Source: an uncultured Archangium sp. (lineage in GTDB: Bacteria; Myxococcota; Myxococcia; Myxococcales; Myxococcaceae). Taken from it: 64,000 nucleotides of DNA. Positions 1 through 64,000 of the stretch are shown piece by piece. Each line of letters starts with the position of its first letter. The first letter of the stretch is position 1. The stretch spans positions 1 through 64,000 of the forward strand of contig CAIVGN010000047.1 of the NCBI GenBank assembly GCA_903905455.1. The letters run 5' to 3'. A program made the position numbers and the translations under genes. The notes beneath the pieces are model-generated. The model was not told the origin of the DNA. It was given only the letters and a program-made list of their open reading frames with translations, and made no database searches.

Positions 1-246
1 CCCCGCCTGCCATTGCTCGGCAAACCACGCTCGCGACATGAGCAGCCGTGTCCCCGACAACGCCGCGAGCCGTGCAGCGACCCGCTCGAAGGGCTCGTCG
101 ACGTGCTCCCAGAACGGGTTGACGGCGATGAAGCGGTCGAGGGGCCAGGTCGGCGCGATGCGGGCACAGGCGGCGTCGAGGGCGCCCAGATCGGGTTCCC
201 CGGGGAAGCGCGCGTCGGCGGCGCGCCGTCGGTCCACGGGCATCAT
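1..246 (-). CDS. dabA: DabA (DUF2309) bicarbonate-transport subunit, N-terminal part only
   Basis: This is the N-terminal 82 codons of a gene that runs off the left edge of the window. The translation contains IAPTWPLDRFIAVNPFWEH, which I recognise as the N-terminal signature of the DUF2309/DabA family. DabA is the peripheral, zinc-containing, beta-carbonic-anhydrase-like subunit of the DabAB inorganic-carbon accumulator. It is thought to hydrate CO2 vectorially in the cytoplasm while the membrane partner DabB supplies ion coupling. The start ATG (246-244) overlaps the TGA of the upstream dabB gene as ATGA, so the two are probably translationally coupled. A second in-frame ATG follows directly. 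The zinc ligands lie outside the window and cannot be checked. Identification is from signature and context. Confidence 0.85.
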   Translation of the reverse strand, partial: MMPVDRRRAADARFPGEPDLGALDAACARIAPTWPLDRFIAVNPFWEHVDEPFERVAARLAALSGTRLLMSRAWFAEQWQAG

Positions 247-1751
247 CGCGAGGCCACCTTCTGTGCGGCGCGCATCGTGGGCTCGGCGAGGGGAAGCGGC
301 GGAGGCCACAGGCGGAACGTGAGCCGGGTGAAGTACTCGTCGAGGGAGAAGCCCGCGAAGAGGCGCGGCTGGAGGAACCGCGCGAGCTCGCCATCCGGCC
401 GAGCGCGCACCACCACCTGCACCGCCGCGAGCGACACCAAGCCGGCGCTCGCGAGCCACGTGAGCAGCGCGGCATCGGGCGGCGGGGCCCCGCGCGCGAC
501 GAGGACCGGCGCCAGCGCATGCCAGGCGAAGGCCAGCGCGACGAGCCCTCCGAGACGAACCAGCTCGCGCACGCCACCGCGGGCGTCCGTGAAGGACAAC
601 GCGAGCGACAGCGTGAGGGGCACCATCACCCCCACTGCGTGAAGGAGGAGCCACCCGGCCCCCGCCCCCACGAGGCCCACCCTGATCAGGGGGCGAACCA
701 GGGTCGACGGAACCACGGCCGACTGGCTCCGCACGCGCCACGCGTCGACGGTCGCGCCGGCGTTGAGGAACGCGTGCGCCTTGTAGAGCGAGTGCGCCAC
801 GAGGTGCAGGAGCGCCAGGTCCCACGCGCCGAGCCCACACTGCATGAGCATGAAGCCCAACTGCGCGCAGGTCGACCACGCGAGCGACAGCTTGATGCTC
901 ACGCGCGTCATCATCACCAACCCCGCCAACAGCGCGGTGGAGAGCCCGATGACGAAGAGGAGATTCATGGCCGCCGGCGTGCGCTCGAGCAGCGGCGCCA
1001 GGCGAATGAGAAAGAAGCCCCCGAGGTTCACCACGCCGGCGTGCAGGAGCGCGGACACGGGCGTGGGCGCCTCCATCACCTGGGTCAGCCACCCGTGAAA
1101 CGGGAGCTGCGCCGACCTGAGCGCGACGGCCACCACCACCAGCACCGCCGCCGCCCCCCACTGCGGCTCGAGCACCGGGCGCGACGCGAGCTCGCGGTAC
1201 AGCGCATCGAGTTCGAGCGTGCCTGCCTGCGCGCCCAGCAGGCCCACGGCGACGGCCAGGCACACGTCGGCCAGCCGGCTGAGAATGAACTTCTTGTGCG
1301 CCGCGAGCAGGGCCGGCCGGTGGTCCGGGTAGAAGGTGAGCAACTGGTGCAGCGACACGCTGGTCACCACCCACGCCAGCGCCATCAACGCGAGGTTGTT
1401 GGAGATGAGCAGCGCCGTCACCGCGCTCAGCGTGGCCAGCAGCGCCCGGGCATACCGGCGCAGCCCCCGCTCACCGGCCAGGTACGTCGCCGAGTACCGG
1501 CTCACCACCACGCCCAGCAACCCCACCAGGGCCAACATCACCCCGCCCGGCGCGTCGAGGCGAACGAACGAGACGACTGGGCCGCACCACGCCGCGCCCA
1601 GCAGCGCCAGCCCGACGAGCCCAGCCGCTACCACCGTGACCCGGTTGGCCCACGGGAGCGAAGCGCGGGCCGGCACCAACACGGCACCCAGCCCCAGCGT
1701 GACGGGCACGGCCAACGACAACCAGGGAAGCACGTCGAGCATCGGGTCCAT
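243..1751 (-). CDS. dabB: DabB, NuoL/MrpA-like membrane subunit of the DabAB bicarbonate accumulator
   Basis: A roughly 502-residue, highly hydrophobic protein with about a dozen membrane helices, of the proton-antiporter family shared by NuoL, NuoM and MrpA. The conserved core is visible: a lysine before a helix in AHKKFILSRLADV, the HGWLTQVMEAPTPVSALLHA segment and a later HLVAHSLYKAHAFLNAG segment. A NuoL homologue followed at once by a DUF2309 protein, with no other Nuo or Mrp genes nearby, is the hallmark of DabB. In that system it is believed to couple ion flow to DabA. I chose ATG 1751-1749 (MDPMLDVLPWL). Starts at 1742 or further upstream to 1808 are possible, but the latter would run into the regulator's operator region. 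The gene is transcribed away from a divergent LysR gene. Confidence 0.85.
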   Translation of the reverse strand: MDPMLDVLPWLSLAVPVTLGLGAVLVPARASLPWANRVTVVAAGLVGLALLGAAWCGPVVSFVRLDAPGGVMLALVGLLGVVVSRYSATYLAGERGLRRYARALLATLSAVTALLISNNLALMALAWVVTSVSLHQLLTFYPDHRPALLAAHKKFILSRLADVCLAVAVGLLGAQAGTLELDALYRELASRPVLEPQWGAAAVLVVVAVALRSAQLPFHGWLTQVMEAPTPVSALLHAGVVNLGGFFLIRLAPLLERTPAAMNLLFVIGLSTALLAGLVMMTRVSIKLSLAWSTCAQLGFMLMQCGLGAWDLALLHLVAHSLYKAHAFLNAGATVDAWRVRSQSAVVPSTLVRPLIRVGLVGAGAGWLLLHAVGVMVPLTLSLALSFTDARGGVRELVRLGGLVALAFAWHALAPVLVARGAPPPDAALLTWLASAGLVSLAAVQVVVRARPDGELARFLQPRLFAGFSLDEYFTRLTFRLWPPPLPLAEPTMRAAQKVASR

Positions 1752-1807
1752 GAGGCGTGCTCGTAGCGGCCCCGTGAGTTCTTGAATAAGGCATAATGAT
1801 GATGGCA

Positions 1808-1828
1808 ACGTTCGCTCAATGAGAACGT
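1808..1828. promoter_or_regulatory. Inverted repeat ACGTTC-N9-GAACGT, candidate LysR operator
   Basis: A perfect 6-base inverted repeat with a 9-base spacer lies in the short divergent region between dabB and the LysR gene. It contains TTC-N9-GAA, which fits the T-N11-A core of LysR-type operators. It overlaps the first possible start codon of the regulator (ATG 1819) and lies about 60 bases upstream of the chosen dabB start. A CATAAT sequence at 1792-1797 could be a -10 box for the regulator, but I see no convincing -35. This placement would suit both autoregulation and control of dabBA. Binding is inferred, not shown. Confidence 0.5.
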
Positions 1829-2760
1829 CACTCCCCCGAGCCCCGGACGGCGCGCCGCCGCTGAACTTCCACCACCTCCACTATTTCTGGGCGGTGGCCA
1901 CCGATGGGAACCTCACCCGCACCGCCGAGCGCCTGCGCGTCTCGCAGTCGGCGGTTTCGGCGCAGATTCGCCAACTCGAGGCCCAGCTCGGGCAGGCGCT
2001 CTTCCTGCGCGAAGGGCGACGGCTGACGCTGACGGAGGCCGGCCGGCTGACGCTGGAGCACGCGCAGCGCATCTTCGAGGCCGGCGGCGAGCTGCTCGCC
2101 ACGCTGGGCGGGGGCCGCGACGCGCTGGCGCCGCTGCGCGTGGGGGCCGTGGCGACGCTCTCGCGCAACTTCCAGGAGTCCTTCGTTCGACCGCTGCTCG
2201 GGCGCGAGGGCGCGCGCTTGCGCCTGGTGTCGGGCAGCCTCGAGGAACTGCTGCGCCTGCTCGGCGATCACCACCTCGACGTGGTGCTCTCGAACCGGCC
2301 GGTCCGCCGGGAGGAGGGCCAGCGCTGGCGCTGTCGGCGCATGGCTCGACAGGGCGTGTCCATCGTCGGGAAACCGACCGCGCGTCGTGGCTTCCGCTTC
2401 CCCGAGGACCTGGAGAAGTTCGAGCTCATTCTTCCGGGGCCGAACAATGAGCTCCGCACCGAGTTCGACGCGCTCTGTGAGCGCCTCGAGGTGCGGGTGC
2501 GCGTGATGGCGGAGGTCGACGACATGGCGACCCTGCGCCTGCTCGCGCGCGACGCCGCGGCGTTGACCTTGGTGCCTACGATCGTCGTGCGCGACGAACT
2601 GAAGACGGGCGCGCTGGCCGCGCTGTGCGTGGTGCCCGGGTTGTTCGAGTCATTCTACGCGGTGACGGTCGACCGGCAGTTCCCCCACCCCTCGCTGCGT
2701 CCCCTGTTGGGCCGAGCGGAGGCCGAGATGCTCGAGATGGGCCCGCCCGCGGCGCGATGA
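1819..2760 (+). CDS. LysR-family transcriptional regulator divergent from dabBA
   Basis: A 313-residue LysR-type regulator. The N-terminal winged helix (roughly residues 16-75) reads FHHLHYFWAVATDGNLTRTA followed by LRVSQSAVSAQIRQLE, the NhaR-like subgroup pattern. The remainder is a two-lobed effector-binding domain that ends at the natural stop. Such proteins normally respond to a small metabolite and bind a T-N11-A operator near their own promoter. An inverted repeat of this kind lies at 1808-1828. It overlaps ATG 1819, so translation may start a little later; the conserved domain begins near codon 15. Divergent LysR genes are a known companion of dabAB operons, so control of carbon uptake is the likely role. 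The effector is unknown. Confidence 0.88.
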   Translation: MRTSLPRAPDGAPPLNFHHLHYFWAVATDGNLTRTAERLRVSQSAVSAQIRQLEAQLGQALFLREGRRLTLTEAGRLTLEHAQRIFEAGGELLATLGGGRDALAPLRVGAVATLSRNFQESFVRPLLGREGARLRLVSGSLEELLRLLGDHHLDVVLSNRPVRREEGQRWRCRRMARQGVSIVGKPTARRGFRFPEDLEKFELILPGPNNELRTEFDALCERLEVRVRVMAEVDDMATLRLLARDAAALTLVPTIVVRDELKTGALAALCVVPGLFESFYAVTVDRQFPHPSLRPLLGRAEAEMLEMGPPAAR

Positions 2761-2769
2761 CCGCGGCGA

Positions 2770-3426
2770 TCAGCCACGCAAGCGGCTGACGACCTCGGCG
2801 AGATCCTTCGGGAGCGGCGCCGCGACCTTCAACCCCAGCGACGCGATCTCCAGCGACGCGGCGTGCAGCGGCGTGCGCGAGAGCGTGACGTCCCCCCACT
2901 GCAGCGGCTCCTTGTGCCCGTACTGGTGATCGAACAGCAGCGGGTGCCCCTTCGCCTTCAGGTGCACGCGGATCTGGTGCTGCCGGCCGGTCAACGGCTC
3001 GCACTCCACCAGCGAGGCGTTGGCGAAGGTCTCGATGGGCCGCACCAGGGTGCGCGCCGGCTTGGCCTCTTCGCCGGGCAACCCGGGCCGCATCTTCCCC
3101 TTGCGGCCCTCGGCGAGCGGCACGTCGATGTCCAGGGGCCCGGAGACGACGCCTTCCACCAGCGCGAGGTACGTCTTCTTCACCTCGCCCCGCTCGAAGG
3201 CCATCGACGCCGCGCGGTGTGACGCAGCGTCGGTGGCGAAGAGCAGCACGCCCGAGGTGTCCCGGTCGATGCGGTGACAGACCCAGATCTTCGTCCCCAG
3301 CTGCTGCTCGAGCAGGTCGCGCGCGCAGTGCCGGTCTTCGAGGGTGCGGCCGGGGATCACCAGGAGCCCGGGCGGCTTGGCCACCGCCACCAACCCGCCG
3401 AGCGTTTCGAGGACGACGAGGTGCAC
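2770..3426 (-). CDS. RluA-family 23S rRNA/tRNA pseudouridine synthase
   Basis: A 218-residue pseudouridine synthase consisting of the catalytic domain only, with no N-terminal S4 RNA-binding domain; this matches the compact RluA type in length. The catalytic motif is HRIDRDTSGVLLFA at residues 51-64, with Asp54 as the expected nucleophile. The family motifs VAKPPG, near residue 15, and LTGRQHQIRVHL are also present. It isomerises uridine to pseudouridine in structured RNA; the exact site cannot be told from sequence. The stop lies 10 bases from the convergent stop of the LysR gene. The start directly abuts the M16 peptidase gene, ending at 3427 on the same strand, so co-transcription with the peptidase genes is likely. 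Confidence 0.9.
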   Translation of the reverse strand: MHLVVLETLGGLVAVAKPPGLLVIPGRTLEDRHCARDLLEQQLGTKIWVCHRIDRDTSGVLLFATDAASHRAASMAFERGEVKKTYLALVEGVVSGPLDIDVPLAEGRKGKMRPGLPGEEAKPARTLVRPIETFANASLVECEPLTGRQHQIRVHLKAKGHPLLFDHQYGHKEPLQWGDVTLSRTPLHAASLEIASLGLKVAAPLPKDLAEVVSRLRG

Positions 3427-4776
3427 TTATTCGAGCTCGGTGGGCTTGAGGACCGTCACCGGCCCGTACTTCTCGACCTTCGCGCGCAGCTTGTCGGCGT
3501 TGCCCACCAGCACGATGCAGCGCTCGGGGCCGAAGAGGTGCTCCTGGGCCGCGGCGGCGGCCTGCTTCACGGTGACCGCGGCGATGCGCTCGCGGTACTC
3601 GGAGATCCACGTCTCCGGGAGCCCGTAGTGCACCACGTCGGCGATGGCCCCCGAGATGTTCTCGTTGGTCTCGAGGCGCCCCGGGTAGAGGCCCGAGATG
3701 TAGCGCTGCACGGTGGCCAGCTCGGTCTTGGTGGGCCCGCGCTCCTTCATCTTCTTCACCTCGGCCAGCGACACGTCGATCAGCGACTCGATGGTCTCGG
3801 TGCGGGTGAATGACGACACGGTAAAGGTGCCGGCGACGCTCATCATGTCGAAGGAGCTGCCCGCACCGTACGAGAGCCCGCGCTTGACGCGGATCTCGGT
3901 CACCAGCCGCGAGGTGAAGCCCCCGCCGAGCACGGTGTTCATGGTGACCAGGGGGAAGTGATCGGGGTGCCCGCGCTTCACGCCCGGGGCGCCGATGCGC
4001 ATCTGCACCTGGGTCTGCTCGGGCTTGTCGACGATCAACACCTCGCCGGGCCGCGCGAGGCCCGCCCACGGGGGCACGATGGGCTTCTCCGACGGCCCGC
4101 CCTTCCAGCCGCCCAGCGTGCGCTCGACCGTGGCCATCACGTCGTCGAGATCGAACGAGCCCACGAGGTAGAGGTGGGCGATCTGCGGCCCGAGGCGCTC
4201 CTGGTGGAAGTGGCGGAGATCGTCGCGGGTGTACGCGGAGATGTCCTTCTTCCCGGCGATGGTCTCGTTGGCGTACGGGTGCGAGCCCCAGGTGGCGCGG
4301 ACCAGCGCGCGATCGGCCAGCGAACCCGGGTCGTCGAGATCGTTGATCAACGCCGACAGGGTGCGCCGGCGCGACAGCTCGAGCTCGCTCTCGGGGAAGT
4401 CGGGGCGCAGGAGAATGCGCGCCATCAACTCGAACATCGGCTCGAGGTGCCTGGAGGGCGTGGACAGCGAGAGGATCACGTTCTCTTCGTTGGCGAAGCC
4501 GCCCACGCTCGCCGCGACGAAGTCCACCTCGTCGCTGATCTGATCGGCGGTCTCCCCGCCCGCGCCGCGACGGAACAGCCGCGCCGCGAAGTCACCCACG
4601 CCGAGCCGGCCGATGGGGTCGAAGGCGCTGCCCCCGCGAATGACGAGGCGCACGGCCACCAGGGGCAACGGCCCGCGGGGCACGAGGTGCACCGTCAACC
4701 CGTTGGGCAAGGTGCGCACTTCGTGGCGCGGCAGCTTCAGCGGGCGGAGCTTCGGGACTTCCACGGTGGCCTTCAC
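3427..4776 (-). CDS. M16-family peptidase, non-catalytic partner subunit
   Basis: A 449-residue protein with the two-lobed M16 (pitrilysin/processing-peptidase) fold. Diagnostic pieces include PNGLTVHLVPRGPLPLVAVR at the N-terminus and a C-terminal half with LVIDKPEQTQVQMRIG and TSRLVTEIRVKRGLSYG. The zinc motif HxxEH is absent: the aligned segment reads GDFAARLFRRGAGG. In two-gene M16 systems one subunit carries zinc and the other supplies an Arg/Tyr pair that contacts substrate; the RG(L)SYG segment here fits the second role. Its ATG overlaps the TGA of the preceding gene (4773-4776), which encodes the zinc-bearing partner, so a heterodimer is expected. No signal peptide is evident. The substrate is unknown. 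Confidence 0.88.
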   Translation of the reverse strand: MKATVEVPKLRPLKLPRHEVRTLPNGLTVHLVPRGPLPLVAVRLVIRGGSAFDPIGRLGVGDFAARLFRRGAGGETADQISDEVDFVAASVGGFANEENVILSLSTPSRHLEPMFELMARILLRPDFPESELELSRRRTLSALINDLDDPGSLADRALVRATWGSHPYANETIAGKKDISAYTRDDLRHFHQERLGPQIAHLYLVGSFDLDDVMATVERTLGGWKGGPSEKPIVPPWAGLARPGEVLIVDKPEQTQVQMRIGAPGVKRGHPDHFPLVTMNTVLGGGFTSRLVTEIRVKRGLSYGAGSSFDMMSVAGTFTVSSFTRTETIESLIDVSLAEVKKMKERGPTKTELATVQRYISGLYPGRLETNENISGAIADVVHYGLPETWISEYRERIAAVTVKQAAAAAQEHLFGPERCIVLVGNADKLRAKVEKYGPVTVLKPTELE

Positions 4777-6107
4777 GCTTCCACCTCCGGGGTGGGCACC
4801 AGCGTGACGACGGACCGCCGTTCAGGGGCGAGGTAGCGCGCGGCGGCGGCCTTCACCTGGTCACCGGTGATCGACTCGTAGCGCGAGGGCAACGCCAGCC
4901 CCTGGCGCCAGTCACCGAGCATCAACTCGTAGGTGCCCAGGGCGTGGGCGCGGCCGTTGTTGGTGGCCAGCTCGCGCAGCAGGTGGGCCGAGAGGTTGTT
5001 CTTCGCCTTCTCCAGCTCGCGCGGCTCGAGGCCGTGATCGGCGACCTTCTTGATCTCCGCGTACAGCGCCGCCTCGGCCTTCTTCGGGTCCGCGTGCTGC
5101 TTGAGCTCCATCACGATGGTGAAGGCGCCGGGGTCGAAGCGCCACGTCCAGTCCACGGAGATGCCGATGGCGATCTCCTGCTCGAACACCAGGGCGCGGG
5201 TCAGCCGGCTCGATTGCCCGACCGAGAGCGCGTACTGCAGCACGTCGAGCACCAGGGTGTCGGCGTCGGTGCCCTGGGGCCCACGCCAGGCGATCATCAG
5301 CGACGGGGCCTGCGCGGGGTGGCGAACCTCGGCGCGACGCTCGCCCTTCTGCTCCGGCTCGGAGTCGAGCACCGGCGGCGCACCCGGGCCCGCCTTGATG
5401 CCCGCGTAGTACTTCCGGATCATCGCCAGGGCCTTCTTCGGCTCGAAGTCGCCCGACAGGTACAGCGTCGCGTTGTTGGGCGCGTAGTAGGTGCGGAAGT
5501 AGTCGAGGCAGTCCTCGCGCTTGATGTTCTCGATGTCCTTCATCCACCCGATGACCGGCCAGCGGTACGGGTGCGCCTTCCACACCAGCGTCGACAGTTC
5601 CTCGTCCATCAGGCCGCCGATCTCGTTGTCCACGCGCAGGCGGCGCTCCTCCATCACCACCTTGCGCTCGCTCTCGAGCATCTTGGGCGTGACCTGCAAC
5701 GAGCGCATGCGGTCGCTCTCCAGATCGATCACCTTCTCGAGCGCCTCCGACATGAAGTCCTCGTAATAGACGGTGACGTCGTTCGAGGTGTACGCGTTCG
5801 ACGTGCCGCCGCTCGACTCGAGCACGCGGTCAAACTGGCCCGGGCCGTACTTCTTGGCCCCGTTGAACATCATGTGCTCGAAGAGGTGGCTGATGCCGGT
5901 GGTGCCGGGGATCTCGTTGCGCGAGCCCACGCGGAAGAACGTGTAGAAGCTGCACGTCGGCACGGCGTCGGACGGCAGCAGGCGCACCTGCAACCCGTTG
6001 GGCAGCGTGACTTCGATGACGGACTTGGCGATGGCTTCCAGCGCGGGGGGCAACGTGGGGGCCGGGCGCTTGGAGCGAGAGGACGTGCGGGTCGCAGGCT
6101 TGGGCAT
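4773..6107 (-). CDS. M16-family zinc peptidase, catalytic subunit
   Basis: A 444-residue M16 metallopeptidase. The inverted zinc motif is intact as HLFEH (about residues 74-78 from ATG 6107). A downstream MEERRLRVDNE segment supplies the expected third glutamate ligand. The second half has the family's LTRALVFEQEIA pattern. The basic, Pro-rich first 25 residues look like a flexible leader rather than a typical signal peptide. A GTG start at 6167 would add 20 residues, but ATG 6107 is preferred. The 4-base overlap with the inactive M16 partner downstream suggests an equimolar complex that degrades or processes peptides. A 77-base gap separates it from hoxW upstream, so it might be read through from the hydrogenase operon. 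Confidence 0.9.
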   Translation of the reverse strand: MPKPATRTSSRSKRPAPTLPPALEAIAKSVIEVTLPNGLQVRLLPSDAVPTCSFYTFFRVGSRNEIPGTTGISHLFEHMMFNGAKKYGPGQFDRVLESSGGTSNAYTSNDVTVYYEDFMSEALEKVIDLESDRMRSLQVTPKMLESERKVVMEERRLRVDNEIGGLMDEELSTLVWKAHPYRWPVIGWMKDIENIKREDCLDYFRTYYAPNNATLYLSGDFEPKKALAMIRKYYAGIKAGPGAPPVLDSEPEQKGERRAEVRHPAQAPSLMIAWRGPQGTDADTLVLDVLQYALSVGQSSRLTRALVFEQEIAIGISVDWTWRFDPGAFTIVMELKQHADPKKAEAALYAEIKKVADHGLEPRELEKAKNNLSAHLLRELATNNGRAHALGTYELMLGDWRQGLALPSRYESITGDQVKAAAARYLAPERRSVVTLVPTPEVEA

Positions 6108-6184
6108 GTATTGCGCGGGAACGTACTCACCCGCCCCGAGCGAAGCGCGGGTATTCGCAGGCCCCACCCGGATCGGCGGGCCCT

Positions 6185-6637
6185 TCAGCGCAGGGCCGCA
6201 AACGCCGTGAGGGCCGCCTCCAGGTGCGCGGTGGCCGCCGTGCTCATCGACTCCCCCAGCTCGAAGCGCTCGCCCCGGATGGCGATCACGAAGGCCTGCG
6301 GAGGAGGCGCCCGGACCACCGCCTGGTAGGTGTGCAGCAGCGCCTGGGGGGAGAGCACGTGGGTGGTGAAGGTCGCGTCCTTCGAGGGCTCCACCGGGGT
6401 CACCGCGAAGCCCGCCGCGCCGCCTTCGACCGTGGCGTCCACGAAGTACACCCGCTCCCGGCCCTTCAGATCCAGGGCGTGCTCCACCTGGAGCTGGAAG
6501 TCGGTCAGCACCTCCAGCTCGCCCCGGGCGATGGCGTCGGCCTGCGAGAGCTCGAGGCGGCGCACGAACTCCGGGCCCACGGCGTCGTCCCCGCGCGAGG
6601 GGTTGCCGTAGCCGAACACCAGTACCGGGGCCGTCAC
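6185..6637 (-). CDS. hoxW: [NiFe]-hydrogenase maturation endopeptidase (HoxW type)
   Basis: A 150-residue protein of the HycI/HoxW/HyaD maturation-protease family. It starts LVFGYGNPSRGDDAVGPEFV, the family's N-terminal motif, and carries YFVDATVEGG and THVLSPQALL, which hold the other acidic and histidine residues expected to sense nickel. It removes the C-terminal tail of the large subunit once nickel is inserted. The start is the GTG at 6637-6635, inside the GTGA overlap with the stop of hoxH. Longer in-frame versions would overlap the HoxH reading frame and have no conserved content. As last gene of the hox operon, its target is almost certainly HoxH, which still has its cleavable tail. 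The hyp metallocentre-assembly genes are not in this window. Confidence 0.92.
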   Translation of the reverse strand: MTAPVLVFGYGNPSRGDDAVGPEFVRRLELSQADAIARGELEVLTDFQLQVEHALDLKGRERVYFVDATVEGGAAGFAVTPVEPSKDATFTTHVLSPQALLHTYQAVVRAPPPQAFVIAIRGERFELGESMSTAATAHLEAALTAFAALR

Positions 6638-8100
6638 CGCGAGCTCTTGGTGGCGCTGCCCACCACCGCGCCCGACGCGTCGCGCACCTCGACGTAGAGC
6701 GGCATCCTGCCCATGGCGTGGGTGGCGCACGACAGGCAGGGGTCGAAGGCGCGAATGGCCACCTCGAGGTGGTTCATCAGCCCCTCGGTGGGCTCGTGAC
6801 CGTCCAGGTACTCGCGGGCCACGGAACGAATCGCCTCGTTCATCGCCTGGTTGTTGTGCGTGGTGGACACGATGAGGTTGCACATCGTCACCAGGTCCTG
6901 CGAGTCGACCTTGTAGTGGTGGATGAGCGTGCCCCGGGGCGCCTCGATGATGCCCACGCCCTCGCCCACCCGCTCGCCGCTCACCACCAGCGCGTCGCCC
7001 ATCAGGTCGTCGTCGCGAAGCAGCTCGCCGATCACCTCGGCTGCGTGCAGCAGCTCGATGAGCCGCGTCCAGTGGTACGCGAGCGGCGCGTGCACCATCT
7101 GCCCGCCGTGGGCCTCGCGGAAGGCCTGTCGCTCGGCCTCGGCCAGGGGCGTGTGAATGAAGTCGCAGTTCTGCACCCGCGCCAGGGGGCCCACCTTGTA
7201 CCAGCCCCGCTCCGGGCCCAGCGCCGTGAGGTACGGGAACTTCATGTACGACCAGCTCTTCACCTCTTCTTCGATGTGCTGCCGGTAGTTCTTCGGCTCG
7301 ATGCCGTCGACCATCACCTGCCCGTCGGCGTCGCGCGCGCGGATCACCCCGTCGTAGAACTCGAGCCGCCCACCCGGCCCGACCAGCGACAACAGGCTCG
7401 AGCGGAAGAGGCCGAACGACTCGTAGAGCGCGGTGTTCTTCTGGTGCAGCGCCTTGACCAGGTCGACGCCCTCACGGGCCCACTGCAGCACGTCGGGCAG
7501 CGCCGCCAGCAGCTCGTCGCGCTCGGCCCGGGTGAGCGACTTGTTCACCCCGCCGGGGATGGAACCCGTGCCGTGCACCCGCTTGCCGGCCGTGAGGCGG
7601 ATGACCTCCTGGCCGAACTTGCGCAGCAGCACGCCGTGCGTCGCCAACTCGGGGTACGCGGCCACCACGCCCACCACGTTGCGCTTCGACACCTCGCTGT
7701 CGAAGCCGAACAACAGGTCGGGGCTCGAGAGGTGGAAGAAGTGCAGCGCGTGGGACTGCAGCATCTGGCCGTAGTGCATCAGCCGCCGCACCTTCTCGGC
7801 CGTCGGCGTGAGCTGGGTGGCGCCCACCACCACGTCGAGCGCCTTGGAGGCCGCGAGGTGATGGCTCACCGGGCAGATGCCGCACAGGCGCTGCACCATG
7901 ACCGGTACTTCCCAGTAGGGCCGCCCCTGGATGAAGCGCTCGAAGCCGCGGAACTCCACGATGTGGAGCCGCGCCTGGTGCACGTGCCCCTCGTCGTCGA
8001 GCAGCAGCGTCACCTTGCCGTGCCCTTCCACGCGGGACACCTGGTCGATGCTGATGCGCCGGGTCGGCTTGTCGGTCTGCGAGGTCTCGAGAGAGGTCAT
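6634..8100 (-). CDS. hoxH: NAD-linked [NiFe]-hydrogenase large (catalytic) subunit
   Basis: A 488-residue large subunit with all nickel-iron ligands. The N-terminal pair sits in RLCGICPVSHH (Cys73 and Cys76) and the C-terminal pair in DPCLSCATH (Cys455 and Cys458). His461 marks the processing point; the 27 residues after it would be removed by HoxW. The sequence pattern is that of group 3d (HoxH) enzymes, which are cytoplasmic and couple H2 to NAD(H) together with HoxFUY. The start lies 13 bases downstream of hoxY, and the stop overlaps hoxW. The order and completeness of the operon support a functional enzyme. Direction of catalysis (H2 oxidation or evolution) cannot be read from sequence. 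Confidence 0.95.
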   Translation of the reverse strand: MTSLETSQTDKPTRRISIDQVSRVEGHGKVTLLLDDEGHVHQARLHIVEFRGFERFIQGRPYWEVPVMVQRLCGICPVSHHLAASKALDVVVGATQLTPTAEKVRRLMHYGQMLQSHALHFFHLSSPDLLFGFDSEVSKRNVVGVVAAYPELATHGVLLRKFGQEVIRLTAGKRVHGTGSIPGGVNKSLTRAERDELLAALPDVLQWAREGVDLVKALHQKNTALYESFGLFRSSLLSLVGPGGRLEFYDGVIRARDADGQVMVDGIEPKNYRQHIEEEVKSWSYMKFPYLTALGPERGWYKVGPLARVQNCDFIHTPLAEAERQAFREAHGGQMVHAPLAYHWTRLIELLHAAEVIGELLRDDDLMGDALVVSGERVGEGVGIIEAPRGTLIHHYKVDSQDLVTMCNLIVSTTHNNQAMNEAIRSVAREYLDGHEPTEGLMNHLEVAIRAFDPCLSCATHAMGRMPLYVEVRDASGAVVGSATKSSR

Positions 8101-8113
8101 GGCGTTGGTCGCG

Positions 8114-8638
8114 TCAGTCGTAGTGAATGAGACCGTGGCCGAGCGACGGCGTGCGCCCGGCGATGAAGTCAGTGAGGAACTGCCACAGCGCGTCGGCCGG
8201 CGGAGGGCAGCCCGGCAGCGAGTAGTCGATGCGCACCACGTCGTTGATGGGGTGCACGTGATCGAGCGGCAGCGGCAACTCGGGATCGTTGGGCACCGTG
8301 CGGTACACGCTCGTCAGGCACTCGCGCACGTCGAGGTGATTGCGCTGCGCGGGCAGCCCGCCGTTGATGGCGCAGGCCCCCACCGCCACCAGCACCTTGC
8401 ACTGCTTGCGGAACTCGCGGAGCACGTGGACGTTCTCCGCGTTGCACAGCCCGCCCTCCACCAGCCCCAGGTCGCAGGGACCGCAGTGCTTGATGTCCGT
8501 CAGCGGCGAACGATCGAGTTCCACCAGCTCGAGCAGCTTCAAGATGCGCTCGTCGATGTCGAGCAGCGACATGTGGCACCCGAAGCACCCCGCCAGCGAG
8601 GTGGTGGCCACCTTCAGCTTCCGTTTCGGCGCGCTCAC
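8114..8638 (-). CDS. hoxY: NAD-linked [NiFe]-hydrogenase small subunit
   Basis: A 174-residue HoxY small subunit, short because it keeps only the proximal [4Fe-4S] cluster domain. Cluster ligands are visible in SLAGCFGCHMSLLD (Cys18 and Cys21 from the GTG start), VAVGACAINGG and YSLPGCPPPADAL; HCGPCDLGLVEGG lies between. There is no Tat signal, which agrees with a cytoplasmic enzyme. The start is GTG 8638-8636, forming a GTGA overlap with the end of hoxU. A longer in-frame version would run back over hoxU and is only frame shadow. It passes electrons between the NiFe site in HoxH and the diaphorase half HoxFU. Confidence 0.93.
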   Translation of the reverse strand: MSAPKRKLKVATTSLAGCFGCHMSLLDIDERILKLLELVELDRSPLTDIKHCGPCDLGLVEGGLCNAENVHVLREFRKQCKVLVAVGACAINGGLPAQRNHLDVRECLTSVYRTVPNDPELPLPLDHVHPINDVVRIDYSLPGCPPPADALWQFLTDFIAGRTPSLGHGLIHYD

Positions 8639-9339
8639 GGCTTCTTCCCCTCGGGCATCGCGCTGATCGGCGCCGCGTCGTAGGTGCGTTGACCGATGGG
8701 CACGCGAAAGCCGCGGCCCTTCTTCAAGATGACGCCCACCGGGCACACCGAGACGGCCGTGTCGGTGGCCGCGATCGACGTGTCGGCCAGGCGCCCCGAC
8801 TCGGAGTTGACGATGAGGTGCTTGTCGATGCCTCGCCCCGAGAGCGCGAAGACGTGGCGCCCGTCGACCTCGGCCGAGGCCCGCACGCACAGCTCGCAGA
8901 GGATGCAGCGGTTGAAGTCGAGCATCAGGTCGGGGTGCGAGGCGTCCACCGGCCGGTCGGGGAAGAGCTGCGTGAAGTGCAGCGTCTTGACCTCCAGCTC
9001 GTAGCCCAGCGCCTGCAGCTTGCAGTCGCCGCTCTTCTCGCACGAGGGGCAGAAGTGGTTGCCCTCGACGAAGAGCAACTGCACCAGCTCGCGCCGCAGC
9101 TCTCGCAGCTCCGCCGTCTGGTTCTCGACCACCAGCCCTTCCCTGGCGGCCAGGGTGCACGACGCGGCGTGGCGGCCGTTGACCTTCACCGTGCACACCC
9201 GGCAGCTCCCGTGGGGCTTGAACTCGGGGTGCGCGCAGAGGTGCGGGACGTAGACCCCATCGGCGAGCGCCGCCTGCATCACCGTCTGTCCCTCGACGAA
9301 GGGGATCTCGCGCTCGTCCATCGTGAAGGTCTTGCTCAT
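8635..9339 (-). CDS. hoxU: Hydrogenase diaphorase subunit HoxU (NuoG-like ferredoxin domain)
   Basis: A 234-residue protein resembling the N-terminal part of NuoG. A plant-type [2Fe-2S] domain comes first, with cysteines in YVPHLCAHPEFKPHGSCRVC and a later SCTLAAREG. A His/Cys cluster motif follows in GNHFCPSCEKSGDCKLQ, then the ferredoxin-like pair of [4Fe-4S] motifs, with CILCELCVRA and SVCPVG segments. It wires the FMN site of HoxF to the hydrogenase module. Its ATG overlaps the stop of hoxF (9336-9339) and its stop overlaps the GTG of hoxY, so the diaphorase and hydrogenase parts are made from tightly coupled cistrons. Confidence 0.94.
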   Translation of the reverse strand: MSKTFTMDEREIPFVEGQTVMQAALADGVYVPHLCAHPEFKPHGSCRVCTVKVNGRHAASCTLAAREGLVVENQTAELRELRRELVQLLFVEGNHFCPSCEKSGDCKLQALGYELEVKTLHFTQLFPDRPVDASHPDLMLDFNRCILCELCVRASAEVDGRHVFALSGRGIDKHLIVNSESGRLADTSIAATDTAVSVCPVGVILKKGRGFRVPIGQRTYDAAPISAMPEGKKP

Positions 9340-11114
9340 GTGTCCTCCAGGTGGGCCTGCCCGTCGTCGCGCCCGGTCACTTCGCGCGCCGGGGCCAGGG
9401 CCTCGTCGAGATCGAAGGTGGGCAGGAACTCGAGCGACGACAGCCGCCGGTCGATGGTGGGCTTGAACTTCTCGTGCAGCGCCAGGAAGTGCGCGCAGGC
9501 GGTGTGGCCCAGGGCGCAGTGGCTCGTGTCGCGCATCAACACCGCCAGCCGCAGCGCCACCTTCACGTCGCGCCGGGTTCCCCGCTCGGCGGCGATGGCG
9601 TCGATGGACTTCTTGAGCAGCGTCGTGCCCACCCGGCAGGGGGTGCAGAAGCCGCAGCTCTCGTGGGCGAAGAAGTGCGCGAAGTTCACCGAGACGTCGA
9701 GCAGGTCACGGGTCTCTCCGAAGATGGTGAAGGCGCCCGCGGTGGCCACGTCTTCGAAGGCCAGCTTGCGGCGGAACTCGGCAGGCCCCAGCAACGTGCC
9801 CGAAGGCCCGCTGACCTGCACCGCCTGGGCGTTCTTCGCGCCGCACGCGTCGAGCAGTTCCTGCACCGTCAGGCCCATGGGGAACTCGTAGACGCCCGGC
9901 CGCGCGCAATCGCCGGACACCGAGTGCACCCGCGTGCCCGGCGACTTCGCGGTGCCGTGCTTCGCAAACCACGCCCCGCCATTCACGGTGACCAGCGCCG
10001 CGGCGACGAGCGTCTCGACGTTGTTCACCACCGTGGGCTGGCCGAGGTAGCCGTGGGTCACCGGGTACGGGGGCCGGCTGCGGGGAATGCCGCGCTTGCC
10101 TTCTAGCGACTCGATGAGGGCCGACTCCTCGCCGCAGACGTACGAGCCCGCGCCGAGGTGCAGCTCGACCTCGAAGTCGAAGCCCCGGTGGCCGAGCACG
10201 TCACGACCCAGCAGGTGCGCCTTGCGCCGGGCCGCGAGCGCCGCCTCGATGGGCGCCTGCAGGAAGAGGTACTCGCCGCGCAGGTAGATGAAGCCCTTCT
10301 GCGCCCCGATGGCGAAGCCGCACACCGTCATGCCGTCGAGCACCAGGTCGAGGTAGCGGCTGAGCAGCACGCGGTCCTTGAAGGTGCCCGGCTCGCCCTC
10401 GTCGGCGTTGCAAACCACGAAGCGCGTCGGACCCGGCGCCAGCTTCGCCGCGCGCCACTTCTCGCCGGTGGTGAAGCCCGCGCCACCGCGGCCCCGCAAC
10501 CCAGAGCGCAGCAACTCCTCGAGCGTCGCGTCAGCGCCCCGCGCGAACGCAGCGCGCAGCGCCTCGCCCGGCCGCAGCGAGGAGCTGAGGATGAGGTCCT
10601 TGCGGTGAATGACGTCGTCGATGCGGAACAACTCCGGCGGCCACGCCTCGACCGGGGCCTGCGCCTCGATGCACCTCGCGATGAGATCGATGCGCGCGTC
10701 GGTGAGCCGCCCGATGGCGTGCCCGTTGACCAGCAGCGCCGGCCCCTGATCGCACAACCCGGTGCAGGAAGTCACCGCGACGCTGACCCGAGCGTCGGCG
10801 CGCACCTCGCCAGGGCCCACGCCCAGCTTCGCGCAGAGCCGCTCGCGCAGGGCCACGCTGCCCAGCATGCGGTCGGTGATGTTGTCCGAGAAGAGCACCC
10901 GGTAGGCGCCCACCGGCGTGGTGGCAAAGAACGCGTAGAAGCCGGCGACTCCCTCGACGCGCGCCCGCGGGAGTCCCAACGCACCGGCCAACTCGGTGAT
11001 CCGCGTGGGTGAGATCCACCCCTCGGCCGCCTGCACCTCGCGGAGCATCTGCACCAGGCGGGTCGGATCGTGCCGATGCCGCTCGAGGAGACCCTTCACG
11101 TCGACAGCTTGCAT
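9336..11114 (-). CDS. hoxF: Hydrogenase diaphorase subunit HoxF (NuoE-NuoF fusion, NADH/FMN site)
   Basis: A 592-residue flavoprotein. Residues 1 to about 160 are a NuoE-like thioredoxin-fold domain and the rest is NuoF-like. GLRGRGGAGFTTGEKW is the NADH/FMN-binding motif; CNADEGEPGTFKDR and ESCGFCTPCRVGT follow, the latter holding the [4Fe-4S] ligands. In the NuoE part only the second cysteine pair is clear (Cys117 and Cys121 in SCTGLCDQG); where the first pair is expected the sequence reads FSDNITDRML. The fused form and operon order (F-U-Y-H-W) resemble the soluble NAD-reducing hydrogenase more than the cyanobacterial form with separate HoxE. The first gene of the operon; a GAGG sequence lies just ahead of the ATG. 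Confidence 0.94.
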   Translation of the reverse strand: MQAVDVKGLLERHRHDPTRLVQMLREVQAAEGWISPTRITELAGALGLPRARVEGVAGFYAFFATTPVGAYRVLFSDNITDRMLGSVALRERLCAKLGVGPGEVRADARVSVAVTSCTGLCDQGPALLVNGHAIGRLTDARIDLIARCIEAQAPVEAWPPELFRIDDVIHRKDLILSSSLRPGEALRAAFARGADATLEELLRSGLRGRGGAGFTTGEKWRAAKLAPGPTRFVVCNADEGEPGTFKDRVLLSRYLDLVLDGMTVCGFAIGAQKGFIYLRGEYLFLQAPIEAALAARRKAHLLGRDVLGHRGFDFEVELHLGAGSYVCGEESALIESLEGKRGIPRSRPPYPVTHGYLGQPTVVNNVETLVAAALVTVNGGAWFAKHGTAKSPGTRVHSVSGDCARPGVYEFPMGLTVQELLDACGAKNAQAVQVSGPSGTLLGPAEFRRKLAFEDVATAGAFTIFGETRDLLDVSVNFAHFFAHESCGFCTPCRVGTTLLKKSIDAIAAERGTRRDVKVALRLAVLMRDTSHCALGHTACAHFLALHEKFKPTIDRRLSSLEFLPTFDLDEALAPAREVTGRDDGQAHLEDT

Positions 11115-11231
11115 GCCGCCCTCGGATACATGGCGTGTGCCACCAGGCCCCGAAGCGGCCGGGGTGGCGGCGCGCGCAGACAGCGCAGATCGTGCGTCAG
11201 GTCTGCGACGGCGCGACGAGGGTTGCGCCGG

Positions 11232-12293
11232 CTATCGCCCCGCGGTGGCCGGAGGTGAGCCCAGGAACGCGAGCACCTTCGCCCAGACCTCGTCGGCCGC
11301 GTGCTCGCCGATCACCAGGTCCATGTGCCCGTATTCGGCGCGCGCCCCGTTGGCCCGGGTCACCAGCAACCACTCCCGGGGCCCACCCAGCGCGCGGTAG
11401 CCGTCCTTCACCGCGGGGGTATAGGCCACGCGATCGAGGCGCCCGGCGACGACCATCACCGGGGTGGTGATCTTCGCCATGTCGGCGCGCAGGTCGATTG
11501 ACCCGTCGCCCGACAAGAAGCGCCCTGACTCCATCAACGAGATGAGCTGCAGCGCCGTGCCCCCCGCCACGTCGGCCGTGCCGTAGACCATCAGCCGTCG
11601 CCAGGCCTCGGGATCGGTGCCCAGCGGGTTGTAGAACATGCGCTCGAAGAAGCCGTCGGCGACCGCGTCGTTCACCGGGGCCACGAGGGCCGCTCCGAAG
11701 CGCACGGGGATCATCCACTTCTGCGTGACCAGCTTCGGGCCCAGCGTCGTCATGACCGCCTCCATGCCGGTGCCCCAATCGAGGCGCGTGGGGCTCCCGA
11801 GCGTCGCCGCCGCATGAAGCCCCTGCCCACCCTGCGAGAGGTACGCGTAGACCACCATGCCGCCCATGGAGTGGCCCACGTAGTCGAGGGCCGCCGCGCC
11901 GCTGACCCGCTGCACGTAGGCGATCACCGAGGGCAGATCGTGGCGCCAGTAGTCATCGAAGGAGATCGGCGTCGCCCGGCCCCGGTCCACGTCGGGCCCG
12001 TCGCTGTGGCCGGTGCCTCGCAGCGACATCGTCCACGCCTCCCGGCCCTGCGACGCGAACCAGCGCGCCATCGAGTGCTGGGCATCGAGATCCATGTTCC
12101 GATCGTTGGCCCCGATGCCGTGGCACAGGACGATCGGCGGCCCTTTGGCTTCGCCCACCGCCCGGTACCGCACCAGCGAGATCTCCCAGCCGTCGTCCGT
12201 GCGCGCGCGGTGGAGCTCGGCCTCCTTCGGCAGCGGCACGACCTGCCACGAGGCACAGCCCGTGAGCGCGAGGGCCAGCAGACAAGCTCTCAC
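11232..12293 (-). CDS. Alpha/beta-hydrolase-fold lipoprotein
   Basis: A 353-residue exported hydrolase. The N-terminus MRACLLALALTGCASW is a lipoprotein signal peptide with the lipobox LTGC. The alpha/beta-hydrolase core includes PIVLCHGIGANDRNMDL (oxyanion region), the nucleophile elbow YVGHSMGGMVVYAY (GHSMG), and an acid/histidine end with VMVVAGRLDRVAYTP and EYGHMDLVIGE. It probably hydrolyses an ester or lipid at the cell envelope; the substrate is unknown. The start overlaps the stop of the upstream hydrolase-like gene (12290-12293), so the two should be produced together. The hox operon begins 117 bases downstream on the same strand; I see no terminator in between, so some read-through is possible. 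Confidence 0.85.
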   Translation of the reverse strand: MRACLLALALTGCASWQVVPLPKEAELHRARTDDGWEISLVRYRAVGEAKGPPIVLCHGIGANDRNMDLDAQHSMARWFASQGREAWTMSLRGTGHSDGPDVDRGRATPISFDDYWRHDLPSVIAYVQRVSGAAALDYVGHSMGGMVVYAYLSQGGQGLHAAATLGSPTRLDWGTGMEAVMTTLGPKLVTQKWMIPVRFGAALVAPVNDAVADGFFERMFYNPLGTDPEAWRRLMVYGTADVAGGTALQLISLMESGRFLSGDGSIDLRADMAKITTPVMVVAGRLDRVAYTPAVKDGYRALGGPREWLLVTRANGARAEYGHMDLVIGEHAADEVWAKVLAFLGSPPATAGR

Positions 12294-13225
12294 TGGAGGA
12301 ACCGCTCGATCTCCGGGAAGACGAACCGGGGCGCGCGCTCGCCGGTGAGCAGCGACACGTGCGCGAAGTCATCGCCCTCGAGGGTGCGGCTGAACAGGTG
12401 CAGCGTGACCTTGCCCCGCGCGAGCTCACGCAACGGGGTGCAGCTCTCGGCTGGCGCCCAGCCGTCGGCGAGCCCCAGGAGCACCAGCGTCGGACGATCG
12501 TACTGGCGCAACCGCGACCGCACGCTCGTGCCGTCATCCAGCGGGAGATCTCCCAGCGCCATCCACGACGACAGCTCGGCCGCCACCGGGCGGGACAGGT
12601 CGCGGGACGCGTTCGCCATGAAGCCCGCGGTCACCCGACGGTCGACGCGCGCGCCCATCGAGAAGAGCTGCTCGAACGCGCCAAACCCCTCGGGGGACGA
12701 CGCGAGCGACGAGAACCGGCCGCCCCCTGACAGGAACCACGCCGCCAACAGCGTCGGCGCTTCGGGCTGGACAGGAGTGTTCAGGGCAATCACCCGGCGC
12801 ACGTGGAGTTCCCGGGTGGTGGCCGCCAGCGCCAGCGTGCCCACGTAGCCATGCGCCACGAGATCGATCTCGCCGGGACGCTCGGCCGCGATGGCCTGCG
12901 CGATGGCTGGCAGATCGAGCGCCACCACCGTCCGCAACGAGTGCCCCGCATCGGCCGTCCCCTGCCCTCGCAGCTCGGCCACGTACACCGCGCGCCCTTT
13001 CGCCGCGAGGAAGCGCGCCAGGCCGCCTCCCGCGAAGTCGAACAGCCCGCGACCAAAGCCCGCGTCGGAGATCAGCAGCACCGGCGGTGCACCGAGCCCC
13101 CCACCCGGAGGCAGGTAGCGATGCAGCGCGAGCGCCGCGCCGTCGAGGGTCGTCACCTTGCGATGCGAGACGCGCACCTCGGCCGGCGCGGAGAGGACCA
13201 GCAGCGCCAGCGCCACGGAGATCAC
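12290..13225 (-). CDS. Alpha/beta-hydrolase-like secreted protein lacking the nucleophile serine
   Basis: A 311-residue protein starting at GTG 13225-13223, with a hydrophobic N-terminal segment ending near LSAPAEV that looks like a Sec signal peptide. The fold is recognisable: PPVLLISDAGFGRGLFD, then VYVAELRGQG, then the elbow strand DLVAHGYVGTLAL, and later PTLVLLGLADGWAP and DDFAHVSLL for acid and histidine. At the elbow, where an active enzyme has GxSxG, this protein has HGYVG, so the usual nucleophile is missing. It may be a non-catalytic partner of the intact hydrolase encoded directly downstream, with which it overlaps by 4 bases. Its own start overlaps the response-regulator stop. It shares no near-identical stretches with its neighbour, so recent duplication is unlikely. 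Confidence 0.72.
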   Translation of the reverse strand: MISVALALLVLSAPAEVRVSHRKVTTLDGAALALHRYLPPGGGLGAPPVLLISDAGFGRGLFDFAGGGLARFLAAKGRAVYVAELRGQGTADAGHSLRTVVALDLPAIAQAIAAERPGEIDLVAHGYVGTLALAATTRELHVRRVIALNTPVQPEAPTLLAAWFLSGGGRFSSLASSPEGFGAFEQLFSMGARVDRRVTAGFMANASRDLSRPVAAELSSWMALGDLPLDDGTSVRSRLRQYDRPTLVLLGLADGWAPAESCTPLRELARGKVTLHLFSRTLEGDDFAHVSLLTGERAPRFVFPEIERFLQ

Positions 13226-13884
13226 AGCTCGACGATCCCCGCCTTGAGCGCCAACACCACCGCGTCGACGTGCGAGTTGACGCCCATCTTCTTGTAGACG
13301 TGGGACAGGTGCGTGCGCACGGTGCGCCGCTCGAGCTCCATCACCCGGCCCACCTCGGCGTTCGAGAGCCCCTTGGCGACGAACTTGAGCACGTCGAACT
13401 CGGTCGGCGAGAGCCCCCACGGGTTGTCGGGCTGTTCCTTCTTCGCCTGCAGCGAGTGGAAGTAGTTCCAGAAGCGCCGCGCGATGATCGCCTCGAGCAC
13501 CGTGCCGCCGCTCATCACGTCGTGAATGCCGGAGCGGATCTTGTCGGGGCCCACGCGCTTGACGAGGTACCCCGAGGCGCCCGCCTGCATCGCCTCGTAG
13601 ACCTTCTGCTCGTTGTCGAAGGAGGTGAGGATCAGCACCTCCACCGTCGGGGCGCGCCGCTTGAGCCGCTTGGTCACCTCGATGCCGTCGATGCCCGGGA
13701 GTTCGAGATCGAGCAGCACGAGGTCGGGCACCAGCTTCACCATCTGCTCGACGCCGTCTTCGCCCTCTTGCGCCGTGCCGACGATCTCCAGCTCCGGGAA
13801 CAGCGCGAGCACCTTGAGCAGGTTCTTGAGCAACTGCGGCTGGTCCTCGACGATGAAGACCCTGACCTTCTCGAGTTCGCTCAT
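13222..13884 (-). CDS. NarL/LuxR-type response regulator
   Basis: A 220-residue two-domain regulator. The receiver starts VRVFIVEDQPQLLKN with its acidic pocket. It has the phospho-acceptor aspartate in DLVLLDLELPGIDG, the switch threonine in LILTSFD, and the conserved lysine in SGYLVKRVG. The C-terminal LuxR-type helix-turn-helix runs through LSPTEFDVLKFVAKGLSNAE to VRTHLSHVYKKMGV. It should bind DNA when phosphorylated. No histidine kinase is next to it. Instead the ATG (13884-13882) overlaps the stop of a membrane pseudokinase gene, and its stop overlaps the GTG of the hydrolase-like gene. Longer in-frame versions would cover the pseudokinase frame and are rejected. Confidence 0.9.
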   Translation of the reverse strand: MSELEKVRVFIVEDQPQLLKNLLKVLALFPELEIVGTAQEGEDGVEQMVKLVPDLVLLDLELPGIDGIEVTKRLKRRAPTVEVLILTSFDNEQKVYEAMQAGASGYLVKRVGPDKIRSGIHDVMSGGTVLEAIIARRFWNYFHSLQAKKEQPDNPWGLSPTEFDVLKFVAKGLSNAEVGRVMELERRTVRTHLSHVYKKMGVNSHVDAVVLALKAGIVEL

Positions 13885-15851
13885 CGCTTCTGGAACATCG
13901 GTGAGAGTTTCACGGTCTTGCCGGCCTCGAACCGGGTGGTCGACGACGAATCCTGCTTCGACTTCGGCTCGGTGATGGTCACCTTGTGCGACCCGGCCGC
14001 CACGGGGAGCTTCGTCGCCGCCACGCACACGCGCTTGCCGTCGATCTCCACCCGCACGCCGATCGGCGACTCGACGGTGAGGAACCCGGTCTTCCCTTTC
14101 GGCACCTCGTAACAATCCGCCGGCACCTTCTTCACCACCGGTGGGTCCTTCTTCGGGGGCTCGACCGGCGGCTTCGGCTGGGGGTCCGTCGTCGGGGTCG
14201 CCGTCGGGTTGGGGTTGAAGGCCTTGTCGGGGTGGAGCTTGTCGAAGTCCTTGAGCTTGAGGGAGATCGCCCCTTCCTTCGAGGGCGTCAGCTCTTTCTT
14301 CGTCGCCCCGAACTCGCGCTGGATCGGCTCCGGGAGGTACCCGATGAGCGTGGCCCTCGGGTCCGGCGTCGAGCGCAGGAACGCGTAGATCGCCCCGGTG
14401 ATGGTGCCGAACAGCACCACCGTCGCGAGGAAGCTGACCACGCGCACCTGCTTGGCGCTGCGCTTGTGCATCTCGGCGTACGACGGCACCGAGGGGTCAC
14501 CTTCGCGCTTGAAGGGCACCGCGAAGGTCATCAGCGTCTTGGCCACCCGCTGCCGGGGGCTCGCCTTCGGAGCCGCCTTCGGCTGGCCGGGGATCTCCGC
14601 GAAGTCTTCGACCACGCGCACGCGGTTCTTCAGCGGATCGCCGCCCTGTGGCTGAGGCGTGGGGCCGGCCTGCGACGCGGTCATCGGCGCCAGGGCTCCC
14701 GGAGGCGCGTCCCACTCGGTGACCGCGCGCTTCACCACGGCCTGCACCTCGGGCAACGTCTTGACCTCTTCTCGCGATGAGACGAACACCGGGGCCGGCA
14801 CGGACCCAGGCTCCGGGTCACCGGTGAAGACGGGCAGCCCGTCGCTGGTGGGCGTGCGCTCGTTGACCTCGCCACCGGAGAACGAGGGGCGATCGTCGAC
14901 GTCGACGGCGTCGGCCTCCACCGAGCCCACGCCGCTGACGTCGGTCAGCTCGAAGGGGCGTTCGATGGGCACCGGGCCCGTGGCCGAGACCTGCACCTCG
15001 TTGGGGAACAGCTCGCCCACGAACTTCTGGAGATCTTCGCGCGGGGGAATGCCGCCGCTGGCAGACAGGAAGTCGCGCAGCCCCTCGGCGAAGTCGGCGC
15101 ACGACTTGTAGCGACGCGCCGGCGACGTCTCGAGGGCCCGCATGATCACCGGGTCGATGCGCGAATGCAGCCGGCGCACCAGCCGCGACGGGGGCGGCAG
15201 CCGCTCCGAACGCGTGCTCACCGTCGAGTTCCCGGTCGACGCCTCGCGCAGGGTGAGGACCTCGTAGGCGATGGCCCCGAGCGCGTAGAGATCGCTGGCC
15301 ACGGTCGGCGTGTCCCCGGCCCCCAGCTCCGGCGCGCGGTAGCTGCTGCGCCCCCTCGCCCCGAAGCTCTTCTTGAGCGCGGCGCAGGCCTGGAGTGCCA
15401 TCAGCGCCCCGAAGTCGGTGACCGACACGCGGCCGTCGGCGCCCAGCAAGATGTTGCCCGGGGTCAGCGCGCCGTGCACCACGCCCGCCGCGTGGGCCGC
15501 GCTGACCACGTCGAGCAGCTCGAGGGTCAGCGTCAGGGCCAGGGCCGGGGGCCGGTGCACCTCCCGCGTGTTGAGGCGCTGCAGCGCGAGGCCCAGGGTG
15601 TACTTGCCGGTGTCCTGGCGCACGATGGCCAGTCGCCCGTCGATCATCCCCACGTCGAGCACCCGGGCCACGCCGGGGTGCGTCACCGACTGGAGCTGCC
15701 GGGAGACCTCGCCCACCGACTTCGCGTAGGTCGCATCCGAGGTCTTGAGGTGGAACAGCTTGAGGACGACCGATTCCTGCGCTTCGACGCGCTCACCTCG
15801 GAAGAGGTCGGCCAGCTGGCTTTGCTCGAGTCGCCCGGTCAGCCGATACAC
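13881..15851 (-). CDS. Membrane Ser/Thr pseudokinase with C-terminal PEGA-like domain
   Basis: A 656-residue protein. Residues 1 to about 280 have a Hanks-type kinase fold: the ATP lysine is at 31 (VVLKLF), DFG is at 146-148, and RAPELG and SDLYALGAIAYEVLTL follow. The catalytic-loop HRD is HGA (residues 126-128, in VVHGALTPGNILL), so the proton-accepting aspartate is lost, and no glycine-rich loop is visible. A Pro/Asp-rich linker follows, then one membrane helix (VVSFLATVVLFGTITGAIYA). The outer segment ends with TVESPIGVRVEIDGKRVCV and VAAGSHKVTI, typical of a PEGA domain that may touch the cell wall. It overlaps the response-regulator gene, so a regulatory partnership is likely (inference). 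The start is close to the window's next gene upstream. Confidence 0.85.
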   Translation of the reverse strand: MYRLTGRLEQSQLADLFRGERVEAQESVVLKLFHLKTSDATYAKSVGEVSRQLQSVTHPGVARVLDVGMIDGRLAIVRQDTGKYTLGLALQRLNTREVHRPPALALTLTLELLDVVSAAHAAGVVHGALTPGNILLGADGRVSVTDFGALMALQACAALKKSFGARGRSSYRAPELGAGDTPTVASDLYALGAIAYEVLTLREASTGNSTVSTRSERLPPPSRLVRRLHSRIDPVIMRALETSPARRYKSCADFAEGLRDFLSASGGIPPREDLQKFVGELFPNEVQVSATGPVPIERPFELTDVSGVGSVEADAVDVDDRPSFSGGEVNERTPTSDGLPVFTGDPEPGSVPAPVFVSSREEVKTLPEVQAVVKRAVTEWDAPPGALAPMTASQAGPTPQPQGGDPLKNRVRVVEDFAEIPGQPKAAPKASPRQRVAKTLMTFAVPFKREGDPSVPSYAEMHKRSAKQVRVVSFLATVVLFGTITGAIYAFLRSTPDPRATLIGYLPEPIQREFGATKKELTPSKEGAISLKLKDFDKLHPDKAFNPNPTATPTTDPQPKPPVEPPKKDPPVVKKVPADCYEVPKGKTGFLTVESPIGVRVEIDGKRVCVAATKLPVAAGSHKVTITEPKSKQDSSSTTRFEAGKTVKLSPMFQKR

Positions 15852-15869
15852 CCGGCGGTTATAGCCTCG

Positions 15870-16142
15870 TCACCGCGCGCGGCGGGGCCGAAACGGGGCC
15901 ACCGCGTCGAAGCTGAAGCCGCAGTAGACGCAAGTGCGATCTCGCCTCCCCTTGGGCACCTCGGCAAAACAGCCGGGGCACCGGGGTCGCTGGGGCCCCT
16001 TGGGGACCGGGGTGGGCTTCACTTTCGCGGCCAGGGCGACCTTCTTGAGCTGCTGCTCGAGCCTGCGCACGCGCGCCTCCAGCTCGGCGACCCGCACCCT
16101 GATTTCCCGCTGCGCATCGTCGTTGCTGCGACGGGAAGCCAT
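15870..16142 (-). CDS. Small coiled-coil / zinc-ribbon protein
   Basis: A 90-residue protein. Residues 10-40 form an amphipathic, charged helix (VRVAELEARVRRLEQQLKKV) likely to make a coiled coil. The C-terminal part has two CxxC knuckles, CPGC and CVYC, spaced about 15 residues apart and ending in CGFSFDA, as in zinc ribbons. The ends are rich in Arg and Lys, which would suit nucleic-acid or ribosome binding, but that is a guess. It lies 18 bases upstream of the pseudokinase gene on the same strand and may head that operon. I do not recognise a named family. Confidence 0.7.
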   Translation of the reverse strand: MASRRSNDDAQREIRVRVAELEARVRRLEQQLKKVALAAKVKPTPVPKGPQRPRCPGCFAEVPKGRRDRTCVYCGFSFDAVAPFRPRRAR

Positions 16143-16185
16143 CGTGGGTAGAAATGTCGCACGCGGTGTCCGCGAAAGGAAAAAC

Positions 16186-17835
16186 TTGGATTCGATTCAC
16201 GGCAGCATCGTCGGCCCCACCGATCGGCTTCGCGTGCAGGAGATGGAGTCGCGCGCCGACCAGGTCCTCGGCGACGAAGATCTCCAGCGCATCTTGAAGC
16301 AGCCGCCCCAGAGCGAGACGCCCATCCCGCGGCAGATTTTCGTCAACCGCAACCTGCACATGGGCAAGGTCGAGCTGATCGGCTTCGACATGGACTACAC
16401 GCTGGCGATCTACCACCTGCGTCGCCTCGAGCAGCTCTCGTACGATCTCACCGTCGACCGCCTCGTCACCACCTTCGGCTACCCCGAGGAGATCCGCCAG
16501 GTCGCCTACGATCACGCCTTCGTGCTCCGCGGGCTCTTCGTGGACAAGGTGCGCGGCAACCTGCTGAAGATCGATCGTTTCGGCTACGTGGGCCGCGCCT
16601 ACCACGGCCGCAAGCTGCTCCCCGACGAGGACATCCAGCGGCTCTACCGCAACGAGCGCATTCGCATGAAGAGCCACGAGTACGCGTGGATCGACACCCT
16701 CTTCGCCCTGCCCGAGGCCTGCCTGCTGGCCGGCATCATCGATCTCTACGAGACGAAGCTGAACCTCACGCTCAACTTCACGAAGCTCTACGACGACATC
16801 CGCGAGGCCATCGACACCGTCCACCGCGACAACTCGCTCAAGAAGATCATCCGCGCCGACATCGGCCGCTACATCTTCAAGGACGAGGAACTGGGGCCCG
16901 CGCTCCACAAGCTGCGCTCCGGCGGCAAGAAGCTCTTCGTGCTCACCAACTCGCTGTGGGACTACACCAGCGCGGTGATGTCCTACCTGCTCGACGGCGT
17001 GCTCCCCGAGTACCCGAGCTGGAAGAACTACTTCGACTTCATCATCACCGGCGGCAGCAAGCCGGGCTTCTTCAGCGACCAGAAGCCCTTCCTGCTGGTC
17101 GACCCGGCCAGCGAAGACAACAAGGTGCTGGGCGAGGCCACCGAGCTCGAGCGCGGCAAGATCTACCAGGGCGGCAACCTCGCCGACTTCGAGCGCATGA
17201 CCGGGTACAAGGGCGAGGCCGTGCTCTACGTCGGCGATCACATCTACGGCGACATCTTGAAGTCGAAGAAGACGTCCATGTGGCGCACCTGCATGATCGT
17301 CCAGGAGATCGAAGACGAGCTCGCCTACCTCGAGGCCCGCCGTGGCGAGGTCGAGCGGCTGCAAGACGTCGAGCAACTGCAGGCCCGCATCGACGACGAG
17401 ATCGCCCCCCGCAAGGCCAAGCTCAACCAGATCGAGCGGCGCATCGAAAAAGAGCACCCCACCCCCGAGCTCACCGCCGAGCTGGAGGAGGAGTTCAAGA
17501 AGGTGAAGGCCGACCTCGACCGGCTCCGCCGCGCCATGCGCGAGTGCACGGAGATCGCCCACACCCTCGAGACCGACATCGAGAAGGGCTTCAACCCGTT
17601 CTGGGGCCTCCACTTCAAGGAAGGGAACGAAAACTCGCGCTTCGGGGAGCAGATCGAGCAGTACGCCTGCCTCTACACCTCGCGCGTGTCGAACTTCGTC
17701 TTCTACTCGCCGCTCCACTACTACCGGAGCATGCGCGAGCTGATGCCGCACGAGAGCGCCACCGCCTTCCGGCTCGCCGCGCTCGGTGGCGAAGGCCTGC
17801 CCAAGGGCACCAACCGCGCCGCCGACATTCCCTAG
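16186..17835 (+). CDS. HAD-superfamily cytosolic 5'-nucleotidase (HAD-IG family)
   Basis: A protein of about 549 residues in the HAD-IG purine 5'-nucleotidase family. The nucleophile motif is IGFDMDYTLAIYHLRRLEQL; motif II is VLTNSLWDYTSAVM and motif III/IV includes VLYVGDHIYGDILKSKK. It should remove phosphate from purine nucleoside monophosphates in the cytoplasm. The C-terminal third contains a long charged helix (around LEARRGEVERLQDVEQLQAR) that likely forms a coiled coil. The start is uncertain: TTG 16186 has a good AAAGGA at 16175-16180, while GTG 16234 and ATG 16243 are in frame but lack one. Its TAG overlaps the convergent stop of the methyltransferase gene at 17832-17835. Confidence 0.87.
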   Translation: MDSIHGSIVGPTDRLRVQEMESRADQVLGDEDLQRILKQPPQSETPIPRQIFVNRNLHMGKVELIGFDMDYTLAIYHLRRLEQLSYDLTVDRLVTTFGYPEEIRQVAYDHAFVLRGLFVDKVRGNLLKIDRFGYVGRAYHGRKLLPDEDIQRLYRNERIRMKSHEYAWIDTLFALPEACLLAGIIDLYETKLNLTLNFTKLYDDIREAIDTVHRDNSLKKIIRADIGRYIFKDEELGPALHKLRSGGKKLFVLTNSLWDYTSAVMSYLLDGVLPEYPSWKNYFDFIITGGSKPGFFSDQKPFLLVDPASEDNKVLGEATELERGKIYQGGNLADFERMTGYKGEAVLYVGDHIYGDILKSKKTSMWRTCMIVQEIEDELAYLEARRGEVERLQDVEQLQARIDDEIAPRKAKLNQIERRIEKEHPTPELTAELEEEFKKVKADLDRLRRAMRECTEIAHTLETDIEKGFNPFWGLHFKEGNENSRFGEQIEQYACLYTSRVSNFVFYSPLHYYRSMRELMPHESATAFRLAALGGEGLPKGTNRAADIP

Positions 17836-18596
17836 CGGCCCGGCAACCGCGCCCACACCAGCGAGGCCGAGCGCGTGGGTTTGAGCGGCGTCAGCCCGAG
17901 CCGCGCGAACTCCCCACCGAACCGGCCGCCCTTCACCACCACCCAGCGCCGCGCCACGCGCTGGGCCTCGTCCAGCGTGGGCGTGGTCAACGGCTCGTGC
18001 ACTGCGAAGCGCCGCAACATGTCGAAGGCCGGCGTCGACTTCTTCGGGCGGTCGAACATGGGGTCGAGGATCACGCAGTCCACGCTCGCGCCGGGCAGCT
18101 GGCGCAGCACCTCGAGCGTCGTCCCGTGGCGCACCTCGATCTGCGAGCCCATCGCCCGCAGGCCCTCGCTCACCAGGGCGAACATCGCGAACGATCCCTC
18201 GACGCCGATCACCCGGCCCGTCGGCCCCACCTTGTGCGCGCACACCAGCGCGTCACCCGCCAGGCCCAGCGTGCCGTCGAACACCACGTCGCCCGGCGCC
18301 AGCTCGCACAGGCGAACGATCATGTCGTCCTCCTGCTGGCCCAGCTGGATGCGCTTGATGCGCACCCGCGCCATGCCCGGGGTGAAGGCCAGCGAGCCTT
18401 GCCCGTCGTGCAGCGTCCACCCCTCCCCGCCCAGCACCAGGAAGGCGTCGGCCTCCACGCCCAGGCGGTCTGCCAGCGGCGTCTTCTCGGGGCGCTCGAT
18501 GAACGGGAGGCCCCACTCGAGCGCCTGGGCCTTCGCGGGCACCAGGTAGCGACCAGGCTGTTTCGCGGTGACGGTCACCGCGAGGCGGGTGGTCAC
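17832..18596 (-). CDS. Class I SAM-dependent methyltransferase, RsmJ/UPF0341-like
   Basis: A 254-residue protein starting at GTG 18596-18594. The SAM-binding motif is DVVFDGTLGLAGDALVCAH, followed by VIGVEGSFAMFALVSEGLRA, and the catalytic region has VDCVILDPMFDRPKKST. The DPMF(D/P)xxKKS pattern is what I recall for the RsmJ family, which methylates a guanosine of 16S rRNA; an RNA substrate is therefore likely but unproven. The N-terminal 60 residues resemble the small extra domain of that family. The GTG overlaps the TGA of the PhnD-like gene, so it is coupled to a locus with no clear functional link. Confidence 0.78.
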   Translation of the reverse strand: MTTRLAVTVTAKQPGRYLVPAKAQALEWGLPFIERPEKTPLADRLGVEADAFLVLGGEGWTLHDGQGSLAFTPGMARVRIKRIQLGQQEDDMIVRLCELAPGDVVFDGTLGLAGDALVCAHKVGPTGRVIGVEGSFAMFALVSEGLRAMGSQIEVRHGTTLEVLRQLPGASVDCVILDPMFDRPKKSTPAFDMLRRFAVHEPLTTPTLDEAQRVARRWVVVKGGRFGGEFARLGLTPLKPTRSASLVWARLPGR

Positions 18597-19501
18597 TTCT
18601 TCAACTCGGCGGCGACGGCGCGCACCTCGTCGTAGGCCTTGTCGTTGGCGGGTTGGAAGCCGTTGAGGTTCAGCGGCCCGAGGATCTCGCGGCCCGCACG
18701 TTCGCGGCCGGTCAGGGACATCAGCGACGCGGTGATCGCCTCGGCGATCTCGGTGGGCATGTCGGGCTTCACGCAGAAGATGTCGCGCGGGGTGCGGGGC
18801 GTCTTGGCGATCACCCGGAACGTCAGCGGGTCGATGCCCTTGGAGCGCCGCAGCGCCGCGAACGAGCCCTGGAAGGTGGCGCCCGCGTCCACCCGGCCCT
18901 CCATCACCGCCAGCAGCACCGCCTCGTGGTTGCCGAGGTACTCCATCTTCGAGAGGTCCTTCTCGAGATCGAAGCCGCGATCGCGCAGCAGCTTCTTGGC
19001 GAACAGCGAGCCGGAGGTGGACATGGGGTCCACGAAGCCGAAGCTCGCGCCCTTCAAGTCTTCGAGGGTGCGCCGGGGGCTGTCCTCGCGCACGAAGATG
19101 TAGCCCGAGGCGGTGGCCGAGCCGTCGGAGATGCTCTGCACCAGGCACTTCAACTTCATGCGCGAGGTGGCCTCGGCGTAGGCCAGCGGGCTCAACTCCA
19201 CGAGATCGAACTCCCCGCGCTGCATGCGGTCGATGGAGTCGCCGTAGTTGTCGCCCACGAGGATCTGCACCGGCACCGAGAGCGACTTCGAGAGGTGCTC
19301 CCCCAGCCGTTTGTGGGCCTCGGCGATGGTGTCCTTGGCGAGGAACGGCACGAGCCCGAAGCGCAGCCGGGTGAAGCCCGAGGGCGGAGAGAACACCGGC
19401 AGCGTGGCCGGCTTGCGCCGCGGGGGCACCACCACGTCGGGGTCGTCGGCCGTGCAGGCGCCCAGCAGCACCGCGACGAGCGCCAGCAGCAGCCCCCTCA
19501 T
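18593..19501 (-). CDS. PhnD-like periplasmic substrate-binding lipoprotein
   Basis: A 302-residue protein of the phosphate/phosphite/phosphonate ABC-transporter binding-protein type. A lipoprotein signal with lipobox LGAC (cysteine at residue 16) is followed by a two-lobed periplasmic binding fold: RLRFGLVPFLAKDTIAEAHK, VGDNYGDSIDRMQRGEFDLV, then FGFVDPMSTSGSLFAKKLL and VDAGATFQGSFAAL. No ABC permease or ATPase gene lies nearby. Instead the start overlaps the end of a membrane diguanylate cyclase gene (19498-19501). Orphan PhnD-like proteins coded beside sensor enzymes often act as periplasmic ligand detectors, so this one may feed the cyclase (inference). The ligand is unknown. Confidence 0.85.
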   Translation of the reverse strand: MRGLLLALVAVLLGACTADDPDVVVPPRRKPATLPVFSPPSGFTRLRFGLVPFLAKDTIAEAHKRLGEHLSKSLSVPVQILVGDNYGDSIDRMQRGEFDLVELSPLAYAEATSRMKLKCLVQSISDGSATASGYIFVREDSPRRTLEDLKGASFGFVDPMSTSGSLFAKKLLRDRGFDLEKDLSKMEYLGNHEAVLLAVMEGRVDAGATFQGSFAALRRSKGIDPLTFRVIAKTPRTPRDIFCVKPDMPTEIAEAITASLMSLTGRERAGREILGPLNLNGFQPANDKAYDEVRAVAAELKK

Positions 19502-20784
19502 GAGACCGCCCCGCGCGCGCCGATCACCCGGTTTCGCCCGGCCCGCTTGGCCACGTACATCGCCTGGTCGGCCGCGGTGAGCACCTGCTCGCTCGACTTG
19601 CCGTCCTCGGGGAAGGTCGCCACGCCGATGCTCACGGTGATCTTCGTCGGCCAGGCGGTCTCGGCGGTGTTGATGCGCGACTCGACGGCCTGGCGCATGC
19701 GCTCGGCCACCTGCATCGCCTCGCTCTTGGTCGTCTCCGGAAGGATGACCGCGAACTCCTCGCCGCCGTAGCGGGCGATCATGTCCGTCGCGCGCAGGTC
19801 CTGGCTGAGCACCTCGGCCAGGCGCCGCAAGAGCTCGTCGCCCGCGGGGTGCCCCATGGCGTCGTTCACCTTCTTGAAGAAGTCGACGTCGACCATCAGC
19901 ACGCCCATCGGCCGCTTGTGCCGCTCGGACCGGATCAGCTCGGCCTGCAGCTGTTCCTGCAGGCGGCGGTGGTTGAAGACCCCGGTCAGGCCATCGGTGA
20001 CCGCCAGGCGCTCCAGCCGCGAGTTGGCCTCCTGCAGCTCCTTGGTGCGCTCGGTGACCGCCTTCTCGAGGTTCTCGCGTTCGTGCTGCAGCGCCGCGGC
20101 CATGCGGTTGATGGTGTCCGTCAGCTCGCCCAGCTCCGAGCCACGCAGCGGGGGCACGCGCGTGGAGAGGTTGCCCTCGCCCATGCGCCGCACCGCCGAC
20201 TGCAGGGTGAGCACCGGCTTGACCACCAGCCGATCGAGCCCGAAGAACAGGATCGCCGCCAGCCCCAGGAAGATGAGCAACGAGGTGCCCATCAACCGGT
20301 ACCGGGTGCGCTCGAACTGCGCGTTGATGCGATCGACCGAGTACCGCGCCGTCACCGTGCCCCAGCGAATGCCGGAGATCGCCGGCACCGCCTGGAGGTA
20401 GTGGTGGACGTCGCGGACCACCACGGGCCCGTCACTCTGGATGGCGCTCTGGCTGAAGGCGTCGGTGGCCAGGGTGTTGAATCGTTCGGGGTTGCTGTGC
20501 GCCAGGATGCGCCCCGTGTCGTCGAGCACCGCCAGTTCCTGGAGATCGCGGCTCTTCATCGAATCGGACAGGTGCGCGACCAGCGTGTCGAGGCCACCCA
20601 TGTCGTTCTGGGCGACCTGCACCGCGACCGTCACGCCGATGGTCTGCAGCACCTTCTCGTTCTGCAGCTGGAAGTCTTCGAGCGCTTCCTGCCGCTCCCG
20701 CCGGACCTCCGCCACCGTGCCGAACGCGAGCGCGAGGGCCACGATGCCGGGAACCAACAGGGTGAGCTGCCCGCGGATGCCCAT
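19498..20784 (-). CDS. Membrane-bound sensor diguanylate cyclase (HAMP-GGDEF)
   Basis: A 428-residue protein. One membrane helix lies near residues 5-25. A periplasmic sensor region of about 150 residues comes next, containing ELAVLDDTGRILAHSN, which is typical of single-Cache/PAS-like folds. A second helix (MGTSLLIFLGLAAILFFGLD) precedes a HAMP domain (VVKPVLTLQSAVRRMGEGNL) and a short coiled coil. The GGDEF domain has ARYGGEEFAVILPE as its active site, which is intact, so it should make c-di-GMP from two GTP. It overlaps the PhnD-like gene downstream and lies 54 bases after another cyclase gene. Confidence 0.92.
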   Translation of the reverse strand: MGIRGQLTLLVPGIVALALAFGTVAEVRRERQEALEDFQLQNEKVLQTIGVTVAVQVAQNDMGGLDTLVAHLSDSMKSRDLQELAVLDDTGRILAHSNPERFNTLATDAFSQSAIQSDGPVVVRDVHHYLQAVPAISGIRWGTVTARYSVDRINAQFERTRYRLMGTSLLIFLGLAAILFFGLDRLVVKPVLTLQSAVRRMGEGNLSTRVPPLRGSELGELTDTINRMAAALQHERENLEKAVTERTKELQEANSRLERLAVTDGLTGVFNHRRLQEQLQAELIRSERHKRPMGVLMVDVDFFKKVNDAMGHPAGDELLRRLAEVLSQDLRATDMIARYGGEEFAVILPETTKSEAMQVAERMRQAVESRINTAETAWPTKITVSIGVATFPEDGKSSEQVLTAADQAMYVAKRAGRNRVIGARGAVS

Positions 20785-20838
20785 TCGTGTCCCCCGATGC
20801 TCGCACTGAACCCGGGGGAAAGCCCTCGAATTTCGTGC

Positions 20839-23015
<2,177 letters not shown>

Positions 23016-23019
<4 letters not shown>

Positions 23020-23297
23020 GGAGCCTCCAGGTTGAAGACGATCTCACCGGGCCGAACGAGCCCCAGGTTCTCTCGGGCCGCGCGCTCGAGGGCCGCCGGC
23101 TCGGTGCGCACGCGCTGCACTTCGAGCTTGAGCCGCTGGTTCTCGGCACCCAGCTTCGCGTTGCGTTCTTCCAGCGACCGGAGGTCCCGACCCAGCCGCG
23201 CGTACCGGCGGAAGCCACCCTCGGCAGAGAGCGAGCCTGCGGCCAGCAACAGTGCCACGCCTACCGCTCCCCAGACGACTGTTCGACGACGGTCCAT
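23016..23297 (-). CDS. FtsB/DivIC-like septum-formation initiator protein
   Basis: A 93-residue bitopic membrane protein. A single N-terminal helix (VVWGAVGVALLLAAGSLSA) follows a short basic start MDRRRT. After it come a periplasmic coiled coil (DLRSLEERNAKLGAENQRLK) and the typical ending PAALERAARENLGLVRPGEI, the ARE(N/D)LG(L/M)V(K/R)PGE pattern of the FtsB/DivIC family. These proteins join FtsL and FtsQ in the division complex. The start ATG 23297-23295 was chosen because it places the basic residues right before the helix. It overlaps the diguanylate-cyclase gene, an unusual partner for a division protein. Confidence 0.83.
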
Positions 23298-23431
23298 GCG
23301 CGACCGGAAGGTACCAGCCGAGGTCGACCCCGCAAGAAAACCGCTACAGGTTGCAACGACGTCGTGGCAGGTGCGAACCATCCGACATCGCTGGAGATTT
23401 CTTCCCAGACCGGCCAGCATCCCCGCCGGCC

Positions 23432-24547
23432 ATGTTCGCCCCTCGGCACGCCCTCTTCGTCGGTCCCGGCAAGCTGCCCGATGAACTGCGCGAGGTGCTG
23501 GCCAAACGGGTCAGCGCTCCCCAGCCCGACATCGCCATCCAGGTGCCGCGCCTGTTGGCCATCTTCGAGAACGCCTCCGACGCCGAGCGCATCGCCTCGC
23601 AGGTGATGCGGCTCAAGCTGGGCGTCGCGGTGGCCGGCCCCGAGCAACCACCCGCGGAGCTGAGCTGGGCCGTGGCCCGGGCGATCACCTGCTTCGACGA
23701 CGCGTGGCGGCTGACCACCACCGGCGGCGAGACGCTCGGCTTGAGCCCCCGCGACATCAGCGCGGTGACCCTGCTCGACTGGAAACCCGACGAGGGCGTC
23801 GTCGATCGCGCGGTACTGCTGACCCTGCGCGAGGCCAAACCGGTGATGCTCCGCGCGAGCCTCCTCGACACGGTGTCGCGGCAGTCGGTCCCCATCGACG
23901 GGCTGCGCACCCTCAACGAGGTGCTCGACGCCGCCGCCCGCGTGCTGCCGCCGGAGGTGAAGGTTCGTTCGCGCAAGCTCGCCGAGGCCGACTTCCGGGG
24001 CGGGGAGCTGACCGGAGACCTGCTACCGCTGATCCTCGCCGTGGTGGACGCCGTCGACACCCTGCCCGGCGCGCTGCCCCAACCGCTCCAGGGCAAGGCC
24101 GCGACGGCGCCGGTGATGACCGCGTACCAGACGGGCCTCGCCGGGCTCAGCGCCTGGGTCCTCTTCCTGGTGAGCCTGCCCTCGCTGGTGCTGTCGCTGG
24201 CCTACTTCACCATCGCCGCGATCTCGTGGAGCGTGCTCGCCACCGGCATCGGCCTGTGCCTCTTCGCCTGGGGCACCCGTCGCTTCATGTGGGCCCGCTG
24301 GCTGGGCCGCGCCAACTGGGGCGCCCAGTCCCCCATCCCCACCTGGCCCATCGCGGCCTCGGAGCCCGGCATCGCGCCGCGTCCCCTCGAGCTGACCATC
24401 GACGCCCTGACGCTGGGCTCGGTGTGCCTGGGCGTGCTCTTCGGCGAGGGGCTGCTCAAGTCGATGAGCCTGTGGGCGCTCCCCTTCATTCTCCTCGCGG
24501 TGCTCACCAGCGCCGCCGCGGTCTACGAGGCGTGGCAACGCGAATGA
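23432..24547 (+). CDS. Predicted membrane protein of unknown function
   Basis: A 371-residue protein that I do not recognise. The first 220 residues are soluble and mixed alpha/beta, with no obvious signal peptide; they include PRLLAIFENASDAERIASQ and ARAITCFDDAWRLTTTGGE. The C-terminal part has about four membrane helices in two groups, one around GLSAWVLFLVSLPSLVLSLA and one around WALPFILLAVLTSAAAVYEA. The start ATG 23432 is the first in frame that does not run into the divergent FtsB-like gene. Its stop overlaps the ATG of the patatin-like gene (24544-24547), so the two may work together at the membrane. Function cannot be assigned. Confidence 0.75.
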   Translation: MFAPRHALFVGPGKLPDELREVLAKRVSAPQPDIAIQVPRLLAIFENASDAERIASQVMRLKLGVAVAGPEQPPAELSWAVARAITCFDDAWRLTTTGGETLGLSPRDISAVTLLDWKPDEGVVDRAVLLTLREAKPVMLRASLLDTVSRQSVPIDGLRTLNEVLDAAARVLPPEVKVRSRKLAEADFRGGELTGDLLPLILAVVDAVDTLPGALPQPLQGKAATAPVMTAYQTGLAGLSAWVLFLVSLPSLVLSLAYFTIAAISWSVLATGIGLCLFAWGTRRFMWARWLGRANWGAQSPIPTWPIAASEPGIAPRPLELTIDALTLGSVCLGVLFGEGLLKSMSLWALPFILLAVLTSAAAVYEAWQRE

Positions 24548-25416
24548 CGAAGCTCCTGGACAGGTTGCGCGGCAAGCGCGTGGGCGTGGTCCTCTCGGCC
24601 GGCTACTTCGGCTTCTACGGGCACGCGGGCTTCGTCGAAGGGCTGCTCTCCAGCGGCATCACCCCGCGCGCGTGGGCCGGGACTTCGGCGGGCGGGATGA
24701 TCGCGGCGTTCGCGGCCGCGGGTCTCGCCCCCGCGCGCATGGCCGAGCTGATCCTCGAGCAGCGCCGGGAGCACTTCTGGGACCCCGACTGGCTGGGCAT
24801 CGCCGCCGACGCCTTCCAGAAGGGTCATCGCGCCAGCGGGCTGCTCAAGGGCCAGCGCTTCGTCGAACTCCTCGGCCAGTTCCTCCCGGTGCGCGACTTC
24901 GCCTCGCTCGTCACCCCGCTGCTGCTCGTCGCCACCAACTTGAGTACCCAGGCGCCCCAGCTGATGACGGGCGGCGAGCTCGCGTCGGCCGTGCACGCCA
25001 CCTGCGCCTACCCGGGGCTCTTCCAGGCGGTGCGTCGGGAAGGCCAGCTCCTGTGGGACGGGGGCATCGTGGACAAGGCCCCGGCCCTCGCGTTGTCCGA
25101 GTCACCCCTCGGCAAGGACCTCGACGTGCTGCTGGTGCACTTCCTGCCCAGCCGCGACGGCGCGAAGGAACCGACCGGCGCCCTCGCCTACGCCAGCGGC
25201 ATGGCCAGCGGGTTCGCGGCGATCCGCAAGGATCACTTCCGGCTCCAGCTCGCGCTGCTCGAGGCCCGCGGCGTCGAGGTGCACGTGGTCACCTCGCGGC
25301 TGCCGCCCGTCTCACCGAAGGAGATGCACCGCGGCCCCGACGCCGTGAAGGCCGGGCGCGAGTCCCTGCTCGCGGCCCTGGAGCGCGCTCCCGAGAAGTG
25401 GAGCTTCGAAGACTGA
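24544..25416 (+). CDS. Patatin-like phospholipase family protein
   Basis: A 290-residue patatin-family acyl hydrolase. The nucleophile motif is WAGTSAGGMIAAF (GTSAG, serine near residue 44), and the dyad aspartate is in LLWDGGIVDKAPAL (DGG). The oxyanion segment reads VLSAGYFGFYGHAG in place of the common GGGxRG, which still supplies glycines but differs from the consensus. The protein has no signal peptide, so a cytoplasmic or inner-membrane site is expected. It probably cleaves fatty-acyl chains from lipids. It is coupled by an ATGA overlap to the upstream membrane-protein gene. Confidence 0.85.
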   Translation: MTKLLDRLRGKRVGVVLSAGYFGFYGHAGFVEGLLSSGITPRAWAGTSAGGMIAAFAAAGLAPARMAELILEQRREHFWDPDWLGIAADAFQKGHRASGLLKGQRFVELLGQFLPVRDFASLVTPLLLVATNLSTQAPQLMTGGELASAVHATCAYPGLFQAVRREGQLLWDGGIVDKAPALALSESPLGKDLDVLLVHFLPSRDGAKEPTGALAYASGMASGFAAIRKDHFRLQLALLEARGVEVHVVTSRLPPVSPKEMHRGPDAVKAGRESLLAALERAPEKWSFED

Positions 25417-25420
25417 GCCT

Positions 25421-25852
25421 TCAACGCGCGTAGCGCTGGTGTTCGACGAGCAGGCAACGGTCCTGCACCACGTCGATGCCGGCTTCCACCAGCCGCTTCG
25501 CCGCCGCGTCGTTGCGAATGCCGAGCTGAAACCAGACCGCCTTCGGCTTCTTGGCGATCAGATCGTCGACGTGCCGATCGATGTCCTGGGGCCTTCGGAA
25601 GACCTCGACCAGGTCGAGGTCCCCGGGGATCGCGGAGATCGTCCGGTACACCTGCTCGCCGAGGATCTGCGTCACCTCGGGGTAGTAGACGGGCACCGGC
25701 ACCACCTCGATGCCCTCGCCCTGCACGTACTCCGGCACCGAGAAGGCCGGCTGGTTGGCCTGCGCCTCGGTCTTGATGCCCAGCACCGCGATGCGCTTGA
25801 GGCCCTTCACCAACGCCGCGATGCCCGCCTCGTCTTCGATCAGTCTCGCCAT
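25421..25852 (-). CDS. CoA-binding domain protein (YccU-like)
   Basis: A 143-residue single-domain protein of the CoA-binding Rossmann family. Typical segments are LKRIAVLGIKTEAQANQPAF, VVPVPVYYPEV and LDLVEVFRRPQDIDRHV, followed by KAVWFQLGIRNDAAAKRLVE and a final VQDRCLLVEHQRY. The strand-turn patterns and terminal C-x(4)-H arrangement match the YccU family. These proteins bind CoA but have no established reaction. The start at ATG 25852 (MARLIEDE) is preferred over GTG 25870. It is convergent with the patatin-like gene and divergent from the YiiX-like gene. Confidence 0.85.
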   Translation of the reverse strand: MARLIEDEAGIAALVKGLKRIAVLGIKTEAQANQPAFSVPEYVQGEGIEVVPVPVYYPEVTQILGEQVYRTISAIPGDLDLVEVFRRPQDIDRHVDDLIAKKPKAVWFQLGIRNDAAAKRLVEAGIDVVQDRCLLVEHQRYAR

Positions 25853-25889
25853 GTGGCCAGAGCTAACCACGCGCTACAGTCCGCGCCCG

Positions 25890-27449
25890 ATGACCAGCCT
25901 CCTCGCCCTCGCTCTCCTGGCCGCCTCGCCCACCGCGGAAACGGCCAACGTCTACGCGCTGCCGAAGGACGCCTTCGTCGAGACGGCCCGGCACGATCTC
26001 ACCACCCTGCAGCAGTTCGTCGGCGGCATGCGCGGGGTGATGAACGGCGTCGCGGCCAACCAGAAGCTCTTCGTGGCGAGGGCCGACCAGGTCTATTCCC
26101 CGGAACAGAAGCGCACCCTGCTGTCGACCTGGGGCTCGCTCTTCGCGTACTTCAGCGCCACCGAGGGGCTGCGCCAGAAGTACTGGGACTTCGTGAAGCT
26201 CTCGCCGACCGATCCGCGGCACGCCTGGGGCTTCCTGCTGACCCACACGGCGCTCACTGCCCTGTTGGCCAACGGCCTCCAGTTCGCCGAACTCGCCCTC
26301 AACAACCCGCAGCTCGAGACCCTCTTCGACGAGAAGAACGACGAGTTCGGCGTGCCCCCGGGCGCCTTCGCCACCTTCAAGCTCAAGGCGATCCACGTCG
26401 CGACCTCGATGCAGCTGTTCACCGGCGACAACTACGGCGTCGTCGCCGTCCCCCTGCTCAAGCGGCAGAAGAACGGTGACGACCCCTCGGTGAAGTGGGC
26501 CATCGACGAGATGAAGGCCGATTCGAAGCTCGCCAAGCGCGCGCTGGTGAAGAACGGAGGCCAGCTCTTCCTGGGCAACGCCAAGGACGTGGTGGTCGAC
26601 ACCTCGGCCCACACCCTCTTCCCCGCCCAGAAGACCTTCGCGGAGTGGATGGGGGACACCAAGGTCGCCCGCCTCGGCAAGCCCTTCATCACCCGCGACG
26701 ACATCGACACCCTGGTGCTGCCGAAGCTGCAGCCCGGCGACATCATCGTCAGCCGCCAGAACTGGTTCCTCTCGAACATCGGCCTGCCCGGCTTCTGGCC
26801 CCACGCCGAGCTCTACGTCGGCACCGCGGCCGATCTGGGCAAGGCCTTCGACGCCGACCCCGAGGTCCTCAAGTGGGTGCAGGGCCAGCTCGAGAAGGCC
26901 GCGACCTTCAGTGCGCTGCTCGCCCGGCGCTACCCCGCGAAGTGGAAGGCCTACGCCGAGGGCGCCGACTTCCAGGGCCACGCGCCCATCCGCGTCATCG
27001 AGTCGATCTCCGAGGGCGTGAGCTTCACCGCCGTGGAGCACGCGTTCGGCGTCGACTACCTCGGCGCGCTGCGGCCCCGGCTCACGAAGCTCGACAAGGC
27101 CCGCGCCATCGAACGCGCCTTCAACTACCAGGGCCGCCCCTACGACTTCGACTTCGACTTCTTCAGCGACACCACGCTGGTGTGCACCGAGCTGGTCTAC
27201 AAGTCGTACCTCCCCGGCGCCGATTCCCGCGGGGTGAGCATCGACCTGGTCGACGTCGCCGGCCGCCGCACCCTGCCCGCCAACGAGTACGTGAAGCGCT
27301 TCGACGCCGAGAGCCAGAGCAAGAACCCGCAGCTCGACTTCGTGCTCTTCCTCGACGGCAACGAGAAGGCCGGCAAGGCCGCGCCCGCCGACGAAGCCGC
27401 CTTCCGCGCCACGTGGAAGCGCCTCAAGTGGGACATCGCCCAAAAGTGA
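25890..27449 (+). CDS. YiiX-like permuted papain-fold hydrolase with large N-terminal region
   Basis: A 519-residue protein. A short hydrophobic start (SLLALALLAASPTAETA) looks like a signal peptide. Residues 20 to about 280 are helical and unrecognised. The C-terminal part is a circularly permuted papain/NlpC-P60 domain: LQPGDIIVSRQNW, then PGFWPHAELYVG with His305, and finally DTTLVCTELVYKSYLPG with Cys432. That His-before-Cys order is the permuted type seen in YiiX. It may hydrolyse amide or ester bonds in the envelope; the substrate is unknown. The last codons overlap the GTG of the SirB1-like gene (27446-27449). Confidence 0.83.
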   Translation: MTSLLALALLAASPTAETANVYALPKDAFVETARHDLTTLQQFVGGMRGVMNGVAANQKLFVARADQVYSPEQKRTLLSTWGSLFAYFSATEGLRQKYWDFVKLSPTDPRHAWGFLLTHTALTALLANGLQFAELALNNPQLETLFDEKNDEFGVPPGAFATFKLKAIHVATSMQLFTGDNYGVVAVPLLKRQKNGDDPSVKWAIDEMKADSKLAKRALVKNGGQLFLGNAKDVVVDTSAHTLFPAQKTFAEWMGDTKVARLGKPFITRDDIDTLVLPKLQPGDIIVSRQNWFLSNIGLPGFWPHAELYVGTAADLGKAFDADPEVLKWVQGQLEKAATFSALLARRYPAKWKAYAEGADFQGHAPIRVIESISEGVSFTAVEHAFGVDYLGALRPRLTKLDKARAIERAFNYQGRPYDFDFDFFSDTTLVCTELVYKSYLPGADSRGVSIDLVDVAGRRTLPANEYVKRFDAESQSKNPQLDFVLFLDGNEKAGKAAPADEAAFRATWKRLKWDIAQK

Positions 27450-28216
27450 CGCCCGGGTACGAGCTCGGGCGGCCTCCCGGCAAGCAGCAACTCCACGCGG
27501 CGCTGGCCATGTCTCCCCAGCGCCTCGATCTCGCCGCGCTCGCCATCGCCCGCGTGCACCACCCCGATCTCGACCCCGGCCCTGCCCTCGCGCAGCTCGA
27601 CGCGCTCGCCGCCCGCGCCCGCGCGATCCCCGGGTCTCGCCTCGAGGCGGTGCTCGACGTGCTGGCCGAAGAGGGCTTTCGCGGCGACGCCGAGACCTAC
27701 GACGACCCGCGCAACAGCTGCCTCGACGTGGTGCTCGAGCGCCGCCGTGGCCTCCCCATCCTGTTGTCGGTGGTCTACCTGGAGGTCGGCTGGCGCGCCG
27801 GCGTGCAGTTCGACGGCCTCGCGCTGCCCGGGCACTTCATGGTGCGCCACCACCAGGCCTTCATCGACCCCTTCAACGGCGGCCGCGTCATCGCGCGCGA
27901 CCCGAAGTGGTCCGACGAAGACCTCCGCCCCGCATCGGTGGAGGCGATCTGCGTGCGCATGCTCAACAACCTGCGCGGCTCGTACCTGCGTCGCGGCCTC
28001 ACCGATCAGGCGCTGCGCGTCATCGACCTGCAGCTCGAGCTGCGCCCCCAGCACCCCGCGGAGCTGCGCGCCCGCGCGGAGCTGCTGGTGCGCCTGGGCG
28101 CTTTCGGCGCCGCCGTGACCGATCTCGAGCGCGTGCTGGCCGGCCGCCCTTCGGACGCGCCGGCGATTCAACGCACCATCGCCGCCCTGCGCGAGAAGGT
28201 CGGCCTGAGCCACTGA
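27446..28216 (+). CDS. SirB1/transglutaminase-like protein with TPR-type C-terminus
   Basis: A 256-residue protein of the SirB1 (transglutaminase-like core 2) family. The core reads DDPRNSCLDVVLERRRGLPI, then LSVVYLEVGWRAGVQFDGLA, PGHFMVRH and IDPFNGG. A cysteine, histidine and aspartate stand at the positions where a Cys-His-Asp triad would be. The last 90 residues contain TPR-like helices (LTDQALRVIDLQLELRPQHP). I used GTG 27446, which makes a GTGA overlap with the YiiX-like gene; ATG 27509 is an alternative nearer the conserved domain. Most members of this family lack a known activity. Its TGA is directly followed by the convergent stop of the kinase gene. Confidence 0.8.
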   Translation: MTPGYELGRPPGKQQLHAALAMSPQRLDLAALAIARVHHPDLDPGPALAQLDALAARARAIPGSRLEAVLDVLAEEGFRGDAETYDDPRNSCLDVVLERRRGLPILLSVVYLEVGWRAGVQFDGLALPGHFMVRHHQAFIDPFNGGRVIARDPKWSDEDLRPASVEAICVRMLNNLRGSYLRRGLTDQALRVIDLQLELRPQHPAELRARAELLVRLGAFGAAVTDLERVLAGRPSDAPAIQRTIAALREKVGLSH

Positions 28217-30385
28217 TCAACGACGGTCGTAGGTCGTCTTCCAGTAGCCCGTGCCCTCGCGGCAATACACCGCGGCCCAGTCAGCCTTGAATTGTGGGTC
28301 CGAGGCCCGCGGGTCCGAGCGGAACGCGGTGAACGGCAGCTTCAGCTCCTCGTTGGCCAGGAGCGTCCGCGTGCCCAGCCGGGTGACCACGTTGCTGGGC
28401 AGGCGCACCTCGCAGTTGCTGAGGCTGAACTGGTTCTGGTTGCGCAGCACCACCTGTCGCCGGCCCGTGGAGTTGGGCACCGAGAGCTGCACCGAGCCGA
28501 AGAGCTGCGTCACCGCGGGCCTCGCCGGCTCCACCGGCCGCACGGGCTCGACGGCCTTCACCGGCTCCACCACCTTGACGGGCTCGGGGTCGGCCACCCG
28601 CGCAGGGTCTGCCACCTTCGCCACCGGGGTCCTCGGCGCCACGGCCACCGGGGTCGCCTTCTTCGCCGCGACGTCCTTCGCCGCGTAGACCTTCTCCGGG
28701 AGCTTGGCGTCTTCGTCGAAGATCAGCGTGGCCAGCGAGCCCTTGACGCCCATCACCGCGGCGTGGCCGTACACCGGCCGCTGGCCGTCGGCCCCGGGCT
28801 CGCCCACCAGGTTGAAGCGATCGCCCTCGGACACCTTGTCCTTCTTCTCGAGGAGCATCAGGTCTTCGCCATCCTTGCGGAGCACCTTCCACACCTTGCC
28901 GTCGATGGTGAGGTGATCGATGACCACGGGCTCGGCGACCTTCACCGGCTCCGGGTCGGGAGCCTTCTGAGGCTCGGGGTCCTGGGCCGGCTCCTTCACG
29001 GGCGCGGGCTCGGGATCCCTCACGGCGGCCACCACGGGCTCCTTCTTCGGAGCCGGGTCGTCCTTCGGGCCCAGGATGAACGCCGCGCCGCCGGCGAGCG
29101 CGATGAAGGCGAGCAGCCCGACGATGATCAACGGGGTCCGGCTCTTCGGCGCGGCGATGGCCTCCGGCAGGTCGTCTTCCGGGGGCGGCAGCGCGGCCAC
29201 CGACTTCGCCTTCGGGGCCAGCGACTTCGCGCGCGGGGGCGGCGCGGCTTCCGGCGGCGCGGGCTGCGCCACCGACATCGCGCGCTGCGCCGCGGTCATC
29301 GCCTGGCCCGAGGCGGTCTGCTTCGGGGGCTGCGCCGACTGCGAGGGCCGCATGAAGGTCCCCTCGAACTCGGGCTCCTCCGCCGGGGCCGCCTCGGCCA
29401 CGCCCTTGCGGCGCATCAGCGAGAGCTTCGACTGCAGCTGCCGCTCGGCCGCGAACTCCTCGGGGCACATGGCGCGCACGTAGTTGCCCACGTCTTCGGC
29501 GCCGACCGTCAGTTGCTCGCGCACCGCCAGCTCGTTGAGCGCGCGGGCGAAGTCGTCGGCGCGCTGGTACCGGGCCGAGGGCTCCTTGGCGAGCGCCCGC
29601 ATCACGATCTGGTCGAGCATCGGCGAGATGTCCGGCCGCACCGAGATCAGCGACGGCACCTCGGCCACCGCCATCTGGGCCACCATCTCGCTCATCGTGC
29701 CGCCCGCGTACATCGACCGGCCGGCGAGCATCTCCCACACCACGATGCCCGACGAGAAGATGTCCGAGCGGTGATCGACCTGCTTGGCCAGCGCCTGCTC
29801 CGGCGACATGTAGCCCAGCTTGCCCATCACCGTGGAAGGCAGGGTCTGCTTCGAGCGCGCCGTGCTCTTGGCGAGGCCGAAGTCGATCACCTTCACCTCG
29901 CCCTCGTACGAGACCATCACGTTCTGCGGCGAGACGTCGCGGTGCACGATGCCCAGGGGCATGCCGTCGGCGCCCACCTTGCGGTGCGCGTAGCCCAGCG
30001 CCTCGTTCATCTTCTGGGCAATGAACACCGCCATGGCGATGGGCATCACCGCGCGCTGCCGCTCGACCCGCGTCTCCACCCGCGAGAGATCGACGCCCGG
30101 CACGTACTCGATGGCCATGTACAGCACGCCATCGGTCTCCCCCATGTCGTAGACCTGCGCGATGCTCGAGTGCGTCAACTGCACCAGCACCCGGGCCTCG
30201 TGGTGGAAGCGATCGATGAAGTTCGGGTCGCCCATCAGGTTCGGCAGCACCGTCTTGACGATGCACAGCTTCTCGAACCCCGCCGCCCCGGTGAGGCGCG
30301 CCAGGTGCACCTCCCCCATGCCCCCCTGCCCGAGCATGAACAGGAGCTGGTACCGGCCCAGCATCCGACCTTCTTGGTTCGTCAT
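28217..30385 (-). CDS. Membrane Ser/Thr protein kinase with Pro-rich linker and novel C-terminal domain
   Basis: A 722-residue Hanks-type kinase. The kinase domain (residues 1 to about 280) is complete: GQGGMGEVHLA loop, VKTV lysine, IVHRDVSPQNVMV catalytic loop, VIDFGLAKS, and GYMSPEQA. One membrane helix (TPLIIVGLLAFIALAGGAAF) follows a long Pro/Ala linker. Outside lies an acidic PEP/PVK-rich stretch with repeated VEPV units, an SH3-like region (WKVLRKDGEDLMLLEKKDK) and a C-terminal beta-rich segment ending near the stop that I do not recognise. Such kinases are abundant in myxobacteria and phosphorylate regulators in response to external cues. ATG 30385 was preferred to GTG 30394. Confidence 0.92.
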   Translation of the reverse strand: MTNQEGRMLGRYQLLFMLGQGGMGEVHLARLTGAAGFEKLCIVKTVLPNLMGDPNFIDRFHHEARVLVQLTHSSIAQVYDMGETDGVLYMAIEYVPGVDLSRVETRVERQRAVMPIAMAVFIAQKMNEALGYAHRKVGADGMPLGIVHRDVSPQNVMVSYEGEVKVIDFGLAKSTARSKQTLPSTVMGKLGYMSPEQALAKQVDHRSDIFSSGIVVWEMLAGRSMYAGGTMSEMVAQMAVAEVPSLISVRPDISPMLDQIVMRALAKEPSARYQRADDFARALNELAVREQLTVGAEDVGNYVRAMCPEEFAAERQLQSKLSLMRRKGVAEAAPAEEPEFEGTFMRPSQSAQPPKQTASGQAMTAAQRAMSVAQPAPPEAAPPPRAKSLAPKAKSVAALPPPEDDLPEAIAAPKSRTPLIIVGLLAFIALAGGAAFILGPKDDPAPKKEPVVAAVRDPEPAPVKEPAQDPEPQKAPDPEPVKVAEPVVIDHLTIDGKVWKVLRKDGEDLMLLEKKDKVSEGDRFNLVGEPGADGQRPVYGHAAVMGVKGSLATLIFDEDAKLPEKVYAAKDVAAKKATPVAVAPRTPVAKVADPARVADPEPVKVVEPVKAVEPVRPVEPARPAVTQLFGSVQLSVPNSTGRRQVVLRNQNQFSLSNCEVRLPSNVVTRLGTRTLLANEELKLPFTAFRSDPRASDPQFKADWAAVYCREGTGYWKTTYDRR

Positions 30386-30430
30386 CGCGGGCACTCTACC
30401 GATTGGCTGTCGACAGGCATGGTTTCGGTC

Positions 30431-30459
30431 AGGACATTGGTCTGCAGGTGGTGTATATG
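30431..30459 (+). promoter_or_regulatory. Sigma70-type promoter of the tRNA-Arg gene
   Basis: AGGACA at 30431-30436 and TATATG at 30454-30459 are separated by exactly 17 bases. The -35 matches TTGACA at four of six positions and the -10 resembles TATAAT. Transcription would begin about 14 bases before the mature tRNA 5' end. No gene is encoded in the 95 bases between the kinase start and the tRNA. Confidence 0.5.
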
Positions 30460-30479
30460 GGGTCGCCGTCGCAGCGAAT

Positions 30480-30553
30480 GGTCTCGTAGCTCAGCTGGAT
30501 AGAGTACTGGCCTCCGAAGCCAGGGGTCGTGGGTTCGAATCCCGCCGGGACCG
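30480..30553 (+). tRNA. tRNA-Arg (anticodon CCG)
   Basis: A complete 74-base cloverleaf. The acceptor strands GGTCTCG and CGGGACC pair at all seven positions with one G-U. The D stem is GCTC/GAGT. The anticodon stem is CTGGC/GCCAG with loop CTCCGAA, giving anticodon CCG, which reads CGG (Arg). The T arm is GTGGG-TTCGAAT-CCCGC. The discriminator is G and CCA is not encoded. Confidence 0.97.
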
Positions 30554-30559
30554 CTGAAA

Positions 30560-30599
30560 CCGCCGCATCCGCAGTTGCCGGGTGCGGCGGTTTTCTTTT
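30560..30599 (+). terminator. Rho-independent terminator after tRNA-Arg
   Basis: An 8-base GC stem, CCGCCGCA (30560-30567) pairing with TGCGGCGG (30583-30590), is followed directly by TTTTCTTTT. It begins seven bases after the tRNA, so it should end the tRNA transcript and separate it from ald. Confidence 0.9.
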
Positions 30600-30667
30600 G
30601 CGAATTCAAGCGGTTGCGGCGCAAGGTGTCCGCGCTTTTCGCCCCCCCAAAAAAACTGGAGTTCTCC

Positions 30668-31810
30668 GTGATCGTTGGCGTTCCGAAAGAAATCAAGACG
30701 CGCGAGTACCGCGTGGGCATGACCCCGGCCATTGCCAAGGCCTACATCGACGCCCAGCACCAGGTGCTCGTCGAAAAGGGGGCCGGCGAGGGCGCGGGCA
30801 TCACCGACGCCGACTACGAGAAGGTCGGGGCGAAGATCGTCAAGGGCGCCGACGAGCTGTGGAAGCGCGCCGAGATGATCGTCAAGGTCAAGGAGCCCAT
30901 CGAGCCCGAGTACAAGCGCATGCAGCCGGGGCAGATCATCTACACCTACTTCCACCTCGCGGCGGTGCCCGAGCTGGCGAAGGTGCTGCTGGCCAGGAAG
31001 ATCGCGGCCGTGGCCTACGAGACCATTCAGCCGGAAGACGGCTCGCTGCCGCTGCTCAAGCCCATGTCCGAGGTCGCCGGGAAGATGGCGATCCAGGTCG
31101 GGGCGACGTCGCTCGAGAAGGCCCACGGCGGCAAGGGCATCTTGCTGGGCGGCGTGCCCGGCGTGCGCAACTCCAGGGTCACCATCCTCGGCGGCGGCGT
31201 CGTCGGCACCTGCGCGGCGAAGGTAGCCGTGGGCATGGGCGCTGACGTCACCATCCTCGACGTCAACCTCGACCGCCTCACCTACCTCGACGACATCTTC
31301 CAGGGCCGCCTCAAGACCCTGATGAGCGACTCGCTGAACATCGCCGCGTGCGTGCGCGAGGCCGACCTCGTCGTCGGCGCGGTGCTCATCCCCGGCGCCA
31401 AGGCCCCCAAGCTCGTGTCCAGGGAGCTGATCAAGGAGATGTCGAAGGGCTCCGTCGTCGTCGACGTCGCCGTCGACCAGGGCGGCTGCATCGAGACCAT
31501 CAAGGCCACCACCCACGACAACCCGACCTACGAGGTCTCCGGCGTCATTCACTACGGCGTGGCCAACATGCCCGGCGCCGTGCCCATGACCTCGACCTTC
31601 GCCCTGACCAACGCCACCCGCCCGTACGGACGGAAGATCGCCGACCTGGGCCTGGCCGCGGCCATCAAGTCTGACGCCGCCCTCGCCCGCGGCCTGAACA
31701 CCTTCGGAGGCCACGTCACCTACGAGGCCGTCGCCCGCGACCTCGGCTACGACTACCTCCCCATCCTCGACGCGCTCCATGGCAAGGGTGGCCAGGGCAA
31801 GCGCAAGTAA
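30668..31810 (+). CDS. ald: Alanine dehydrogenase
   Basis: A 380-residue NAD-dependent alanine dehydrogenase that interconverts L-alanine and pyruvate plus ammonia. The start is GTG 30668, preceded by GGAG about seven bases upstream; the protein begins [20 protein letters not shown]. Substrate residues lie in [11 protein letters not shown] (lysine) and [14 protein letters not shown] (histidine). The nucleotide site reads [20 protein letters not shown], followed by DVNLDRL. The [18 protein letters not shown] segment is the family signature near the C-terminus. It would help amino-acid catabolism, which fits a protein-consuming bacterium. It is transcribed alone. Confidence 0.96.
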
Positions 31811-31840
31811 CCGCGCCGCCCGCAGTGTCAGATTGACGCG

Positions 31841-31876
31841 GCCCGTGGCGCAGCTCCCTGCTGCTGTGTCACGGGC
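31841..31876 (+). other. Inverted repeat downstream of ald
   Basis: GCCCGTG (31841-31847) and CACGGGC (31870-31876) form a perfect 7-base inverted repeat with a 22-base loop, about 30 bases after the ald stop. There is no T-run, so it is not a classical terminator. It may stabilise or stop the ald message. The rest of the 240-base gap before the sigma-factor gene shows nothing I can name. Confidence 0.35.
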
Positions 31877-32049
31877 TTCGCACTTCGCGGGCCCTGGATG
31901 ACCTGAATTCGCTTGCTTGACGCGCCCAGGCAATCGGCACGGGCCATGCTCGTGTGGTGCCCGGGGGTGGCGGGCCGGCCTCGCTCCCCTTTTCGGAATG
32001 CGCACCCCCCGGCGCGCGTTGGCGCGGTTCGGGTCACGAGAGGGAGTTC

Positions 32050-32667
32050 ATGATGTTTGGTCTTTCGCGCAGCACGCAGCACCGGACCCAGTTCGAAGCC
32101 CTGCTGGCGCCGTGGCTCGACCCGCTCTACGCCTCGGCGCTCCGGCTCACGCGCCACGAGGGCAACGCGCAAGATCTCGTGCAGGACACCGTGATGCGGG
32201 CCTGGCGCTTCTTCGAGAAGTTCGAGAAGGGCACCAACTTCCGCGCGTGGATCTTCAAGATCCTCACCAACACCTTCATCAACAGCTACCGCCGCAACAC
32301 CCGCGAGCGCAGCCTGCAGGACGAGTCGGAGCGCCAGTCGGTCGAGGCCCGCTTCTTTTCTTCGGAGCTGACCGAGCAGACCCAGAACCCCGAGGCCCAC
32401 CTCGTCGACCGGCTGATGAGCGAAGACGTGATCAAGGCCATCGACGGCCTGTCCATCGACTTCCGCATGGTGGTGATCCTCGCTGACCTCCAGGAGTTCT
32501 CGTACAAGGAGATCGCGGAGATCCTCGACATCCCCGTGGGTACGGTGATGAGCCGGCTGTTCCGCGGCCGCAAGCAACTGCAGAAGGTGCTCCTGGCCCG
32601 CGAAGAATTGCCGGCCTCCCCGGCAATCGACTTGAACGCCTTCCGCGAGAGGAAGAAGCTCGCCTGA
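32050..32667 (+). CDS. ECF-type RNA polymerase sigma factor
   Basis: A 205-residue sigma70-family ECF factor. Region 2 includes LYASALRLTRHEGNAQDLVQ and FRAWIFKILTNTFINSYRR; region 4 has LQEFSYKEIAEILDIPVGT and VMSRLFRGRKQLQK. The start ATG 32050 has a strong GAGGGAG ribosome-binding site. A Glu/Gln-rich linker separates the two regions. The next gene, 25 bases on, encodes a zinc-finger membrane protein that likely holds this factor inactive until a signal arrives. The target promoters are unknown. Confidence 0.93.
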   Translation: MMFGLSRSTQHRTQFEALLAPWLDPLYASALRLTRHEGNAQDLVQDTVMRAWRFFEKFEKGTNFRAWIFKILTNTFINSYRRNTRERSLQDESERQSVEARFFSSELTEQTQNPEAHLVDRLMSEDVIKAIDGLSIDFRMVVILADLQEFSYKEIAEILDIPVGTVMSRLFRGRKQLQKVLLAREELPASPAIDLNAFRERKKLA

Positions 32668-32692
32668 AGACGTGTTGTGGCGTCAGGCACCC

Positions 32693-33481
32693 ATGAACTG
32701 TCGCGACCTCGAAACCGAGCTGACCCCGTACCTCGACGGCGAACTGCCGGCGGGGGCGCGCGTCGAATTCGAGGCCCACCTCGCCAGCTGCCCCACCTGT
32801 CCCCGGAACGTCGAGGTCGAGCGGCACAACCTCTCGATGATCCGCGCCGCGGCGAAGGCCGCCGCCCCCGTCGCCCCTGAGGACTTCAAGCTCAAGCTGC
32901 TGGCCTCGCTGCGCACCGACAGCGAGCGTCAACGGCGCGGGCGCCTGCAGCAGCTCACCGCGATGGCCGCCGGGGTCACCCTGGCGATGGTCGTGGGGCA
33001 CCAGGCCTACCGCAGCCACCAACGCCGCCTGTACGAGCAAGACGCGGCCATGCGCCACGCGCGCCAGTTCCCGCTGGAGATCGAGCAGTCGCCGGAGGCC
33101 ATCGAGCGCTGGTTCGGCGGCAAGGTCGACTACCGCGTGAGCGTGCCCCGGTTCCCCAACGCTCGGGCCACCGGGGCCCGGCTGCTCCAGGTTCGCGACA
33201 AGCCCGCCGCCTACATCCGCTACGACGCGCCCCGGCAGATGGGCCTCTTCGTCTACGGCGACGATCACGACGTCGACGTGGGCACCGAGCCCGCCATGGC
33301 CACCAGCAACGGCTACAACGTCGTCAGCTGGCGCGAGGGCGACGTGGTCTACCAGCTGGTCACCGATCTCGACGAGCAGGACATCCGCGGCCTCGTGCCC
33401 GGCAGCCAGCCGGCCCCGTCCGAGTCACTGCCGCCCCAGCCGACCACGCTCGACGTGCGGCCCGCGTCCTTTCAGCACTGA
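32693..33481 (+). CDS. Zinc-finger anti-sigma factor (transmembrane)
   Basis: A 262-residue protein. The N-terminal zinc anti-sigma domain contains Cys3, then YLDGELPAGARVEFEAHL and SCPTC, giving the H-x3-C-x2-C signature. A weakly hydrophobic helix (QLTAMAAGVTLAMVVGHQAY) around residues 85-105 probably crosses the membrane. The outer domain begins near residue 120 and includes YRVSVPRFPNARATGARLLQ and YIRYDAPRQMGLFVYGD; I do not recognise it by name. It should bind and inhibit the ECF factor coded just upstream, releasing it on an envelope or redox signal. The arrangement is the usual operon for this pair. Confidence 0.87.
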   Translation: MNCRDLETELTPYLDGELPAGARVEFEAHLASCPTCPRNVEVERHNLSMIRAAAKAAAPVAPEDFKLKLLASLRTDSERQRRGRLQQLTAMAAGVTLAMVVGHQAYRSHQRRLYEQDAAMRHARQFPLEIEQSPEAIERWFGGKVDYRVSVPRFPNARATGARLLQVRDKPAAYIRYDAPRQMGLFVYGDDHDVDVGTEPAMATSNGYNVVSWREGDVVYQLVTDLDEQDIRGLVPGSQPAPSESLPPQPTTLDVRPASFQH

Positions 33482-33541
33482 GCGCGGGGGTTGGCGTTTC
33501 GTTGACCCCCTGTGATGCGCCAACTAGCCTCCGCCACACCC

Positions 33542-35173
33542 ATGTCGAATTCAGTGCTGATCGTCGAGAAAGACCTCGTGTTGATGAAGGACCTCCGCGA
33601 GGCGCTGCAGGGCCGAGGCTTCGAAGTTGACGAGACCACCGACGGGAAAGGCGCCCCCGAGCTCATCCGGAGGAAGAAGCCCGGCGTCGTCGTGCTCGCC
33701 GTCGATCTCGACGCGGGCCAGAACGGCTACATCATCTGCAAGAAGCTCAAGAGCGACGACGACCTGAAGGGCGTGCCGGTGTTGATCATCGGCGACCCCA
33801 AGGGCTTCGCGCAGCACCAGAAGCTCAAGACCCGCGCCGAGGAATACCTGGGCAAGCCGCTCGCCGCGAGCGCGCTCGTCGAGGGCATCGGCAGAATGAT
33901 CGGCTTCCCCGAGTTCTCCCCGCCCGTCGAGGAGAGCTTCGACGCGGGCTCCCTGCTCGAGGAAGACAGCAGCGAGATCGCCCTCGACGCCCCGCTCGAG
34001 GAGATCGCCAACTCGGAAGCCGACATGGCGATGGTGGACTCGATGTTCGACGAGAAGCCCTCGGAGCCGCCCCCGGTCGAGGAAGAGATCAGCCTCTCGA
34101 CCCCCGACCTCGACCTCGAGCAGTCCGAGTCGGACTACCCCGTCGAGAAGACCGTGGTGGGCTTCCTGCCCCCCACCCCGGCCTCCACCCTCCCCGCCCC
34201 GGTCAAGACCTTCCAGTCCTCGCCGTCCATCGCCGACAGCAGCGAGCTGCGCTCGAAGGTGACCGAGCTGACCGGCGCCCTCGAAGAATCGCGTGGCCGC
34301 AGCGAGGAGCTCGAGGCCAAGGTGCGCGAGCTCGAAGGTGAGCTCGAGTCGAAGAGCACCGAGCTCGAGACCGCGCGTGCCTCGCCGGGCAAGGCCGACA
34401 ACAAGGAGGTCTTCGCGCTGCGCGACGCCGGCACGAAGAAGGACAAGGAGATCCTCCGCCTCAAGAACGAGCTCAACGCCAAGGAACAGGAGATCCTCGA
34501 GCTCCACGAGAAGGAGAACTCGATCGAGCAGCAGATCTCGGAGTCGAGCGGCGAGATCGCCAAGAAGGACGCACAGATCAAGACGCTCCAGGCCAAGGGC
34601 GACCAGCTCGCCGCCGAGCGCAAGAAGGTCGACCAGCAGCTGCTCTCGTCCAAGGAAGAGGCGCGCTCCGCCTCGGCCCGGCTCCAGACGTTGCAGGGTG
34701 ACTTCGACGGGCTCCAGCAGCGCGTCGCCGAGCTCGACGGCCAGTCTGACGGGCTCAAGGCCAGCCAGCAGGAATCGGAGACGGCCCGCCAGGCCGCCGA
34801 GTCGGACCTCGCCGAGGCCCGGGGCGAGATCGAGGCCATCAAGTCCCAGCTCGACGAGCGCTCGCGCGAAGCAGACGAGGTCCGCTCGCAGCTCGAGCAG
34901 GCCCAGATCGACCTCGACTCCGCCCGCACCCAGCTCAGCTCGCAGGCCACCAGCTTCGCCGACGAGATCAGCACCCTGCGCCAGCGGTTGGCCGACGTCG
35001 AATCGGCCAGCACCCACGCCGAAGAGAAGGCCGCGCGCGCCCAGTCGCGCCTCAAGGCCCACCAGGACCAGATCGAGCGCCTGCGCAGCTCCCTGCAGCA
35101 GGCCATGGACACCCTCGCCGAGTCGTCCGGCGAGGGCGAGGACCTCGACCTCGACGAGCTCGCCGAGGCCTGA
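33542..35173 (+). CDS. frzS: FrzS-like gliding-motility protein (pseudo-receiver plus coiled coil)
   Basis: A 543-residue protein. Residues 1-125 form a receiver-like domain with the segments VDETTDGKGAPELIRRKKPG, VVLAVDLDAGQNGYIICKKL and IIGDPKGFAQHQKLK. I recognise these as very close to Myxococcus FrzS, an S-motility protein that moves between cell poles. The acidic pocket and switch residues are atypical (VEKD in place of two aspartates), as in FrzS, so phosphorylation may not be used. An acidic linker is followed from about residue 230 by a long coiled coil rich in Glu, Lys and Gln, with an acidic tail. ATG 33542 was chosen over the start at 33512. The related AglZ is much longer. Confidence 0.85.
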   Translation: MSNSVLIVEKDLVLMKDLREALQGRGFEVDETTDGKGAPELIRRKKPGVVVLAVDLDAGQNGYIICKKLKSDDDLKGVPVLIIGDPKGFAQHQKLKTRAEEYLGKPLAASALVEGIGRMIGFPEFSPPVEESFDAGSLLEEDSSEIALDAPLEEIANSEADMAMVDSMFDEKPSEPPPVEEEISLSTPDLDLEQSESDYPVEKTVVGFLPPTPASTLPAPVKTFQSSPSIADSSELRSKVTELTGALEESRGRSEELEAKVRELEGELESKSTELETARASPGKADNKEVFALRDAGTKKDKEILRLKNELNAKEQEILELHEKENSIEQQISESSGEIAKKDAQIKTLQAKGDQLAAERKKVDQQLLSSKEEARSASARLQTLQGDFDGLQQRVAELDGQSDGLKASQQESETARQAAESDLAEARGEIEAIKSQLDERSREADEVRSQLEQAQIDLDSARTQLSSQATSFADEISTLRQRLADVESASTHAEEKAARAQSRLKAHQDQIERLRSSLQQAMDTLAESSGEGEDLDLDELAEA

Positions 35174-35176
35174 GCC

Positions 35177-36312
35177 TTACTTGTCGTCGTCGCGCTTCGG
35201 CGCGGCCTTCTTCTCCATCTGCTTCTTGGCCAGCATCTGCACGCTGCCCGGAACGTTCTTGTCCTTGGCCAGGCCCTTCACGTCGTGCTCGTGGAGGGTC
35301 GTCATCAGGCGCATGGACACGCCCTGCGGCACCTTGGGGTTCTTCACCAGGGCCAGCTTGATGGCGTACTTCCGCAGCCACTCGCGGTTGGAATAGATCA
35401 CCCGCAGCACGTCGTCGATGCAGGTCTTGCTCTGGGCCTGGGTGAGCACCTCGCCGTCGGTGATGCGCGGGCTGCGAATGACGGCCACCGAGACCAGCTT
35501 GTTCGAGTCGCGGATCAAGATGCCCCGCGCCTCCTTGTTGCCCTTGGTCGCGAGCTTGATCTTCTCGGACACGTTCATCGACATGATGCGCTTGCTCAAC
35601 GAGAGCTTCTTGGTCTCCTCCATCGGCGGAGCGGCCTCGTCGGCCTCCGCGGCGTCGGGCATGCCGAACTCCTGCATCAACTGGTCGGCCGTCGGGCCCT
35701 GCTGGGGCGGAGGCTGGGTGGCCGCCTGGGGCCCGAAGAGGCGCACCTTCGCCTCCATCATCTGGGGCACGTCGTCGAGGATCAGCCCGCTGCGAACCGC
35801 GAAGTCGCAGATGCCGTCGATCAGCGCGCCCACGGCGTTGGGGTTGCGCGAGAGGCTGCGCAAGATGCCGTCGTGCCGGAGGATGCGCAGTTGGTTTTGG
35901 CCGATGACCTCGGCGGTGCGCTTGCTGCAGTTCTCGGCGATGGCCGCGATGGCGTCGTCGGGCGTGGCGCCGTTGAGCACCAGCATCTCGGCGTAGACAT
36001 CGTTGTTCGCGTACAGCCGCGTGAACCAACCCAGCACCGGCGGGTGTACCTCCTCGTCGCGAAAGCCCGAAGACGCGGTGCGGTCCTGCAGGGCGCTGGC
36101 GGTCTTGAGCACCTGCTCACGAACGCTCGCCTCGGGATCGTACGAGAGGATGAACAGCACGCTGAGCATGTCGGCCGGGTTGAGCGGGATGAAGGCCTTG
36201 GCCGCCATCATCCGCAGGGGAACCGGGGCCTTCGGGTCGACGTGCTTCTTCATGTTCTCCGGCAGGAAGTCGGCCGTGATGGGGCAGACCTGCGCGGGGT
36301 CGAACGACTCGG

Positions 36313-36316
<4 letters not shown>
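35177..36316 (-). CDS. Unknown helical-repeat protein
   Basis: A 379-residue soluble protein that I cannot assign. The N-terminal 210 residues look like HEAT-type helical hairpins ([20 protein letters not shown] and [20 protein letters not shown]). A Pro/Gln/Glu-rich linker near residue 230 follows, then a second helical unit ([20 protein letters not shown] and [20 protein letters not shown]). The C-terminus is lysine-rich. No signal peptide or membrane helix is visible. The start overlaps nothing, but its stop is 3 bases from the convergent frzS stop, and its ATG overlaps the stop of coaX. A scaffold role is possible but is only a guess. Confidence 0.7.
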
Positions 36317-37080
<764 letters not shown>

Positions 37081-37114
37081 GGGGCCGATGTTAGCGCCGC
37101 CCCCGCGCCCCCGG

Positions 37115-38113
37115 TTACGACTTCCGGGTTCGCACCTGCTCGACGTCACCCGACAAGACCCGCTCGATGCGCTCTCCCACCCGGAGCAGCAGCGCGCCGG
37201 TGGAGTCGATGTCTTCGGCCACCCCGCGCAGTTCGCGTTGTTCGCTGCGCACCAGCACCTCCTGCCCCAGCGTCGAGGCCAGCGCGCGCCAGGCCGAGCG
37301 CACCGGCTCGAAGCCCTCTTCGGTCCAGGTGTCGAGCCACTGCTCGAGCTTGGCCAGCAGGGCCGCGGCGAACAGCGCGCGGTGCACCGGGCTCTTGCGC
37401 GCCGCGGAAACCGAGGTGGCGATCTCCGCGATCTCGGGTGGGAACTCGGCCACGTCCACGTTCAGGTTCACGCCGACGCCCAGCACGATGAAGTGCACCC
37501 GCTCCACGTCGGCCGACAGCTCGGTGAGAATGCCGGCCACCTTCAGCCCGCCGATCTGCACGTCGTTGGGCCACTTGATGGTGGCCTCGACGCCCGAATC
37601 CCGCAGCGTCTCGGCGAGCGCCACGGCCGCCACCAGGGTCAGCTCGGGGGCCCGCGAGGGCGCGATCTCCGGGCGCAAGATGACGCTCATGGTCAACGCC
37701 TTGCCCGGGGGCGACACCCAGGTGCGACCCCGGCGCCCCTTCCCCTTCGTCTGGTGCTCGGTGACGATCACCTCGCCATGCGAGCCCCCCTCGTGAGCGA
37801 GCTCGAAGGCCTTGGCATTGGTCGATTCCAGGCTCTCGTAGTGGTGGAGCGTGCGGCCCAGGTCGCGCGTGGCCAGCAGCGGGCCCACCTCGAGCGCGGT
37901 GAGGCGGTCCGGGACCTCTTGCAGGCGGTACCCGCGGGCCGACTGCGCCTCGATGCGGTAGCCCATCTTTCGCAGCTGCTCGACGTGCTTCCACACGGCG
38001 GTGCGCGAGAGCCCCAGCTTGTCCGAGAGCGCCGCGCCGGACACGTAGTCGTCGCCCCCCTCCGCGAGGAAGGCGAGGATCATCTCTTCGTTCGAGAGCT
38101 CGGCGTCATCCAC
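37115..38113 (-). CDS. birA: Biotin-protein ligase / biotin operon repressor
   Basis: A 332-residue bifunctional BirA. Residues 8-65 form a winged helix ([20 protein letters not shown]) able to bind DNA. The ligase domain has the biotinyl-AMP motif [13 protein letters not shown], then [20 protein letters not shown], and a C-terminal SH3-like domain ([17 protein letters not shown]). It attaches biotin to carboxylases and may repress biotin genes. The start is GTG 38113-38111, with a shorter ATG option at 38053 that would remove part of the HTH. It lies 34 bases upstream of coaX in the same direction. Confidence 0.95.
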
Positions 38114-38154
38114 GGGGCAGACGGTAGTTCCCGCCCACCCCGCGTTCAAGCCGC

Positions 38155-38724
38155 TCACCCCTTCGGCGGGCCGAACTTGAGCAGCGCCAGCGTCGACTGG
38201 GGGATCTGCTTGCCGTTCGACTCGAGCACCGTGGAGAGGCGCACGATGCCTACACCGGGCGCGAAGGTCATCTCGTTGACCAGCGAAGTGCCCTCCTCCA
38301 CCCGGTTGCGGCTCTCGACCACCACGCACCCCTGCCACGAACCGCCGGGGGCGTCGCAGGGCTGGTTGGCGGCGACGATCTCGTAGTTCTCGATGGACGA
38401 CACCGAGACCACGTTGGTCCACCTGGTCCCCGCGGCGATGGGGTTGCGCAGCAGGTAGCGCTTCTGGTCGCGCACCCCGAACGAGTCGACGAGGAACTGC
38501 GCGCCCGTGGAGTCCTCCACGAAGCCCTCCCCGTTCTTGCGCAGCATGCTCACGTCGATGGTGCGGCTCTCGCCCAGCAGCTTGACCTCGTAGGTCCACG
38601 AGGTGCCCACGGCCAGGGGGTAGAAGTCGCCGGCGGTGGGCTGCGGCTTGGTGGGCTGGGTCGTCTTCGTCGCGGTGGTGCACGCGGCGAGGGCCATCAG
38701 GCCGCAGAGGAAGATGCGCTTCAT
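38155..38724 (-). CDS. Putative lipoprotein of unknown function
   Basis: A 189-residue exported protein. MKRIFLCGLMALAACTT is a lipoprotein signal with lipobox LAAC. The mature part starts with a Thr/Lys/Pro-rich linker and then a beta-rich domain: FYPLAVGTSWTYEVKLLGES, YLLRNPIAAGTRWTNVVSV, and VVVESRNRVEEGTSLVNEMT. These short motifs recur in bacterial surface lipoproteins that measure or bind something unidentified. The start overlaps the TGA of the HEAT-repeat lipoprotein gene (38721-38724), so the two form an operon. Confidence 0.78.
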   Translation of the reverse strand: MKRIFLCGLMALAACTTATKTTQPTKPQPTAGDFYPLAVGTSWTYEVKLLGESRTIDVSMLRKNGEGFVEDSTGAQFLVDSFGVRDQKRYLLRNPIAAGTRWTNVVSVSSIENYEIVAANQPCDAPGGSWQGCVVVESRNRVEEGTSLVNEMTFAPGVGIVRLSTVLESNGKQIPQSTLALLKFGPPKG

Positions 38725-39614
38725 CGGGGTTCTCCTTGAGGGGACTTTTGCTTCGACTTGCGGGCTCTGAGCTCGGCGAGGGCCTGCTCGGCGCTCGCGC
38801 GGACCAGGGGGTCTTCGTGACCGGACACGACGAGATCGAGGTACGCCTCGGCGTCGTCGCCGCCGATGGCACCGATGGCGAAGACGACCTCGCGCTGAAA
38901 CTCGAGCCCGCGCTGGCTCGCGGCCTCGACCAGCGGGTTGACGGCTTCGGGGGCCCGCAGCTCGACCAGCAGGCCGATCGCCCCGCGCAGCGCGTTGAGA
39001 TCGTCGCCCGTGAGCCGCCCGAGCAGCACCGGCAACGCGGCCTTGTGCTGGCGGCGCACCAAGAGCCGAACGCTGGCGTCGCGCACCGCCGGGTCGGCGT
39101 CCTTCAGCTTCCCGACCAGGGTCACGTCGTTGGCGCCGTCGAGCGAGATCAACGCAGCCGATTCACGCACCACCAGTCCGAGAGCCTCGTCGAGCGCGTC
39201 GCGAATCGCGTTCTGCATCGACTCGACCTCGTTGGCCTGGGGCGCCTTCACCTGCCGGCGGCTGTCGAGCGAGAACGGCTCGGCATCGCCGGTGTGCCGC
39301 ACCTCGAGCACCACCGCGACGAACGCGGTGTGGTGCTCGATGTCTGGCTCGGTGAGCCCGGCCCCCAGCTTCACCCGCCAGGGCTTCGCGTCGGCAGGCG
39401 GCTTCTTGCCGTCAGACGCGACCAGGAACTTCGCAGCCTCCAGCTTCGCCACCAACTGCGCGTGGAGCTGCTCCTCCGAGAGCGAGATGACTTCCCCGCC
39501 CTCGAAGGCATCAACCTCGACCCGGTCGACCCACGAACGGTTCGACCTGGTGCAGGCAGCCGCACAAAGCACGGCCACCCACCAGGACGCACGCACTCGC
39601 GGGTGAAGGGTCAA
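38721..39614 (-). CDS. HEAT-repeat lipoprotein
   Basis: A 297-residue envelope protein. An N-terminal hydrophobic segment ends in a lipobox-like AAAC (cysteine near residue 21). Residues 30-160 are mixed beta/alpha with no family I can name. From about residue 165, HEAT-like repeats appear: LVGKLKDADPAVRDASVRLL, ALPVLLGRLTGDDLNALRGA and DPLVRASAEQALAELRARKS. These alpha-hairpin repeats usually bind proteins. It is coupled to the lipoprotein gene downstream and to the HARE-HTH protein gene upstream by 4-base overlaps. Confidence 0.78.
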   Translation of the reverse strand: MTLHPRVRASWWVAVLCAAACTRSNRSWVDRVEVDAFEGGEVISLSEEQLHAQLVAKLEAAKFLVASDGKKPPADAKPWRVKLGAGLTEPDIEHHTAFVAVVLEVRHTGDAEPFSLDSRRQVKAPQANEVESMQNAIRDALDEALGLVVRESAALISLDGANDVTLVGKLKDADPAVRDASVRLLVRRQHKAALPVLLGRLTGDDLNALRGAIGLLVELRAPEAVNPLVEAASQRGLEFQREVVFAIGAIGGDDAEAYLDLVVSGHEDPLVRASAEQALAELRARKSKQKSPQGEPR

Positions 39615-41446
39615 GTCGGCTCGGTCGACGGCGTCGGCGGGGCCGACGGCTCTGCGGGCTCGGGCTCGGGAGCCGGGGCGGGAGCAGCCGGGGCCTCGCT
39701 GGGCACCGGAGCAGAGGCCGAGGCGGGAGCCGCGCTCACGTCTCCGGGGGCAGCGGGGGCACCAGCAACCTGGCCGGCTTCACCGGGAGTCCCATCGGGA
39801 CGGGCACCGCCACGACGACGACGGCGGCGGCGACGGCGGCGACGCTTCCCCTCACCCGCATCACCCGGGGTGCCCGGCGCGGCGTCGGAGCCACCTTCAG
39901 CGCCTTCTTCGCCCTCGTCACCCTCTTCACCGTCGTCTTCTTCGTCAGCGCCTTCGGCCTGCACGGCCGGCACGCCCTCGGGCATCGTCACCGCGACGCT
40001 GGCCTCGACGGCAGGCGCCGAAGCGCGAGCCACGGGCACCTCGTCCGACTCGCCCTTGTCACCGGCGTCGGGGCCGCGCTGATCGCGCTCACGCTGGCGA
40101 TCTTCACGGCGCTTCGTCGCCTCGTCGGCGTCGAGCTTCGCCTGCGCGAAGAACGCCTCGTCGATGTCGTAGAGCTCGATCGTGGTGACCGAGACGCCGA
40201 CCTTGGCCTCGAAGAACTTGTCGGCCAGCGCGTCGCCGGCCCACATCATCACCAGCGCGCCGGTGGTGCACTCGCTACGGGCGTCACCGCGGGCTTCGCC
40301 AGCCGTGAGCAGGAGGCCGACGTTGGCGCCGGTCTGCTGCAGCTCTCGACGGAGCTCCTGCACCAGGCGGCGCTCGACCTGGCCGCCGCCCTTGAGCACG
40401 CGCACCGCGTAGCGGATCTCGAGGCTGCCCTCGCGACGACGCGCGGTGAGGAGCGGGCCGTCCTTCGACCGGCGCGCCACCTTGAGTTCGCGGAAGTGGA
40501 GGCCGTGCAGCATGCGCACGCAGGCCTTCTCGAAGGTGCCGAGGTCGAGGTCCGCGAGCTTCTTGCGGAGCACCCGGGCCATGGCCTTGCGCGCGTCCTT
40601 GCCGGCGTGACGCGCGGTCGCGATGAGCGCGACGTCGTCGCCGGCAGGCGCGGCGACCCCGGTGGGGGCCTCGGCTGCGGCAGCGGCGGCAGCGGCCGCC
40701 TGCTGGGCGCGGCGCTCGCTCTTGAGCACCACGCGGCCGTTCTCGAACGGCAGGTTGCAGGCGGCGCAGAACGCCGTCTGCACCTCGAGCGCCGTGGGGC
40801 CGCCTTCGGCCTGGGGCTCGACGGACAGCTGGAGCTCGTTGGCCTCGGTGCGCGCCGCGGCGAAGGCCGGCTTGCGCGACTCGTCGACCCGCTTCTGGTT
40901 GTCCAGCGCCAGGCCGTCGATGAGCTGCGAGATGGAGCAGTCGTCGGACACGCCCTCGCGCGCCTTGATGCGCGCCAGCAGCTCGCCGGGGGGCAGCGCG
41001 GTGGCCGCCTCCTGCAACACCTCGAAGGCCACCTCGGCGATCGGCGGGAACTTCTTCTTCCGGTCGTCGTCGCGACGCTTCCGGTCGCCCTGGCGGCCGA
41101 TGCTGCGCAGGAACTCGGCGTGGGCCTCGGGGTGCCGCTCCGACGGCCGGTACGGAGGCAGCGCCTCCTCGGGATTGGGCTCGATGATCCCGGTGGCGGC
41201 CAGCGCCTCAGGGTCTTCGGGCAGCATCCAGTCGATGAGGGCGAAGGTGTCTTTCGCCGTCACCTGGAGCTTGCGATCACGAGGACGCTTGGCCATCGCG
41301 GCCAATCGCGAGAGCATCGTAATCTCAGGCGTCTTGCCGATGTGGGACAGCAAACCTTTTTCAACTGCACGCTTCGTAATGTCCGTCGAGAGGAGCGGCA
41401 TTCCCGCTTCCTCGAGGACGCGGAGCGCCGCTTCGTAGAATGTCAT
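39611..41446 (-). CDS. HARE-HTH protein with Mrr-like nuclease-fold domain and low-complexity tail
   Basis: A 611-residue protein. Residues 1-70 look like a HARE-HTH winged helix (TFYEAALRVLEEAGMPLLST and MLSRLAAMAKRPRDR). A second similar helical unit lies near 125-185 (PPIAEVAFEVLQEAATALPP). A CxxC follows in AFCAACNLPF, then an Ala-rich helix. Residues about 300-420 resemble the restriction-endonuclease Mrr fold (LGTFEKACVRMLHGLHFREL, then LLTARRREGSLEIRYAVRVL), but the QxK active-site motif is not clear. The last 150 residues are disordered: Glu/Asp-rich, then eleven arginines in a row, then Pro/Ala repeats. ATG 41446 was chosen over TTG 41467. Role unknown; DNA or RNA binding is likely. 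Confidence 0.72.
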   Translation of the reverse strand: MTFYEAALRVLEEAGMPLLSTDITKRAVEKGLLSHIGKTPEITMLSRLAAMAKRPRDRKLQVTAKDTFALIDWMLPEDPEALAATGIIEPNPEEALPPYRPSERHPEAHAEFLRSIGRQGDRKRRDDDRKKKFPPIAEVAFEVLQEAATALPPGELLARIKAREGVSDDCSISQLIDGLALDNQKRVDESRKPAFAAARTEANELQLSVEPQAEGGPTALEVQTAFCAACNLPFENGRVVLKSERRAQQAAAAAAAAAEAPTGVAAPAGDDVALIATARHAGKDARKAMARVLRKKLADLDLGTFEKACVRMLHGLHFRELKVARRSKDGPLLTARRREGSLEIRYAVRVLKGGGQVERRLVQELRRELQQTGANVGLLLTAGEARGDARSECTTGALVMMWAGDALADKFFEAKVGVSVTTIELYDIDEAFFAQAKLDADEATKRREDRQRERDQRGPDAGDKGESDEVPVARASAPAVEASVAVTMPEGVPAVQAEGADEEDDGEEGDEGEEGAEGGSDAAPGTPGDAGEGKRRRRRRRRRRRGGARPDGTPGEAGQVAGAPAAPGDVSAAPASASAPVPSEAPAAPAPAPEPEPAEPSAPPTPSTEPT

Positions 41447-41534
41447 GGGTTTTCCCAGTAAATCCAAGGACTTCCGATGAAGTCCTTTCAGAGACGCGAA
41501 TGCTACGCAGCGGTACAGTGAGTGTCAACGTGTG

Positions 41535-43616
41535 ATGATCAGGTTCCGGGTGGGTCACAGCTGGCTGCGCGAAGACCCGGGGCCCGGTGGCCCGCGGGAC
41601 GCGTTCGCTTTCGAGCTCGAAGGCATCAACGTGCTGCCCGGTGCGAACGATGAGCCGCTGGCGCGCATCATCAGCGCCCTGGTCGAGACCACCACCGCCC
41701 TGGCCATCGACGGCGAGCGGGCGGGCCAGGTGTCGCTCGAAGACGTGCACCTCGAGCTGTGCTTCTGGCGCACCGGGGGCCACGAGGTGACGGTCAGCGT
41801 GGTCGATCTCTCGGCGCCGCCGCGGCTGGTGCGCGCCCCGATCGCCGTCGAGCTGCCCTCGCTGGTCGAGGCCACGGTGCGCTGCGCGCGGCAGTTCCTG
41901 CGAGACGTGAGCACCCACCGCGAGGGCATCGAGACCGAGCTGGTGGCCCTCGAGCGAAAGCTCAAGCGCCTGACCTCGGCGGTGATCGAAGAGCGGCCGC
42001 TGCGCGACACCTCGATCCCCTGGAGCGCGGTGCGTAGCGCCGACCATGGCCTCGGCTATTCGCTGCGAGACGACGAGGGGCGAACGCTCGCGTGGACGAG
42101 GAAGACCCGCGCCGGGCTGCCTCCCCTGCTCTTCGATGGTGAGCTCACCCTGGCCGACGGCACCACCGCGCCGGGGCTCCCCTTTCTCTCGATGATGGGC
42201 CTCGCGCGGGCCGCCACCGAGGGCTCGGCCAGGCTGGGGGGCCAGCCCGTGCCCGCCGATCGCGTGTTCCTCGCGGGCCTCGACCTGTGCCTGGCGCTGC
42301 GCTCGCGGCACCCCTCGCTCAGCGCGAACCCCTACGTCGAGGCGCTGCAGGTGCGCTGCACCGACGGCCTCACCGCCTTGCGACAACCGGTGCCCGACAC
42401 CACGCTGGCCACCGTCAACCCGCCCCGCGCGACGCCCGGCATGCCGCTCGCGCCGGTCGGCGATCTGCGCAAGGTCGCGCTGCAGCCGCGCTGGAGTCGG
42501 CCGGTGGCGCTGGGTGAAGACGGCGGCCGGATCCTCCTGGGGAAGCGGTGGATCATCGTCCACTCGCCCCACGCCGCCCACGCCTTCACCCGGCAGGGAG
42601 GGACGGCGTTCCGCCACCTGGCCAACCGCGGCGTCGCCATCTCCGGCGCGGGCTTCGCGGTGTGCGCCGCGCCCGGACAGGTGCTGGGCTTCGACGGCCG
42701 CGCGCCGAACGCCGCGTGGCTGCGCGATCACGACGGCAGCCCCCTGGGCCCGGCGCTCGAGGCCGCGGGGGAAGCGTTGGTCTGCGCCATGGGCCGCCGC
42801 ACCGTCGCCGGGTTCTCGGCGATGACCGGCCGGGAACTGTGGCGCTTCGAGCCGCCGCGTACCCAGAGCGTCGTCTTCTCCCTGGTGGGCAACCGCGTGC
42901 TGGTGGGCACCGACGGCGGCACCCTCTACGGCGTCGACGCGGGCGACGGCCAGGTGCGGTTCCGCGTGAAGGCCGGCCTGCCCGTCGCCCGGGCCCCGGT
43001 CGCGGTGCGCCACCGCGCGCTGGTCGTGCTCAACCGCGGAGAACACTCGGCGCTCTACCTGTGCGACGCGCTCTCCCGGGGTGACACCACGCCGGCCGGG
43101 GCGATCGTGTGGACGCGGGAGCTGATCCTCGGCACGCCCAGCGCGCCGGTCTCGGCCCGGGGCAAGACGTGGCTGGGCGGAGCCCGCGACGGCCGCACCG
43201 CCATCGTGTGCCTCGGCGCGCGCGGCCAGGTGCTGTGGGAGAAGACCGTGCCCTGCGACGCCCGCACGCTCAGCCTGCTGCCGTACGAGGGCGGGGTCAT
43301 CGCCGCCGACGCCCGCGGGTCGGCCACCCGGCTGCTGCCCGACGGCTCGATGGACTGGGTGCTGGGATCTTCGGGCGACGAGCTCAGCCGCCCCATCGCC
43401 CCGGTGATCCGCCGCGGCACCCTGGTCGTACCGGGGCCCGTGACGCGCCTGGTCCAGCCCAACGGAGGGCGCGTGCTGGCCGAGCTGGCCACGGGCGCGC
43501 GCATGCTCGACCTCGTCACCGACGCCCGGCTCACCATCTACGTGCTGCGCGAGCCGGGCGCGCTCGAGACCTTCGTCCCGGGCACGGCCCTGGCCCTGGT
43601 CAGGTCACCGGTCTAG
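41535..43616 (+). CDS. PQQ-type beta-propeller repeat protein, cytoplasmic
   Basis: A 693-residue protein. Residues 1-330 are an unrecognised mixed domain with a helical patch (RQFLRDVSTHREGIETELVA). From about residue 340 a propeller of PQQ-like repeats begins: AVCAAPGQVLGFDGRAPNAA, FSAMTGRELWRFEPP and VGTDGGTLYGVDAGDGQVRF, with further GQVLWEK and DGSMDWVL units. There is no signal peptide, so these repeats are likely structural rather than PQQ-binding. A GTG at 41532 directly precedes the ATG. It is divergent from the HARE-HTH gene, and its stop overlaps the convergent EF-hand gene by 12 bases. Confidence 0.76.
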   Translation: MIRFRVGHSWLREDPGPGGPRDAFAFELEGINVLPGANDEPLARIISALVETTTALAIDGERAGQVSLEDVHLELCFWRTGGHEVTVSVVDLSAPPRLVRAPIAVELPSLVEATVRCARQFLRDVSTHREGIETELVALERKLKRLTSAVIEERPLRDTSIPWSAVRSADHGLGYSLRDDEGRTLAWTRKTRAGLPPLLFDGELTLADGTTAPGLPFLSMMGLARAATEGSARLGGQPVPADRVFLAGLDLCLALRSRHPSLSANPYVEALQVRCTDGLTALRQPVPDTTLATVNPPRATPGMPLAPVGDLRKVALQPRWSRPVALGEDGGRILLGKRWIIVHSPHAAHAFTRQGGTAFRHLANRGVAISGAGFAVCAAPGQVLGFDGRAPNAAWLRDHDGSPLGPALEAAGEALVCAMGRRTVAGFSAMTGRELWRFEPPRTQSVVFSLVGNRVLVGTDGGTLYGVDAGDGQVRFRVKAGLPVARAPVAVRHRALVVLNRGEHSALYLCDALSRGDTTPAGAIVWTRELILGTPSAPVSARGKTWLGGARDGRTAIVCLGARGQVLWEKTVPCDARTLSLLPYEGGVIAADARGSATRLLPDGSMDWVLGSSGDELSRPIAPVIRRGTLVVPGPVTRLVQPNGGRVLAELATGARMLDLVTDARLTIYVLREPGALETFVPGTALALVRSPV

Positions 43617-43952
43617 CCACCAGGCCTTGAACTCGGCCCACGAGATGCGGCCCGAGCCGTTGGCGTCGACCACGTCGAGGGCCATGGACAGCTCGTCGTC
43701 GTCGTTGGGCTGACCGAGCGCCTCGAGGAGCCGCGCCAGCTCGCCGCGGTCGATGCTCCCCGACCCGTCGCGGTCGAACGACTTGAAGATCTCGAAGGTC
43801 TCGTCGCCCTCGCTCTCGCCGTCGTCGAGCTCGGGGTGGTTCACCTTGCCGTGCATGGGCGGCACGCGGGGCGTGCCCTTCTTCGCGACCTTCACGGGCG
43901 ATTTCTGCGTGGGCTTCACCTTCGGGGCGGGCTTCGTTTTCTTCGCTGCCAT
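43605..43952 (-). CDS. EF-hand calcium-binding protein
   Basis: A 115-residue protein. The first 40 residues are Lys/Pro-rich and probably unfolded (AKKTKPAPKVKPTQKSPVKV). Two EF-hands follow: DRDGSGSIDRGE, a canonical 12-residue loop, and DANGSGRISWAE, in which the usual acidic or Asn third ligand is Asn and Gly stands in the normal position. The spacing between the hands is that of calmodulin-like pairs. It lacks a signal peptide, so it may act as a cytoplasmic calcium sensor. Its ATG lies only 61 bases from the divergent deaminase start. No partner protein is evident nearby. Confidence 0.88.
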   Translation of the reverse strand: MAAKKTKPAPKVKPTQKSPVKVAKKGTPRVPPMHGKVNHPELDDGESEGDETFEIFKSFDRDGSGSIDRGELARLLEALGQPNDDDELSMALDVVDANGSGRISWAEFKAWWLDR

Positions 43953-44013
43953 GCGTCATGGGAGCATGCACCACGGCGCTTTTCCCGGGAATGACGATGT
44001 GGCACACAAGGCC

Positions 44014-45015
44014 ATGCCTCGAGAGCTGATCGACCTGCACATCCACGTCGGTGGCGCCGTTGCCCCGCACATCCTGTGGTCCATTGCCCACCAGCAGGGC
44101 TTCAAGCTGCCGGTGAAGAACTACTTCGAGTTCGTCGAGCTGATCACCGCCTCGCCCGACAAGGTCGACAGCCTCGACAGCTACTTGAAGATCATGCACC
44201 TGTGGACGGAGAAGATTCAGAGCTCCCCCGCGGCCATCGAGCGCTCGGTCTACGAGGTGATCGGCAAGGAATACCGCAGCTCGCGGGTGACGCAGATCGA
44301 GCTCCGCTTCAACCCCATGAAGCGCAACCTGCACTCCGAGCTCGATCTCGACCACATCATCGCGGCGGCCATTCGCGGCATGGACCGCGCGATGCTCGAG
44401 TACGGCGTGAAGGCCTGCCTGATCTTCTGCCTGGCCCGCGAGTGGGACAGCAAGCTCAACAGCATCATGGTCGACAAGGCCATCAAGTACCGGCACCGCG
44501 GCGTGCTGGGCATCGATCTCGCGGGCACCGAGTCGAACGCCATCGAGCTCAAGCCCGAGATCGTCGCGCACTACGAGGATCTCTTCGCCCGCGCGCGCAA
44601 GGCGGGGCTGCGCACCACCGTGCATACCGGCGAGACGAAGGGCACCGGCGCCGAGGGCGTCATCGCGGTGATCGAGAAGCTCAAGCCCAACCGCATTGGC
44701 CATGGCATCCGCGCGGCCTACGACGAGTCCGCGATGAAGCTCCTCAAGGAGCGCGACGTGGTGCTCGAGCTGTGCCCCACCTCGAACCTCCAGACCAAGG
44801 CGGTGGAGGGCATCAAGGAGTTCGAGCACATCGTGCGCACCTTCTGGGACCGCGGCGTGAAGATCACCTTCAACACCGACGGCCCGTACCTGCTGAACAC
44901 CGACATGCGCCGCGAGATCGAGCTCGTGGAGCAGAACAACATCCTCACGCCGCACCAGGTCGACCAGACGCTGGCCTGGGCGCGCGAGTACTCGTTCATC
45001 CCCAAGAACGCGTGA
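44014..45015 (+). CDS. Adenosine-deaminase-family purine deaminase with altered active site
   Basis: A 333-residue TIM-barrel metal-dependent deaminase. Zinc ligands are in ELIDLHIHVGGA (HxH) and TVHTGETKGTGAEG (histidine, with catalytic glutamate), and the metal aspartate is in KITFNTDGPYLLN. IGHGIRAAYDESAM supplies the other active-site histidine. Adenosine deaminases normally have two aspartates in SxNTDDP; here the second, which contacts purine N7, is glycine (NTDGP). The substrate may thus differ from adenosine. I chose ATG 44014 because it sits a few residues before the HxH strand; ATG 43966 is an alternative. pyrD follows two bases after its stop, so the genes are likely co-transcribed. 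Confidence 0.82.
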   Translation: MPRELIDLHIHVGGAVAPHILWSIAHQQGFKLPVKNYFEFVELITASPDKVDSLDSYLKIMHLWTEKIQSSPAAIERSVYEVIGKEYRSSRVTQIELRFNPMKRNLHSELDLDHIIAAAIRGMDRAMLEYGVKACLIFCLAREWDSKLNSIMVDKAIKYRHRGVLGIDLAGTESNAIELKPEIVAHYEDLFARARKAGLRTTVHTGETKGTGAEGVIAVIEKLKPNRIGHGIRAAYDESAMKLLKERDVVLELCPTSNLQTKAVEGIKEFEHIVRTFWDRGVKITFNTDGPYLLNTDMRREIELVEQNNILTPHQVDQTLAWAREYSFIPKNA

Positions 45016-45017
45016 CG

Positions 45018-46076
45018 ATGTACCGCTCGGTGCTCAGGCCCCTGCTCTTCCGTCTCGACGCGGAGCAGGCGCACGAGGTGGCGATGTGGGGGCTGTCGTT
45101 GCTCGACGCGGCCCCCGGCGTGGCGAAGGTGCTGCGCCGGCGCGCGATCCCCGAGAGGACGTCGCTGCGCATGCACGTCGCGGGGCTCGACTTCCCCAAC
45201 CCCGTCGGCGTGGCGGCCGGGCTCGACAAGAACGCCGAGGCCATCGTCGGGCTCTTCGCGCTGGGCTTCGGCGCGGTCGAGGTGGGCACGGTCACCCCGC
45301 GGCCCCAGCCGGGCAACGACAAGCCCCGCGCCTTCCGGCTCAAGGAGCACGAGGCGCTGATCAACCGCTTCGGGTTCAACAACGAGGGCATGCAGGCCAT
45401 GGCCGGGCGGCTGCGCGAGCTCGAGTGGCGGCCCGCGCCGGTGGGCGTGAACATCGGCAAGAACAAGGACACCCCGCTCGAGGCCGCCGTCGAGGACTAC
45501 GTGAAGTGCGCCGACGCGCTGTCCTCGCTCGCCGACTACGTGGTGGTCAACCTGAGCTCGCCGAACACCCCGGGACTGCGGCAGCTGCAGGAACCCGAGG
45601 CGCTCGCGAAGCTCCTGCACGAGGTGCGCCGGCACGTCGTGGGCCGCCCGCTGTTCCTCAAGATCGCCCCCGATCTCGGCGACGAGGCCATCGACGCGGT
45701 GGTCGACGTGGCCCGCGACTGCGGCAGCGACGGGCTGATCTGCACCAACACCACCCTCACCCGCCCCGTGGACCACGCGCTCGCGAAAGAAGCCGGCGGG
45801 CTCTCCGGGCGGCCGCTGTTCGCCCGCAGCACCGAGGTGGTGCGGCGCGCGTTCCAGCGCGCGGGCGGCGCGCTGCCGATCATCGGCGTGGGCGGCATCT
45901 TCGACGGCGAAGACGCCTGGAAGAAGATCTGCGCCGGGGCTTCGCTGGTGCAGGTCTACTCGGGCTTCATCTACCAGGGCCCCCCGATGGTGAAGGACAT
46001 CCTCGACGTGCTGGAGACGAAGGTCAGCGAGGCCGGCCTGGCGTCGCTGAGCCAGGCCGTCGGGCGCGACGCGTAA
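45018..46076 (+). CDS. pyrD: Dihydroorotate dehydrogenase (quinone), class 2
   Basis: A 352-residue class 2 PyrD that oxidises dihydroorotate to orotate and passes electrons to quinone at the inner membrane. The N-terminal amphipathic helices (YRSVLRPLLFRLDAEQAHEV) form the quinone tunnel typical of class 2. FMN and catalytic segments are PVGVAAGLDKNAEAI, INRFGFNNEG, GVNIGKNKDTP and VVNLSSPNTPGLRQLQ (with the catalytic serine). The end has IIGVGGIFDGEDAWKKICAG. It starts right after the deaminase gene. No other pyrimidine gene is in the window. Confidence 0.96.
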   Translation: MYRSVLRPLLFRLDAEQAHEVAMWGLSLLDAAPGVAKVLRRRAIPERTSLRMHVAGLDFPNPVGVAAGLDKNAEAIVGLFALGFGAVEVGTVTPRPQPGNDKPRAFRLKEHEALINRFGFNNEGMQAMAGRLRELEWRPAPVGVNIGKNKDTPLEAAVEDYVKCADALSSLADYVVVNLSSPNTPGLRQLQEPEALAKLLHEVRRHVVGRPLFLKIAPDLGDEAIDAVVDVARDCGSDGLICTNTTLTRPVDHALAKEAGGLSGRPLFARSTEVVRRAFQRAGGALPIIGVGGIFDGEDAWKKICAGASLVQVYSGFIYQGPPMVKDILDVLETKVSEAGLASLSQAVGRDA

Positions 46077-46089
46077 CCCCGCGCCGCGG

Positions 46090-47727
46090 TCAGATGACCA
46101 GCTGCCCCGAGATGGGCAGGGTCATCACCGAGGCCCGGTTCACCCGGCTGTCCTTGACCCAGGCGGCGCCGAACTCCGCGGCGAAGCCGAGGAGCACCCG
46201 GTGCACCATCACCTCGAGCTCGGGACCGCCCACGGCGAGCTTCGCCTGCAGCAGCTCGAGCGCCTTCTGGCCGGCCGAGGCCCGCAGCGCCACGGGGCTG
46301 CCGTCGCCGAAGATGCGCGAGCACAGCTCGGTGAGCTTGAGCTCGGGGAACGGCGCGAGGTCCAGCACCGGGTCGACCTCGGCGCGCGCCACCACCGCCG
46401 CGAAGAGCCGCTGGGGCGTGAGCTCCGAGAGCTTGATGCCGAACCGCGCCACCACCTCCGCGGGGCTCGAGCCGAGCAGCGCCTGGAAGACAGCGCGCTG
46501 CTGGCGCACGCGCTGGAGCATCTGCTCGACCTCGGCGATCTCCCGGCGCGAACGGAACGGCACCGGCTCGGCGCCCGGCACCTTGAGCGCCTTCAAGGGG
46601 CGACGGCGCAGCAGCGCGTTGAGCGTCGCCGTCTCTTCGTCGAGCGCCAGCCAGGTCTCGGCGAAGCGTGAGCCTTCTTCGTGGGCCAGCTTCTCGGCCT
46701 GGCGCTTGAGCCGCAGCGTCAACGAGAACCCGCACTGGAAGAGCGCGCGCAGCGTCGTCTCGCGCACCACGTCGGTGGCGAGGTCGGGGTTGCCGCCCGT
46801 GTAGTGCTCGAGCCCGAGGTCGAGGTAGTCGCGCGCGTGCTCCGAGAGCCGCTTGATGGCGATGGGGTCGCCCGGCTCGGCGTTGTCGGCGACGAGCACG
46901 CAGTTGACGAGGTAGCGCACCTCGCCCTCGAGGTTCTGGCGCTCCACCGCGTCGAGCCCGCGGAAGGCCGCGGCCACGTAGTCGATGTGCCCGGAGGCGA
47001 CGGTCAGCGCGCTGGTCGCCGTGCCCTTCGAGCCCACCTTCTCGGGGTCGACCCAGGCGAAGACCTTCACCGACTCTTCGAGCGGGGGGAACCCGAGGTC
47101 TTCGAGGCGCGAGCGGCGGAACTGGTAGGCCGCCTCCTCGAGCTCGGTCGACGCCTCCCAGCGCACCGCCTCGAGGAAGCGCGAGAGCTCGAAGGGGTTG
47201 TGGGTGGTGAGATCGTAGGTGAGCCGGCGCAGCGCGGCCTCGTCGACGCCGTCGATGCGGAACTCGAGCAGGTACCGCCCCTCGGCCATCTCCATCGTCA
47301 CGCCCTGCGTGTCGACGTCGGGGTTCTCCTCGAGGTCGTGGATGATGGTGAGCTTCTTGTAGAGCAGCTCCAGCACCTCCAGGTCGAGCGAGCGCACCTT
47401 CTTCAGGAAGTCATCGTCGTCTTCGCCCCGGGCGGCGCGCAGCCAGTGCAGCACCTCGAGCGGATCGATGCGGTCGCGCTGCCAGGCGGCGAGGTCGACG
47501 AAGGTGCGAAACTGCTCGGGCGTCGCCAGCTGGACGATCTCCGTCGAGTCCACGAGGCCGACGTCGATGATCGTCGAGTACACGTCCTCGGCGGGCAGCG
47601 AGCGCACCAGCGCCTTGCCGTCGACCTCCTCGAGCATCGCGTCGAGGCGATGCTTGGGGGCCATGTCGGTGAGGCGGCGCACCAACTCCGCACGGCGCAG
47701 CGATCGCTTCTCGTGGGTGGAACTCAC
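46090..47727 (-). CDS. Conserved deltaproteobacterial-type protein of unknown function (DUF6178-like)
   Basis: A 545-residue soluble, largely helical protein. It begins with charged helices (LVRRLTDMAPKHRLDAMLEE) and has SLPAEDVYSTIIDVGLVDST and LLEFRIDGVDEAALRRLTYD. The pattern reminds me of a family I know as DUF6178 from myxobacteria and other former Deltaproteobacteria; this link is from memory and unverified. No catalytic motif, signal peptide or membrane segment is visible. It is convergent with pyrD, 13 bases away. A 40-base gap follows to the propeller lipoprotein gene, coded on the same strand. Confidence 0.7.
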   Translation of the reverse strand: MSSTHEKRSLRRAELVRRLTDMAPKHRLDAMLEEVDGKALVRSLPAEDVYSTIIDVGLVDSTEIVQLATPEQFRTFVDLAAWQRDRIDPLEVLHWLRAARGEDDDDFLKKVRSLDLEVLELLYKKLTIIHDLEENPDVDTQGVTMEMAEGRYLLEFRIDGVDEAALRRLTYDLTTHNPFELSRFLEAVRWEASTELEEAAYQFRRSRLEDLGFPPLEESVKVFAWVDPEKVGSKGTATSALTVASGHIDYVAAAFRGLDAVERQNLEGEVRYLVNCVLVADNAEPGDPIAIKRLSEHARDYLDLGLEHYTGGNPDLATDVVRETTLRALFQCGFSLTLRLKRQAEKLAHEEGSRFAETWLALDEETATLNALLRRRPLKALKVPGAEPVPFRSRREIAEVEQMLQRVRQQRAVFQALLGSSPAEVVARFGIKLSELTPQRLFAAVVARAEVDPVLDLAPFPELKLTELCSRIFGDGSPVALRASAGQKALELLQAKLAVGGPELEVMVHRVLLGFAAEFGAAWVKDSRVNRASVMTLPISGQLVI

Positions 47728-47766
47728 GGCTGTCGCCTATTCCCGCCCGAGGGACGATGTCGAGCG

Positions 47767-49644
47767 CTAGTTGATCCCGCCGCACAGCCACTTCACGTCG
47801 AAGCCGCGGAGCACCGGGGAGGTCTGCCCATCGGCCGAGCGCAGGACGAACTCCACGCGCAGGTACTTCGTGTGCGGCACCCCCACCTGCACCAGGTCGA
47901 CCGGGGAGGTGGTGAAGGGGCCGTAGCGCGTGCCCGACGTCGAGTTGAGCTCGGCCAGGGAGGTGGCGGTCTTCACGTAGACCTGCAGCGAGGTGTTCGC
48001 AGGCACGAGCGCGTCCCAGGTGAGCAGCCGCCACTCGTTGTCGTCGGCGCAGGCGGTGAAGTCCTTGCGGTAGGTGCCGCGCGGCGCGGTGAAGTTGCGC
48101 AGCTGGTAGCCGGTGAAGTCGGAGTACGTGTACAGGCCGGCCGCCTGCTGGGTGGTGCGGGTGATGGCGCCCGTATTCTGGTCGACCTTGGAGGCGTTGC
48201 CCGAATAGTTGTTCACCCACGGGTTGCCCTCGGCGTCGAGGCCCACGCCGATGCTGCCCCCGGTGTTCGCGTCGCTCATGTCGATGAACTGCGCCGCGCC
48301 GAAGGGGATCACCGCGCCGGTCTCGGCGTCAAAACGAATGAGCTGCGCCGTCGAGCCACCGTAGCCCGACATGTACACGCGGCCCGCGGCGTCGGCGGCG
48401 ATGCCCCGGCCCCACTCGAAGGCGGTGTTGGTCTGGCTGCGGTACGAGGTGAAGTCGAACTTGGTCCAGGTGCCGGTGGTGTGATCGTAGCGGCACGCGT
48501 AGGCCCCCAGGGACCACCCCGGCAGCCACACCCGGTTCCGGCCGTCGATGGCGATGCCGTAGGCCTGGCAGGCGGGCGTGTTCTCGATGGTGTCGGAGAG
48601 CAGCGTGCCGCTGAGCGTGTCGATCAACGCCAGGCGCGCGACGCCGGGCATCACCACCCACAGCCGCTGCAGGCGATCGACGATCGCGCCGTACGGACCG
48701 AAGCCGATCTGGATGTAGGGCAGCCCGCCGGGGGCCACCGGGAGCAGCTCACCGTTGGCCGAGCTGAGCTTGTACATGCGCTTCTCGAAGTAGATGCCCA
48801 ACCACACGTCGCCGGCCGTGCCCTCGATGCCCGCGGACACCGCGAGCGCCCGCCCCGCGACGTCGCCGGCCACCGCCGAGCCCACGGGCTTGGTGAAGAG
48901 CACGCACTCGTCGTAGGTGTTGGGGTTGGCCATGTCGGCAGGGGTGATCATTTCGCCCGCCGCCGGCGCCGGGTCGATCTTGCCGTCGCCGTTGAGGTCG
49001 CGGCTGGTCTCGATGGTGCCGTTGCCGTTGCGATCGATGCAGGACGAGGGGTCGTTGGCGATCTTCGTCACCGAGCCCTGCTTGCTCATGCCGCGGTTGG
49101 CCACGAAGACGTCGCCGTTGAGGTCGAGGGCCGTCCGGCTGGGGTGCCAGCTCTGATCGGCCATCATGCCGTGCACCGCGCCGCCCGCGCACGGAGGCCC
49201 GGCGCTGTTCGCGCAGTCCCTGGGGATCACCGACCAGTACCGCCCGACTTCCTTGCCGGTGCGGGTGTCGTACTTCGAGACCCAGCCCTGGTCGTCGTTG
49301 GCGATCCACATGAAATAGAACTCGGCCGATCCCTGGTTGAGCACCACGAAGCCGTTGGGGTCGAGCTTGACGCCGTCGCCCTGCCCGCCCAGGCCGCCGT
49401 CGAGGGTGAACGTGCCGGGGCCCACGGGCTCGAACGTCGTCCCGTCGCCCGCGTCGAACTGCGTCGTGCCGCCGCCGGCGCCCGTGCCGCCCCCCTGGGA
49501 GCCACCACCCGCCCCGCCGAGGCCGCCATCACCCGCGCCGACGCCGCCGTCCTGGCCCCTGATGGTGAGGGTGTTGCCGCACGTGCACTGGCACCCCGTG
49601 ATGGAGAGCAGCGCCGCGAGGACCAACCAGGGGGTGTGCTTCAT
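47767..49644 (-). CDS. Beta-propeller lipoprotein with calcium-binding dockerin-like loops
   Basis: A 625-residue exported protein. The signal peptide ends in the lipobox ITGC (cysteine at residue 18). A Gly/Asp-rich flexible leader of about 60 residues follows, as in many myxobacterial surface lipoproteins. The body has propeller-type repeats with VWLGIYFEKRMYKLSSANGE, YGIAIDGRNRVWLPGWS and IGVGLDAEGNPWVNNYSGNA. Near residue 215 a stretch reads DRNGNGTIETSRDLNGDGKI, two calcium-binding loops of the dockerin/EF-hand type. The last 90 residues are a beta-sandwich-like end. It may bind or degrade a polymer outside the cell, but no active site is evident. ATG 49644 gives the signal peptide. Confidence 0.8.
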   Translation of the reverse strand: MKHTPWLVLAALLSITGCQCTCGNTLTIRGQDGGVGAGDGGLGGAGGGSQGGGTGAGGGTTQFDAGDGTTFEPVGPGTFTLDGGLGGQGDGVKLDPNGFVVLNQGSAEFYFMWIANDDQGWVSKYDTRTGKEVGRYWSVIPRDCANSAGPPCAGGAVHGMMADQSWHPSRTALDLNGDVFVANRGMSKQGSVTKIANDPSSCIDRNGNGTIETSRDLNGDGKIDPAPAAGEMITPADMANPNTYDECVLFTKPVGSAVAGDVAGRALAVSAGIEGTAGDVWLGIYFEKRMYKLSSANGELLPVAPGGLPYIQIGFGPYGAIVDRLQRLWVVMPGVARLALIDTLSGTLLSDTIENTPACQAYGIAIDGRNRVWLPGWSLGAYACRYDHTTGTWTKFDFTSYRSQTNTAFEWGRGIAADAAGRVYMSGYGGSTAQLIRFDAETGAVIPFGAAQFIDMSDANTGGSIGVGLDAEGNPWVNNYSGNASKVDQNTGAITRTTQQAAGLYTYSDFTGYQLRNFTAPRGTYRKDFTACADDNEWRLLTWDALVPANTSLQVYVKTATSLAELNSTSGTRYGPFTTSPVDLVQVGVPHTKYLRVEFVLRSADGQTSPVLRGFDVKWLCGGIN

Positions 49645-49678
49645 GGGGCGGCAGTGTCGGGGTACTCCCCACACCCCG

Positions 49679-50284
49679 TCAACCAACGATGCCGAGCAAC
49701 GTCCGCCACACGTCTTCGTGACCGATGCCCTCGACGGCCGAGAAACCGATGAGCGAGTTCTGCGGCAGCTCGAGCTGCTTGCGGATCTTCTCCAGCATGG
49801 GCTTGCGCGCCGACTTGCTCAGGCGGTCCATCTTGGTGGCCACCACGAGAATGCGGGGCGGCTTGTCCTGGAGGAAGTCGAGCATCTCGAGGTCGTCCGG
49901 GGTCGGGCCGATCTCCCCGTCGATGATCGTCACCACCACCTTGAGCGTGTGGCGATTGCCCAGGTAGGTGTTGATCATCGTGTCCCAGTGCATGCGCTCG
50001 GTCTTGGAGACCTTGGCGAAGCCGTAACCGGGCAGGTCGCACAGCCGCAGGGTGCGCTTCTTGGCCCGGTGCTCGAGGGCCACGTCGAAGAAGTTGAGGG
50101 TCTTGGTGCGCCCGGGCGTGTTCGAGACGCGCACCAGCTTGCGCCGGTGGGCCAGGGCGTTGATCATCGACGACTTGCCGACGTTCGAGCGGCCGACGAA
50201 GGCCACCTCGGGGGTCGCCTGGCGGGGGTACTCTTCGAGCTTCGTCGCGGTGGTGACGAACTCGGCAGACAGAACCTTGATCAT
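49679..50284 (-). CDS. engB: Ribosome-biogenesis GTPase EngB/YihA
   Basis: A 201-residue YihA/EngB GTPase needed for late assembly of the 50S ribosomal subunit. The G1 motif is EVAFVGRSNVGKSSMINAL, followed by VSNTPGRTKTLNFFD (switch I/G2), LCDLPGYGFAKVSKTER (G3) and LVVATKMDRLSKSARK (G4), and it ends with SAVEGIGHEDVWRTL (G5). Length and motif order are normal. Its ATG overlaps the stop of the cytochrome gene at 50281-50284, so the two are translated together. A housekeeping gene. Confidence 0.96.
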   Translation of the reverse strand: MIKVLSAEFVTTATKLEEYPRQATPEVAFVGRSNVGKSSMINALAHRRKLVRVSNTPGRTKTLNFFDVALEHRAKKRTLRLCDLPGYGFAKVSKTERMHWDTMINTYLGNRHTLKVVVTIIDGEIGPTPDDLEMLDFLQDKPPRILVVATKMDRLSKSARKPMLEKIRKQLELPQNSLIGFSAVEGIGHEDVWRTLLGIVG

Positions 50285-50799
50285 GGGGCTTTCGCCAGCT
50301 GCCCTGCGCTGGGCGCCGGCTGGAGCGGGATCTGGACCTTCTCGGCCTTGCGCTTCTGGCGCTCCACCGACCAGTGGTCGATGGCCTTGAGCTTGGCGGC
50401 GAAGTCGAAGGGCTTGAGGGAGGGGCTGGCGCCGTCATGGCACCCGCGGCACGACTTTTCGGCGGGGTCGAGGAGGCCCACGAGACGGGCGAGCTCCGGG
50501 TCCTTCATCACGTAGTTGGCCGAGTAATACTGGCCGCCACCGTGGCAGGTCTCGCACGAGACGTGGGCTGACTTCTGGTCGGCCTGGTTGGGCGAGTGGC
50601 ACGACAGGCAGCGCATGTCCTTTTGCTGCTGCACCGAGAGCACGTCACGGCTGCGCGCGTGGGCGCTGGTCTGCCAGGCCGCGTAGGCGTCGGGGTGGCA
50701 GGCCTGGCAGCTCTCGGAGCCGAGGAAGTCGTGACCGATGGCGGCCATGCTCCCACATGCAATCGAGAGGGCGGCGAGACGAGAAAGCAGCAGACGCAT
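50281..50799 (-). CDS. Tetraheme c-type cytochrome
   Basis: A 172-residue protein. The first 25 residues form a hydrophobic export signal; the SIAC at its end resembles a lipobox, so it may be lipid-anchored. Four heme-binding motifs are visible: CQACH, CLSCH, CETCH and CRGCH. ESCQACHPDAYAAWQTSAHA is the opening typical of the NapC/cytochrome c554-like multiheme group. It should carry electrons in the periplasm. The C-terminal 60 residues lack heme and are Lys/Pro-rich. ATG 50799 was chosen since it heads the signal. Its only linked gene is engB, which gives no functional hint. Confidence 0.9.
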   Translation of the reverse strand: MRLLLSRLAALSIACGSMAAIGHDFLGSESCQACHPDAYAAWQTSAHARSRDVLSVQQQKDMRCLSCHSPNQADQKSAHVSCETCHGGGQYYSANYVMKDPELARLVGLLDPAEKSCRGCHDGASPSLKPFDFAAKLKAIDHWSVERQKRKAEKVQIPLQPAPSAGQLAKAP

Positions 50800-50828
50800 C
50801 GCCAGTTGCGTAGCATTGCCCCCCGCCC

Positions 50829-51284
50829 ATGTCGCGCTTCGCGTTGGTCCTGACACTCGCCCCGTTGATGGCATTCGCCAAGCCCTGGCAGGGCATTCTC
50901 CCGGGAGGCTCGAGCAGCCTCGACGTGATCGGCAAGTTCGGCGAGCCCACCAGGCGCGCCACGGCCCGCGGCCAGGAGGTGCTCATCTACACCGGGCAGC
51001 AGGCGATCAAGGGCACGGTGCAGGCCCAGTTCAAGTGCGACCAGACCACCCGGGAAGTGCAGCGCATCGACGTGTACCCCGAGCCGGTGCTCGACATGGC
51101 CGCCATCGAGGGCAGCTACGGCAAGGCCTGCGAGGCCACCGCCGGCGCCGAGCCCTGCTACTGGCGCAAGCAGACGGCGCAGAAGCGTGACTACTTTCTG
51201 TACGCGAAGCTCGGCCTGGCGATCTTCTTCAAGGAAGACGGCAAGACGGTGCTCTCGTTCGCGTTCCTCCCCGCGCAGCTCTGA
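50829..51284 (+). CDS. Secreted protein of unknown function
   Basis: A 151-residue protein with a clear signal peptide (FALVLTLAPLMAFAKP). The mature part has GILPGGSSSLDVIGKFGEPT, then VLIYTGQQAIKGTVQAQFKC and an AKLGLAIFFKEDGKTVLSFA strand pair. It contains three cysteines, which could form a disulfide. I do not recognise it. It is divergent from the cytochrome gene, with only about 30 bases between starts, and lies 12 bases ahead of coaE on the same strand. Confidence 0.75.
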   Translation: MSRFALVLTLAPLMAFAKPWQGILPGGSSSLDVIGKFGEPTRRATARGQEVLIYTGQQAIKGTVQAQFKCDQTTREVQRIDVYPEPVLDMAAIEGSYGKACEATAGAEPCYWRKQTAQKRDYFLYAKLGLAIFFKEDGKTVLSFAFLPAQL

Positions 51285-51296
51285 AGCGCCGAGGCC

Positions 51297-51884
51297 ATGC
51301 GGCTCTACGGGCTGACAGGGGGCATCGCCACCGGTAAGTCGACCGTCTCGGCGATGTTCCGGGCCGAGGGGCTCCCGGTGATCGACGCCGACCTGCTGGC
51401 GCGGGAGGTGGTGGAGCCGGGGCAACCCGCGCTGGCCGACATCGCCGCCCGGTTCCCCGGGGTGATCGGCGCCGACGGCCGGCTCGATCGCAAGAAGCTG
51501 GGCGCGCGCATCTTCGGTGACGCCACCGAGCGCGCCGCCTTGAACGCCCTGACCCACCCCCGCATCCAGGCCCTCGCGCTCGAGCGCACCCAGGCCCTGG
51601 CCGCGGCGGGCGAAGCGGTGGCGCTCTACGACGCGCCGCTGCTCATCGAGAACAAGCTGCAGGAGCGCATGGACGGGGTGATCCTCGTGTGGTGCGCGCC
51701 CTCGGTGCAGCTCGCGCGGTTGATGGCCCGCGACGGACTGAACGAGCCCGAGGCCCGGGCGCGGCTCGCCTCGCAGATGCCCATCGACGAGAAGCGCGCC
51801 TTCGCCACCTGGATCATCGACAACGGCGGCCCGCTCGAGGCCACCCGGGCGCAGGTCAAGCAGGTGATCTCCCACCTCCGGTAG
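51297..51884 (+). CDS. coaE: Dephospho-CoA kinase
   Basis: A 195-residue CoaE that phosphorylates dephospho-CoA in the last step of CoA synthesis. The P-loop is LYGLTGGIATGKSTVSAMFR. The substrate motif is PVIDADLLAREVV, and the lid includes VWCAPSVQLARLMARDGLNE and EARARLASQMPIDEKRAFA. Length and motifs are standard. It ends 14 bases before the SDR gene. Confidence 0.95.
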   Translation: MRLYGLTGGIATGKSTVSAMFRAEGLPVIDADLLAREVVEPGQPALADIAARFPGVIGADGRLDRKKLGARIFGDATERAALNALTHPRIQALALERTQALAAAGEAVALYDAPLLIENKLQERMDGVILVWCAPSVQLARLMARDGLNEPEARARLASQMPIDEKRAFATWIIDNGGPLEATRAQVKQVISHLR

Positions 51885-51898
51885 TAGGGTTTCGCGCC

Positions 51899-53005
51899 GT
51901 GAGCCTCCATGCCTTCGTCACCGGTTACCCCGGCTTCATCGGCAAGCGGCTGGTGCGCTACCTGGCCGAGCAGAACCCCGACGGGCACATCACGCTGCTG
52001 GTGCAGCCCAAGTTCGTCAAGGAGGCGCAGCGCTACGTCGACGAGATCCGCGGCGCGAAGCTCGAGGTGCTGTCCGGCGACATCGTCGACATGCACCTGG
52101 GCCTCGCCGGCCGCGAGTACCAGCGCCTCGTCGACGAGACGACGCACCTCTTTCACCTCGCGGCGGTCAGCTACCTGGGCATGCCCCGCGAGGTCGCCCG
52201 GCGCGTCAACGTCGAGGGTACGCGCAACGTGCTGGAGCTGGGCCGCGAGGCGAAGAAGCTCGAGCGCTTCGTGCACTTCAGCACCTGCTACGTCTCGGGC
52301 GATCGCCTGGGGGTGATCGCCGAAGACGAGCTCGAGCATGGCCAGTCGTTCCGCAACGCCTACGAAGAGACGAAGTACGAGGCCGAGCGCCTGGTGCAGA
52401 AGGCCAAGGCCCACCTGCCGGTCACCATCATTCGCCCCTCGACCGTGGTGGGTGACTCGGCCACCGGGGAGATCGACCGCTTCGAGGGCCCCTACTACCT
52501 CGGCATGCTGCTGGTGCTCTCGCCGCTGGTGCTCCCCCTGCCCCTGCCGGGCAACGGCGTGGCGCCCCTCAACGTGGTGCCGGTGGACTTCGTGGTGCAG
52601 GCCACCTGGTCGCTGGCGCAGAACGCCGCCGCGGTGGGAAAGACGGTGCACCTCGTCGACCCCAACCCCATGAGCGCGCGGCGGGTCTACGAGCTCATCG
52701 CCGAGCGGGCGAACAAGAAGCTGCCGCGCTTCAGCATCTCCGCCAGGGCCACCGACCTGTTCCTGCGCATCCCCGGCGTCGAGAAGGTCGCCCGGCCCCA
52801 GCGGGCGGCGGTCAACTACGTCAACCACCTCGCGCTCTACAACTGCCACGCGGCCCTCGAGCTGCTCGACGGTACCGGCGTGCGGTGCCCGCCGCTGCAG
52901 ACCTATCTCGACAAGCTGATCGACTTCGCGCTGCAGACCTGGAAGGCGCGCAAGGACACCGGGCCCGAGGAGATCGACGACCCGCTCGATCGCCCCGCCC
53001 GCTGA
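51899..53005 (+). CDS. NAD(P)-dependent SDR-family oxidoreductase (fatty acyl-CoA reductase-like)
   Basis: A 368-residue extended short-chain dehydrogenase starting at GTG 51899. The nucleotide motif is FVTGYPGFIGKRLVRYLAEQ and the catalytic pair is in FRNAYEETKYEAERLV (YxxxK). TCYVSGDRLG carries the serine/threonine. This is the male-sterility/thioester-reductase type, which reduces acyl thioesters or modifies long-chain lipids, although other substrates are possible. The C-terminal 120 residues are longer than a plain SDR, with no recognised domain. Two MaoC/Had-type dehydratase genes follow at once, so a fatty-acid or polyketide-related pathway is likely. Confidence 0.85.
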   Translation: MSLHAFVTGYPGFIGKRLVRYLAEQNPDGHITLLVQPKFVKEAQRYVDEIRGAKLEVLSGDIVDMHLGLAGREYQRLVDETTHLFHLAAVSYLGMPREVARRVNVEGTRNVLELGREAKKLERFVHFSTCYVSGDRLGVIAEDELEHGQSFRNAYEETKYEAERLVQKAKAHLPVTIIRPSTVVGDSATGEIDRFEGPYYLGMLLVLSPLVLPLPLPGNGVAPLNVVPVDFVVQATWSLAQNAAAVGKTVHLVDPNPMSARRVYELIAERANKKLPRFSISARATDLFLRIPGVEKVARPQRAAVNYVNHLALYNCHAALELLDGTGVRCPPLQTYLDKLIDFALQTWKARKDTGPEEIDDPLDRPAR

Positions 53006-53021
53006 ATCCCTCGAGGCCCCC

Positions 53022-53414
53022 ATGACCAAGACCTACGCCGTCGGAGACACCTTCACGCTGGTGCGCGAGTGCGACCCCTATCGGCCGACCTACTACGCAG
53101 CCGCGTCGGGCGACTTCAACCCCATCCACATCGATCCCCAGGTCGGCAAGGAAGCGGGCCTGGGCGGGGTGATCCTCCAGGGCCTGTGCACGCTGGGCTG
53201 GGCGGTCGACGCCTTCATCCGCTACCTCGGGGACCCCGGGCGCGTCAGCGGGGTGCGGGTGCGCTTCAGCCGCCCCGTGGCGCCCCTCGACGTGGTCACC
53301 TTCACCGGCAAGGTGATCACCATCGAGAACGGCAAGCTCACCGCCGAGATCGAGGCCACCAACCAGCGCGGCGAAGACGTGCTCAAGGGCGCGCTCGTCG
53401 AAGGGAGGCTCTGA
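53022..53414 (+). CDS. MaoC/HadB-like (3R)-hydroxyacyl dehydratase subunit
   Basis: A 130-residue single hot-dog domain. The hydratase motif ASGDFNPIHIDPQVGKEAGL contains the Asp/His dyad, and GGVILQGLCTLGWAVDAFIR is the central helix. It matches the HadB subunit of two-gene dehydratases that remove water from 3-hydroxyacyl thioesters. The partner HadA-like gene begins within its stop (TGATG at 53412-53416). Its substrate chain length is unknown. Confidence 0.85.
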   Translation: MTKTYAVGDTFTLVRECDPYRPTYYAAASGDFNPIHIDPQVGKEAGLGGVILQGLCTLGWAVDAFIRYLGDPGRVSGVRVRFSRPVAPLDVVTFTGKVITIENGKLTAEIEATNQRGEDVLKGALVEGRL

Positions 53415-53896
53415 TGCCGCTCGACAAGCGCTTCATCGGACGCAGCTACGGGCCCTTCTTCTACGAGGCGGGCCTCGAGAAGATGCGCGAGTTCGCCTAC
53501 GCGGTCGGCGGCGGCGTGCCCTCGACGGGCTTCTCCGCCACCGGCGCCCCGGAGGGCCTGCACCCCTTGCTGCACGACGAGGCCGCGGCGAAGCAGTCTG
53601 CGTGGGGCGCGGTGATCGCCATGCCCAACTTCGCGGTCACCTTCGCCATCGTGCCCTTCGGCAAGGCCTGCACCGACCCCGAGCTCGGGGTGAACCTGCT
53701 GCGGCTGGTGCACGGGGAACAGCGCTTCGAGTTCTTCGAGGTGGTGCGCCCCGGTGACCGGCTGACCACCACGGGGGTGATCACCGACGTCTCGAGCAAG
53801 CGCAGCCTCGACTTCCTCGCGGTGACCACCGAGACGAAGAACCAGCGCGACGAGTTGGTGGTGCGCGCGGTGTGGACCGCGATCATCCGCGGTTGA
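53414..53896 (+). CDS. HadA-like FAS1-type dehydratase subunit
   Basis: A 160-residue hot-dog protein of the HadA type. It has FIGRSYGPFFYEAGLEKMRE, then AVIAMPNFAVTFAIVPFGKA and VHGEQRFEFFEVVRPGDRLT, and lacks the catalytic Asp/His of its partner, as is normal for HadA, which supplies the substrate tunnel. The ATG overlaps the HadB-like stop. The gene is convergent with the TPR protein gene and their ends overlap by 14 bases. Confidence 0.83.
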   Translation: MPLDKRFIGRSYGPFFYEAGLEKMREFAYAVGGGVPSTGFSATGAPEGLHPLLHDEAAAKQSAWGAVIAMPNFAVTFAIVPFGKACTDPELGVNLLRLVHGEQRFEFFEVVRPGDRLTTTGVITDVSSKRSLDFLAVTTETKNQRDELVVRAVWTAIIRG

Positions 53897-55388
53897 TCAC
53901 GCCCTCTTCGATCAACTGGGCGAGAATGCGGGCCGTGTCGATGCGCGACATGCCCGACACCGAGAAGAGGTCGTCGAAGCTCACCGTGCCGTCGATCTGC
54001 GCCAGCACGAAGCCCGCGCGGTGGTCGAGGTTGAGCCAGATGATCTCGTCGTCCTTGAGCAGCACCCGGGGAATGGTCTCGAGCTTCCCGAGCTTCGACT
54101 CGAACATGTTGAGGAGCGTCTTCTCGCTCCGCTCGCGCATCGCCAGCACGTCGGGGTCGTCAGGCGAGATGTGCTGCGCCTTGAGGATCAGCTCCATGGC
54201 CCCGGTGTGATCGTCGAGCTCCAGCAAGTCCCGCGCGCCGCGCAAGATGGCGCGGATCTCGTCCTTGCGCGTCTGGGGGCCCGGCTGGAGCTTCGAGTCC
54301 GAGGAGATGAGGTCGAGCGCGCGATCGTGGCCCACCACGGCCTCGAGCTTGATGCCGGGGTTGCTCCTCGCGTCCCAGGCCGACTCGGCCCGCGGCGCCA
54401 GCCACGGTGAGGGGCGCGGCGCCGGCGGCTCGGGCGTCTCGAGCGGCGGCACGTCGAGGGGCGGGGCCTGGGGCGCCGGCGAGGAGGCCGACCACGACCA
54501 GGCGAAGCCCATGGGGTCGGTCGCGGTTCGAGGGGGCTCGATGAAGGGCGGGGTCTCGAAGCTCGGCGGGCTCTCGAACAGCGGGGGCGTCGAGGCAGGA
54601 GGCGGTTCCCACGGCGCGGCGCCGGCGATCTCCACCGTGCGCACGTCGGGCGTCGGGGGCTCGAACGAACCGAACAGCGGCGGCGTCGACGGCGGCGGCA
54701 CCTCGGGCCCGGGGTCTCCCCCGATGTTCACCGTCTGGGGCTGGAGCTCGGGCATCGGCGGCGGCGCGCTGAACAGCGGCGGGGTCGACCGCGGGGGCGA
54801 CTCGGCGGGCGCGGCGCCAGACAGGGAAATCGTCTGCGGCGCCAGTTCGGGCATCGCCGAGCCATGCAGGGGCTCCGCGGGCCGCACCGTCATGCCCCAG
54901 CCGGGCAGCGTCTGCTTCGGCGCCGCCGTCAGGCCCGACCCCGAAGAGTTCCAGAGCATGGCGGTCTGCTTCGCCGGAGGGGCCACGGGCACCGGCGGCG
55001 GGGCCGGGGTGGTGCTGCCGGTCATGCGGCCCCAATCACTCTCCAGCGACGCCTCGGCCGACGCGGCGACCTTGAAGCCGGTGGCCATGCCCCAGTCGAG
55101 ATCGTTCGCGCTCGGGCTGCTGGCGGGCGGCTCGAACGGGTTGGGCATGGGCATTGGCGTGGGCTGCGAGGCCATCGGCGCCTGGGGCGGCGCGGGGGCG
55201 ACCGGCTCCGCGGGGGGCAGCTCGCTCTCCCCGGGCGCAGGCGCGCCGGCGAGCAACTGCGCGGCCTTCTCGTTCTGGGGGTCGAGCTTGAGCGCACGCT
55301 CGAAGAGCTTCCTCGCGCCCTCCCGGTCCCCCGAGAGCTTGAGCCAGATGCCGGCCTCGACGAGTTGGGCTGCGCGATCCTTGCTCAT
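53883..55388 (-). CDS. TPR and Pro-rich repeat protein
   Basis: A 501-residue protein. It opens with one TPR-like hairpin (GDREGARKLFERALKLDPQN). Residues 50-330 are Pro-rich and repeat a unit like PPPSTPPLF four or more times, with IEIAGAAP-type spacers, so they are likely disordered. The C-terminal 170 residues hold helices near ILRGARDLLELDDHTGAMEL and a final small domain, LNLDHRAGFVLAQIDGTVSF to ARILAQLIEEGVI, which resembles winged-helix or PqqD-like ends of myxobacterial regulators. It follows the Hsp70 gene by three bases, so it may be a client adaptor of that chaperone (inference). Confidence 0.75.
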   Translation of the reverse strand: MSKDRAAQLVEAGIWLKLSGDREGARKLFERALKLDPQNEKAAQLLAGAPAPGESELPPAEPVAPAPPQAPMASQPTPMPMPNPFEPPASSPSANDLDWGMATGFKVAASAEASLESDWGRMTGSTTPAPPPVPVAPPAKQTAMLWNSSGSGLTAAPKQTLPGWGMTVRPAEPLHGSAMPELAPQTISLSGAAPAESPPRSTPPLFSAPPPMPELQPQTVNIGGDPGPEVPPPSTPPLFGSFEPPTPDVRTVEIAGAAPWEPPPASTPPLFESPPSFETPPFIEPPRTATDPMGFAWSWSASSPAPQAPPLDVPPLETPEPPAPRPSPWLAPRAESAWDARSNPGIKLEAVVGHDRALDLISSDSKLQPGPQTRKDEIRAILRGARDLLELDDHTGAMELILKAQHISPDDPDVLAMRERSEKTLLNMFESKLGKLETIPRVLLKDDEIIWLNLDHRAGFVLAQIDGTVSFDDLFSVSGMSRIDTARILAQLIEEGVINRG

Positions 55389-55391
55389 GCG

Positions 55392-57233
<1,842 letters not shown>

Positions 57234-57243
57234 TGGGGACAGG

Positions 57244-58191
57244 TTAGAACGGCCAGAGGCGCTTGCCGTGTTTTTTGACCTCGGGGTGGTCCGGATTGAG
57301 CCGGGCCGCCTCGTCGAAGTGCCTCTTGGCCATGGCCTTCATGCCTGCGTCCATCAGCAACCGGGCCAGGAGCATGCGGTATTCGACGTTGGTCGGCGCC
57401 GCCTCGACGGCCTTCTGGGCGAACGACGTGGCCTCCCGGGGGTCCGCCGCCTGCTTCTCGAAGAGCACCGCGGCCTTGAACGCCGCCTTGTGGTTGGCCG
57501 GGTTGGCATTCACTGCCGAACGCAGCGCCTGCATGGCCAGGTCGTTGTCGCCGCGGCCGAGGGCTTCGAGCGCGTGCTGGTAGCTCGACTCGGACCGGCT
57601 GAGGTCGGCCTTCTTTCGAACCTCGACCAGCAGCGTCTTGACCTCGGCGTGGGCCGGGTCGACCTGGGCGGCGTTGTTCAGAACCGTAAAGGCCTGACTG
57701 TATTCGTGTTTTTCGATGTGCTGCTTGGCCCGCCCCAGGAACTCCTGCACCTTGGTCACCTTCGCCAGGTACGGGTGCCGGGCGAGGCGGTCGCGGCGTT
57801 CGGTGTCGCGGGACTCCTCGAGTTCCGTCTTCGGCTCGGGCTTGAAGACGGGGTTGCTACCGGTCACGCTCCGCACGGCCGCGCGCACGAAGGGGTTCGC
57901 CGCGAGGTAGGCCTCGCGCTTCTCTGGATCGGTGAGCGTCTGGTTCGCCTCGACCAGCCGCTTGAAGATGCGATCGAGCCGAGGCCCGTAGCTGCCGAGG
58001 TTCTTCCCGTAATACCGGTCGGGATGAAATTTCCGGGAGGCATCTCGGAACGCCGCGCGCACCACGTCGGGCGCTGAACCCGATGGAACCCCGAGGAATT
58101 CAAAGAAGTTGCCGTTCGAGATCATCGCGTCGAGCGCGAGGATCTCCTGCATCCGGCCTTCTTCGAGATCGACCTTTTCGTCTGCCGCCAC
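57244..58191 (-). CDS. J-domain protein with TPR repeats
   Basis: A 315-residue protein. A J-domain (residues about 25-95) contains the HPD motif in SRKFHPDRYYGKNLGSYGPR, followed by FKRLVEANQTLTDPEKREAY. It would stimulate the ATPase of an Hsp70. TPR-type helices fill the C-terminal part, for example ALEALGRGDNDLAMQALRSA and VEYRMLLARLLMDAGMKAMA. The start is GTG 58191-58189 with a GGGGGA a few bases upstream; longer in-frame versions overlap argD. The gene lies 10 bases before the Hsp70 paralogue and is almost certainly its co-chaperone. Confidence 0.85.
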   Translation of the reverse strand: MAADEKVDLEEGRMQEILALDAMISNGNFFEFLGVPSGSAPDVVRAAFRDASRKFHPDRYYGKNLGSYGPRLDRIFKRLVEANQTLTDPEKREAYLAANPFVRAAVRSVTGSNPVFKPEPKTELEESRDTERRDRLARHPYLAKVTKVQEFLGRAKQHIEKHEYSQAFTVLNNAAQVDPAHAEVKTLLVEVRKKADLSRSESSYQHALEALGRGDNDLAMQALRSAVNANPANHKAAFKAAVLFEKQAADPREATSFAQKAVEAAPTNVEYRMLLARLLMDAGMKAMAKRHFDEAARLNPDHPEVKKHGKRLWPF

Positions 58192-58234
58192 GGTAATCAG
58201 TTCCCCCGTTCGCCCCTGAACCGGCGACCGGAAT

Positions 58235-59487
<1,253 letters not shown>

Positions 59488-59491
<4 letters not shown>

Positions 59492-60822
59492 AGTATGTAC
59501 CGCGAGAGGTCCTCATCTTTGACGAGATCCGCGAGCTTCTTGCGCACGACCTCGCCGTCGATGCGGCAGTGCTTATCGACCAGTTCAGAGGCCGCGAAGG
59601 CCACCTCGTCGAGCAACCGCTCGAGCATGGTGTGCAGCCGCCGGGCGCCGATGTTCTGGGCGCGGTCGTTGACCAACTGGGCGAGGCGGGCGATCTCCTC
59701 GAGTGCGTCGTCGGTGAAGGTCAGCGTCACCCCCTCGGTGGCGAGCAGCGCCTCGTACTGCTTGATGAGCGAGTTCTTCGGCTCGCGAAGAATGCGCACC
59801 AGGTCTTCGCTCTTGAGTGCCTCGAGTTCGACGCGAATGGGGAAGCGCCCCTGGAGCTCGGGGATCAGGTCGGACGGCTTGCTGACGTGGAAGGCACCGG
59901 CGGCGATGAAGAGCACGTGGTCGGTCTTCACCTGGCCGTACTTGGTGTTCACCGTGCTGCCTTCGACGATGGGCAACAGGTCGCGCTGCACGCCTTCGCG
60001 CGAGACGTCGGGCCCGCCGCCGCCCTTCCCTTCACGGCTGGCGATCTTGTCGATCTCGTCGAGGAAGATGATGCCGTCGTTCTCGGCGCGCTTGACGGCC
60101 TCGCGGTTGACCCGGTCCTGGTCGATGAGCTTGCCGGCCTCTTCCTGCTCCAGCACCTTGAGGGCATCGGGGGCGCCCAGCCGGTGCTTGCGGGTGCGGT
60201 TGCCGAAGCCGGGCATGTTCTTGAAGAGGTCCTGGAGGTTGACCCCCACCTCTTCCATGCCCTGGCCCGAGAAGTTCTTCATGAACATCAGGTTGCTGTC
60301 CTGGACCTCGATCTCGACCTGGGTGTCGTCCAGCGTGCCGGCGCGCAGCTGGGCCCGCAGCTTGTCCCGCTCGCCTTCGCCCAGGTGGGGGCTGTTGCGG
60401 CCCAGGCCGCCGCGAATGAGCTCCTGGAGTCGATCCTCGGCGTGCTCCAGGGCCCGGTCCTTGACCCGCGCCAGCTCTTCGTCGCGCACCAGGGCGATGG
60501 CCGCCTCGACCAGGTCGCGCACCATCGAGTCGACGTCCCGGCCGACGTAGCCGACCTCGGTGAACTTGGAGGCCTCCACCTTGATGAACGGCGCCTGCGC
60601 CAGCTTCGCCAGCCGCCTTGCGATCTCGGTCTTCCCCACGCCGGTGGGCCCGATGAGGATGATGTTCTTGGGCGTGATGTCCTCGCGCAGCTCCGGCGAG
60701 GCGTTCTGCCGGCGCCAGCGGTTGCGCAGGGCGATGGCCACCGCGCGCTTCGCCGCGGCCTGGCCCACGATGTAGCGATCGAGCTCGCTGACGATCTCCC
60801 GGGGCGTGAGCGACGCGCGCAT
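59488..60822 (-). CDS. hslU: HslU ATPase of the HslUV protease
   Basis: A 444-residue AAA+ ATPase that unfolds substrates and feeds them to HslV. It opens with [20 protein letters not shown], has the Walker [21 protein letters not shown] and Walker [13 protein letters not shown], and the pore loop [13 protein letters not shown]. The C-terminal DLSRYIL tail, which docks into HslV, is intact. The start overlaps the hslV stop by one base (TGATG) and its stop overlaps argD. Confidence 0.96.
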
Positions 60823-61340
60823 CAGAGCTCCTCGAAGGAGAAGTTGGTGTTGGTGTAGATGCAGATCTCCGCGGCGATCTGCAGGGACTGCTCGACGATC
60901 TGCTTCGCGTCGAGGCTCGAGTGCTGGAGCAGCGCCCGCGCCGAGGCCAGGGCGAAGGGGCCCCCGCTGCCCACCGCGGCGATGCCATGATCGGGCTCCA
61001 CCACGTCACCGGCGCCCGAGAGGATGAAGGTCTTCTCCTTGTCGGCCACCACCAGCAGCGCCTCGAGGCGACGCAGGAAGCGGTCGGTGCGCCAGTCCTT
61101 GCCCAGCTCCACGGCGGCCCGGGCGAGGTTCTTCTGGTGCTCCTTGAGCTTGGCCTCGAAGCGCTCGAAGAGCGTGAAGGCGTCGGCGGTGCCGCCCGCG
61201 AACCCGGCGATCACCGAGCCGTCGGCGAGGCGCCGCACCTTGCGTGCGTTGCCCTTCATCACCACCTTGTCGAGCGTGACCTGGCCATCGCCACCCAGCA
61301 CGACCTTCCCATCTCGGCGCACACAGAGAATCGTCGTCAT
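60822..61340 (-). CDS. hslV: HslV peptidase of the HslUV protease
   Basis: A 172-residue threonine protease subunit. It starts [20 protein letters not shown]; Thr2 becomes the nucleophile after methionine removal. [20 protein letters not shown] and [19 protein letters not shown] are the family blocks. It forms two stacked hexamers with HslU as the cap. It heads the hslV-hslU-argD-J-Hsp70-TPR run of genes, all on the minus strand. No heat-shock promoter motif could be identified by eye. Confidence 0.96.
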
Positions 61341-61398
61341 GTTCGCCGTTTCTAACAGCGCCCGGCGGCCGTGGCTTCCCCTCCTGACCGAACGACGG

Positions 61399-62073
61399 TC
61401 AGCGCCGCAGGAGCACGTAGATCGCGCCCGCGCCGCCGTCCTTTTGCCGCGCCGAGCAGAAGCCGAGCACCTGCTTCGCCGTGCGGCCCCGGGTGAGCCA
61501 CTGCTGCACCCCCTGCTTGAGCACCGGCAGCTCGTCGGCCGAATGCAGCCCCCGCCCGGTGACGATCAGCACGCAGCGGTGCCCGGTGATGCGCGCCTTC
61601 TGAATGAAACCCTCGACGGCCGGCTTCGCGGCGTCGCGCGTCAGCCCGTGGAGATCGAGGTTGGCGTCGACCGAGAAGTCGCCCGCGCGCAGCTTGCGCA
61701 TCACGTTCGCGTCGAAGCCCTGCACCGAGGCCTCGATGAACTCCGTGGAGTCGGCGATGTCGAACTCGCCCTGCGCCGACACCAACTCCGCCAGTCGCGC
61801 CAGGCTCTCGGCCTCCTCGTTGGGGATCTTGAGCTGCGCGGCGGTCGGAGGCGCGGCCGGGCCCACCCGGGCCTTCGGCGACCGTACCTGCTCCACCAGC
61901 CCCACCGCCTCGAGAAACAGGGCCGACTCCTCGTCGAGCGGCGCGAGCTTCTTCGAGACCTGCTTCGGCGGCGGCGGCGGCGGCCGGGCCGCGCTCTTTG
62001 GCGCCTCCGGCTGCTTGAGCTTCACGGCGCCGAACGGGTTGTTGAAGGGCGTTTCCTTCTTCTTGGTGGTCAC
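61399..62073 (-). CDS. Smr-domain protein
   Basis: A 224-residue protein with a C-terminal Smr domain: [20 protein letters not shown] and [20 protein letters not shown], ending [15 protein letters not shown]. This matches the small MutS-related fold of nucleases that act on branched DNA or stalled-ribosome mRNA; LDLHGL and TGRGLHS hold the expected residues. The first 100 residues are Pro/Lys-rich and probably flexible. The stop is 58 bases from hslV. It overlaps the lipoprotein gene at its start (62070-62073). Confidence 0.9.
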
Positions 62074-62519
62074 GGGGCGATCAATAGCTCGACGGAGTCA
62101 CAGAAGCTGCGTGCCTGCGCTTCGTGGGCGCCCGCGTCGATGAACGACCAGGCACACATCAGCACCTGGTTTCCCGCGCCGGGCATCAGCAGCCAGCCGC
62201 TGCGCTTGCCGTCGGGATCTTCCGAGAAGAGCTCGAACTTCCCGTCGGCGCGCGCGGTGGGCTCGACGCCGGCGAGCTGATCGCGGGCCACGTTCGCCAC
62301 GCGCTCGGCCGGCGTCGGCGCCGCGTCGGAGTCGAGGTGCAGCGACACCCAGGGCGTGGGCCGGTCGGTGAGCGCCAGCGTCGGCTCCCCGGCCTGGTTG
62401 AGGTGCTCCGTCCACCCGCGCGGGACGAGGGCCTTCACCCGCTGGCCGTGCAGGGTCCATTCACGGGGGGCGGGCCGGCAGCCCGAGAGCAAGACCAGGG
62501 CAACGAGCAGGCCCCTCAA
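62070..62519 (-). CDS. Putative lipoprotein of unknown function
   Basis: A 149-residue exported protein. MRGLLVALVLLSGCRPAP is a lipoprotein signal with lipobox LSGC. The rest includes RVKALVPRGWTEHLNQAGEP, WVSLHLDSDAAPTPAERVAN and a C-terminal SFIDAGAHEAQARSFCDSVE helix. It recalls small PsbP-like or membrane-anchored domains that adopt a beta-sheet with flanking helices, but I cannot assign a family. The ATG overlaps the xerC stop and its stop overlaps the Smr gene's ATG, so all three are coupled. Confidence 0.73.
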   Translation of the reverse strand: MRGLLVALVLLSGCRPAPREWTLHGQRVKALVPRGWTEHLNQAGEPTLALTDRPTPWVSLHLDSDAAPTPAERVANVARDQLAGVEPTARADGKFELFSEDPDGKRSGWLLMPGAGNQVLMCAWSFIDAGAHEAQARSFCDSVELLIAP

Positions 62520-63403
62520 GCGCGTGGGTGCGACTTGTCGTAGACGGACTGGAGCTGCTCGAAGGACACCGCCGTATACCGCTGGGTGGTGCTCAGGCTG
62601 GCGTGCCCCAGGAGTTCCTGGATGCTGCGGATGTCGGCCCCCCCCGCCAGCAGGTGCGTGGCGAACGAGTGGCGCAGCGCGTGGGGCGACATCTTCCGCT
62701 GCAGGCCCAGCTGGGTGACGTAGCGGTCGAGGTGCCGCTCGACCGAGCGGGTGGTGAGGCGCCCGCCGCGAAAGTTGAGGAACAGCGCGCGCGGGTCCTG
62801 CTTCTTCGCGGGCTTGACCAGCAGCTCGCCGCGGCGCGCGAGCCAGTCACCCACGGCCTGCACCGCGCCCTCGTGCAGGGGGCAGATGCGTTCCTTGTTG
62901 CCCTTGCCCAGCACGCGCACGGTGCGCGCGCGCACGTCGAGATCTTCGACGTCGAGGCCGCACAGCTCGCTGACGCGCAGGCCGCCGCCGTAGAGCACCT
63001 CGAGCATCGCCATGTCGCGCAGCCCCAGCACCCGCTCGGCGTCGGGGGCCTCCATCAGCGCGAACGCCTCGTCGACGGGCACCGCGCGCGGGAGCCGCTG
63101 CGGCAGCTTGGGCGTCTTCACCCGCCGGGCCGGGCTGACCTCGATGATCTTGCGCCGCGCGAGGAACTTGTAGAACGACTTGAGCCCCGCGAGCCGCCGC
63201 GCCCGCGAGCTGGCAGCGAGGGTCACCGACTGCACGCCCAGGAACCCACGAATGTGCAGGTGCGTCGCCTTCTCGAGCGCCACGCCCTGGGGCTCGAGGT
63301 ACGCGCTGAAGGCCTTCAGGTCCAGGCGGTAGGCCCGCAGCGTGTGCGGGGAGACCACGCGGGAGATCTCCAGGTGCCGAAAGAAGTCGTCGACGTGGGT
63401 CAC
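62516..63403 (-). CDS. xerC: Tyrosine recombinase XerC
   Basis: A 295-residue tyrosine site-specific recombinase. The N-terminal SAM-like domain is VSPHTLRAYRLDLKAFSAYL. The catalytic domain has GGGLRVSELCGLDVEDLD (first arginine), HALRHSFATHLLAGGADIRS (His and second Arg), LLGHASLSTTQRYTAV (His and the nucleophile tyrosine). It resolves chromosome dimers at dif, together with XerD. The length is normal for XerC/D rather than for phage integrases, and no attachment site or mobile genes are near. Confidence 0.93.
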   Translation of the reverse strand: MTHVDDFFRHLEISRVVSPHTLRAYRLDLKAFSAYLEPQGVALEKATHLHIRGFLGVQSVTLAASSRARRLAGLKSFYKFLARRKIIEVSPARRVKTPKLPQRLPRAVPVDEAFALMEAPDAERVLGLRDMAMLEVLYGGGLRVSELCGLDVEDLDVRARTVRVLGKGNKERICPLHEGAVQAVGDWLARRGELLVKPAKKQDPRALFLNFRGGRLTTRSVERHLDRYVTQLGLQRKMSPHALRHSFATHLLAGGADIRSIQELLGHASLSTTQRYTAVSFEQLQSVYDKSHPRA

Positions 63404-63428
63404 CGCGCGAGTCTACCCGCCCCGCCGC

Positions 63429-64000
63429 TCAGGGCGACTTCGCGACGAAGACGCCCGCGCGGTTCTTCTCGTTGACCAGGTAGGCCACCGAGCCGTCGGC
63501 GAGCATCACCGCGGGCCACTCGACGTACTGGTCGAGGGTCGTCTGCTGCCCGGTCTCGAGGTTCCGGTACGCGAGGTCGAAGGTCTGGTCGGTGAGGTGC
63601 GCGAAGGCGATCACCGCCCGCGTGCCCTCGGCGTTGAAGCGGAAGCCGAAGGTCCCCTCGGTCTCCTTCTTCGGCACCACGCCCTTCTCGGGGTTCGAGG
63701 GCACCGAGTTGAGATCGCAGGCGCGGCCTTCGCGCAGGCAGTCGGAGCGGAAGTAGAGGCGCTCACCCTTGCCGGGGAACTGGTACTCGTAGAGCCAGTC
63801 CTTGAGCGCGATGGGCTCGGTGGCGCCGGCGGGCAGGATGGAGAGCCGCCGCGTGACCTCGGGGCGCTCGATGCGCGCGGTGAACGCCAGGGTCGATCCA
63901 CCGGGGGCGAAGCTGTAGTTCGGTGACTGCCGGGCCAGCAGCTTCGGCGCCCCGTCGGGCACCTCGAGCACGTTCAGGTCGCCGACCCGCTCGACCAGCG
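63429..64000 (-). CDS. Propeller-type protein, C-terminal part (cut by window end)
   Basis: A partial gene running off the right edge, with 190 codons visible and a stop at 63429. It contains WD40/TolB-like blades: SPNYSFAPGGSTLAFTARIE, YEYQFPGKGERLYFRSDC, GFRFNAEGTRAVIAFAH and GSVAYLVNEKNRAGVFVAK. The start is outside the window, so a signal peptide cannot be checked. It probably encodes an exported beta-propeller protein; no function is assigned. Confidence 0.72.
   Translation of the reverse strand, partial: LVERVGDLNVLEVPDGAPKLLARQSPNYSFAPGGSTLAFTARIERPEVTRRLSILPAGATEPIALKDWLYEYQFPGKGERLYFRSDCLREGRACDLNSVPSNPEKGVVPKKETEGTFGFRFNAEGTRAVIAFAHLTDQTFDLAYRNLETGQQTTLDQYVEWPAVMLADGSVAYLVNEKNRAGVFVAKSP

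Follow-up and report, generated by a model that had tools for sequence, protein, structure and literature searches.

The window analysed here is a 64,000-nucleotide stretch of DNA from an uncultured Archangium sp. It holds an operon in which the gene of a membrane Ser/Thr pseudokinase (PK) lies directly upstream of the gene of a NarL/FixJ-type response regulator (RR), and the features of both are collected in Table 1. The operon extends past the part seen by the first-pass annotation: it starts upstream with the gene of a zinc-ribbon protein (ZnR) and continues downstream with two genes of the alpha/beta-hydrolase fold (ABH1 and ABH2). ZnR has no match in Pfam. The GTG start of ABH1 overlaps the RR stop, its elbow reads HGYVG and the nucleophile Ser is missing in 19/19 cases. 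The two hydrolases are found in the operon of only a part of the PK-RR family. The divergent nucleotidase gene is a steady neighbour of RR, and this linkage persists in several lineages that have no PK. Scans for promoters and terminators returned nothing above chance.

Table 1. Positions of the genes and protein features of the PK-RR operon and of the divergent neighbour gene.
Feature	Position	Strand	Description or basis
ABH2	11232..12293	-	lipoprotein alpha/beta-hydrolase; intact GHSMGG elbow; overlaps ABH1 stop
ABH1	12290..13225	-	exported alpha/beta-hydrolase-fold protein without nucleophile Ser; weak Abhydrolase_1
RR	13222..13884	-	NarL/FixJ-type response regulator, 220 aa; Pfam, NarL structure match
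RR HTH	about 13249-13413	-	
RR receiver	about 13531-13860	-	
ATGA overlap, PK TGA stop / RR ATG start	13881..13884	-	4 nt; sequence
PK	13881..15851	-	membrane Ser/Thr pseudokinase, 656 aa, GTG start; ORF, Pfam, AlphaFold model
PEGA-like beta domain, residues 588-650	13902..14090	-	presumably periplasmic; sub-threshold Pfam PEGA, conserved motif, model
Single transmembrane helix, residues 474-492	14376..14432	-	hydropathy peak 2.02; helix 458-494 in AlphaFold model
Kinase-fold domain, residues 1-275	15027..15851	-	Pfam Pkinase, AlphaFold, PDB match
DFG, residues 146-148	15408..15416	-	Asp in 54/58 close relatives
H126-G127-A128 replacing HRD	15468..15476	-	catalytic Asp lost; alignment of relatives
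Beta-3 lysine K31	15759..15761	-	retained in 58/58 close relatives
ZnR	15870..16142	-	90-aa coiled-coil/zinc-ribbon protein, 18-nt gap to PK; gene conserved beside PK
5'-nucleotidase gene	16186..17835	+	cytosolic 5'-nucleotidase-like HAD, divergent, start codon uncertain; Pfam 5_nucleotid E 2.4e-159

PK consists of a kinase fold, a disordered juxtamembrane linker, one transmembrane helix and a PEGA-like C-terminal domain, in this order, and most genomes of the family carry one close ortholog each. The Pfam Pkinase profile matches the protein at E 2.5e-15. The AlphaFold model of the kinase domain (pLDDT mostly ~90) matches the PknA/PknB structures in the PDB, with PknA 4ow8 on top (E 6.3e-14), and thus PK has the Hanks-type Ser/Thr kinase fold. 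The one membrane helix that the first-pass annotation assigned to this protein agrees with both the hydropathy peak and the single helix of the model. The PEGA-like outer domain stands only in part: a PEGA-style V-x-I-D-G ... G-x-R pattern is conserved among the relatives and the model has a small beta fold there, with a weak match to 9k1u, but the protein scores 18.7 bits against the Pfam PEGA cut-off of 20.8, merely 3 of 24 relatives match the profile (E 0.01), and a sequence search of the domain against the PDB gave no significant match. PADLOC also matched PK to PD-T4-6; this assignment was rejected, as the matches are those of a generic kinase domain.

The loss of the catalytic Asp is a property of the whole family. 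At the position of the catalytic Asp, the 58 close relatives have Ala in 57 cases, Ser in one and Asp in none, and the Asp is likewise absent from all of the 12 more distant Myxococcota loci (0/12). The glycine loop is degraded (GRLEQSQLADLF) and the GxGxxG glycines are not conserved among the relatives, so PK lacks both the catalytic Asp and the glycine-rich loop of an active Ser/Thr kinase. The predicted ATP-binding residues are retained in the close PKs (beta-3 Lys 58/58, loop Asn N133 57/58, DFG Asp 54/58) and mostly lost in the distant ones, where Lys and DFG are mostly gone together with the Asp; the DFG is also degraded in some order-level relatives. The earlier description of an HRD to HGA change, with Lys31 and DFG kept and the catalytic Asp and glycine loop lost, is valid for PK. 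Purifying selection acts on the kinase domain (dN/dS 0.03-0.23), and these values together with the loss of the Asp in 58/58 relatives reject chance or drift as an explanation.

Some pseudokinases have an unusual catalytic activity, for example AMPylation, and it could be argued that PK modifies RR by an Asp-independent phosphorylation, by AMPylation or by another transfer. The retained K31, N133 and DFG Asp make the binding of MgATP plausible in the close family. However, Ala is fixed in place of the Asp on top of the degraded glycine loop, and the distant PKs drop Lys and DFG as well while their pairing with RR persists. Catalysis therefore cannot be the shared function of these proteins, and we consider a catalytic action of PK on RR unlikely.

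RR is matched by the Pfam profiles Response_reg (E 8.7e-27) and GerE (E 4.2e-16) and by the NarL structure 1a04 (E 3.4e-35). Its phospho-site is complete, with the acidic pair E13 and D14, the Asp D59, T87 and K109, and together with the LuxR-type HTH this places it in the NarL/FixJ type. All five residues are present in 56/56 PK-paired relatives. The RR start lies -4 to +8 nt from the PK stop in most relatives, and an annotation or frameshift artefact at the junction is rejected because the frames are open and conserved. The overlap of the PK stop with the RR start and the full phospho-acceptor site, as first reported, proved correct in coordinates, frames and residues. The same is true for the absence of a nearby histidine kinase: of the 150 HATPase_c matches listed for the genome, beyond which there are 19 weaker candidates, none lies on the 82.7 kb contig of the operon (C47). 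Among the listed matches there is thus no cognate histidine kinase at the locus, and PK occupies the upstream position. In a tree from a fast search, in which many forks are unresolved, the RR clade (SH-aLRT 100) is placed among regulators having HisKA_3 kinases upstream. One such kinase-regulator pair is encoded elsewhere in the same genome (G000:C115), and its regulator belongs to the sister group of RR. Judging by this tree, the RR clade appears to have arisen beside regulators located behind HisKA_3 histidine kinases.

Allosteric working is frequent in pseudokinases, and the genome has a large kinome with about 130 kinase-domain matches. PK could be a scaffold or regulator that recruits RR for an active Ser/Thr kinase, which would then phosphorylate it on Ser/Thr; response regulators are known targets of such kinases (PMC6213207). 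Yet no linkage of an active kinase to this locus is seen among the relatives and RR keeps its complete Asp phospho-site, and we regard this arrangement as improbable. Myxobacteria also have atypical orphan regulators such as FruA, for which phosphorylation of the conserved Asp has practically been excluded (PMC12632262), and by analogy RR could be phosphorylation-independent in practice, with PK sequestering it as an anti-activator. This seems very improbable to us, as the RR phospho-site, unlike that of pseudo-receivers, is invariant, genomes without PK included. RR itself is probably not FruA: its receiver is complete, and the description of FruA as atypical sets the two apart.

The genome survey proposed in the first-pass annotation showed that the pairing recurs in 58 close and 12 distant relatives. 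RR is directly downstream of PK in 56/56 close loci whose contig reaches that far and adjoins PK in all 12 distant loci examined. The PK motif and the pairing are not due to chance, and the pair has persisted through most of a bacterial phylum, the myxobacteria and their relatives. Loci L120, L122, L126 and L127 carry PK. The genome G105 was considered as a case of PK lacking RR and was rejected, as RR is present but frame-broken in that assembly. PK is absent from G013 and G026, where ZnR is followed directly by RR, from G024 and G156, where only the nucleotidase and RR are left, and from the order-level f7 loci with the nucleotidase beside RR. Every aligned PK-less RR has the same phospho-site residues. 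RR therefore does not need PK.

It could be that PK and RR work in separate pathways and owe their co-transcription merely to the conservation of the operon as a unit. The conserved ZnR and nucleotidase neighbours are in line with this, as are the lineages that hold RR alone. However, no PK without RR was found among the relatives examined, and the tight PK-RR junction is kept in f9 and f11, where no nucleotidase and, as a rule, none of the other neighbours was detected close to the pair. RR is also more diverged where PK was lost: the identities of PK-less RRs fall 4.6, 11.2, 11.9 and 14.4 points under the prediction from the neighbouring nucleotidase, with a residual sd of 1.5 in 45 PK-bearing loci. 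The comparison yields Q15, N21, K94 and Q100 as candidate positions of a putative PK-RR interface. The divergence looks as if a constraint were gone, but this argument is suggestive only, because the residual of L134 (-4.6) is within the PK-bearing range (minimum -4.7) and the genomes G024 and G156 are small and fast-evolving. We find it doubtful that the pathways are separate. Since PK was not found without RR, yet several lineages have RR and no PK, the core of the unit is RR, to which PK is an accessory.

The conserved adjacency suggests a gene switch that is controlled via a putative binding and not via phosphorylation. We give an even chance to the reading that PK and RR are dedicated to each other as a signalling pair, with PK as a membrane-bound, non-catalytic receptor for RR, the proposed gating included. 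The first-pass idea of a dead Ser/Thr-kinase fold controlling the regulator holds in so far as the two make one conserved signalling unit (Asp absent in 58/58 and 12/12, RR always adjacent). Because RR does not need PK, it is more fitting to say that the pseudokinase modulates a regulator phosphorylated by something else than to speak of control. RR would receive its phosphoryl group on D59 from an unlinked histidine kinase, for which the paralogous HisKA_3 kinase at G000:C115 is the best candidate. At the inner membrane, the kinase-fold domain of PK would bind RR or RR~P, and it would release or stabilise it depending on what the PEGA-like periplasmic domain senses. RR would then control transcription, probably including that of its own operon and of the divergent nucleotidase gene. 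A nucleotide bound via the retained Lys, Asn and DFG may set the conformation of PK only in lineages keeping these residues; the kinase pocket is so heavily degraded in the f11 and f9 genomes that nucleotide gating cannot be general.

The arrangement resembles NarL/LiaR-type systems with HisKA_3 kinases, in which a membrane sensor gene is directly upstream of a NarL-type regulator, and the nearest sisters of RR sit in exactly such pairs. However, in the operon described here the sensor position is filled by a Ser/Thr pseudokinase fold without HisKA or HATPase_c, which, unlike HisKA_3 kinases, cannot give a phosphoryl group to Asp. The pair may represent a class in which a response regulator swapped its histidine-kinase partner for a Ser/Thr-pseudokinase receptor, retained in most of the phylum; a periplasmic signal would pass to the regulator by binding alone while a separate kinase phosphorylates it. 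We hold this view tentatively, as somewhat less than probable. A comparable case of a dead kinase acting via response-regulator binding in a membrane signalling context is DivL of Caulobacter, which binds DivK~P and controls CtrA activation (PMC4211667); DivL, however, is a degenerate histidine kinase and PK has a Ser/Thr-kinase fold. In PknS-EcfK and EcfP (ECF43), as in the PK-RR pair, the gene of a membrane-spanning Hanks kinase that carries a periplasmic domain is paired with that of one transcription regulator, but PknS has catalytic activity and its substrate is a sigma factor (PMC13147305), whereas PK is dead and its partner is a response regulator.

Bacterial pseudokinases are largely unexplored by experiment, and several Ser/Thr families among them are membrane proteins whose TM is C-terminal (PMC12599244). 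ActPs1-3 (MviN), GLW, CP1, DYD, DLHK and EssB/YukC have lost catalytic residues from a Ser/Thr-kinase fold as PK has, and the text of this review mentions neither a response regulator nor a PEGA domain nor a family from myxobacteria. The PK family keeps Lys and DFG and fixes Ala at the catalytic Asp; by their descriptions ActPs, GLW, CP1, DYD and DLHK appear to differ from it. Many myxobacterial Ser/Thr pseudokinases have no assigned job, and PK has a single conserved, genetically linked partner. As the output of RR is DNA binding, which is easily assayed, the function of a bacterial pseudokinase becomes directly testable with this pair. If PK gates RR, Hanks kinases and two-component systems, which are usually treated apart, would be joined without phosphotransfer between them. 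Myxobacterial pseudokinases as such are already known, and it is the PK-RR pairing that we found undescribed in the literature consulted, in agreement with the initial impression that no system of exactly this form had been reported. In M. xanthus, of the same phylum, 11 of 99 Ser/Thr kinases are pseudokinases of the same kind as PK (PMC6791715, citing Perez 2008), and the portion of that article considered here describes no pairing of them with response regulators. If M. xanthus has an ortholog of PK, it is probably one of those 11.

Our data show that PK, the membrane Ser/Thr-kinase-fold protein, is a dead kinase which is under selection and is tied to RR, a NarL-type response regulator with an intact phospho-site. 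The first-pass annotation had located both genes exactly, as the sequence confirms, and its claim that PK keeps the lysine but lacks the catalytic aspartate was borne out by 58 aligned close orthologs: the beta-3 Lys is present in 58/58, the loop Asn in 57/58 and the DFG Asp in 54/58, but position 128, the site of the catalytic Asp, harbors Ala in 57, Ser in one and Asp in none. K31, H126 and A128 are each invariant in a 29-row alignment, and dN/dS over the kinase domain is 0.03-0.23 in close pairs. Loci beyond the close family were detected with an RR profile and a subset was then fetched; the gene upstream of RR codes for a kinase-fold protein in 12 of these distant loci (groups f9, f10 and f11 and the degenerate f1 genome G006), with Asp at the catalytic position in 0/12 and with Lys and DFG mostly missing. 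The linker, hydrophobic segment and PEGA-like C-terminus are retained in the three fully read f9/f11 proteins. An ancestor with an intact HRD adjoining RR was looked for among the loci compared and none was found. Judged from these alignments, the loss of the catalytic residue is fixed and old. In G006 (locus L137) the alignment fails over the activation segment and over a portion of the C-lobe, both apparently deleted, and RR is nonetheless the next gene.

Genes of the PK-RR operon
Gene	Position	Strand	Description
ZnR	15870-16142	(-)	small coiled-coil and zinc-ribbon protein; 18 nt from PK
PK	13881-15851	(-)	GTG start, 656 aa
RR	13222-13884	(-)	start codon within PK stop (ATGA)
ABH1	12290-13225	(-)	exported alpha/beta-hydrolase-fold protein (predicted); GTG overlaps RR stop
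ABH2	downstream of ABH1		lipoprotein hydrolase (predicted); start overlapped by ABH1 stop

Conservation of PK among relatives begins after its GTG. Pfam identifies PK as a protein kinase (2.5e-15) and RR as a receiver (8.7e-27) with GerE (4.2e-16). In the AlphaFold model of PK, built with 24 relatives, the kinase fold is confident and finds its top PDB match in M. tuberculosis PknA (E 6.3e-14); it is followed by a predicted disordered linker (~320-450), a single long helix (458-494) and a small beta domain (588-650). The outer domain had been called PEGA-like, and this description holds weakly, as PEGA does not reach the Pfam cut-off; the sole near PDB match of the C-terminal domain, the RtkS-PpkA complex 9k1u (E 0.0044), is a lead only.

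The pairing recurs across genomes: RR lies directly 3' of PK in 56/56 close loci, two further loci cut by a contig edge being excluded. RR mostly starts -4 to +8 nt from the PK stop, and 18-115 nt from it in some early-branching loci. The adjacency by itself is weak evidence, because kinases and receivers neighbour each other elsewhere in the source genome (13 pairs less than 3 kb apart, PK-RR among them); it is the conservation of the adjacency that argues strongly for pairing.

In the RR tree, regulators linked to PK or to a nucleotidase form one clade of 48 (SH-aLRT 100), and around it the upstream gene, where detected, is a HisKA_3 histidine kinase. Read most simply, the tree means that a regulator of HisKA_3 type came to have a Ser/Thr pseudokinase as its partner. 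The source genome also carries a sister pair of HisKA_3 histidine kinase and NarL-type regulator (G000:C115:53851-55173), with relatives phylum-wide. Since the PK-linked and sister receivers are still alike in alpha-1, this sister kinase is a reasonable candidate phosphodonor for RR.

RR also occurs without PK, with all five phospho-site residues, in G013 and G026 (order ZnR, RR), in G024 and G156 (nucleotidase, RR) and in the order-level f7 genomes. The regulators of the four named genomes nest within the PK-bearing clade, and their state is therefore attributed to losses of PK, at least two and probably three, with open forks in that region of the tree. Compared with the prediction from the neighbouring nucleotidase, RR of PK-less loci is more diverged (residuals -4.6, -11.2, -11.9 and -14.4; sd 1.5 from 45 PK-bearing loci), which agrees with a lost partner, within the limits set by few lineages and reduced genomes. 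Gene content thus presents RR as the core of the unit, able to do without PK, and PK as accessory.

The favoured inference is that PK acts as a membrane receptor that takes its signal through the PEGA-like domain and binds RR or RR~P, and that an unlinked histidine kinase phosphorylates RR; nucleotide may tune PK where a lineage retains K-N-DFG. The closest functional precedents are arranged differently: DivL, which binds DivK~P, is a pseudo-histidine kinase (PMC4211667), and PknS-EcfK pairs an active Hanks kinase with a sigma factor (PMC13147305). Pseudokinases as such are already known in M. xanthus (11/99 Ser/Thr kinases; PMC6791715). Neither a response regulator nor a PEGA domain nor any myxobacterial family appears in a recent review of the families of bacterial pseudokinases (PMC12599244), and searches of open-access full texts found no pseudokinase-response regulator pair, in line with the earlier remark that no described system of exactly this form was known. 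We therefore judge the pair, as far as these searches go, undescribed and its kind known; the change of partner is the more novel of the readings.

The operon extends beyond its first description, to ZnR upstream and ABH1-ABH2 downstream. ZnR has no Pfam match; its position between PK and a divergently oriented 5'-nucleotidase-like HAD gene is conserved, and ZnR, nucleotidase, PK and RR form the family-wide block. ABH1-ABH2 follow RR in part of the family and in one f2 genome. Their export was judged by eye from the N-termini (signal peptide, lipobox). The nucleophile Ser of ABH1 is replaced by Gly in 19/19 relatives (elbows HGYVG, HGWAG, QGFIG); GHSMGG is present in all 18 ABH2 relatives read. 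As PK and ABH1 each lack a catalytic residue, operons with ABH1 hold two pseudoenzymes, and this conserved pseudo-hydrolase is perhaps a periplasmic ligand-binding partner for the PEGA-like domain.

In two close relatives (L036, L037) a ~3.5 kb insertion separates ZnR from PK. In relatives (L041, L044, L046, L049, L056, L112, L134, L136), but not clearly in the window itself, the ZnR/nucleotidase gap (window 16143-16300) has recurrent boxes, including AGCGTGCCACGC and GCGTGTTAT. One 8-mer of this gap occurs in 21/43 sequences against a shuffle maximum of 12, kinship being ignored; the boxes are a candidate promoter or RR site. Directly downstream of the operon lie hoxU- and hoxEF-like genes of a bidirectional hydrogenase, assigned by eye (8635-11114, (-)), which were not found in the fetched stretches flanking PK-RR orthologs. 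The window also encodes a canonical Ser/Thr kinase with HRD and DFG intact (28217-30394, (-)).

Follow-up and report, generated by a model that had tools for sequence, protein, structure and literature searches.

The window, the 64,000-nucleotide stretch of DNA that was analysed, carries on its minus strand a gene whose product combines a HARE-HTH winged helix, a second winged helix, a restriction-endonuclease fold of the Mrr type and a highly charged tail (Table 1). We verified this gene, which starts at an ATG and encodes 611 amino acids, and followed up an initial annotation, made from the sequence alone, that had proposed for its product either a non-cutting sensor of modified or damaged DNA or a nucleoid protein. 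The gene lies between a divergent beta-propeller gene and a downstream series of genes on its own strand. Beyond the divergent gene, a small EF-hand pair protein is encoded on the minus strand (43605-43952); its frame overlaps the PQQ gene and an adenosine deaminase frame at their ends.

Table 1. Features at the locus, with positions counted along the window
Feature	Positions	Strand	Remarks
HARE / second winged helix / dead Mrr-fold / charged-tail gene	39611..41446	-	611 aa + stop
HARE-HTH winged helix, residues 1-70	41231..41446	-	Invariant MTFxEAA-type start, LLSHxGK motif
Linker motif RPxERHP, residues 100-106	41129..41149	-	Near-invariant in Myxococcia-type members; pLDDT low
Second winged helix, residues 134-213	40808..41047	-	Fur/Zur-like fold match
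CxxC, residues 227-230	40757..40768	-	Confined to the window's own genus
Mrr_cat-related PD-(D/E)xK fold, residues 299-409	40220..40552	-	Without catalytic Asp, without QxK Lys
Acidic D/E/G segment, residues 497-523	39878..39958	-	
Eleven-arginine run, residues 535-545	39812..39844	-	Codons 6 CGT + 5 CGC
Pro/Ala-rich tail end, residues 546-611	39614..39811	-	
Sigma-70-type promoter TTGACA-17-TAGCAT	41500..41528	-	10/12 matches
Inverted repeat in 5' leader	41466..41487	-	Sequence varies between relatives; folding z-score weak
HEAT-repeat protein, likely lipoprotein, downstream	38721..39614	-	Start overlaps end of HARE gene
Short protein with lipobox (LAAC), downstream	38155..38724	-	
BirA-type biotin protein ligase	37115..38113	-	Operon-conserved in Myxococcaceae-type loci
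Type III pantothenate kinase (CoaX)	36313..37149	-	
PQQ/BamB-like beta-propeller protein, divergent	41532..43616	+	

Gene neighbourhood and promoter

At the Myxococcaceae-type loci that could be tested, the divergent PQQ gene was found in 37/40, the HEAT-repeat gene in 41/41, the small lipoprotein gene in 33/36, BirA in 35/35 and CoaX in 30/30. The corresponding counts at other loci were 12/25, 11/19, 8/18, 0/12 and 0/3. Since a simple lipobox pattern was recognised in 41 of the 55 HEAT proteins and in 23 of the 50 small proteins, the term lipoprotein is likely rather than proven for both. The coupling to two lipoprotein genes described in the initial annotation holds at Myxococcaceae-type loci but not in the wider family, which often has LipB next to the gene. 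In a second group of relatives, from the phylum of genome G197, relatives of a LipB-type gene occur at 10 of the 20 loci. Within this group (L192-L211, L167), LipB often lies downstream of the dead HARE gene; in the Myxococcaceae, the HARE gene lies upstream of BirA, a ligase type related to LipB. The scanned neighbours of the HARE gene included no methyltransferase, as the initial annotation had it. Elsewhere in the same genome (G000:C189:61062-61775), a frame of about 300 residues with a strong match to the methyltransferase family PF01555 recurs in most of the Myxococcaceae searched and is possibly an orphan core methylase.

About 53 bases separate the end of the putative promoter from the ATG. 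A shuffled region yields 0.1 such sites, and similar hexamers recur upstream of the gene in relatives. Between this promoter and the start codon lies the inverted repeat, whose pairing is often kept in relatives though the sequence differs. Folding of the leader gave weak z-scores, -1.63 in the window and between -0.23 and -1.24 in five relatives; a conserved riboregulator hairpin formed by the repeat is no more than a possibility.

Domain make-up and the lost nuclease site

Using Pfam profiles, we found a HARE-HTH domain (PF05066) at residues 1-70, with an E-value of 3.2e-13 and 50.3 bits against a curated cut-off of 25.9, and a Mrr_cat domain at residues 299-409, with 38 bits against a curated cut-off of 21. 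Both domains had been read from the sequence in the initial annotation, and the restriction-endonuclease fold agrees with the second of them. The protein also matched a candidate family of PADLOC, PDC-S02 (best E 2.5e-12), and no NCBIfam family matched it at E up to 1. No other HARE-HTH gene was found in the 8.6-Mb genome to which it belongs. An AlphaFold2 model built on 43 aligned sequences (mean pLDDT 84.1, pTM 0.40) predicted two winged helices, at residues 1-75 and at about 134-213, in keeping with the two HTH-like units expected, with a disordered and charged linker between them, and a restriction-endonuclease fold at about 286-420; the pTM being only 0.40, the relative placement of the domains is not defined by the model. 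A sequence-profile search of solved structures gave no significant relative of the window protein (best E 0.08). Overall, the domain make-up of the protein is established. The CxxC motif picked out in the initial annotation is present at residues 227-230, but it is limited to the window's genus and absent from the other members; therefore, we rejected zinc binding through this motif.

To place the catalytic residues, we aligned 88 members with three Mrr proteins of related genomes whose motifs are intact. The members comprised proteins from the Myxococcaceae, from other families of the order and from a second family of the class, together with three more divergent proteins; the 88 rows may hold near-copies of one gene obtained by two routes, and a few of the proteins are cut at contig ends. 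Among these Myxococcia-type proteins, Asp occupied the GGxD column in 0/88 (87 gaps and one Phe) and Lys the QxK column in 0/88. At the Gln column of QxK, we observed Arg in 80 members, Lys in four, Gln in two and Phe in two, and the Arg preceding the lost Asp was retained in 88/88. With Arg instead of Gln, the former metal site would lend itself to backbone binding. For the second group, 20 loci were fetched from among the better matches, of which 19 were family members and the twentieth was L208. Asp or Lys was found at the aligned catalytic columns in 0/19 of these members, four of which have Arg in the Lys column; the alignment of this more distant group is less certain. By contrast, four true nucleases from related genomes (L168, L169, L170 and L208) retain both the catalytic Asp and Lys. 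Intact HARE-Mrr proteins with GGxD and QxK were located in genomes of the wider group, at L208 2296-3741 (G223), L168_29 (G116) and L169_1 (G108); genome G223 carries one dead member and, separately, the intact protein of L208.

The loss of the site is established: as judged from the aligned residues, none of the members examined has an intact nuclease site. The lack of an obvious QxK motif in the initial annotation extends to GGxD in the window protein, and our check for a PD-(D/E)xK site returned the fold with its catalytic residues absent, unlike a normal restriction enzyme. A non-cutting protein, as first suggested, is well supported, because every member examined has lost the site although the fold persists. 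Cleavage of modified DNA by the window protein, in the manner of a type IV system, is unlikely, since the catalytic residues are missing.

Charged tail, inheritance and selection

The tail has the make-up given in the initial annotation, with exactly 11 consecutive Arg, an acidic stretch before them and Pro/Ala residues after. Across 88 distinct proteins, the longest Arg run reached 8 or more residues in 29, 5-7 in 39 and fewer than 5 in 20, some of these 20 proteins being cut by contig ends. Downstream of the acidic stretch, RKRRRRRRRGRRGRG is nearly fixed in the Myxococcus/Corallococcus/Archangium group, and in f5, which we labelled Anaeromyxobacter-like by inference, 9-11 arginines are followed mostly by GGRGR. 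The order families f2, f3, f4, f6, f7, f8 and f9 have other charged tails without a long Arg run. Several families of the order thus have only a short run or none, so that the tail is dispensable in some lineages. Members of the second group have poly-arginine (up to 10) and acidic stretches mainly between the HARE domain and the second winged helix, some of them with weaker basic stretches only. The Arg codons are mixed across members (CGT, CGC, CGG and some AGG), and such mixed synonymous codons suggest selection on the protein rather than a simple DNA repeat.

A search for the poly-arginine motif in three genomes gave two further proteins. The Rho protein of the Anaeromyxobacter-like genome G068 (L173 270-1667, minus strand) contains in its N-terminal extension the sequence RRRRRRRGRRGRG, almost the same motif as in HARE proteins of Myxococcus, and a PcnB-type poly(A) polymerase of the window's own genome (G000:C57, L157 132-1655, minus strand) ends in a tail-like C-terminal poly-arginine run. 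The frames of the other matches examined look non-coding. Long D/E repeats also occur at the end of another protein of this genome (G000:C181, L164 1653-3413, minus strand).

Phylogenetic spread had been named as a check in the initial annotation. The gene was present in 96/99 genomes of the same genus, family and order, and in 78/79 of the good-quality ones, some matches being partial at contig ends and a few genomes having more than one match. For the whole phylum, a profile search matched 141/195 genomes, or 118/149 of good quality. Among the genomes listed as lacking a match in this search, ten belong to the family or order, with a completeness of 66-93% except for G084 (99%); a further 34 genomes had no match. 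Four matching genomes belong to other classes of the phylum: G108, G111 and G116 have intact Mrr motifs, and in G112 a HARE domain is joined to a degenerate remainder. In the phylum of G197, a match at E up to 0.001 was obtained in 65/140 genomes, active relatives being counted as well; the gene is thus not universal there. We found no match in 72,556 plasmid records or 50,697 phage records, and no relative on viral contigs. With 96/99 relatives carrying the gene and no relatives found on plasmids, phages or viral contigs, its distribution is not the patchy, mobile one expected of defence genes.

We then compared a tree of the protein with a tree of CoaX and its neighbour for the same 38 loci. 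The main groups were common to both, namely Corallococcus, two Myxococcus groups and the window's genus, and disagreements occurred among long or weakly supported branches. One record named Comamonas sp. KCTC 72670 (L052, BNCN01000004.1) falls inside Myxococcus in both trees and is likely mislabelled. Near-universal presence in close relatives and vertical inheritance are established: this is a core gene of myxobacteria and not a patchy defence gene. Per-domain dN/dS between the window protein and three relatives of its genus gave an omega of 0.04-0.10 for the HARE domain and 0.10-0.13 for the dead nuclease domain. In the second winged helix omega was 0.33-0.41, and in the tail 0.21-0.34. Four pairs from other Myxococcaceae gave 0 to 0.17 for the HARE domain and 0 to 0.13 for the dead domain, some of these values resting on few changes. 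Purifying selection acts strongly on the HARE domain and on the dead nuclease domain, and the charged segment is retained. Such constraint on a dead domain implies a job other than cutting.

Proposed role and comparison with known systems

We favour, with moderate confidence, a domesticated HARE-Mrr enzyme that serves as a non-cutting, nucleic-acid-binding chromosome or transcription factor of myxobacteria. Its ancestor would have been a restriction endonuclease of the HARE-Mrr type, which lost the ability to cut and became fixed in the myxobacterial core genome. The present protein would be made constitutively and bind nucleic acid without cutting. Its two winged helices, HARE included, would bind DNA, and the dead nuclease domain, in which Arg replaces the catalytic Gln, would act as a platform that holds DNA or dimerises. 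The acidic/poly-arginine segment may add non-specific, self-competed contacts to DNA or RNA, as would be expected of a chromosome-organising or transcription-associated protein. We infer DNA binding, the platform and the cellular role from these features. The nucleoid protein raised in the initial annotation would fit a near-universal, vertically inherited gene whose product has winged helices and a basic tail. We put forward more tentatively, as a possibility only, that a modification-dependent enzyme became a core chromatin or transcription factor whose disordered acidic/poly-arginine segment drives condensation or RNA contact and was retained as it shifted between two positions in the protein. 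If the chromatin or transcription-factor reading is true, the two winged helices and the dead nuclease would clamp on DNA, and chromatin proteins of the HARE-containing and H1-like kinds would have a counterpart in bacteria.

Alternatively, the HARE domain could recognise a methylated or hypermodified base, with the dead nuclease holding the site and reporting or shielding it. The nearest fold matches include the modification-dependent AspBHI and MspJI, N6_N4 methyltransferases (PF01555) occur in 58/60 relatives, and passages of two papers propose that HARE-HTH-nuclease fusions discriminate modified DNA (PMC10853773, PMC11037411). However, cytosine-5 methyltransferases (PF00145) occur in only 20/60 relatives, and the scanned neighbours lack a methyltransferase. 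The role is further weakened by genomes G061 and G072, which have the protein and matched neither of the two families searched, PF00145 and PF01555. We consider this reader of modified DNA unlikely.

The poly-arginine/RG segment could instead bind RNA in a transcription-termination factor partnered with RNA polymerase or the RNA-decay machinery. This would be in line with RRRRRRRGRRGRG in the Rho of G068, with the poly-arginine end of PcnB in the window's own genome and with the RNA polymerase delta subunit, which likewise has a HARE-type domain and a charged tail. Against it, the motif search spanned only three genomes, and DNA is the typical ligand of both winged helices and of the nuclease fold; we give this role a low probability. 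Local regulation of the divergent PQQ gene and of the downstream lipoprotein/birA/coaX operon appears very doubtful. The neighbours are nearly constant at Myxococcaceae-type loci (divergent pair 37/40; operon 41/41, 33/36, 35/35 and 30/30) and the leader holds an inverted repeat, but the protein persists where the neighbours differ, both outside such loci (BirA 0/12) and in the second group, with its frequent LipB (10/20 loci). Finally, we rejected as extremely improbable a functional restriction endonuclease that cuts by means of an atypical active site. The Mrr_cat score above the curated cut-off and the fold would speak for it, but the catalytic Asp and Lys are absent in all members examined and the distribution is core, the gene being operon-bound and not found on plasmids or phages.

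The domesticated, non-cutting factor that we favour is built of component parts of known kinds. In our literature searches we recognised no paper on this myxobacterial protein, and the HARE-HTH survey of Aravind and Iyer (2012), not covered by them, may list it. The passage from a defence-type nuclease to a housekeeping protein would bear on how HARE-HTH restriction modules came to serve chromatin elsewhere, and the charged segment offers a natural test of the role of poly-arginine/acidic disordered tails in bacteria. In Myxococcus xanthus, a main model for bacterial multicellularity, a core and apparently unstudied nucleic-acid-binding protein, retained by nearly all close relatives, is a direct target for genetic work.

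Known systems were compared in part by fold, in a search where one domain filled the match list and the model outside residues 298-417 was barely probed. The winged-helix core resembles linker histone H1 (5nl0 chain Z; Z 9.2, rmsd 1.8, 66 aligned), which also has a basic disordered tail; the match reflects the fold of a very common domain and is no evidence of common descent. The RPB5 subunit of eukaryotic RNA polymerases, with a nuclease-like fold inside a non-cutting protein, gave a middling match (Z about 8) with no sequence relation shown. RpoE, the delta subunit of Firmicutes RNA polymerase, has a HARE-type domain and a charged disordered tail without a nuclease-fold domain, and the window protein had no NCBIfam match at E up to 1. 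Residues 286-418 matched AspBHI (Z 11.5, rmsd 2.9, 131 aligned, 20% identity) and also MspJI, active enzymes whose catalytic residues are absent in the window protein. The closest named inactive family is, by sequence profile, NA-iREase1 (PF22722, NACHT-associated inactive restriction endonuclease), which has the inactive REase fold in common with our protein. Two distant members score above its cut-off of 27 bits (L193 30.5, L207 28.6); in contrast, the window protein scores only 12.7 bits, and a NACHT domain was not found. Lastly, passages of PMC10853773 describe HARE-HTH fused to a restriction-endonuclease domain in Dnd neighbourhoods and, with passages of PMC11037411, propose that HARE-HTH and REase proteins recognise modified DNA. 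Like those fusions (PMC10853773), the window protein has an N-terminal HARE-HTH and a Mrr/REase-type domain; unlike them, it has lost the site, carries a poly-arginine segment and is encoded by a core, vertically inherited gene.
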